In this document: one piece after another, positions 1 through 32,333 of the stretch | Position numbering within the stretch: position 1 is the first letter of the stretch | Layout of the letters: every line of letters starts with the position of its first letter | Origin: Bacteroidota bacterium | Lineage (GTDB): Bacteria > Bacteroidota > Bacteroidia > Chitinophagales > Chitinophagaceae | NCBI GenBank assembly: GCA_018267535.1 | Contig: JAFDYH010000074.1 | Coordinates: 1-32,333 of the forward strand | Direction of reading: 5' to 3' | DNA length: 32,333 nucleotides | Program-made: the position numbers and the translations under genes | Notes under the pieces: model-generated | The model's database searches: none | Told to the model about the DNA's origin: nothing | The model's input: only the letters and a program-made list of their open reading frames with translations

Positions 1-2448
1 GGTTACCAGGGTGGTGATGTAGAAATATTAGGACCTGCAGAAGTATGTGCAAAATGGAATATAAAAGATGTATCACAGGTAATAGATATACTTGGTTTAA
101 TGGGAGATGCTGTGGATAATATTCCCGGGATTGTAGGTGTTGGGGAAAAGACGGCGGCCAAGCTATTGGCAGAATATGATACAGTAGAAAAAGTGTTGGA
201 GAATGCGGATAAAATAAAAGGCGCTCTTGGTGAAAAAGTAAGAAATGGAAAAGAGGCGGCCATTCTTTCGAAAAAACTGGCGACAATTATTGTCAATGCG
301 CCAGTAACATTTCATGAGGAAGATTTCAAGATAAAAGAATGGAACAAAGAAAAATTGAAAGACGTATTTACTGATCTTGAATTTAAAACTTTGGGTAAAC
401 GGCTCCTCGGTGATGACTTTAATGTATTTTCAAAAGCCCCTGAAGGCGTACAAGCCGACTTGTTTGGAAATGCTGTTGCGATACCGGTTTCCGTAAAACA
501 AAAGAAAGACACCGTTAAACCTCCGGTAATAGAAACGGATTTATTTGGGAATATTATTGAGTCGAAAGAGGAAGAAAAGCCTGCTCAAGCAATAACTGAG
601 CTTTCAGATGAAACAGGCATGCGTGTTGACAAAAACATCAATAACACGCCACACACTTATGAAGCTGTTACCACAGATGCTGCAATAAAAAAATTAGTTA
701 CTGAATTAAAAAAACATGTCGAGATATGTTTTGATACGGAAACAACCGGTATTGATGCAAATGATGCTGAGTTGGTTGGTTTAAGTTTTTCAGTAACTCC
801 TGGTGAAGCGTGGTATATTCCTTGTCCCTCAGACCAGGAAAGAACGAATGCGATACTGGCTTTCTTTGCTCCACTGTTTAATGACGAAAAGAAGGTCTGG
901 ATCGGACAGAATATAAAGTACGATATGCTGATGCTGAAATGGTATGGCATTGAAATGAAAGGAAAACTATTTGACACCATGCTGGCTCATTATGTAATAG
1001 AACCAGATGGTAAACGTGGAATGGATATTCTCAGCGCAAAATATCTGGGCTATGAACCGGTACATATTGAAGAACTGATTGGTAAGAAAGGAAAGACGCA
1101 GGGAAATATGAGGGATGTGGAAATAGACAAAATAAAAGATTATGCTGCCGAAGATGCGGATATAACCCTGCAATTAAAAAATGTTTTTGTACCGTTGTTG
1201 AAGAAAAATGAAGTGGAAAAATTATTCAATGAAGTGGAAAACCCACTGGTGAAAGTATTAACAGCAATGGAATATGAAGGCGTAAAAATTGATGAAGAGT
1301 TTTTAAATGATTATTCAAAGGAGTTGGAAAAAGAAGCGAAGAAATGTGAAGAAGCAGTTTACAAAGCCGCTGGAGTAAGATTTAATCTAGCTTCACCCAA
1401 ACAATTGGGCGAAGTTTTATTTGATAAACTTAAGTTGGACCCTAAGGCAAAGAAAACAAAGACCGGTCAATATGCTACCGGTGAAGATGTATTATTAAAA
1501 CTCGCCAGCCAGAATAAGATTGTAGATGATATTCTTGCTTTTCGTGAATACACCAAACTCAAATCAACCTATGTAGATGCATTGCCTTTGATGATCAATA
1601 AAAAAACAGGCAGGGTGCATACAACTTATGGTCAGGCCGTAGCTGTTACCGGCCGCCTTGCGAGCAATAATCCCAACCTGCAGAATATTCCTATCCGTAC
1701 CGATCGGGGTAAAGAAATAAGAAAGGCTTTTGTGCCAAGGGATAAAAAACATGTATTGGTAAGTGCAGATTATTCTCAAATAGAATTACGCATTGTTGCC
1801 GCAATCAGCGGCGACTCAAATATGTGTGATGCCTTTCGAAACAACAAAGACATTCATACCGCAACCGCATCCAAAGTGTACAGTGTTGATGAAAAAGATG
1901 TAACCAAAGAAATGCGCTATAAAGCAAAGAGTGTAAACTTTGGTATTATATACGGACAGGGTGCATTTGGTCTTGCTGATAATCTGGGCATATCAAGAAC
2001 AGAAGCAAAAGCAATTATTGATAATTATAAAAAGGAATTTTCTGGCATTACAAAATATATGGACGATACCATCAATTTTGCCCGTGAGCATGGTTATGTG
2101 CAAACATTGATGGGGCGAAAAAGATGGCTGAAGGATATCAACTCCGCCAATTTTACTGTTCGTGGCTTTGCGGAAAGAAACGCAATTAACTCCCCGATAC
2201 AAGGTACAGCTGCCGATATGATTAAAATGGCAATGGTAAAAGTGCAGAACGCTTTTATAAAAAAGAAATTCAAATCAAAAATGATCCTTCAGGTACATGA
2301 TGAATTAGTATTTGATGCAGCGAAAGAAGAACTGGAGGACATAAAACCTGTTATTATTGAATGCATGCAAACTGCATTACCGCTGCCATTTAATGTGCCT
2401 GTTATTGCAGAAATAGGATCGGGAAATAATTGGTTAGCCGCCCACTGA
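1..2448 (+). CDS. polA: DNA polymerase I, 5'-truncated by the window edge
   Basis: The frame is open from base 1 and gives 815 residues, so the first part of the 5'-3' exonuclease lies outside the window; the Met at base 100 is internal. Three modules are visible. The end of the 5' nuclease shows the helix-hairpin-helix GDAVDNIPGIVGVGEKTA. The 3'-5' exonuclease keeps its metal-binding motifs (FDTETTG, NIKYDML and YAAEDADITL), so proofreading is probably active, unlike in the Taq-type enzymes. The polymerase domain has motif A (SADYSQIELR), motif B (RYKAKSVNFGIIYGQ) and motif C (VHDELVFD). A lysine- and glutamate-rich linker separates the first two modules. The enzyme fills gaps and removes primers in replication and repair. 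No clear terminator follows; the 210 bases to the next gene end hold only a weak ACATAT/ATATGT inverted repeat. Confidence 0.97.
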   Translation, partial: GYQGGDVEILGPAEVCAKWNIKDVSQVIDILGLMGDAVDNIPGIVGVGEKTAAKLLAEYDTVEKVLENADKIKGALGEKVRNGKEAAILSKKLATIIVNAPVTFHEEDFKIKEWNKEKLKDVFTDLEFKTLGKRLLGDDFNVFSKAPEGVQADLFGNAVAIPVSVKQKKDTVKPPVIETDLFGNIIESKEEEKPAQAITELSDETGMRVDKNINNTPHTYEAVTTDAAIKKLVTELKKHVEICFDTETTGIDANDAELVGLSFSVTPGEAWYIPCPSDQERTNAILAFFAPLFNDEKKVWIGQNIKYDMLMLKWYGIEMKGKLFDTMLAHYVIEPDGKRGMDILSAKYLGYEPVHIEELIGKKGKTQGNMRDVEIDKIKDYAAEDADITLQLKNVFVPLLKKNEVEKLFNEVENPLVKVLTAMEYEGVKIDEEFLNDYSKELEKEAKKCEEAVYKAAGVRFNLASPKQLGEVLFDKLKLDPKAKKTKTGQYATGEDVLLKLASQNKIVDDILAFREYTKLKSTYVDALPLMINKKTGRVHTTYGQAVAVTGRLASNNPNLQNIPIRTDRGKEIRKAFVPRDKKHVLVSADYSQIELRIVAAISGDSNMCDAFRNNKDIHTATASKVYSVDEKDVTKEMRYKAKSVNFGIIYGQGAFGLADNLGISRTEAKAIIDNYKKEFSGITKYMDDTINFAREHGYVQTLMGRKRWLKDINSANFTVRGFAERNAINSPIQGTAADMIKMAMVKVQNAFIKKKFKSKMILQVHDELVFDAAKEELEDIKPVIIECMQTALPLPFNVPVIAEIGSGNNWLAAH

Positions 2449-2658
2449 TCTTAAAGTCAAAAGAGTTAATTCTGTAATTAAAAGCCTCACATATTATATA
2501 TGTTTGCCGATTTGAATAGCAGCAGGATGATACAATCATAAAACCGGTGGCAGGAATATCTTCAGCAAAATTTCTGGGATATGCAGTATTGATACAAGCT
2601 GTGAGATACTATTAAAAAGGATAATTAAAAGAATAAACCATTCATTAAGCGGCTTGTT

Positions 2659-3798
2659 CTATAATTTGATATCAACAAAGTACATATCCACTTCTCCCCG
2701 GTTTTTAGCCGAAATTTTGCCACGGTAGCTACAGGGGAACATATCTTTCACGAGTTCATAGGTACAGCCCGATATATTTATTTTACCAGGTTCGCCGCGT
2801 TGTTCCATTTGGGCGGCAAGGTTGACAGTATCGCCCCAGATATCGTACACAAATTTGCGGTTGCCAACCACCCCTGCGATCACAGGCCCCGTATGGATAC
2901 CAATACGCATATCAAAGACAGGCAGGTTTTGTATGCGGGAAGATAGGGCGAAACCGCGCATAAACTCCTGCATATCCAACGCTGCTTTTACGGTATTGAT
3001 CGCATTATCCCTGTTTACTCTCGGTAAGCCGCAGGCGCACATATAGGCATCGCCGATAGTTTTTATTTTTTCAATATCATATTTTTCGACGATGTTGTCG
3101 AAGGCACGGAATACTTCATCCAGCTGTGTTACTAATTTTTCCGGTGTTATCTGTTCAGTAATGGAGGTAAAGTCCTTGATATCTGCGAAGAGTACACTGA
3201 CCTGTTGGTGTTTACGGGTATATGAGCGGCCAAACAGTTTAAGTTCCTCTGCTATTTCAGCAGGAAGAATATTGAGCAACAGCGAATCTGATTTTGTTTT
3301 GGCAGTTTCCACCAGCAATTTCTGGTTTTCTATTTCCAAAGTACGTTCCTTTACTTTCTCTTCCAGGTGGGCATTGTTTTCCTGTAGTTCCAGTATCAGC
3401 TTACGGTTGTTGCGGCGCAACATCACAGTTTCAATGGCATTATCGATAGTTATTTTCAGTTCATCCTTATCCCAGGGCTTGGTAATATAACGATATACTT
3501 TACCTGTATTTATTGCTTCAATAATCGATTCCATATCGCTGAAGCCCGTAAGAATGATGCGGATATTATCCTGCTCGCCGGGTATATGCTGCAGAAATTG
3601 TACTCCGGTCATATTCGGCATACGCTGATCGGTAACTACCACATGTATATCATTTTTAGTAAGGATATCTATGCCTTCTTCACCGCTCAATGCTGTAAAG
3701 ACATTGTAGTTCCTCCGCAAGGCGGCCCTAAAAGAGTTGAGATTATTTACCTCATCATCAACATAGAGAACATTATATCCTTTATTGTCTTGTTCCAT
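2659..3798 (-). CDS. Response regulator with class III adenylate cyclase domain
   Basis: This 379-residue cytoplasmic protein has an N-terminal receiver domain (about 8-125) with the acidic pair D14/D15, phosphoacceptor D57 (TDQRMPNMTG), T84 and K107 (ITKPW). A coiled-coil linker (about 130-170) and the helix LLLNILPAEIAEEL lead into a class III nucleotide cyclase domain (about 195-379). Metal-binding D206 (FADIKDFT) and D250 (TIGDAYM) are present. Adenine-selecting K246 and D319 point to ATP as substrate, so the product should be cAMP. N326 is kept, but the position of the usual transition-state arginine holds Gln330 (VNLAAQME). The gene starts 3 bases after the kinase stop codon, so it is the likely phosphorylation target of that kinase. 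Domain order is seen; cAMP production and control by phosphorylation are inferred. Confidence 0.93.
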   Translation of the reverse strand: MEQDNKGYNVLYVDDEVNNLNSFRAALRRNYNVFTALSGEEGIDILTKNDIHVVVTDQRMPNMTGVQFLQHIPGEQDNIRIILTGFSDMESIIEAINTGKVYRYITKPWDKDELKITIDNAIETVMLRRNNRKLILELQENNAHLEEKVKERTLEIENQKLLVETAKTKSDSLLLNILPAEIAEELKLFGRSYTRKHQQVSVLFADIKDFTSITEQITPEKLVTQLDEVFRAFDNIVEKYDIEKIKTIGDAYMCACGLPRVNRDNAINTVKAALDMQEFMRGFALSSRIQNLPVFDMRIGIHTGPVIAGVVGNRKFVYDIWGDTVNLAAQMEQRGEPGKINISGCTYELVKDMFPCSYRGKISAKNRGEVDMYFVDIKL

Positions 3799-3801
3799 GG
3801 T

Positions 3802-5400
3802 TTATGCACTTAATGATTGCTGAATAGGGATGCTAACTATAAACTCGGTGCCCTCACCGGCCTTTGAAAAAACAGCTATATCGCCATGATGTTTTTCGAT
3901 TATCCCATAGGAAATAGATAAACCAAGACCCGTACCCTTACCTACTTCTTTAGTGGTAAAAAAAGGATCAAAAATTTTTTTCTTTACTTCATCTTTGATG
4001 CCGGTACCCGTATCTTTCATTGAAATGCGTACCATATCCCCTTCCTTCCACGTTTTAATAAATATAGTCCCTTCTGCCGGTATAGCCTGTATAGCATTGG
4101 AAAGAATATTCATGAACACCTGGTTGATCTGCCCCGGGTAACAAAGAATTTCCGGGATATCGCCGTATTCTTTTACTATTTCAATCCGGTTTTTATAAGA
4201 GCTGTGCAGCAGTGTTAATGTAGATTCAAGACTTTCATTGATATCTGCTTTTTTGAATACATTCTGGTCCATGCGGGAAAAATTGCGCAACCCTTTTACT
4301 ATTTCAGAAGTACGCATAGCCCCTTCCTCAATTCCTTTCAGCAAATTATTAATCTCCATCATGGTCATCTTAATCTCATGGTCATGGCGGATATCGGGTA
4401 AACCGTTAAACTCGGCTTCGAGCTTTTTCTCTTTCATCCTGTCATCATAAGCGTATACTATTTTCAATATATCGGAAAGATCATCTTTCAAGGGCTGGAT
4501 ATTAGCGGAAACAAAATTGATGGGGTTATTGATTTCATGAGCGATGCCCGCCGTAAGTTCACCCAGCGAAGCCATTTTTTCAGCCTGTATTAGCTGATCC
4601 TGCGCAGCCTTCAGGTTTTCCACGGTTGCTTTTAATGTATCATTGGTGGCGGCAAGGTTAGTATTGGCTTTCTTCAGTTGTTCTCTTGCCATTGCCAGGT
4701 CTTGCACCATTTTATTAAATGCTTTGGATAGCTCACCGATTTCATCACCGGAATAATTAAAAACGCATTGGGTTAAATCGCCTTCACCTACTTTGATAGC
4801 TGCATCCCGCAGGGCAAGTACCGGTACAGAAATATGACGGGATAACCAGAACCCGATAAGAATACTAATAATAAATACCGCGCCACTCAATATCAGCGAT
4901 ACCTTGCGGATATTCTTTTTGCTTTTAATGATATCATCTGTGGAAAAAGCAAGCAGGATACCACCGGACATGGCTTTGGAAACAAAGGGCACTGTTTTGA
5001 CAATAATTGAACCGGCCGGATACCGGCTGGTATCGGCAACAGCATTTTCAGGTACTGTCTGCAATAGTTTATACTGGGGTTCAAAATTGGGCATCGCTGT
5101 GTCTTTGAGCAGGCTTACAAACTTCAGGCGGTGATCACCATTTACAAACCGCATGGCTTCATGTACGCCTTCATAGTTTTCATCTGTCATGGCTATGCGC
5201 ACCCCGAGGGCAACTGTTTTGGCAAGGTTTTCCACTTCATTTGAGTAGTTGGCAAGCAGGTATTTTTCCTGCTGCTCAGGAAAATAAAAAAGAGTGAAAA
5301 ATGAAAACATGGCCACAATCGCGAAAACGGTTAACCAAATCTTTGTCTTTAATCGGATGCGCATAATAGTTGACGAAAAATGATGCGGACAGGTAAACAT
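3802..5400 (-). CDS. Membrane sensor histidine kinase with HAMP domain
   Basis: This 532-residue protein has a first membrane helix near residues 20-40, an extracytoplasmic sensor region of about 130 residues, a second helix near 170-190 (ISILIGFWL), a HAMP domain ([13 protein letters not shown] onward), a coiled coil, and a HisKA domain with phosphoacceptor H288 ([12 protein letters not shown]). The C-terminal HATPase shows the N box ([10 protein letters not shown]), G1 (DTGTGI), F box (DPFFTTK) and G2 ([13 protein letters not shown]), so it should be catalytically complete. It lacks a fused receiver; the receiver sits on the cyclase encoded 3 bases downstream. Met13 (base 5364, MRIRLKTK) is an equally good start, since the first 12 residues are unusual ahead of a membrane anchor. 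A gap of 57 bases follows the binding-protein gene, and its product may present the signal to the sensor region (inference). Confidence 0.93.
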
Positions 5401-5457
5401 GCCTGCACCTGTTTACAATGATAAGAGTGGTAACCCGTTTGTGGCCGGCATTAACGG

Positions 5458-5937
5458 TTAAAATGATTTTTTGCCATCAACAGAAACAGTCTTTATGTCA
5501 TGCATATCTGTTGTTTTATCCAGGATGCCGATAGCCCCTTCATTTTCTGCTACATAGGCCAGCAATTCTTCCTCTGTGTTGCAGAATTTTGGCGCCTCGC
5601 CTTTTCCTGCAAAGGACATTCTGAGCCAAAAACCTTTGACCTCGTCGCCACTCATGTCATAAATCCTTTTGCTTACTAATGTGCCTAACGGAGTGGATGT
5701 TTTCATGAGGGCTATAACGACCTTCGTACCGTTACTCCATCTCTGTTTTTCCCCCATGAGAACGGATTTTAATTCTGACATTTTTATTTCCGATGGTGCA
5801 CCTTTTTCATTGGCTACCACCGTCAGTGAATTATCCTGTGCAGCAATGCCCGATACAATGAACAACAATATAAAGGCAACCAATAACCGCATGTTTATTG
5901 CCTTAATGAATCCTAGATATGTTGTTGTCCTTTTCAT
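5458..5937 (-). CDS. Small PstS-like periplasmic substrate-binding domain protein
   Basis: A 159-residue protein with a signal sequence (RLLVAFILLFIVSGIAAQD), so it is probably periplasmic. The mature part resembles the compact PBP-like domain of the phosphate-binding PstS family: ELKSVLMGEKQRWSNGTKV, then a WLRMSFAGKGEAPK segment, and the closing pattern EELLAYVAENEGAIGIL. It is about half the length of a transport-type PstS, and no ABC permease or ATPase genes are nearby, so a sensory rather than a transport role is more likely. Its ATG overlaps the stop codon of the upstream beta-barrel gene (TAATG), which suggests translational coupling. Internal Met16 could be the true start. The ligand is unknown; phosphate is only a family-based guess. 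Confidence 0.8.
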   Translation of the reverse strand: MKRTTTYLGFIKAINMRLLVAFILLFIVSGIAAQDNSLTVVANEKGAPSEIKMSELKSVLMGEKQRWSNGTKVVIALMKTSTPLGTLVSKRIYDMSGDEVKGFWLRMSFAGKGEAPKFCNTEEELLAYVAENEGAIGILDKTTDMHDIKTVSVDGKKSF

Positions 5938-6962
5938 TAGAATCCGATAGCAAACTGGGCTGTTATTTTATTCATATCGCCATCTATTTCGGTATGCTGG
6001 TACTGGTATTCCAGTTTTACCACCGCAAGAAAATTGATATTGTACCGTATACCACCGATAAATGAAGTTGTATTGTTTTTATGATAATAGATTTCACCTT
6101 CCTGATAATTGATATTATCGAGCCGCACATAAGGGGTTATTTTTTTGCTGACCCGGTATCCGGTATACAGGTACGAAGCCAGCGTTCTCTTTGAGCCGGT
6201 CGTGTCTGTTTTGTTATTAGCAAGTGTACCTTCTGTCAGCAGTTCGAATTTTTTTCCGAAATAAGCAATGGATGCGGAATACAGGTTCTGGTTTACTTTC
6301 CAGTTTATTACGTTTTCGTGTACATTGGCTCCTTTTGAAATTACATCATGGTAATAAGAAAGACCAAGGCGCAGATGGTCAGCCGGTTTAATATGAACAG
6401 CGGCGGTTATCGATTTGTATTTGTCATTATCGCTGACTTCAGGAGAACCGAGGCCATTACCCACCATGAAATCATATCCGAATTTCAGTTTCCCGAGGTC
6501 GTGCCCCTGTATACTGGCGCCCGTTGTATGCAATGGGATAATATTAGCAGCAAATAATATAGGCCTGTCAATAGTCGGGAAAAAAACGCGGCCGTGATGA
6601 TAAGTGTCGTTCCAGTAATTTAAGGGCGTGTGGTGTTTACCAATAAGAATATTGTGGTTACCGGCAACATTATATTTGATAACGACCCGCTCGATGCTTA
6701 CAGAAAACTCGGTAGGCGTAGAAGCTGTGAATTTGAAAACACTTTCACCAAGAAATGAAATGCGGTCATGTAACTCAGCAGTAATAAAAAGATCCTGTTC
6801 ACCGAAGCCGAAAGAAGCCTTGCCCTTTTCGTATGTGGTCAGCCCGTCAACAAACCCTCTGATCTGTGTAGTTTGGCCAAGTGAAAAAGTTGAGTTAATA
6901 CATCCCGCAAAGAATAACAGCAAAATAAGTTTTGCCTTTCTTCCGGTTAGCATAAAACGCAA
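5937..6962 (-). CDS. Outer-membrane beta-barrel (porin-like) protein
   Basis: This 341-residue protein has a signal peptide (KLILLLFFAGCINSTFSLGQ). Its body alternates hydrophobic and polar residues as beta-barrel strands do, and it ends in Phe after an amphipathic strand (ITAQFAIGF), as usual for Bam-assembled barrels. The segment around IRGFVDGLTTYEKGKASFGFGEQDLFITAE and the later VVIKYNVAGNHNILIGKHH resemble porin-type proteins, but I cannot name a substrate. It is the first gene of the four-gene minus-strand cassette, and its stop codon overlaps the start of the small binding protein. It may admit or hold the ligand sensed by that protein and the kinase (inference). The 250 bases before it are shared with the divergent gene at 7213; I found no clear promoter there. 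Confidence 0.78.
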   Translation of the reverse strand: MRFMLTGRKAKLILLLFFAGCINSTFSLGQTTQIRGFVDGLTTYEKGKASFGFGEQDLFITAELHDRISFLGESVFKFTASTPTEFSVSIERVVIKYNVAGNHNILIGKHHTPLNYWNDTYHHGRVFFPTIDRPILFAANIIPLHTTGASIQGHDLGKLKFGYDFMVGNGLGSPEVSDNDKYKSITAAVHIKPADHLRLGLSYYHDVISKGANVHENVINWKVNQNLYSASIAYFGKKFELLTEGTLANNKTDTTGSKRTLASYLYTGYRVSKKITPYVRLDNINYQEGEIYYHKNNTTSFIGGIRYNINFLAVVKLEYQYQHTEIDGDMNKITAQFAIGF

Positions 6963-7212
6963 TATTTATACTAAATATACTCTTTAAAAAGATTCTGCTG
7001 AAAAATTTTATCCGCAAAAAATACTTCAACAAAGGAGAGGGATAACATGGCAGAAACCTCCGGGTTAGAAAGCCAACGTCTAAGCATTTTTCAGAAGCAG
7101 CGTTTTTTACCCTGCTCACGGAAATTAGACCAGTCAAGCTGGCGAGCTCTCTATTTACCCGTACAATATCATAAAAAGTAAGAAAAATAGTAACTTTAAA
7201 ATACCTGTAGCT

Positions 7213-8784
7213 ATGCAATTGATAAGAGGATATATAGCCGCTTTGCTTGCAATCAGTGCTAACCAATTAGCTGCCCAGCAGGTTTTATACTCATCTTATC
7301 TCAACGACCGCAATACGGACCGTTTTGAAATTACCGGAAAATCAGGCGATTATTATTGGGTACAAAAAAACAAAAAGAAAAACCAGGTAGAGTTACCGGC
7401 CATGCCTTGGCGCAGTGATAAACAACCCAGTTTTGAAATTTATGATGCACATCTGAATGAAATAGCTACGGTGGAAGCCGCTGAGATTACCGATTCTACG
7501 GTAAAGGAGTATTACATTCCCGGAGAAAAAAACTTTGATCATCTTATATTACTGGATGGCCAAAACAAAACTTACCTCTCGGTTGACCGATATACGCCGG
7601 ATGGGGAAGTAATCGCCACAAATAAAATAATCGATACCTTGAACTTTTCCGAAAAAGGAAACAGTTTTATTTTATTGCGGTCGCAGGACAGGAGTAAAAT
7701 TCTGTTGCTTTGTTTTCAAACTATCAGCGATGCCCCGTTATTGTTGCATGGCATATTATTTAATGAAAACTGGGGGGTATTATCGACCCGTAAGTATGTG
7801 CACCCATATATCACGCAGCCTTTTGTACAATATGAGTTTTTTAATTATCCCGTCGAGCATTTCAGTACCAGCTCTATCAAACTCAGTAATAATGGCGATT
7901 GGATGATGGTCGCCCCTTCTGGCCGCAATCATAATTTTTCCTTGTTTCACTTTAATGGTCACGATACAACATTTGTGTACAAGGATATAAAATTGCCAGC
8001 TTCTTCCTCGGTGGAAGATGTTGCCCTTTGCATAGATAATGAAAGGCTGGAAGCAATGGCAGGTATCATATCAAAATTCCGCTATTCTACATTGAAGAAT
8101 GTGGAGGTAGCAAAATATTCCATGGAGAGCAAAAAGATCAGCTTTGATTCTTCTTATCGCTTCAACACGCTGAATGGTGGAAAAGTAAAGAATGAAAACC
8201 TTTATGAAGAGAGCTTTGTCGCTGTGCCAGGTGCCGGATTTATGTTGCTGAAGGAATACGGTAAAGACTACCCGAAAACTACTAATAAAGAAGAAGATAG
8301 CTATGATATGGCGACAGGCAAAGAAATTTTGTTTACCAACGGTATTGCGAATAACGAAGCCGAAGCGCAGGTGAATAATGATGATTATACCAGGTATAAT
8401 ACATTGGCCGGGCCAAAAGGCTACTACAAGCGTGGTGATCTGAGTGTATTTTATTTTCCCGGGTCAAAGGATGACAGTTGCTGGAGTGGTATTATCAATA
8501 AAGAACAAACCACAGAACTGAACTCCTCTTATTTATCCTATGCAGTAGCACCTTCATCCGGTAGGTTATTTTTCATGTACAATAGTTTTTTATGGAAAGA
8601 AAACCAGTATGGAAGCGCAACTGTTCTCGATCACAATGGAGAAGAAGTAAGAGGTGAAGAGATTGTTTTCTCTAAAATAAAAAACAATCTGCAGTTTCAA
8701 AGAGCCCGCCAGATATCAGATCATGAAATGGCGGTACCCTATTCCAATTATGGAAGAAACGGGTTTGCAATTATTAAGTTTTAA
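7213..8784 (+). CDS. Secreted protein of unknown function
   Basis: I do not recognise this 523-residue protein. The N-terminus is a plausible signal peptide (RGYIAALLAISANQLAAQQ) with cleavage near LAA-Q. The rest has no membrane helix and is rich in aromatic residues and short strand-like stretches (GDYYWVQKNKKKNQ, HLILLDGQNKTYLSVDRYT, FILLRSQDRSKILLLCF), with repeated W/Y/F-rich segments of the kind seen in beta-propellers, though I cannot define blades. It has no C-terminal sorting domain of the Bacteroidota type. A near-match to the -7 element, TAACTTTA (7191-7198), lies 14 bases before the ATG. It is divergent from the sensory cassette and convergent with the MFS gene, so no operon partner suggests a function. 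Confidence 0.8.
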   Translation: MQLIRGYIAALLAISANQLAAQQVLYSSYLNDRNTDRFEITGKSGDYYWVQKNKKKNQVELPAMPWRSDKQPSFEIYDAHLNEIATVEAAEITDSTVKEYYIPGEKNFDHLILLDGQNKTYLSVDRYTPDGEVIATNKIIDTLNFSEKGNSFILLRSQDRSKILLLCFQTISDAPLLLHGILFNENWGVLSTRKYVHPYITQPFVQYEFFNYPVEHFSTSSIKLSNNGDWMMVAPSGRNHNFSLFHFNGHDTTFVYKDIKLPASSSVEDVALCIDNERLEAMAGIISKFRYSTLKNVEVAKYSMESKKISFDSSYRFNTLNGGKVKNENLYEESFVAVPGAGFMLLKEYGKDYPKTTNKEEDSYDMATGKEILFTNGIANNEAEAQVNNDDYTRYNTLAGPKGYYKRGDLSVFYFPGSKDDSCWSGIINKEQTTELNSSYLSYAVAPSSGRLFFMYNSFLWKENQYGSATVLDHNGEEVRGEEIVFSKIKNNLQFQRARQISDHEMAVPYSNYGRNGFAIIKF

Positions 8785-8833
8785 AGCAATACATTATTTA
8801 GTTCGAAACCCCGTAAAGATAACTGCTCATAAT

Positions 8834-10195
8834 TCATGATTCATGCCTTATCAGTTTTTTCTCCAGCTCCTCCAGCGATACACCTTTTGTTTCCGGCATT
8901 TTGGTCAATACCCATATTAATTGTAATACCATCATAAAGGCAAAGAAGGCGAAGATGGGCCAGGGATTATCTTTAAATACTCCATGGTCCTTATCCAAAA
9001 AGACCGGGGTGAGCAATGTAATGATAGCCGCAAACACCCAATGTACACTGGCGCCGAAGGATTGGCCGAGAGCACGTACTTTGTTGGGAAATATCTCAGA
9101 AATAAATACCCATATCACAGCACCCTGCCCCATACCATGTGAAGCAATAAATAATAATAGAAAGGTCATTAAGAACGCCGGGCCTGAATGAGAATAAAAT
9201 GCATAAGCCACCATAGCAAGACTCAATATGTACCCCAATGAACCAATAATAAGTAGTGTTTTTCTTCCCAACCGGTCAATAAAATATAAACCAACGAAAG
9301 TAAATATGATATTGATACCACCTATAGCGATTGAATTAAACAAAGAATCTTTTGCGGCTAAGCCTGCCCGTTCTAAAATTTCTGGAGCATAGTAAAGAAT
9401 GAAATTGATACCGGAAAGCTGGTTAAAAAAAGCAATCATAAAGGCTAACCATAAGACAGTCTTATAACGGGCACTGAAAAAATGAACGTCTTTACCGGCT
9501 GTTTCTTCTTCATTGGCTGTAATTACTTTCCTTATTTCAGCATCCGTGTCCGCAACACCCATTTGCGACAAAATAGTTTTTGCCTGTTGTATATCATTTT
9601 TGCAACTGATCAGCCAGCGCGGACTTTCAGGAACGCTGAATACCATTATTGTATAAATAACCGAAGGAATTGCCATCACACCCAGCATCCATCTCCAGTC
9701 GTCTGCGCCGCCTACACCTTTTAAAAAATAATTGGAAAAGAAGGCGAGCAGGATTCCGAATACAATATTGAATTGATATAAAGCCGCTAAACGCCCCCTC
9801 GTAGCAGGAGTAGAAATTTCAGAAATATAAGTAGGCGCTGCAACAGAAGAAACGCCGATACCGACGCCCCCGATAAAACGAAAAAAGGAAAAAGTGTAAG
9901 GGCCTTGTGCCAGCGCCGATCCTATAGATGAAACTGCAAACAGGATACCGACCCACAACAGAACTTTTTTGCGACCGTATTTTTCTGTAGGAACGCCACC
10001 AAACAGGGCGCCAACAACTGTTCCCCATAAGGCCATCGACATAATAAAAATACCATGAAACCAGGGAGAAGTATGCCATAAATCTTTGATAGGCTGGTTG
10101 GCACCGGAAATAACTACAGTATCAAAACCAAAAATAAAACCGGCAAGGGCCGCAACAATAGAAGAAGTAAGAATCTTACTGTTATTCATAAGCAA
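8834..10195 (-). CDS. MFS transporter, sugar porter family
   Basis: This 453-residue inner-membrane protein has about 12 hydrophobic helices and the signatures of the sugar porter branch (XylE/GalP type). These are a helix 2-3 loop with EKYGRKKVLL, PESPRWL after helix 6, QLSGINFILYYAPEI in helix 7, the second-half loop IDRLGRKTLL, and PETKGVSLEELE near the C-terminus. It most likely imports a monosaccharide by proton symport; the exact sugar cannot be read from sequence. The start could be the first Met or Met3 (MNNSKILTSS, base 10189). It stands alone, convergent with the secreted-protein gene and divergent from the reductase leader. No sugar catabolic genes are adjacent. Confidence 0.93.
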   Translation of the reverse strand: MLMNNSKILTSSIVAALAGFIFGFDTVVISGANQPIKDLWHTSPWFHGIFIMSMALWGTVVGALFGGVPTEKYGRKKVLLWVGILFAVSSIGSALAQGPYTFSFFRFIGGVGIGVSSVAAPTYISEISTPATRGRLAALYQFNIVFGILLAFFSNYFLKGVGGADDWRWMLGVMAIPSVIYTIMVFSVPESPRWLISCKNDIQQAKTILSQMGVADTDAEIRKVITANEEETAGKDVHFFSARYKTVLWLAFMIAFFNQLSGINFILYYAPEILERAGLAAKDSLFNSIAIGGINIIFTFVGLYFIDRLGRKTLLIIGSLGYILSLAMVAYAFYSHSGPAFLMTFLLLFIASHGMGQGAVIWVFISEIFPNKVRALGQSFGASVHWVFAAIITLLTPVFLDKDHGVFKDNPWPIFAFFAFMMVLQLIWVLTKMPETKGVSLEELEKKLIRHES

Positions 10196-10316
10196 TTGTG
10201 TTTGGTAAAAGAAAGATATGAAAAACAGGAATATATATTACTATCTACCCCGCTGGCTGGTATAAATACGGTGTTGCCAATACAAACACTTGTTTATATT
10301 CATCTTGTTAAAATAT

Positions 10317-10347
10317 TTTGGTCTATCATTTTAGTATACTATTTTTG
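10317..10347 (+). promoter_or_regulatory. Bacteroidota-type promoter of the reductase leader
   Basis: TTTG at 10317-10320 and TATTTTTG at 10340-10347 are separated by exactly 19 bases and match the Bacteroidota sigma consensus (TTTG, about 19 bases, TAnnTTTG) at every fixed position. Transcription should begin near 10353, about 18 bases before the leader-peptide ATG. The same spacing is found at 30207-30237 before the isomerase gene. Confidence 0.72.
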
Positions 10348-10370
10348 TTGTCCATAAAATTAGTAGATTA

Positions 10371-10433
10371 ATGAAATTGCCTGCACCAGCTTATTGTTGT
10401 ACTTCCTGTTGCCTTGTAACACTGTGCGGATAA
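10371..10433 (+). CDS. Cysteine-rich leader peptide of an attenuator
   Basis: A 20-residue open frame (ATG 10371, TAA 10431-10433) contains five cysteines, four of them in two pairs: YCCTSCCLVTLC. It begins about 18 bases after the predicted start site of a consensus promoter, and it ends 27 bases before a strong terminator hairpin that precedes the sulfite/nitrite reductase gene. This is the arrangement of amino-acid attenuators such as those of trp and his operons. Shortage of charged tRNA-Cys should stall ribosomes at codons 9-14 (10395-10412). The frame, promoter and hairpins are seen; translation and cysteine sensing are inferred. It is too short for routine gene finders. Confidence 0.78.
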   Translation: MKLPAPAYCCTSCCLVTLCG

Positions 10434-10475
10434 GCTGCAGCATATATTCAATAATATATTAAAAGGCTTCCGCAC
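10424..10475 (+). promoter_or_regulatory. Predicted antiterminator of the cysteine attenuator
   Basis: GTGCGGA (10424-10430) and AGC (10433-10435) can pair with GCTTCCGCAC (10466-10475): ten base pairs with a two-base bulge (TA, 10431-10432). The 5' arm covers the last Cys codon and the stop codon of the leader peptide; the 3' arm is the ascending arm of the terminator. The two hairpins therefore exclude each other. A ribosome at the leader stop codon would hide the 5' arm and favour termination; one stalled at the earlier cysteine pairs would leave it free. Confidence 0.68.
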
Positions 10476-10497
10476 AACTGCGGAAGTCTTTTGTTTT
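10461..10497 (+). terminator. Attenuator terminator hairpin before the reductase
   Basis: A 14-bp stem pairs AAAAGGCTTCCGCA (10461-10474) with TGCGGAAGTCTTTT (10479-10492), including one G-U pair, closed by a CAAC loop. It runs into TTTTGTTTT (10489-10497). It lies between the leader peptide and the reductase ATG at 10517, so it can only act on the leader transcript. This is a regulatory terminator, not the end of an upstream gene, since the upstream gene points the other way. Confidence 0.85.
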
Positions 10498-10516
10498 ATA
10501 ACCATAAAAAATCAAT

Positions 10517-12637
10517 ATGCAAAGTTTCCGGACCGAATTAGAGAATCCATTGGTGGAAAGAGATATTATAGAACTGGAGAGAAAGATTAAAGAGTTCAGG
10601 GATGGTAAAATACCGGATGAAAAATTCCGCAGTCTTCGGCTGGCCCGCGGTGTATATGGTCAAAGACAGCCGGGTGTACAAATGGTGCGGATCAAATTGC
10701 CATATGGTAAAATGACAACAGCCCAATGGAAACGCATCGCCGGTGTATCTGATAAGTATTCAACCGGCAACCTGCATCTTACTACAAGACAGGATATACA
10801 GATACATTTTGTAAGCCTCGACCGAACACCCGAACTATGGTCGGAACTGGAGCAGGATAATATCACCATCCGCGAAGCCTGCGGTAATACAGTAAGAAAT
10901 ATAACCGCTTCTGACCAGGCTGGTATTGACCCGGATGAACTGTTTGATGTAACGCCCTATGCACATGCGGCTTTCGAATATTTTCTACGCAACCCTATCT
11001 GCCAGGATATGGGCCGTAAATTCAAGATCGCCTTTTCCAGCAGTGAAAAAGATACGGCGCTTATTTATATGCATGATGTAGGTGTTATTCCACGCGTCCG
11101 TGAAATAAATGGCAAACAACAGAGAGGATTTAAAGTAGTTATCGGAGGTGGCCTTGGGGCCCAGCCCATCCTTGCACATACTACTTATGAATTCCTGGAA
11201 GAAGACTTATTAATTCCCTACATAGAAAGCATTCTCCGTGTATTTGACCGTCATGGAGAAAGAACAAGCCGTCATAAGGCGAGAATGAAATTCCTCATTC
11301 AAAAGATAGGCATCGATGCATTCAACGAACTGGTGGAAGCCGAACAAAAAGCGTTGGCTGTTCACCGTTATAAAGTGGATCTGTCGAAATTTGATCATCC
11401 TGTTTTACCTGCAGAGGGTTTTGAACCTGGTGCGGTTACAATAGAAAACCCGTTCAAATTTGAGCTTTGGAAAAAGACAAACCTGGCAACGCAGAAACAA
11501 CCTGGTTATTACACGGTTTATATCCGTGTGCCCCTCGGTAACATTCATTCAGAAACAAGCCGCAGACTGATTGAAAAATTAAAGCCTGTTATTGCAGATG
11601 ATATCCGAGTAACGGTTAACCAGGGATTGCAGCTAAGATTTGTTAAACCTGAACATATTGAATACGTTTATTCTGTTTTAGATGCAGAAAAACTAGCCGA
11701 GCCGGGGTTTGGCAGCACGGCTGATATTACCGCATGTCCCGGAACAGATACCTGTAACCTGGCTATTTCCAGCAGCACCGGTATTAGCGCTGCACTGAGT
11801 GAAGTAATAGAAGACGAGTTTCCTGAGTTCCTAGAAAATAAAGAGGTAACAATAAAGATCAGTGGTTGTATGAATTCCTGTGGTCAGCATGGTATGGCCT
11901 CTATCGGTTTTCACGGCAGCTCCTTAAAAGCAAAAGGACAGGTAGTGCCTGCATTGCAGGTATTGATTGGCGGCGCCACATTGGGAAGCGGGAATGGCCG
12001 CATTGCAGATAAGGTAATAAAAGTACCCAGCAAAAGAGGCCCGGATGTTATCCGCTCTTTATTTACTGACTATAAAGCGAATGCAGAACAAAGTGAATCG
12101 TTCAATGACTTTGTTTACCGCAAAGGCGAAAGATATTTTTATGAAGTATTGAAACCATTGACTGATTTAACCACGCTGCAGAGTGAGGACTTTATTGACT
12201 GGGGCCAGGAAATAAAATTCAATACGGCGATCGGAGTAGGTGAGTGCGCCGGTGTGGTTATTGACCTCATTGCCACCTTACTGCTGGAAGCAGAAGAAAA
12301 ACTGGAATATGCAAAAGAAGCATTTGCCAACAAAGCATGGGCTGACAGTATTTATCACTCTTATGCCGCGTTTATTCATGCCGCAAAGGCTTTGCTGTTG
12401 CAGCAGAATATACAGTGCAATACGCAGACAGGTATTATCCGCGATTTTGACAAGCACTTTGTACAAACAGGGCAGTTTAATGGTTATGTAAGCTTTGACG
12501 AGCTGGTACTGCAGATTAATAAGAATGAGCCTTCGGAAGCATTTGCAGCAAGCTATCAGCAACAGGCAAACGATTTTGTAAAACAAGCTGAACAATTCCG
12601 GGAGTTACAGACTGCGGAAGAGAAAGTAATTTCTTAA
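10517..12637 (+). CDS. Siroheme sulfite (or nitrite) reductase with C-terminal HEPN-like domain
   Basis: This 706-residue protein has two ferredoxin-like/siroheme half-repeats. The N-terminal one carries GNLHLTTRQDIQIHF. The siroheme-[4Fe-4S] ligands follow the C-x5-C...C-x3-C pattern: C407/C413 (CPGTDTC) and C451/C455 (CMNSC). This reads as a one-subunit assimilatory reductase fed by ferredoxin or a similar donor; no flavoprotein subunit is nearby. Sequence alone does not separate sulfite from nitrite reductases here, but the cysteine-rich leader favours sulfite reduction for cysteine synthesis. About 115 residues (about 590-700) form an extra helical domain resembling HEPN (SYAAFIHAAKALLLQQ...IIRDFDKHFVQTGQF). 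The usual histidine of the HEPN T-H-K/S-G segment is Gln here (NTQTG), so nuclease activity is unlikely. The transcription unit ends at a terminator at 12659. Confidence 0.9.
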   Translation: MQSFRTELENPLVERDIIELERKIKEFRDGKIPDEKFRSLRLARGVYGQRQPGVQMVRIKLPYGKMTTAQWKRIAGVSDKYSTGNLHLTTRQDIQIHFVSLDRTPELWSELEQDNITIREACGNTVRNITASDQAGIDPDELFDVTPYAHAAFEYFLRNPICQDMGRKFKIAFSSSEKDTALIYMHDVGVIPRVREINGKQQRGFKVVIGGGLGAQPILAHTTYEFLEEDLLIPYIESILRVFDRHGERTSRHKARMKFLIQKIGIDAFNELVEAEQKALAVHRYKVDLSKFDHPVLPAEGFEPGAVTIENPFKFELWKKTNLATQKQPGYYTVYIRVPLGNIHSETSRRLIEKLKPVIADDIRVTVNQGLQLRFVKPEHIEYVYSVLDAEKLAEPGFGSTADITACPGTDTCNLAISSSTGISAALSEVIEDEFPEFLENKEVTIKISGCMNSCGQHGMASIGFHGSSLKAKGQVVPALQVLIGGATLGSGNGRIADKVIKVPSKRGPDVIRSLFTDYKANAEQSESFNDFVYRKGERYFYEVLKPLTDLTTLQSEDFIDWGQEIKFNTAIGVGECAGVVIDLIATLLLEAEEKLEYAKEAFANKAWADSIYHSYAAFIHAAKALLLQQNIQCNTQTGIIRDFDKHFVQTGQFNGYVSFDELVLQINKNEPSEAFAASYQQQANDFVKQAEQFRELQTAEEKVIS

Positions 12638-12658
12638 TTTATACAATAGGTGTATGGT

Positions 12659-12688
12659 AAACCTTCTGTGATGCAGAAGGTTTTTTTT
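12659..12688 (+). terminator. Intrinsic terminator of the reductase gene
   Basis: AAACCTTCTG (12659-12668) and CAGAAGGTTT (12674-12683) form a perfect 10-bp stem with a TGATG loop, followed by eight T (12681-12688). It lies 22 bases after the reductase stop codon. Confidence 0.88.
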
Positions 12689-12791
12689 ATATAGAAAAAA
12701 TTTAAACCCGGCGCTTTGGCGAAACTCCCTCCCTCCTTTATAAATAGAGGCGAGACTTTTGTTTTATTGAAAATAAGCAGAAAGAAGTGTC

Positions 12792-13508
12792 TTATAAAAA
12801 GTTTTCGGCTCTTTCCAAATCTTCCGGGGTATCGATTTCTACACCCATATATTCTACAACTACCATTCTTAATGGTATGCCATATTCGAGGTACCGGAGA
12901 CACTCTATTTTTTCTGCAGCTTCCAATGGTGTCACCGGCCAGTTAGTAAAATTCAACAAGGCCTGCTTACGAAAAGCATATACGCCGATATGTTCATAGT
13001 AAGTGATCGGAATTTCTTTATTGCGGGGATAAGGCACTACACTTCTTGTAAAGAACAAAGAATTCATGTTCCGGTCCACCGCTACTTTCACATAATTCGG
13101 GTCCGCAATATACTTTTGCTCTTTCAAGACCTGCATTAAGGAAGACACCTGCACAGAGGTATCATCAAATGTTTTTAATAGTTTCTCCAGGGGCTCTTTT
13201 TTTACAAAGGGTTCATCTCCTTGTACATTTACGATAATATCAACATCCAGCTGTTCGGCAGCCTCTGCAATGCGGTCGCTGCCGCTTTCGTGTTGTTTCT
13301 TGCTCATGATCGCCTTGCCGCCATGCTCCGCTATTTCATGATAAATAATATCACTGTCTGTAACCACAATTACATCGTCAAATAAGCCGGTAGCTTTTGT
13401 ATTATCATAGGTATGACGGATAACCGTTTTGCTGCCCAGGGGCTGCATTAGTTTTGCAGGAAAACGGGTGGCCGCATACCGGGCCGGGATCATTGCAATT
13501 TTTTTCAT
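12792..13508 (-). CDS. kdsB: CMP-KDO synthetase (3-deoxy-manno-octulosonate cytidylyltransferase)
   Basis: This 238-residue cytoplasmic enzyme couples KDO to CMP for lipopolysaccharide core synthesis. The length is usual for the family. It opens with the nucleotide-binding signature IPARYAATRFPAKLM and continues with VVTDSDIIYHEI, the Mg/CTP-site motif HESGSDRIAEAA, NVQGDEPFV, YEHIGVYAFRKQALL, and the closing VEIDTPEDLERAE. All are standard for KdsB, and they indicate an outer membrane with KDO-containing lipid. The gene stands alone on the minus strand, convergent with the reductase. An imperfect GC-rich hairpin (about 12726-12755) lies after it, but with too short a T run for a confident terminator call. 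Confidence 0.96.
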   Translation of the reverse strand: MKKIAMIPARYAATRFPAKLMQPLGSKTVIRHTYDNTKATGLFDDVIVVTDSDIIYHEIAEHGGKAIMSKKQHESGSDRIAEAAEQLDVDIIVNVQGDEPFVKKEPLEKLLKTFDDTSVQVSSLMQVLKEQKYIADPNYVKVAVDRNMNSLFFTRSVVPYPRNKEIPITYYEHIGVYAFRKQALLNFTNWPVTPLEAAEKIECLRYLEYGIPLRMVVVEYMGVEIDTPEDLERAENFL

Positions 13509-13664
13509 CTCAATTCAGGTTACTCTTTATTATAGAATGGTAAAAAGTGTAACAAAGAACAGATAATATGGGGGTTTAAAAAAATTACTAAGGAGGAAGT
13601 TCAAAATGGGTTTTTACGACTATCCACAAATGATTCAAATTAATCCACGGCCGCTTTAAGGTTG

Positions 13665-13694
13665 TTGGCTGTAATACAAAAAGGCGTAGTTTCG
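13665..13694 (+). promoter_or_regulatory. Candidate dnaN promoter
   Basis: TTGG (13665-13668) and TAGTTTCG (13687-13694), 18 bases apart, resemble the Bacteroidota TTTG/TAnnTTTG pair with one mismatch in the -7 element. The predicted start near 13700 leaves only about ten bases of leader before the ATG at 13711. An imperfect DnaA box (CTATCCACA, 13620-13628) lies 40 bases upstream. Confidence 0.35.
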
Positions 13695-13710
13695 CCCCAA
13701 ACCAAATGTG

Positions 13711-14826
13711 ATGAAATTTATTGTTTCTTCTTCGGTATTGTTAAAACAGCTTCAGCATATTGCCGGTGTTATTAATGCGAATACAGTGTTGCCTATACTG
13801 GAAGACTTTTTGTTTGAAGTAGAAAAAAATAAGCTGACTGTAGTGGCTACCGACCTGGAAACAGTAATGCGGATTCAGCTATCCATCGAAGCAAAAGATA
13901 GCGGGAAGGTTTGTATTCCCTCAAAAATACTGTTGGACTCTCTAAAAAATATTCCTGACCAGCCGCTGACATTTAATATCGATAAGAGTTTTTCTATTGA
14001 AATTACCAGCGATAACGGTAAGTATAAAATAATGGGCGAAAACCCGGACAATTTTCCGAAAGAACCGGCCAGCGATGAAACAACTTCTTTTACAATGACC
14101 GCATCGGCATTGGTCACGGCAATCAATAAAACCTTGTTTGCAACCAGTACCGATGATCTCCGTCCTGCCATGACCGGTGTATTTTTTGAGCTCGATAAAA
14201 AAGGAGTGCAGTTTGTGGCTACCGATGCACACAGGCTGGTAAAGTATAAAAGGACAGACGCAAAAGCCGCAAAGAATGATTCATTCATTGTACCCCGCAA
14301 GCCGCTTAACCTTTTAAAGGCCGCTATACCAGGCAATGAAGATGAAATAACGCTGAGTTATAACAGTAACCATCTTTTTGTAAAGCATGGCACAACCCAA
14401 ATGAGCTGCCGCCTTATTGATGCCCGTTTCCCCGACTATAAAGTTGTTATCCCCGTTGATAACCCTTATAAACTGACCGTTAATAAAAGTGATTTCCAGG
14501 GAGCGCTTCGGCGTGTAAGCATATTTAGTAATAAAAGCACCAACCAGGTAGCACTGAATATCAGCGGTAGTGAATTGCAGTTGACCGGCCAGGATGTTGA
14601 TTTCAGTTTTGAGGGCAATGAGCGAATGAAATGCCAGTATGATGGCGAAGACATCACTATCGCATTCAACGCAAAATTTTTAATTGAAATGCTAAATGCG
14701 GCAGATAGCGATGAAATAAAGATTGAATTGTCTACTCCCACCAAAGCGGGGATCATTAAACAAACAGAACAGGAAGACAATGAAGAACTGCTAATGCTGG
14801 TGATGCCGCTGATGCTGAATCAATAG
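13711..14826 (+). CDS. dnaN: DNA polymerase III sliding clamp (beta subunit)
   Basis: About 371 residues, the normal length for the clamp. It begins with the family-typical MKFIVSSSVLLKQLQHIAGV and shows the three repeated clamp domains. Visible signatures are NTVLPILEDFLFEV in domain 1, DDLRPAMTGVFFEL and ATDAHRLVKYKR in domain 2, and CRLIDARFPDYKVVIP at the start of domain 3. The C-terminus ...LLMLVMPLMLNQ corresponds to the usual ending MPLR-type strand, with Leu in place of Arg. I chose ATG 13711 over GTG 13708 because the family starts at MKF. The ring-shaped dimer tethers replicative polymerase to DNA. No dnaA or recF is adjacent, unlike in many other phyla. A terminator follows at 14872. 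Confidence 0.97.
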   Translation: MKFIVSSSVLLKQLQHIAGVINANTVLPILEDFLFEVEKNKLTVVATDLETVMRIQLSIEAKDSGKVCIPSKILLDSLKNIPDQPLTFNIDKSFSIEITSDNGKYKIMGENPDNFPKEPASDETTSFTMTASALVTAINKTLFATSTDDLRPAMTGVFFELDKKGVQFVATDAHRLVKYKRTDAKAAKNDSFIVPRKPLNLLKAAIPGNEDEITLSYNSNHLFVKHGTTQMSCRLIDARFPDYKVVIPVDNPYKLTVNKSDFQGALRRVSIFSNKSTNQVALNISGSELQLTGQDVDFSFEGNERMKCQYDGEDITIAFNAKFLIEMLNAADSDEIKIELSTPTKAGIIKQTEQEDNEELLMLVMPLMLNQ

Positions 14827-14871
14827 CCCGGGCCCGGCTTTTTGTGATTTTTAGGATTATAAGGATATTTG

Positions 14872-14897
14872 AAAGCTCTCTTTTTTGAGAGCTTTTT
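14872..14897 (+). terminator. Intrinsic terminator after dnaN
   Basis: AAAGCTCTC (14872-14880) pairs with GAGAGCTTT (14887-14895) across a six-T loop, and T's continue to 14897. It ends four bases before the ATG of the DUF2007 gene, which rules out an in-frame upstream start at 14869 for that gene. Confidence 0.82.
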
Positions 14898-14901
14898 GTT
14901 T

Positions 14902-15114
14902 ATGAACTTTATAACGATACAGGTATTTGACAATTATATTTCAGCCCATATAGCTCTTGGCCGGTTGAAAGATGAGTTTATCAATTGCTACCTGCAGGAT
15001 GAATATACAGTTACTATTGACCCGTTATTATCGAATGCTATTGGTGGTATTAAGTTGATGGTAGCCGCATCGCAGGCAGAAAGAGCCATGGAAATATTAA
15101 ACGAAGTAACATAG
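14902..15114 (+). CDS. DUF2007 small protein (putative signal-transducing protein)
   Basis: This 70-residue protein matches the DUF2007 pattern: an N-terminal strand (FITIQVF), a helix with LGRLKDEFINCYLQDE, a central TIDPLLSNAIGGIKLMV segment, and a closing helix AERAMEILNEV. Members are small alpha-beta proteins of unknown role; the label 'signal transducing' in databases is not backed by a known activity. I chose ATG 14902 because the earlier in-frame Met at 14869 would place the dnaN terminator inside the coding region. The position just after dnaN but beyond a terminator suggests separate transcription or read-through. Confidence 0.85.
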   Translation: MNFITIQVFDNYISAHIALGRLKDEFINCYLQDEYTVTIDPLLSNAIGGIKLMVAASQAERAMEILNEVT

Positions 15115-15175
15115 CATATACTATTTTATCCAAATTCTCAAAATCGCATACTTTGGTTCTTTGTAAATTTGTTAT

Positions 15176-16003
15176 ATGTGGGCCCGTATTATTGAATACT
15201 TTTCTACCTTGGAACATCATCCTGCTCAACGGATGGCGTTTCTTGTCGGCGGACTTCTTATATTCTGGATCATTGAAGGGTCGATTCCGCTGATTCCGCT
15301 GCAGTATAAAAAAAACAAACTGCATCATGCTATTGTGAACATGGGCTTCACTGTTATACACCTCATCATCCATACTTTTCTGGCTATTTTCATCGTTAAG
15401 TTGAGTGATTGGTGCAAGGCGGAACAATTTGGCCTCGTGTATTGGATGAATGTGGGAGTTTCAGGAACCATTATTATTTCCTTTTTAGCCCTTGACTTTT
15501 TTGGCGGCTGGCTGGTGCATATTGCTGAACATAAAGTACACTTTCTATGGCGCTTTCATATTATACACCATTCCGATAATAATGTAGACGTAACAACAGG
15601 CCTGAGGCATCACCCTGTAGAAAGCGTTTTGCGTGGCTTGTTCTTTTTTATGGGCATTTTTTTAAGCGGCGCACCAATGTATGCTGTTATGATTTTCCAG
15701 ACCCTGCTTGTTTTATCTACCGCATTCACACATGCGAATATCAGTATGCCCGGCTGGCTGGATAAATTACTTGGCTATATCCTTGTATCACCCAATATGC
15801 ACAAAGTACATCATCACTGGAAACAGCCATTCACAGATAGCAATTACGGAGCCATTTTTTCTATCTGGGACCGCTTGCTGGGAACCTATAAAAAACTCGA
15901 TCCTAAGCAGATCCGGTATGGGCTCGACAGGTATTATCCCAATGAAAAAGATGAAGATTTTATGTTGCTTATGAAGAAACCCTTTCAGAAGAAAGAACTG
16001 TAA
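15176..16003 (+). CDS. Sterol desaturase / fatty acid hydroxylase family membrane protein
   Basis: This 275-residue protein has several membrane helices and the histidine clusters that bind the di-iron centre in this superfamily: HIAEH, HIIHHSD and HKVHHHW, plus an extra LRHHP between them. The ending SNYGAIFSIWDRLLGTYK is typical of the bacterial branch. It should be an oxygen-dependent membrane hydroxylase or desaturase acting on a lipid, but the substrate cannot be inferred. TAAATTTG, an exact match to the -7 consensus, lies at 15164-15171, only four bases before the ATG, with no matching -33 element. The gene stands alone between DUF2007 and the YbjN-like operon. Confidence 0.92.
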   Translation: MWARIIEYFSTLEHHPAQRMAFLVGGLLIFWIIEGSIPLIPLQYKKNKLHHAIVNMGFTVIHLIIHTFLAIFIVKLSDWCKAEQFGLVYWMNVGVSGTIIISFLALDFFGGWLVHIAEHKVHFLWRFHIIHHSDNNVDVTTGLRHHPVESVLRGLFFFMGIFLSGAPMYAVMIFQTLLVLSTAFTHANISMPGWLDKLLGYILVSPNMHKVHHHWKQPFTDSNYGAIFSIWDRLLGTYKKLDPKQIRYGLDRYYPNEKDEDFMLLMKKPFQKKEL

Positions 16004-16194
16004 AACAGATTAGTATTTACTTCACGAAACCATAGCTTACATATTTCAGTAGCCCTCCCGTCTCTTTTTATTGTTGTAATTAAAAAGTTCCTGCTATTTT
16101 AATTAGTCCATAATAATATTTCATTTATCTGCTGCGTTCACTTAGTAATCATTATTCTTTTTGCTATCTTGCTTTTCCCTGAAAACCGAAATGA

Positions 16195-17520
16195 ATGCTG
16201 GATAAACTATTTGGCTGGAATAAAAAAAAAGAAGAACCCGCTGCTCCGGGGCCAATCATAAATTTTGGCCGCTACTCTGACAATAATAAACCTAACGAGA
16301 AAGTCAATAAATGGAATGATGCGGATGCTTTATTCAAAGACAAAAAATATTTTGAAAGTATCGCTGCATTTTTTGAATACCTGAAAGACGATGCTGCCCA
16401 GAATGTAATTCACGAACGGGATGGAAATGGTGGACGCTTTGAATTATTCCAGGGATCTAAAATTGTAAGAGGCAGTTATGATAATGAACAATTGAAAGCA
16501 GAAGCCACTCTTGCAAAGATGTCGCAACCCAGTGTTCCGGTTATGCGCCGCTTACTGGAAATGAATTTCAATTTGTATTATGGGCGCTTTGCCATGGATA
16601 ATGAACGGCTTTGCATGCGCTTTGACAGTAATTTATCCGCGGCCAATCCGAATAAATTATATTACGGCCTGAAAGAGCTGGCAACAAAGGCCGATAAACA
16701 AGATGACCTTCTCGTACAGGATTTTACTCTACTGCAGACTATCGATACAGAGCATGTTAAGGATATCCCTGTTCAGCAAAAAGAAATTAAATACCTGTTC
16801 TGGACAAAATGGATCCAAGAAACCCTGGATTATGTCGCTACTTTAGACGCTGATAAATTTTCCGGAGGGGTTGCTTACCTGTTACTCTCCCTTGCGTACC
16901 GTCTTGACTATTTGATATCACCTGAAGGAAAATTGATGAACGAACTGGAGAAGGTGGTAGAAATTTATTTCCGAAAGGATGAACGCCCTGCACAGGAAAA
17001 AAACCGGGATATGGCAGATGCCTACCAGAAATTGGCAGCTAAAACAAAGGAAGAAATCTTCCCTTACCTCTTTTCCTCGAAATATACATTCGCTATTACT
17101 TCGCCACAGGTATATAAAACAATTGCCGACTCAATCAATACCTCCAACCAGAACATTACCTGGTACCGTGATAATAATTACCCGATTATTGCAGAAAAGA
17201 TTTGTGAATATGGCTATTCTTACTGCCAGTATTCATATAGTTTACCAAGGCCGGTTACGGAATTGTTTCATCTTTTTATGATGATCAACTACAGCGAATA
17301 CTTTTCGGCATTGGATTTACGGGAAAAATTTTATGATTCGGCAACAAAACAGTTTAGCCCCGGGGCTATTACAGAAAGAATCAAACAGGTACAGGACAAA
17401 TGGAAAACCAAGTATGTTAACCTTGATTTCCGTTTTGAAAACCTGAGATATGACAGTATGCTCAACTTTAACCTGTCATTTACCAATGAAGTTCAGTTTT
17501 TAAATATGGACAATAAGTAG
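16195..17520 (+). CDS. YbjN-like domain protein, first gene of the protease operon
   Basis: A 441-residue protein without signal peptide or membrane helix, so probably cytoplasmic. I do not know a named family for the whole protein. A segment around residues 86-180 (GSKIVRGSYDN, then RRLLEMNFNLYYGRFAMDN, then LKELATKADKQDDLL) resembles the YbjN/type III chaperone-like fold. It visibly parallels the C-terminal domain of the protease encoded next. The N-terminal stretch (about 40-65, WNDADALFKDKKYFESIAAF) looks like a tetratricopeptide-type helical pair. The C-terminal half is helical and aromatic-rich with no motif I recognise. The next gene starts 3 bases after its stop codon, so the two are almost surely co-transcribed and may bind each other through their related domains (inference). 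Confidence 0.82.
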   Translation: MLDKLFGWNKKKEEPAAPGPIINFGRYSDNNKPNEKVNKWNDADALFKDKKYFESIAAFFEYLKDDAAQNVIHERDGNGGRFELFQGSKIVRGSYDNEQLKAEATLAKMSQPSVPVMRRLLEMNFNLYYGRFAMDNERLCMRFDSNLSAANPNKLYYGLKELATKADKQDDLLVQDFTLLQTIDTEHVKDIPVQQKEIKYLFWTKWIQETLDYVATLDADKFSGGVAYLLLSLAYRLDYLISPEGKLMNELEKVVEIYFRKDERPAQEKNRDMADAYQKLAAKTKEEIFPYLFSSKYTFAITSPQVYKTIADSINTSNQNITWYRDNNYPIIAEKICEYGYSYCQYSYSLPRPVTELFHLFMMINYSEYFSALDLREKFYDSATKQFSPGAITERIKQVQDKWKTKYVNLDFRFENLRYDSMLNFNLSFTNEVQFLNMDNK

Positions 17521-17523
17521 CCT

Positions 17524-18624
17524 ATGGAAATGCAATCCATCATAGAAAATTATCAGCCTGCAATTATACAGATTGCCACACAGGGGGGAACCGGAACTGG
17601 TTTTTATGTAAAAGAATTTGACCTGATTATTACCAACAACCATGTGGTAGATACGAATGCAGAAGTAACTATTGCGGGCAAAGCGTTCGATAAAACTTTA
17701 TCAAGAGTCTGGTACACCGACCGCAAGCATGATCTTGCTTTCCTGGAAGCACCAAAAGGAGTTGATTTTCCCGAAGTAAAACTGGGCCGGTATGAAACCA
17801 TGAAAGACGGTGATGATGTTGTAGCTATCGGTCATCCTTATGGGCTAAACTACACGGCCACACAGGGGGTTATTTCCAAAGTAGATCGTATCCGCGAGGG
17901 GTTAAAGTACATACAAATTGATGCGGCCATTAATCCTGGTAATAGTGGCGGCCCTTTGGTAAATCAGCAGGGAGAAATTATTGGCGTTAATTCATTTATT
18001 ATCCGGGGCGGCGATAATCTTGGCTTTGCCTTACCGGTAAATTATTTGCGGGAGGCATTGCTGCTGTATATCCCGAACAAAGGACAACCATCCACAAGGT
18101 GTTTCAGTTGCGATTACCTGGTATTGCCTTCCAATATTGATTCATTAAAATATTGCCCGAGTTGTGGTACAGAAGTAACATTGCCCCAGTTGCCTGAAAA
18201 AGAAGCGGAGCCTGTTGGCACCGCCAAGCTGATCGAAGAGATATTAAGAGACCTGGGTAAAGATGTAAAACTGGCTCGTGAAGGTGTGAACAACTGGTCA
18301 GTGAAAGAAGGTTCTGCCAAAATCAGGATTGTTTATAATCCCGAAAATTATTTTGTGGCAGGGGATGCCTATCTCTGTCAATTACCTGCTGACGCAGCGA
18401 AAATAAAACCGCTTTATCAATTCCTGCTTAAGGAGAATTATTCGTTAAACGGGCTTGTATTAAGCTGTGTTAAGCAGAATATTGTTTTATCCCGCATCAT
18501 GTATGACCTGGATATAACAAAAGAGAGCGGCGCTGCCTCTTTCCAGCAACTTTTTAAAAAAGCAGATGATTATGATGATTTCCTGAAAAAGGAATATGGT
18601 TGTTTGGACCGGCTGGAAGAATAA
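17524..18624 (+). CDS. Cytoplasmic trypsin-like serine protease with zinc ribbon and YbjN-like domain
   Basis: A 366-residue protein in three parts. Residues 1-185 form a Deg/HtrA-like chymotrypsin-fold protease with an intact triad: His40 (TNNHVVD), Asp70 (RKHDLAFLE) and Ser141 (NPGNSGGP). Residues 193-214 form a zinc ribbon with two CxxC knuckles (CFSC and CPSC). Residues about 228-366 form a YbjN-like domain similar to that of the preceding gene product. There is no signal peptide and no PDZ domain, so unlike DegP or DegS it should act in the cytoplasm, and substrate choice may rest on the zinc ribbon and the C-terminal domain. The start lies 3 bases after the upstream stop, and a terminator follows at 18675. 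The substrate is unknown; a quality-control or stress role is a guess. Confidence 0.9.
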   Translation: MEMQSIIENYQPAIIQIATQGGTGTGFYVKEFDLIITNNHVVDTNAEVTIAGKAFDKTLSRVWYTDRKHDLAFLEAPKGVDFPEVKLGRYETMKDGDDVVAIGHPYGLNYTATQGVISKVDRIREGLKYIQIDAAINPGNSGGPLVNQQGEIIGVNSFIIRGGDNLGFALPVNYLREALLLYIPNKGQPSTRCFSCDYLVLPSNIDSLKYCPSCGTEVTLPQLPEKEAEPVGTAKLIEEILRDLGKDVKLAREGVNNWSVKEGSAKIRIVYNPENYFVAGDAYLCQLPADAAKIKPLYQFLLKENYSLNGLVLSCVKQNIVLSRIMYDLDITKESGAASFQQLFKKADDYDDFLKKEYGCLDRLEE

Positions 18625-18674
18625 AGCCAGGATACTGAATACTTGCATTTATATAAAATAATTTCAATCTTTAT

Positions 18675-18718
18675 AGTCGCTTTAGCTAACCTTCAAAAGG
18701 AAGAAGCGGCTTTTTTTT
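18675..18718 (+). terminator. Intrinsic terminator of the YbjN-protease operon
   Basis: AGTCGCTT (18675-18682) pairs with AAGCGGCT (18704-18711), with one G-U pair. A smaller inner CCTT/AGG hairpin is possible, and eight T follow (18711-18718). It separates the protease operon from the large secreted-protein gene. Confidence 0.8.
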
Positions 18719-18734
18719 ATTTAAAACCATTCGT

Positions 18735-21320
18735 ATGAAGACCACCGCCCGGACTATCGCATTATTTGCATCATTTTTGTTTACTACAGCTTTCCTTTAC
18801 CCGCAGCAACGGCAGCCCTTTAACCAAAATGCACCAGGAAGTAGCCCTTCTCCAACGATAGGTAAGGCAGGTAACGGCAACTGGTCATTTGAGCTTGGAA
18901 CCGGAGCTTCATTCGGGTTAAAAAGCAATGAAACTACATTGTTCAGGGGTAATAGCATGACGACAAAAATGTCGGGTCATTATTATTTTGGAAATATCGG
19001 CCTGGGTGTTACAACGGGTATTACTCCCGGTACAATGAGTAGTAATGCCGTTAATAAATTCATTGCAGACCGAAAATTTCCACAGGATCAGTTACAGATA
19101 TCCAAAATCAATCCATTTAATAGTTATTTTTTATTCGGCCCTTCGTTTCGTTTTGGTGGTAAAGTCTATGTAAGTGGTGACCTGCAGGCCGGTTTATTTG
19201 TTAATAATCCGGGTGGTTTAAATATTGTTCAACAAGGGTCTGCCCGTTCAATATATCGGTTTGACGGAGGCGAAAAAAATATTTTTCCCGGCTTCTCCGG
19301 AAGTGTTAGTATAAATTATCCTTTGAACAGAACTACTCACTTTTTTATCAATACCGATTACCTGCAATCAAAATCATCCATCCGGCTATTTGATCCGCAG
19401 GGGGGAATTGATATTCCTACACAGGTGAATCGCGATGTAAAACTGCTGACAGCGGGAGTTGGAATAATAAAATCGTTTGGAAGACGACATGAGACACCAG
19501 GCGGAATGGCCGCCGGAAGAAAACATATCGGTAATGTGAAGTATGAAGAAATTAAAGCAGCAGGCCGAATCATTGATCCGGAAAACAATTCCGGAATAGT
19601 ATTATCGCGTGACGCACAAAGTGGGCTGGCAACAGGAAGAAGGTATCGGCCCGGTCAGCCGGTGTATGGCAATATCTCAAGCCGGCCGAACGAAAACTGC
19701 GGACCAGTGACGCTGACTTCAACTAACCCCGATGGTACTATAGAACAAAGAACATTTGCCTGCCCTGCTGATGCCGCACAATATAATCAGCGCATAAGCA
19801 TGAACGTAACAACCCCAAAGCAAACACAGGGCGCTACGTTTGGAGAAAAAGTAAGTGCAGGATTGCATGCACCCGGTAATGCTGTGGCACAAGGAACAGC
19901 CAGGGGTTTTATTTCAGGGACTTTGTTATGGGCCAGTGATAACCCGACAGGCATTGTTACTAATGAAATGGCAGCTGTAAGCTCAGTAAGTACCCTGTCT
20001 GGCGGACATGGCGGTGCTGCTTCGGCTTCCTATGCAGCAACGGGTAGAATGAATAATGAAGAAGGCCTGCAGGTTGTAGTTGCAACTCTTTACTCAAGGG
20101 AATCTGCCAGCGGTATGGCTACCGGGAAAAGACAATACCAGCCTGTATATAATGAAGAAAATAATAGTACCTGTACGGACTGTGCAGTAACTGCAAAACT
20201 TATAGCACACGAACTGACGCATGTAGTACAACAATCCGGCGGGTCAGCAAAAAGCGGTATAAAAGAGGGGAGGTTATGTGGAAACACAACCCATTTTTTT
20301 GTAACTCTGAACAATGCTGATAATGGGCAGCCGGTTGCCAAAACAAAACCTGATTCATGCGGCAATTTTTGGTTCGACAATATTCCTGTCGGCGACTATA
20401 TCATTCGTGTAAAAGGTGAAGTCGTGGTTCAGAAAGATTATCAGGTAAATATAAATAGTGAGGGTAAGTATGATGTGGCAGGTGAATTACTGGCCGGAGA
20501 TGATCAGTTAATAGTACAGCTAGATAACAAAAAGAATGATAGTGGCAATCAAAGCGCCAAAGTAATAGTGCGGGGCTGGAATCCGGAAAAAAAGGAATTA
20601 ATTACAGACTATACTGACAAAAATCTGCCGCCAGGTTTACTTACTGGTGGTGCAATCCTTTCTTCGGCGTTCATAGCAGGAACACCGATAGGAGGTGTTA
20701 TTGTAAAAGGAGGAAAGAATCCGGGAGGGAATTTGCGCACAATACAAACCAATGAATATGGAGAATTTGAATTTGCCGGCCTTGAGAAAGGAAACTATAC
20801 CATTTCAGCAGAATTAAAATATACAATAGATGAAGCGGCAATACTAATCATCGGGCCGGATGCAGCAGAAAATATTGTAACCAGTGAATCGAATTTAAAA
20901 AATGAAGTTGCACGCAAAGGATGGGATGGAACAATAAAGGGTAGCATTGATAACGAAAGTATTCAACCACAATTAAAGGCACAGAATAATAATACTGTCA
21001 GAAGCAATCGAACGGAGCTACATAGTATTTTGGTTGAAGCCGACCTGGATGGAGATGGAAAGTATGAAACAGAAGTAACAAGCAAAATAACCGATGAAAT
21101 ACTTATTGATGAAAATGCTAATGAAATTACTCCTGCACAAAAAGCTGGTGTCAGTACATCAAGAAGCAATATCCGTAACCGGTCTGCTCTTCAGATGATC
21201 AGCGACGGGTTATACATAAGCTATGGTACAGCAATAGTTAATGGCAGGGAGGTTTTTGTAAAATCTGTTTTAAAAGCAAAACATGATACTGCAAAGAATG
21301 CAATCGGTAATATCCGGTAA
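18735..21320 (+). CDS. Large secreted protein with HELTHVVQQ motif and prealbumin-like domains
   Basis: An 861-residue protein with a signal peptide (RTIALFASFLFTTAFLYPQQ). Residues about 45-260 are strand-rich and glycine-rich, like a small outer-membrane barrel (WSFELGTGASFGL, YYFGNIGLGVTTGI). A central region holds two copies of SGxATGxR...PVY (near residues 295 and 457). Next comes LIAHELTHVVQQSGG with H492, E493 and H496, an HExxH site identical to the hallmark of DUF4157 (eCIS core) proteins; I do not see the rest of that domain upstream of it. Two carboxypeptidase-regulatory or prealbumin-like beta domains follow (near 510-560, ending GNFWFDNIPVGDYIIRVKG, and near 650-695, with GEFEFAGLEKGNYTISAEL). 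The ending is helical and polar. It could be a surface metalloprotease or a structural protein; its function is not known. Confidence 0.8.
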   Translation: MKTTARTIALFASFLFTTAFLYPQQRQPFNQNAPGSSPSPTIGKAGNGNWSFELGTGASFGLKSNETTLFRGNSMTTKMSGHYYFGNIGLGVTTGITPGTMSSNAVNKFIADRKFPQDQLQISKINPFNSYFLFGPSFRFGGKVYVSGDLQAGLFVNNPGGLNIVQQGSARSIYRFDGGEKNIFPGFSGSVSINYPLNRTTHFFINTDYLQSKSSIRLFDPQGGIDIPTQVNRDVKLLTAGVGIIKSFGRRHETPGGMAAGRKHIGNVKYEEIKAAGRIIDPENNSGIVLSRDAQSGLATGRRYRPGQPVYGNISSRPNENCGPVTLTSTNPDGTIEQRTFACPADAAQYNQRISMNVTTPKQTQGATFGEKVSAGLHAPGNAVAQGTARGFISGTLLWASDNPTGIVTNEMAAVSSVSTLSGGHGGAASASYAATGRMNNEEGLQVVVATLYSRESASGMATGKRQYQPVYNEENNSTCTDCAVTAKLIAHELTHVVQQSGGSAKSGIKEGRLCGNTTHFFVTLNNADNGQPVAKTKPDSCGNFWFDNIPVGDYIIRVKGEVVVQKDYQVNINSEGKYDVAGELLAGDDQLIVQLDNKKNDSGNQSAKVIVRGWNPEKKELITDYTDKNLPPGLLTGGAILSSAFIAGTPIGGVIVKGGKNPGGNLRTIQTNEYGEFEFAGLEKGNYTISAELKYTIDEAAILIIGPDAAENIVTSESNLKNEVARKGWDGTIKGSIDNESIQPQLKAQNNNTVRSNRTELHSILVEADLDGDGKYETEVTSKITDEILIDENANEITPAQKAGVSTSRSNIRNRSALQMISDGLYISYGTAIVNGREVFVKSVLKAKHDTAKNAIGNIR

Positions 21321-21373
21321 AGCTTTTCTGTCAGCATCTGCTGCTGCATTCGAATTTGAGTAGTTTTGTAAAA

Positions 21374-21850
21374 ATGTACAAAAAACATCTTTCCAAAGAA
21401 CAGGCACTTCAAAAACTCAGGCACTATTGTGGTTACCAGGAACGATCGCACCAAGAAGTAAAATCAAAGCTTTATGAACTGGGTATACGCAAGGCTGATC
21501 ATGATGAATTGCTTTCTGTTTTAATTGAGGAAAATTATTTGAATGAGGAGCGTTTTGCTATCGCCTTTGCAGGGGGAAAATTCAGGATGAAACAATGGGG
21601 CCGTGTGAAAATAAAATATGAGCTGAAACAAAGGCAGGTAAGTGAGTTTAATATAAAAAGGGCATTGAAGCAGATAGATGAAGAAACCTATCGGCAAACA
21701 CTGCTTGAATTAGCAGAAGAAAAATATACTGATATAAAAAATGAACAGTGGATCGTTCGCAGGAAGAAAACAATAGATTACCTGCTGCAGAAAGGGTTTG
21801 AACCGGAATTGGTAAATCAGATAGTAAAACAAATAACCAGCGATAATTAA
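21374..21850 (+). CDS. recX: Regulatory protein RecX
   Basis: About 158 residues. The three-helix repeats of RecX are visible: ALQKLRHYCGYQERSHQEVKSKLYELG, then a segment with LIEENYLNEERFAIAFAGGKFRMKQWG and KIKYELKQRQV, then YLLQKGFEPELVNQIV. RecX binds RecA filaments and limits recombinase activity. I chose ATG 21374 over the in-frame TTG at 21356 because an exact -7 element, TAGTTTTG, occupies 21361-21368, inside the longer version. A promoter there would give an almost leaderless message. recA is not in the window. It is convergent with the DinB-family gene. Confidence 0.93.
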   Translation: MYKKHLSKEQALQKLRHYCGYQERSHQEVKSKLYELGIRKADHDELLSVLIEENYLNEERFAIAFAGGKFRMKQWGRVKIKYELKQRQVSEFNIKRALKQIDEETYRQTLLELAEEKYTDIKNEQWIVRRKKTIDYLLQKGFEPELVNQIVKQITSDN

Positions 21851-21901
21851 GCAGGTAATAACAGATAATTGTCTCAACAGAGATAAGCCCTTTATAACAT
21901 C

Positions 21902-22396
21902 CTACTCCTTTTTGCTTTTTAATAAAAGCAGTTGTCCCAGGTGGTTGGCCAAATGATTCGTCCTGTTAATCAAAACATTTAGCTTGTTCCGGTGAGGTTG
22001 TGTAGCAAATTCTTCTGCTGATACGATGGTATGTTTTTGCAGCCAATCGTTGGCATTCATTTTCAGAAAATGAGATTCAAGTATATCATTTATTTCTTTC
22101 CAGTATTGTCGAATTAACACTGCTGATGGTTTTTGAAGACCTGATTTATCGGGATTTGTTACAAATATTTCCTCCAGTTCCGGATGTCGTTTTTGACCCA
22201 ATTCAAGTATAGGCAGCATCGCATCATGAACTGCTGCCAAATGGCCGATCAAATAAATTCCGCTGTTTTTTCCTGGTGCTATTTCCTGGTATAGTTGTTC
22301 ATCACTCCAATCTGCCAGCAATGCATCTACTTTTTTTATATGGCCAAGCCATGCGTCAACGATCAGCTTGACAATAAAGTCAGATTGATTTTGCAT
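21902..22396 (-). CDS. DinB-family (DUF664-like) four-helix protein
   Basis: A 164-residue soluble protein with the four-helix layout of the DinB/YfiT superfamily. Helix 1 is IVKLIVDAWLGHIKKVDALL. Helix 2 carries IYLIGHLAAVHDAML, and the last helix NRTNHLANHLGQLLLL. Conserved histidines in the second and last helices (GHLAAVHD, NHLANHLGQ) are the usual metal-binding positions of this superfamily. Members include damage-inducible proteins and thiol transferases such as bacillithiol transferase; sequence does not tell which applies here. It is transcribed alone, divergent from the dehydrogenase-like lipoprotein and convergent with recX. Confidence 0.82.
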   Translation of the reverse strand: MQNQSDFIVKLIVDAWLGHIKKVDALLADWSDEQLYQEIAPGKNSGIYLIGHLAAVHDAMLPILELGQKRHPELEEIFVTNPDKSGLQKPSAVLIRQYWKEINDILESHFLKMNANDWLQKHTIVSAEEFATQPHRNKLNVLINRTNHLANHLGQLLLLKSKKE

Positions 22397-22528
22397 ATTT
22401 TATTGTTGAATAGTTATGCAATTTAAAGCCGGTAAGTGATTTCAGCCAACTTTCTCTTTCAGGAGGAGAATGTTGCACCGGAATGGTGATAAATCAATAT
22501 TTTTAATCTTTTGAATAATTTATTCATC

Positions 22529-25174
22529 ATGAAAGTATTTTCTTCCCTCTTCGCTTGTCTTTTAATATTATTGGTTGCCTGTAAGGATAAACAGGAAAGC
22601 GCTTCCGTACCTGTTAAAAAAGTACCGATTGACTCTTTGGCTAAAGCATTAAACTGGCCATCGGAATTAAAAGTATCTGCTTTTGCAGGGCCGGATCTTA
22701 CTCCAAGTCCCGCCTGTATTGCTGCTGCTGCTACAGGGGAAGTATATGTGGGTGTCGATATGATTGGTTCTTTGGGAAAGCAACCTGGCCGCGGCATGAT
22801 AGTAAAACTGGAAGATCGTGACAATGACGGCATCATGGACCATCATACAGAATTTGCTGTAGTGGACAATCCACGCGGCATTCTTCCTGTTGGAAATAAG
22901 CTATATGTATTGCATACTGTTTTTAATGATAGCTTGGCTGCCGGAATGGACCTTGTTGTATTTGAAGATAAAGACAACGATGGAAAAGCAGATGGCCCTT
23001 CAACACCTTTGATCGAACATATCAGCAATGTAAATTATATCAGAAGCCGCGGAACCGATCATGCAACAAATGGTATCCGGATGGGTATCGACGGATGGAT
23101 TTATATTGCTGTTGGTGATTTTGGTTTTCATGAAGCAGTGGACCGGGAAGGAAAAAAGCTAACCATGCAGGGCGGCGGTATCGTCCGGGTAAGACCAGAT
23201 GGTAAAGAAATGGAAATCTATTCACATGGCACAAGAAATATTTATGATGTTGCTATTGATCCATACATGAATATTTTTACAAGGGATAATACCAACGATG
23301 GGGGCGGATGGAACATTCGCTTTTCCCACCATATACAATCCGGGGAATATGGTTACCCATTATTGTTTAAGCATTTTACTGAAGAAATAATTCCTGCAAT
23401 GGTTGACCTGGGTGGTGGTTCTGGAACGGGATGCCTTTTTATGGATGATCCTGTATGGCCAGAGAAATTCAATCATATACCGATGATGGCAGATTGGGGA
23501 AGAAGTGAAGTATATATCCATCGCATTACTCCTTCTGGTGCCAGCTTCACACAAAAGGATGAAAGTTTTTTTAAACTTCCACAGGTAACAGATCTTGATG
23601 TAGATGGTTCGGGCCGGTTATATATGTCAGCATGGGATGGCGCAGGTTATGAAGGCGATTCAAGCAAGGGCTTTGTTATCCGCGTAGTGCCTGCTAACTG
23701 GCAATATAAAAAATTTCCTGATGTAACATCCGCTTCAGTATCTGATTTAATTGTTTTATTAAAAACAGACGCTGCTGTTGCGAGATTGGCGGCCCAACAG
23801 GAGCTGCTTACAAGAAAAAATGATGAAGTCGTTAAAGCTGCCTGGGAACTGGCTGCTGATAAAAGCGCTCCATTATATGCACGTGTCGCCGGCATCTTTA
23901 CTTACGCACAAGCTGCCGGAAAAGATGGAATTAAAAACCTGGTACAGCTAACCAATGATGAAAGCGTAAAAGAATTTGCATTGCGTGCTTTGGCGGATAG
24001 AAAACCATTAGTAAAAGATGTTCCTGTTGAACCTTTCATCAATGCAATAAAAGAAACCACATCACCACGAGTGGAAGCTGCTGCTATTATTGGTTTAGGG
24101 CGGCTGGGAAAAACAGAAGCAGCAAAGGAATTATTAAAAATACCTGTCCCGGCTTCATTTGTCGCCCCGGCTAAAGGTACAGAAGGGCCACATGCTACGC
24201 CCAACACAGATATCATCCCCGCACATCTTGCTGTGCATTCATTAGTAGAATTAAATGCCGGGGATGATTGTATTGCGGCAATCAATTCTTCCAGCTCAAC
24301 GATTGCACTCTGGGCTTTGCGTTATATGCATGATGAAAAGGTTATAAATGGACTGATTGCCGCTTATAATCATTCACAGGATAAAAAACTAAAAGACCAG
24401 CTATTAGTTACATTAGCCCGTCTTTATAATATGGAAACTCCGTATGATGGTTCTACCTGGTGGAGCACAAGACCGGATGGACATGGCCCTTATTATAAAC
24501 CTACCACATGGAAAGAGTCGGATAAAATAAAAGCATTTTTAAAAGAAGAATGGCGCAAATCAACTGCGGCCGGCAAACAATTTTTTGCTGATCTCAACGG
24601 TAAAATGCAAATGCACATCACCGAATTTGGTGGTGAAGACAAAGAAGAGGAAAACCCGGAAGAAGAGGAGGCAAAAGTAGATTTTGAAAAAATAAAAAAT
24701 AAAAAGGGGCAGATTGGCCAGTCTTCCATTGAAGATATACTACTGGCAATGGACAAAATAAAAGGTGACCCCACAGCCGGTAAAGCGATATTTGTTCAGC
24801 AGGGGTGCATAACCTGCCATAGCACAAAGAAAGGAGAGCCATTAAAAGGCCCATTCATGGGGCAAATTGGTTCTATTATGAACCGTAAACAAATTGCCGA
24901 ATCCATTCTTAAACCCAACGCATCCATTTCACAGGGATTCGCTACGGTAGTAATAACTACAAAAGAGGGTAAGACAACAACCGGTTTTGTAACGGGCGAA
25001 TCATCGGATAAAATAACAATACGGGATATTACCGGTAAAACACATTCGATCAACACAACCGATATACAAACGCGGAAAGAAATGGAAACATCTATGATGC
25101 CAACAGGCCTTGCAAACCCGTTATCATATGAAGAATTTGCTTCGCTGATTACATGGCTATCAGAACAGAAGTAA
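22529..25174 (+). CDS. Lipoprotein with sugar-dehydrogenase-like propeller, HEAT repeats and cytochrome c
   Basis: An 881-residue lipoprotein: the signal LFACLLILLVACKDKQ ends in the lipobox LVAC. Residues about 40-395 form a glucose/sorbosone dehydrogenase-type beta-propeller with calcium-loop-like repeats (DRDNDGIMDH, DKDNDGKAD). HEAT-like helical repeats follow (about 410-620), then an acidic linker (EDKEEENPEEEEAK). The C-terminal cytochrome c domain has heme-binding C760, C763 and H764 (CITCH) and probable axial Met857 (SMMPTGL). This order is that of the PVC-type membrane-bound dehydrogenases with a C-terminal heme-binding domain, found also in Bacteroidota. It probably oxidises a sugar or polyol outside the inner membrane and passes electrons to its own heme. 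The start is ATG 22529, not the in-frame TTG at 22511. Confidence 0.9.
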   Translation: MKVFSSLFACLLILLVACKDKQESASVPVKKVPIDSLAKALNWPSELKVSAFAGPDLTPSPACIAAAATGEVYVGVDMIGSLGKQPGRGMIVKLEDRDNDGIMDHHTEFAVVDNPRGILPVGNKLYVLHTVFNDSLAAGMDLVVFEDKDNDGKADGPSTPLIEHISNVNYIRSRGTDHATNGIRMGIDGWIYIAVGDFGFHEAVDREGKKLTMQGGGIVRVRPDGKEMEIYSHGTRNIYDVAIDPYMNIFTRDNTNDGGGWNIRFSHHIQSGEYGYPLLFKHFTEEIIPAMVDLGGGSGTGCLFMDDPVWPEKFNHIPMMADWGRSEVYIHRITPSGASFTQKDESFFKLPQVTDLDVDGSGRLYMSAWDGAGYEGDSSKGFVIRVVPANWQYKKFPDVTSASVSDLIVLLKTDAAVARLAAQQELLTRKNDEVVKAAWELAADKSAPLYARVAGIFTYAQAAGKDGIKNLVQLTNDESVKEFALRALADRKPLVKDVPVEPFINAIKETTSPRVEAAAIIGLGRLGKTEAAKELLKIPVPASFVAPAKGTEGPHATPNTDIIPAHLAVHSLVELNAGDDCIAAINSSSSTIALWALRYMHDEKVINGLIAAYNHSQDKKLKDQLLVTLARLYNMETPYDGSTWWSTRPDGHGPYYKPTTWKESDKIKAFLKEEWRKSTAAGKQFFADLNGKMQMHITEFGGEDKEEENPEEEEAKVDFEKIKNKKGQIGQSSIEDILLAMDKIKGDPTAGKAIFVQQGCITCHSTKKGEPLKGPFMGQIGSIMNRKQIAESILKPNASISQGFATVVITTKEGKTTTGFVTGESSDKITIRDITGKTHSINTTDIQTRKEMETSMMPTGLANPLSYEEFASLITWLSEQK

Positions 25175-25219
25175 TAAATAAGGAGGGCTGGTGAATATCG
25201 GGGTTGTTTAAGTAAAATA

Positions 25220-26194
25220 CTAAAGCCATCCTGAGCGCCTGAACAATAAGTACAGTATAACACAAAGACCAAGCGTACAGGCAAGTATTACAGGGTATCC
25301 ATAGTGCCAATGCAATTCGGGCATATCGTTAAAATTCATCCCATATATGCCGGCGACCATTGTCGGTACACCGATGATAGCAGCCCAGCCAGCAAACTTT
25401 TTGGATACTTCACTTTGGGAAATGGAAATAAGTGAAAAATTTGCCTCCAATGCTGTATTTAATAATTCCCTTGAATTATCAACCATTTCATTAATACGCA
25501 AAGCATGGTCATAGATATCCCTGAAGTAGGGCCTTGTTTCTTCCGAAATATAGTTAAAATCAAATCGCGTCAGGCGATTGCAGATTTCAACCAATGGAAA
25601 TATGGCCCTTTTCACTTCCAGCAATTCGTGCTTCAGGTGATAGATATACTCTGTTGTTTCCCGGCTTGGTTTTTCTTTAAAAATTTTGTGCTCTAATTGC
25701 TCAAGGTCTTCTTCCAATATATTTACAACCGGAAAATACTGATCAACTATTGAATCCATTACAGCATATAAGGCAAAGCCTTGTCCTTTTCCCAATAAAT
25801 GCGGTGTATTTTCACAGCGGGCCCGCACATCTGCATATGAAATAGACGAGCCATGGCGAACAGTTACAATAAAATTATTGCCCAGGAAAAAATGGGTTTC
25901 ACCAAATTCAATATGGTGGTTTTGATTTATCTGCGCAGTTCGTAAAACAATAAAAACAGAGTTGCCATATATCTCAATTTTGGGGCGCTGATGTGCCCGG
26001 TGCGCATCTTCAATCGCCAGTTCGTGTAACCCAAATTCTTTTTGCACCAACTCAAGCGTTTCTTCTTTCGGTTCATGAAGGCCAATCCATACAAAACCCT
26101 GTGTTCGTCTTAGTATATCACCTGCATTTTTTAAGTCCACATTGGCTATGCGACGGCCATCAGCATAGGCTGCGCAATTAATTATTTCTTCCAT
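25220..26194 (-). CDS. corA: CorA-family divalent cation transporter (first of a divergent pair)
   Basis: About 324 residues. A large N-terminal cytoplasmic domain is followed by the long helix (QYFPVVNILEEDLEQLEHKIF onward) and two C-terminal membrane helices. The first ends in the family signature GMNF (GIYGMNFNDMP), the pore-entrance loop, and the protein closes with a basic tail (RRSGWL). It should form a pentameric Mg2+/Co2+ channel or, in the ZntB branch, a Zn2+ transporter. I chose ATG 26194 (MEEIINCAAYADGRRIANVD) over 26260 because the extra 22 residues resemble noncoding sequence and the shorter form has normal length. It faces a second corA-like gene across 138 bases and is convergent with the lipoprotein gene. 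Confidence 0.92.
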   Translation of the reverse strand: MEEIINCAAYADGRRIANVDLKNAGDILRRTQGFVWIGLHEPKEETLELVQKEFGLHELAIEDAHRAHQRPKIEIYGNSVFIVLRTAQINQNHHIEFGETHFFLGNNFIVTVRHGSSISYADVRARCENTPHLLGKGQGFALYAVMDSIVDQYFPVVNILEEDLEQLEHKIFKEKPSRETTEYIYHLKHELLEVKRAIFPLVEICNRLTRFDFNYISEETRPYFRDIYDHALRINEMVDNSRELLNTALEANFSLISISQSEVSKKFAGWAAIIGVPTMVAGIYGMNFNDMPELHWHYGYPVILACTLGLCVILYLLFRRSGWL

Positions 26195-26285
26195 ATAGCA
26201 GTCAGTTAATTTTCTATAGTAAGTTATTAAAAAGAGCGTATTCTTCCATCGCTGTTCCATATTTTACCCCGGCCGGTTCAGCTTT

Positions 26286-26315
26286 TTTGTTTGCTGATTT
26301 AATTGTTTTATTTTG
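26286..26315 (+). promoter_or_regulatory. Candidate promoter of the second corA gene
   Basis: TTTG (26286-26289) is followed after 19 bases by TATTTTG (26309-26315), which is one base short of the TAnnTTTG consensus. It lies 17 bases before the chosen ATG at 26333 and overlaps the longer in-frame TTG start at 26303, which argues against that start. Confidence 0.33.
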
Positions 26316-26332
26316 ACCAGCAATTCTGCAAA

Positions 26333-27433
26333 ATGGTCACGCCAAAAAAAGTATTAAAATATTTATATCTCCCCAACCTCTTTGGTACACAAAGAACCAA
26401 GGAGATATTAAGTGTAAACCCAACCATAATTCCACAGCGGGAAGAGGCGGCTACTGTAAAAATATTTGTGTACGATTATGATGCCGGGTCGATCAGGGAG
26501 TACCAGCCGAAAAGTACAGAAGCTTGCTTCGATTTTAAAGAAACAAATACAATCAGCTGGATAAACATTGATGGCTTACGCAAAACGGATGTGGAAGTAA
26601 TATCCAACCTCTTTGGCATTCACCCGCTTTTGGTAGAAGATATTTTGAGTGTCAATCAGCGACCAAAAATGGATGAAGTAGATGGCATCCTCTTTTGCCT
26701 CCTGAATATGCTTTACTATGATGATAAAAATCAAACTGTAGAGCAGGAACAAATAAGCATTGTGTTGGGCAAAAATTTTGTCATCAGTTTCCAGGAAGAT
26801 GCGGCAAGGGATGTGTTTAATCCCCTGCGGCAACGGTTAAAAATGGCAAACAGTAAAATCAGGCAACGGACTGCCGACTATCTGTGTTATTCCATGCTGG
26901 ATTTAATCGTTGATAATTATTATGTGGTAATGGAACGACTTGGCGACCGGATTGAAAGTTTGGAAGAAGAGATCGTCCGCAGCAGCAATACAAGGTCGCT
27001 GGCAAAAATTAACCAGTTAAGAAAAGAATTGATTGTACTGAAAAGAAATATTGCCCCGGTGCGTGATTTGATCAATGGTATTATCAGAAGTGAAAGCGAA
27101 TTATTGGATGACCGTACAACAAAATATTTTAAAGACGTATACGATCATATTGTGCAGGCTTTTGACCTAAGCGAAAACTACCGGGATATGATGATGAGTA
27201 TGCAGGACCTCTATATTAACAATGTAAACCTGAAGATGAACGAGGTAATGAAAGTAATGGCTATTGTTACCTGTTTACTGGCACCTGCTACAGTTATCGG
27301 TGGTATTTTCGGAATGAACTTCGATTCTGTTCCTTACCTCCATAATCAATATGGCTTCTGGATCGCTGTAGCTGTAATGCTGGTCATCCCTGTGTGGATG
27401 ATCCGGACATTTAAAAAAAGAGGATGGTTCTAA
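26333..27433 (+). CDS. corA: CorA-family magnesium/cobalt transporter (second of the pair)
   Basis: About 366 residues with the classical CorA layout. The N-terminal domain carries VKIFVYDYDAGSIREY, TISWINIDGL and the conserved HPLLVEDILSVNQRPKMDEV. The long stalk helix includes YYVVMERLGDRIESLEEEIV and LRKELIVLKRNIAPVRDLI. The first membrane helix ends in GGIFGMNFDSVP, and a lysine/arginine tail follows (FKKRGWF). It matches Mg2+-transport CorA more closely than its divergent neighbour does. Its stop codon is separated by a single base from the stop of the convergent DUF2480 gene, so there is no room for a terminator between them. The start at ATG 26333 is preferred over TTG 26303. Confidence 0.94.
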   Translation: MVTPKKVLKYLYLPNLFGTQRTKEILSVNPTIIPQREEAATVKIFVYDYDAGSIREYQPKSTEACFDFKETNTISWINIDGLRKTDVEVISNLFGIHPLLVEDILSVNQRPKMDEVDGILFCLLNMLYYDDKNQTVEQEQISIVLGKNFVISFQEDAARDVFNPLRQRLKMANSKIRQRTADYLCYSMLDLIVDNYYVVMERLGDRIESLEEEIVRSSNTRSLAKINQLRKELIVLKRNIAPVRDLINGIIRSESELLDDRTTKYFKDVYDHIVQAFDLSENYRDMMMSMQDLYINNVNLKMNEVMKVMAIVTCLLAPATVIGGIFGMNFDSVPYLHNQYGFWIAVAVMLVIPVWMIRTFKKRGWF

Positions 27434-27434
27434 T

Positions 27435-27947
27435 TTATTCTTTTCCTTTTTTATACACCGGAACCGTGCTACAAGGTTCCCCGTACATAATGCTCTTAGC
27501 AACAGGTCTTAATATTTTTGTTATTTCAGCATAAGCAAATTCGCCTATCGGCAAATCGCCACAACCTTTCACAACAATACGCTGGTCTTTAAATTCTTCG
27601 GGGTTTACCTGTGCGATGTTTTTAAGAAATAAGAACCGGTGTAAATCCTTTTCGTCCCCGAGAATAACATCATTGGCAATAGGCTGCAGGTAAGAAACGA
27701 CAAGCATATACGCCCACATTGGTATAATGGCTTCTGTTGTACAGGTAACTGCCACATATTTGTTCCTGTATTTTTCCAAATCTTCTTTCTTCAGCGCCTC
27801 CCTGAAATCCTTTTCTTTTAAGATCAGGCCCATAAATAAAAAGTCCTTCAGGTCAAAAACCGCAGTTCCTGCATTGGGATAAAAATCCTCAAGATTAATG
27901 GTAATTAAACCACTTTCCGCTACTTTATTTACAATTGTTTCACTCAT
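27435..27947 (-). CDS. DUF2480 family protein
   Basis: A 170-residue soluble protein starting MSETIVNKVAESGLITINLE, which I recognise as the start of the Bacteroidota-specific DUF2480 family. Other conserved-looking pieces are FDLKDFLFMGLILKEKDFRE, CTTEAIIPMWAYMLV and VVKGCGDLPIGEFAYAEIT. The last includes a cysteine that, with the CTTEAIIP cysteine, could bind a metal (guess). The function is unknown. I chose ATG 27947 over 27971 because the family starts at MSETIV. It lies downstream of the isomerase gene on the same strand, but a strong terminator at 28003-28032 separates them. Confidence 0.85.
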   Translation of the reverse strand: MSETIVNKVAESGLITINLEDFYPNAGTAVFDLKDFLFMGLILKEKDFREALKKEDLEKYRNKYVAVTCTTEAIIPMWAYMLVVSYLQPIANDVILGDEKDLHRFLFLKNIAQVNPEEFKDQRIVVKGCGDLPIGEFAYAEITKILRPVAKSIMYGEPCSTVPVYKKGKE

Positions 27948-28002
27948 ACCTCTCTGTATTAAAAATAACACTCTTGTCCCGTCTTTGTTTAATGGTCAGC
28001 AT

Positions 28003-28032
28003 AACAAAAAACGTCCCGCATATGCGGGACGT
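28003..28032 (-). terminator. Terminator of the PpiD-like isomerase gene
   Basis: AACGTCCCGCAT (28009-28020) and ATGCGGGACGTT (28021-28032) form a perfect 24-base palindrome that folds as a stem of about ten pairs with a four-base ATAT loop. On the minus strand it is followed by six T (28005-28010 read as A on the plus strand). It lies 23 bases after the isomerase stop codon. Confidence 0.85.
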
Positions 28033-28054
28033 TCAGGTCGTTTATATTCCCCTA

Positions 28055-30178
28055 CTAAAAGAATTTTGAACGATTATCTTTTATGGTGGCTGTTTTAATC
28101 AACACCTGTGTAGGATATCCCTGGCGTTGTTGCAGGGCTTGAATCAATTGTTTCCGCTGGTCATCAATATTCGCGTTGGCCACAGGTGTTGCACTAATAT
28201 TATCTACTTTAATTGCAAAAACACCTTCATTGCCTTCTATTGGCTCTGCAACCGTTTTTCCATTATTGGCCGGGTTAAATGAAGCGCCTACTACACGAGG
28301 CTCAAACCCAAAAGCGCCACCACTCATCCGTAAACTGTCCGCAACCTGTACAGGTTGGTTCATAGCCGTTGAAACCGCTTCCAGGGTGCTTACTTTCCCT
28401 ATCTTTTGTATTATTTGTTGCGCCTTTTTTCTTTTTAAAAGAATACTTTCAACCAAAGGCCTCGCCTTTGTTACAGACTGTGTGCCAGCTTCATTTATAT
28501 CTGTAACGGTGGCAACTACATAATTATTAGCAACAGGAATTTTTATAACCTCTCCTTTCTTTGCCGCAAAAATTGCTTTTACCAGGGCTCTTGATACCAA
28601 TACCTGGTTAACGGAAGCGTCTCCGGGCTGTATATCCATTGCCAACAGTTTGTTTATGCCTTTGGCTTTCAGTGTTTTTTCGAAATTATCATCAAAGGCT
28701 TTTCTGTCCAGGCTATTACCGGCAAACTGGCTGGCTGCATTGTTTACGCTATCATCGGTAGCACTGCTCGGCTCAATACTTTTTGTCAGGTAAGCAATTT
28801 TATATGCTGGTGAACTTCCCTTTTGTGACAGCACTTCTATATAGTGATAGCCATAGTCTGTTTTTACTACGCCTTTATCCCCTGCTTTATGATCGAAAAT
28901 AAAGTCATTGAATTCAGGAACCATCCTGCCTGTTGTTACATTATCATAAACACCTCCCTTATCTTTAGTTCCATCATCAGAATATTTTAAACAGAGGGTG
29001 TCAAAGTTTGCACCATTCTTTATAGCAATCTGGATACTATCTGCCAGTTTCTTTGCTGTGGAATCTGCACGAACGGGAATCAGCTGACCCTGCTGGTTCT
29101 GCTGATTGGTGGCTATTAAAATATGCCTAACCTTTACTGTATCCGGCCATTGTTTAATACCAATCATCCTGGCGATTGCATAACTATTAGCATCCGGATA
29201 AGGGCCTACAACCTCCCCTACAGGGGTTTTTAAAATACTGTCTTTGTTTGGTTGTTTTATTTCTCCTTTTGTTATGTAGCTGTCATAAAAAGTTGGAGAA
29301 CTTCCTGATTTTGCCAGGAATGTTTTTATATCATTTGTGTTTTTGAATTCTTCTTTTTGTGCCTGCAGCTTTTCTATTACAGCTACGCTATCATTGTGGC
29401 TTGGCCTACCGTCAAATACAATGTATTCAATATTCCGGGTTTCCTGATCCTGTTTAAACTCTTCTTTATGTTTACTGATATAATCAGCAATATCTGCGTC
29501 CGTAACTTTTACAGTACTATCTGCAATGGTTGTATAAGGCACCTTAACGTAAGAGATTTTAGCGATCTGGCTATTCTCTATGTTTTGTTTTTCAACAAAC
29601 CATTTTGGAACGTTTACTGAATTTATGAGCAAAGAGGCATATTTCTCCATCATGCGGTTCATCTCCAGGCTTTCTATATATGAGCTTAGCTGTTGCCTGT
29701 CACTTTCATTCTTACTGCGCTTCCATTGCAACATGAACTGCTTTGCCTGTTCCACATCGTACTGGTTCGTTTTGGGATCAGTAAACCTTTGTTTCAAATC
29801 CTGCGGAGGATTATTACCAAACAGGATATCGTTTACCTCGTTTTTACCAATAGTTATTCCCAGCCGGTTAAATTCTTCCTGGGCGAGTATTTTTGTTACT
29901 TCCTGGTTCCATACGCTTTCATTTAATTGCTGTCTTCCCCTGTCGTCCATGGGGTATCCCTGCTGCTGGCGATAATCTGATTCTGCCTGGTATTTCTTAT
30001 TAAAATCTATATAATCAATCTTTTTACCATTTACGGTTCCAAGCGTAGTAGAATTGCCTCCGAATAAATTGCTGCGGCCTGTAAAAGCATCCATTAAAAT
30101 AAATCCGACCAATGACAAAGCAATCAATATCACAGAGATTTTTGCTCCCTTATCCCTGATGGTTTGAATAACTGACAT
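28055..30178 (-). CDS. PpiD/SurA-like periplasmic peptidyl-prolyl isomerase
   Basis: A 707-residue protein with one N-terminal membrane anchor (ISVILIALSLVGFILMDAF). A SurA-N/PpiD-type chaperone region follows (LGTVNGKKIDYIDFNKKY, ESVWNQEVTKILAQEEF). A parvulin (PpiC) domain lies near residues 347-455, with VRHILIATN, FDTLCLKYSDDGTKDKGG, FNDFIFDHKAGDKGVVKTDYG and the closing YHYIEVL. A second, weaker parvulin-like segment lies further on (KKGEVIKIPVANNYVVATV). This is the standard PpiD architecture of Bacteroidota: an inner-membrane chaperone that helps fold exported outer-membrane proteins. A consensus promoter lies at 30207-30237 and a strong terminator follows, so it is a single-gene unit. 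Confidence 0.93.
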   Translation of the reverse strand: MSVIQTIRDKGAKISVILIALSLVGFILMDAFTGRSNLFGGNSTTLGTVNGKKIDYIDFNKKYQAESDYRQQQGYPMDDRGRQQLNESVWNQEVTKILAQEEFNRLGITIGKNEVNDILFGNNPPQDLKQRFTDPKTNQYDVEQAKQFMLQWKRSKNESDRQQLSSYIESLEMNRMMEKYASLLINSVNVPKWFVEKQNIENSQIAKISYVKVPYTTIADSTVKVTDADIADYISKHKEEFKQDQETRNIEYIVFDGRPSHNDSVAVIEKLQAQKEEFKNTNDIKTFLAKSGSSPTFYDSYITKGEIKQPNKDSILKTPVGEVVGPYPDANSYAIARMIGIKQWPDTVKVRHILIATNQQNQQGQLIPVRADSTAKKLADSIQIAIKNGANFDTLCLKYSDDGTKDKGGVYDNVTTGRMVPEFNDFIFDHKAGDKGVVKTDYGYHYIEVLSQKGSSPAYKIAYLTKSIEPSSATDDSVNNAASQFAGNSLDRKAFDDNFEKTLKAKGINKLLAMDIQPGDASVNQVLVSRALVKAIFAAKKGEVIKIPVANNYVVATVTDINEAGTQSVTKARPLVESILLKRKKAQQIIQKIGKVSTLEAVSTAMNQPVQVADSLRMSGGAFGFEPRVVGASFNPANNGKTVAEPIEGNEGVFAIKVDNISATPVANANIDDQRKQLIQALQQRQGYPTQVLIKTATIKDNRSKFF

Positions 30179-30206
30179 AATATTATATAGCGTTTTAAAA
30201 GGATGG

Positions 30207-30237
30207 CAAAATTAGGCTAAATATCCATATTAACAAA
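30207..30237 (-). promoter_or_regulatory. Bacteroidota-type promoter of the isomerase gene
   Basis: On the minus strand TTTG (30237-30234) and TAATTTTG (30214-30207) are separated by exactly 19 bases, a full match to the TTTG/TAnnTTTG consensus. Transcription should start near 30200, about 22 bases before the ATG at 30178. Confidence 0.72.
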
Positions 30238-30419
30238 TTGTGGAAAACCCTGAAAAGCCCTGATTTTATTGGGCTTCCGGGTGTTGAAAATATTGGAAAT
30301 TGAGCCGGGTTAAGCATATTTAACAACCGAAAGAATAGCATAACCCCCTTCCCTGTGCTCTTTTCTTTTGAATACACTCACATTGCTTCAAAGCATCTTT
30401 TTTTAAACATTGCAGCCTG

Positions 30420-30840
30420 TGTGAAACATTTTTTTTGTGAATATCTCCCTGTGAAACGTGAATATGAAACTGTATAATTGAAAAAGAATTTTGTACCGCG
30501 TTGAACTGATTATACTTTTTGTTAGAAGATCACATTTTATTCTACCTGCATTAACAGCGCTGAAGGTAAAGGCAAGAAAAAAGTTATTAATACCTGTTTA
30601 TTCACAATGCTGTTAAAATCGGGCAATTACTGAACTAGTATGGGCCTCCTGATTGTTAATTAATACTATTTCGTTGTGAATAAAAGAAGAATTTCTATTT
30701 TATTAATTTTATAAGACAGAAGTTTTCCACTAATCCACAGCTATAATAATAATAGACTTTTTTTAAAAATATTCTTATTATAATTATTATAAAAGGAAAA
30801 TGTTGATTAAAAATTGATTTTTAAAAATTGGTTGGGTTGT
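30420..30840. other. Candidate chromosomal replication origin (oriC)
   Basis: This is the core of the 692-base gene-free stretch 30179-30870, which otherwise holds only the isomerase promoter. It has two perfect DnaA boxes (TTATNCACA) in opposite orientation, at 30598-30606 (plus) and 30675-30683 (minus). Boxes with one mismatch lie at 30731-30739 (TAATCCACA, plus) and 30436-30444 (TGTGAATAT, minus). A strongly AT-rich tract follows: 80 of 90 bases are A or T in 30741-30830, as in a DNA unwinding element. GTGAAAC and GTGAATAT alternate twice in 30421-30465. Flanking genes point away on both sides. dnaA is not in the window, and a promoter region rich in AT could look similar. Confidence 0.42.
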
Positions 30841-30870
30841 TTGTAATATTGCTTCCTTGAATTTTTTACT

Positions 30871-31881
30871 ATGACTACTGAAACACTGGCGGCAGCAAAA
30901 AGCAATGTTGAAAAAAGAGGTTTTCTGGACGTGGACATTGACCCCACGCTGGACCTTTTTTCAGAGATTAAGCGTTTGAAAAAAGAAAAAAATGCTGTAC
31001 TGCTGGCGCATTACTATCAGGATGCGGATATCCAGGATGTGGCAGATTATATCGGCGACAGTCTTGGCCTTGCGCAGCAGGCGGAAAAGACTAAAGCGGA
31101 TATGATAGTTTTTGCCGGTGTTCACTTCATGGCTGAAACCGCGAAAATTTTAAATCCAAAGAAAAAAGTTGTTATTCCCGATCTCAAAGCGGGTTGCTCG
31201 TTAAGTGATAGTTGTCCACCACCGTTATTCAAAAAATTCAAAGAACAGCATCCGGATCATGTAGTGGTGAGTTACATTAACTGCAGTGCCGGCATTAAAG
31301 CGTTAAGCGATGTAATCGTTACAAGCAGCAATGCAAAAGTAATTGTCGAAAGCTTTCCAAAAGATCAGAAGATAATCTTTGCACCGGATAAAAACCTGGG
31401 TGCTTATATCAACAAAGTAACAGGGAGAGATATGTTGCTTTGGAATGGAGCCTGCATGGTACATGAAATATTTAGCCTGGAATTAATTACAAAATTAAAA
31501 GTAAGGCATCCTGGAGCTAAAGTAATCGCTCACCCGGAATGTGAAGAACCGGTATTAAGAATTGCAGACTATATTGGATCAACTACTGGGCTTTTAAAAT
31601 ATACACAAACCGATTCATCGAAAGAATATATAGTTGTAACAGAGACGGGTATTCTTCACCAAATGGAAAAGGCATCACCAGATAAAAAATTTATCCCTGC
31701 CCCACCCAATAATGGTTGTGCCTGTAATGACTGCCCGCATATGAAGCTGAATTCATTGGAGAAGCTATATTTATGCATGGAATATGAAACACCGGAAATA
31801 ACGATGAATGAACAGTTGCGGTTAGCGGCTAGAAAACCAATTGAAAGAATGCTCGAAATATCTGCAAAAGCGGGATTGTAG
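30871..31881 (+). CDS. nadA: Quinolinate synthase A
   Basis: A 336-residue [4Fe-4S] enzyme that condenses iminoaspartate with dihydroxyacetone phosphate to form quinolinate in NAD synthesis. Signatures are [20 protein letters not shown], the [16 protein letters not shown] segment, [50 protein letters not shown] and [14 protein letters not shown]. The three expected cluster ligands are C109, C195 and C288; C288 closes the CACNDCPHM motif, which also contains C283 and C285. Length is normal for the family. A near-match -7 element TAATATTG lies at 30844-30851. nadB and nadC are not seen in the window. The flavoprotein gene follows after 49 bases without a terminator and may be co-transcribed. 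Confidence 0.96.
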
Positions 31882-31930
31882 ATGAGGTAGTATAAAACAA
31901 AAATGGCAGCGCCTGCTCAACAATCCTTTT

Positions 31931-32333
31931 ATGAAGCAATCAGATGTTCTTATTATAGGAGCAAGTATTTCTGGATTAGCTTCAGCTGCTTGTTTGCAAA
32001 AGGAAGGAATAGATTATATTATTATCGATAAAGAATCTGAGATCGCGACCCCCTGGCGAAATCATTATGAACGGCTGCATTTACATACAAATAAAGCCAT
32101 TTCTAATTTGCCCTATAAAAAATTTGGGAAAAATATCCCACGCTATCCTTCGCGGCTTGAAGTAGTTGAATACCTCGACGAATATCAAAAGGAATTTAAT
32201 ATAAATACAGATTTTAATACCGAAGCATTTTTTGTAAAAAAGGAAGGCGATTTCTGGATAACAAAATCAAATAATGGCATAATTCACTCAAAGTATATAA
32301 TTGTTGCAACTGGGCTTTTTAATAAGCCAAAAA
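31931..32333 (+). CDS. Flavin-containing monooxygenase-like NAD(P)/FAD protein, 3'-truncated
   Basis: The frame opens at ATG 31931 and runs off the window, giving 134 residues. The N-terminus has a Rossmann dinucleotide-binding motif, VLIIGASISGLASAACLQ, with the GASxxGL variant of GxGxxG common in bacterial FMO-like proteins. An acidic strand end (YIIIDKESE) should bind the FAD ribose. The segment TPWRNHYERLHLHT and the later IIVATGLFNKPK are typical of the YUCCA/flavin monooxygenase group. Substrate and the NADPH-binding half lie outside the window. It follows nadA by 49 bases on the same strand, but no functional link to NAD synthesis is evident. Confidence 0.85.
   Translation, partial: MKQSDVLIIGASISGLASAACLQKEGIDYIIIDKESEIATPWRNHYERLHLHTNKAISNLPYKKFGKNIPRYPSRLEVVEYLDEYQKEFNINTDFNTEAFFVKKEGDFWITKSNNGIIHSKYIIVATGLFNKPK

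Follow-up and report, generated by a model that had tools for sequence, protein, structure and literature searches.

The trp, his, thr and ilv attenuators of enterobacteria combine a short leader carrying runs of end-product codons with four RNA segments in which 2:3 and 3:4 pairing exclude one another, an intrinsic terminator, and one or more downstream genes that make the amino acid. For cysteine, leaders with Cys codons and without terminators were described upstream of cys operons in Actinobacteria (Seliverstov 2005, PMC1262725), and mycobacterial Cys leaders were shown to respond to cysteine (Canestrari 2020, as cited in PMC9094748 and PMC13236596). In Rhodobacterales, the uORFC-8-2 motif upstream of cysS is a predicted Cys-leader attenuator with a terminator (PMC8632094). 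For Bacteroidota, the open-licence literature, beyond which a report may exist, yielded only general comments: one on leader peptides that precede operons for amino acids in Flavobacterium psychrophilum (PMC9723704) and one on short ORFs within long 5′ UTRs of Bacteroides (PMC7366714). In it we found neither an account of Cys-leader attenuation nor a description of cysteine-synthesis control in this phylum.

The window, meaning the whole analysed stretch of 32,333 nucleotides, contains at 10371–10497 what is very probably a ribosome-mediated transcription attenuator of the classical type; it would sense cysteine by way of charged tRNA-Cys, control sulfite reductase, and form one element of a cysteine-attenuation regulon (Table 1). 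As in the trp type, end-product codons are clustered in a short frame, an intrinsic terminator separates this leader from the gene, and an antiterminator sharing the terminator 5′ arm is found in silico. It differs from the trp, his, thr and ilv attenuators in that cysteine is sensed, the phylum is another one, there is no sequence relationship, and several separate operons each have an attenuator of their own. With uORFC-8-2 it shares a short frame containing tandem Cys codons, an intrinsic terminator downstream of that frame, and the proposed logic, yet the two are not homologous: that motif controls cysteinyl-tRNA synthetase in alphaproteobacteria, whereas the present leaders belong to Bacteroidota and precede sulfite reductase and cysteine synthase genes, and the gene downstream of the present leader is a sulfite/nitrite reductase and not cysS. 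The kind of device is already known; the phylum, targets, sequences and mixed architecture are undescribed in the open-licence literature.

Table 1. Features of the sir leader region and the basis of each call (window coordinates)
Feature	Position	Strand	Basis
Bacteroidota-type promoter: TTTG 10317–10320, 19 nt spacer, TATTTTTG 10340–10347	10317–10347	+	sequence; boxes in relatives
Imperfect palindrome GTCTATCATTTTAGTATAC, candidate operator	10321–10339	.	likeness to GTCTAC-N-GTAGAC elements in promoters of other sulfur genes
Leader peptide ORF MKLPAPAYCCTSCCLVTLCG	10371–10433	+	direct translation, orthologue comparison, shuffle test
Segment 1, pairing with segment 2 (anti-antiterminator) without ribosome	10378–10402	+	folding, P 0.35–0.56
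Sensing Cys codons 9–10 and 13–14 (CC TS CC)	10395–10412	+	sequence; constrained folding, P(2:3) = 0.98 with ribosome there
Segment 2 CTGTGCGGATAAGCTG, 5′ half of antiterminator, holding last codons TGC GGA TAA	10422–10437	+	duplex energy against shuffles
A+T-rich hairpin bringing segments 2 and 3 together in antiterminated fold	10441–10461	+	constrained folding
Segment 3, terminator 5′ arm and antiterminator 3′ half	10460–10474	+	terminator call, duplex, folding
Segment 4, terminator 3′ arm and T tail	10479–10497	+	15 pairs then TTTTATAA; −20.5 kcal/mol
Siroheme nitrite/sulfite reductase, probably assimilatory sulfite reductase (sir)	10517–12637	+	PF01077, PF03460; NCBIfam NirA/CysI-like below cut-offs
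Terminator after sir	12659–12683	+	terminator prediction

The earlier note on this DNA had pointed to a Cys-rich frame upstream of a siroheme reductase and behind a consensus promoter, and all three elements hold. The frame translates to 20 residues with five cysteines, the downstream gene encodes NIR_SIR domains, and the promoter boxes fit the TTG / TAnnTTTG consensus of Bacteroidota; TAnnTTTG-like boxes also precede many of the relatives' leaders at comparable distance. Read from the promoter position, the predicted transcription start lies at about 10352–10355, some 16–19 nt upstream of the leader ATG. Among ATG frames of 8–50 residues on both strands of the window, this is the sole case with at least four Cys in eight residues. 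The pattern TGYTGYACNWSNTGYTGY has two matches in the 4.65 Mb genome, namely this leader and that of a cysteine synthase gene, compared with one match for the reversed pattern used as a control. None of the NCBIfam models matches the leader peptides, and no Rfam family (T-box and other cis-regulators, covariance models at gathering score) was found anywhere in the window.

An intrinsic terminator, TAAAAGGCTTCCGCACAACTGCGGAAGTCTTTTG-TTTT at 10460–10493, stands between leader and reductase and thereby makes attenuation plausible. The earlier note had overlooked this terminator and its T tail. The duplex between segment 2 and the terminator 5′ arm, AGGCTTCCGCACAA, reaches −18.1 kcal/mol, against a shuffled mean of −9.7 (p = 0.005). 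Constrained co-transcriptional folding, in which the transcript was grown to 10478–10485 and a ribosome was placed at chosen codons, gave an antiterminator probability of 0.98 with the A site on codons 9–14 (0.60 only at codon 9 in the longest transcript) and of 0.00 with the ribosome at Cys codon 19 or the stop codon, while folding of the source sequence without a ribosome let segment 1 compete for segment 2. Equilibrium folding of the complete leader always favoured the terminator and did not discriminate between ribosome positions, whereas truncated transcripts did; the choice between the two folds would therefore have to be made kinetically, like that of trp.

According to the proposed mechanism, scarcity of Cys-tRNA would stall the ribosome on the CC..CC codons, leaving segment 2 free to pair with the terminator 5′ arm, and RNA polymerase would read into sir. 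With plentiful cysteine the ribosome would reach the stop codon and cover segment 2, upon which the terminator would form and transcription would end before the reductase gene. The earlier proposal of Cys-leader attenuation is supported by the conserved Cys clusters, the terminator and the mutually exclusive antiterminator, and needs correction in three respects: the fifth Cys is not a sensing codon, conservation is confined to the Cys clusters and does not extend to the peptide sequence, and the device is part of a set of three or more operons. Since a ribosome at codon 19 (10425–10427) abolishes the antiterminator in the folding, sensing is limited to codons 9, 10, 13 and 14, and codon 19 is structural, serving as antiterminator RNA.

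Conservation upstream of orthologues, which the earlier note had named as its check, came out in favour of the proposal, as Cys-cluster leaders recur at sir, cysM and cysH far above shuffles and opposite strands. Reductase orthologue loci were fetched from named genomes (80) and by a family search (30). The sir leaders of close relatives read MFTPSFICCCKSCCWLVTCG, ...VTVCCCKICNITQWCG and MITAVWGSCCKSRCFIQICG, those of Mucilaginibacter include MKTTTNNYCKAMMCCCIPGDN, and those of Chitinophaga include MGNRRIRKFVACCWMSMTREACAL; among Chitinophagaceae, Mucilaginibacter and others the peptides differ and only the Cys clusters are common. At least four Cys in eight residues were observed in 11 of 98 sir regions, against 0.02 in shuffles and none on the opposite strands. 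A Cys leader was found in 43 of 52 sir regions with a terminator as against 7 of 46 without (Fisher P = 1.4e-11, calculated over sequences that are related and not independent). Pairing of segment 2 with the terminator arm exceeded shuffles at p ≤ 0.05 in 20 of 38 sir leaders, and 2:3 pairing was stronger within a species (−13.05 kcal/mol) than across species (−10.6 kcal/mol; 0 of 20,000 permutations), so that the conserved codons near the leader end (CG-stop, or EA in Chitinophaga) are best explained as antiterminator RNA.

No terminator was found in 46 of the 98 sir upstream regions, most of which also lack a leader, and in five Chitinophaga regions (L058, L059, L060, L071, L072) the terminator is kept and the Cys codons are gone; the attenuator is thus absent from many lineages, which either lost it or never had it. 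In some of these five, one of which is labelled C. pinensis, an antiterminator-like GGAGGC remains, as would follow from loss of the sensor. Two loci belonging to other families of the class, L326 and L329, also have both leader and terminator ahead of sir. In Pontibacter and Botryobacter (L074, L076, L077, L079, L081, L088, L100, L102), longer frames that terminate in an uninterrupted run of 5 to 10 Cys lie at an unusually large distance of 370–570 nt before sir, with no strong terminator seen between. Met is 3.4-fold over base composition in sir leaders, and Met sensing by them is a possibility; the closeness of Met to Cys did not exceed what leader composition predicts (p = 0.27). A loose CC-N2-CC pattern matched everywhere over 199 genomes and was uninformative.

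Two further operons of the source genome carry such leaders. Its cysteine synthase gene is preceded by MKFQTVNTLCCCTCCCTQHMEGYSGGR (MKFQTVNTLCCCTCCC...) and a terminator, and all nine orthologues of more than 55% identity in the family combine a C4–C6 leader with a terminator; leaders of this kind are missing from paralogues at about 40% identity. The threshold of at least four Cys in eight was reached in 9 of 9 cysM regions (0.03 in shuffles, 0 on opposite strands); 2:3 pairing rose above shuffles in none of the nine species taken singly.

Ahead of the cysH-cysD-cysN-cobA-...-cysG operon, in which cysH was assigned by PF01507 and the remaining genes were named from their sequences, stands MNATNTQCCCCCC, at 48 nt from cysH. 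Leaders are found at 21 of 30 Chitinophagaceae cysH loci, and three leaderless cysH genes of this family sit inside an operon, 2–35 nt after the previous gene; across cysH regions the same Cys threshold was reached in 18 of 37, against 0.08 in shuffles and 0 on the opposite strands. The leaders' Cys codons are a mixture of TGT and TGC, which points to the amino acid as the object of selection and counts against a DNA repeat. As a search pattern in the source genome, CCC alone gave 884 sites and was unusable. The last Cys of the cysH leaders falls 0–2 residues from the stop codon in 24 of 25 frames counted, no intrinsic terminator was found for them, and a C-rich, G-poor spacer follows (292 C, 130 G). 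Because of these three properties the cysH leaders probably act by Rho-dependent or translational attenuation, and since they have no intrinsic terminator, a single mechanism does not cover the regulon.

These leaders resemble the described mycobacterial frames, sharing with them the poly-Cys run beside the stop codon and the absence of a hairpin. More generally, mycobacterial and actinobacterial polycysteine ORFs are like the present leaders in being short frames with Cys-codon runs ahead of genes for cysteine synthesis and in occurring at several operons per genome. The mycobacterial frames are, however, leaderless, and they are described as translational or possibly Rho-type attenuators that lack conserved terminators, whereas the sir and cysM leaders possess intrinsic terminators and antiterminators; that no terminator hairpin follows the leader is true here of cysH only. 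A stop-codon stall site followed by a C-rich, G-poor stretch also likens the cysH leaders to TnaC/Rho-type attenuation in the E. coli tna operon, but tna responds to excess tryptophan by nascent-chain arrest, while for cysH a shortage of Cys-tRNA is proposed and the role of Rho is putative.

With sir, cysM and cysH-cysD-cysN-cobA-cysG, the probable cysteine-attenuation regulon of Chitinophagaceae and neighbours comprises at least three operons. Evenly balanced in our estimation is the wider proposal that sulfate assimilation in these Bacteroidota forms a pathway-wide Cys-tRNA regulon with two attenuator types per genome (trp-type at sir and cysteine synthase; terminator-less and Rho-dependent or translational at cysH-D-N), and that some lineages (Mucilaginibacter, Chitinophaga, L320) may also sense methionine through mixed Met/Cys codons. 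A translation-read device that serves several separate operons, and that each lineage has built anew from different sequences, would explain cysteine-synthesis control in Bacteroidota and would supply a large natural set for the study of attenuator evolution, including species now without Cys codons. The combination of a poly-Cys frame and a terminator would offer a simple search rule for sulfur genes, for example TonB receptors and homocysteine-pathway or siroheme genes.

Several observations were made at other loci. In L320 (8604–8880, coinciding with L241) a pair of Met/Cys-rich leaders, MMMCMCC and CMMMMCCM, lies in tandem before cysH, each with a terminator-like hairpin nearby, possibly forming tandem attenuators for both sulfur amino acids. 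Going by gene identities read from sequence, Cys-rich leaders of relatives (L035 and L066, minus strand; L094:2725; L198:2987; L080:346) are also found ahead of a sir-adjacent TonB-dependent receptor gene and of siroheme methyltransferase (SUMT/cobA), O-acetylhomoserine sulfhydrylase-like and homoserine dehydrogenase-like genes. In the source genome (L299, minus strand; G000:C282, near 2120), about 60 nt separate a CCCC frame that has no ATG from a following heavy-metal-binding-like gene.

A fortuitous origin, in which a TTG/TGT-rich 5′ region beside an unrelated terminator happens to yield a Cys-rich frame, has in its favour that an equally Cys-dense ATG frame arises in 54 of 20,000 dinucleotide shuffles of 10348–10516 (~0.3%). 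It is nonetheless scarcely credible: Cys leaders recur at three operons of the source genome and across many relatives, the opposite strands yield none, and leader and terminator co-occur; moreover, an unbiased scan of the source genome, restricted to four tandem Cys codons, returned 73 sites, of which only the cysH leader is a short ATG frame in an intergenic region. Cys-rich upstream peptides are known to act in metal control in other systems, and the peptide itself, rather than its translation rate, might be the agent here, through thiol-based metal or redox sensing or nascent-chain arrest. This we consider very unlikely, as the peptide is unconserved between genera outside the Cys clusters, its conserved C-terminal codons coincide with the antiterminator segment, and the targets are cysteine-synthesis and not metal genes.

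Control at the promoter deserves more weight. GTCTAC-N4-6-GTAGAC elements overlap or follow the promoters of several sulfur genes (window 10321–10339, L035, L066, L131, L197, L202), and many Mucilaginibacter loci have an Rrf2-like gene immediately ahead of sir, the palindrome being perhaps the operator of such an Rrf2/CymR-like regulator; the source genome has three Rrf2 genes. The palindromes and the Rrf2-like genes beside sir suggest that a second control layer is likely. They would also fit a CymR-like repressor that binds the palindrome and does the controlling, with the leader minor or vestigial at this locus, and to this may be added that such elements occur in the promoters of both sir and cysH leaders and that several sir genes have the palindrome without a leader. 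Repression in place of attenuation would, however, leave the Cys clusters, the terminator and the co-occurrence of leader and terminator unexplained, and is improbable; moreover, the two layers may coexist, just as TrpR repression and attenuation act together in E. coli trp. Attenuation by the leader is the preferred reading.

The sir transcription unit is monocistronic. Its product matched NirA- and CysI-like NCBIfam models below their curated cut-offs, and no sulfite reductase was seen in the cysH-D-N operon of the source genome as read from its sequences. Since sir shares a cysteine-controlled set with that operon, its substrate would be sulfite, and the regulon would help to assign the enzyme to sulfite rather than nitrite. 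The reductase also bears a C-terminal HEPN domain (PF05168, residues 588–696; window 12278–12604), unusual for a siroheme reductase.
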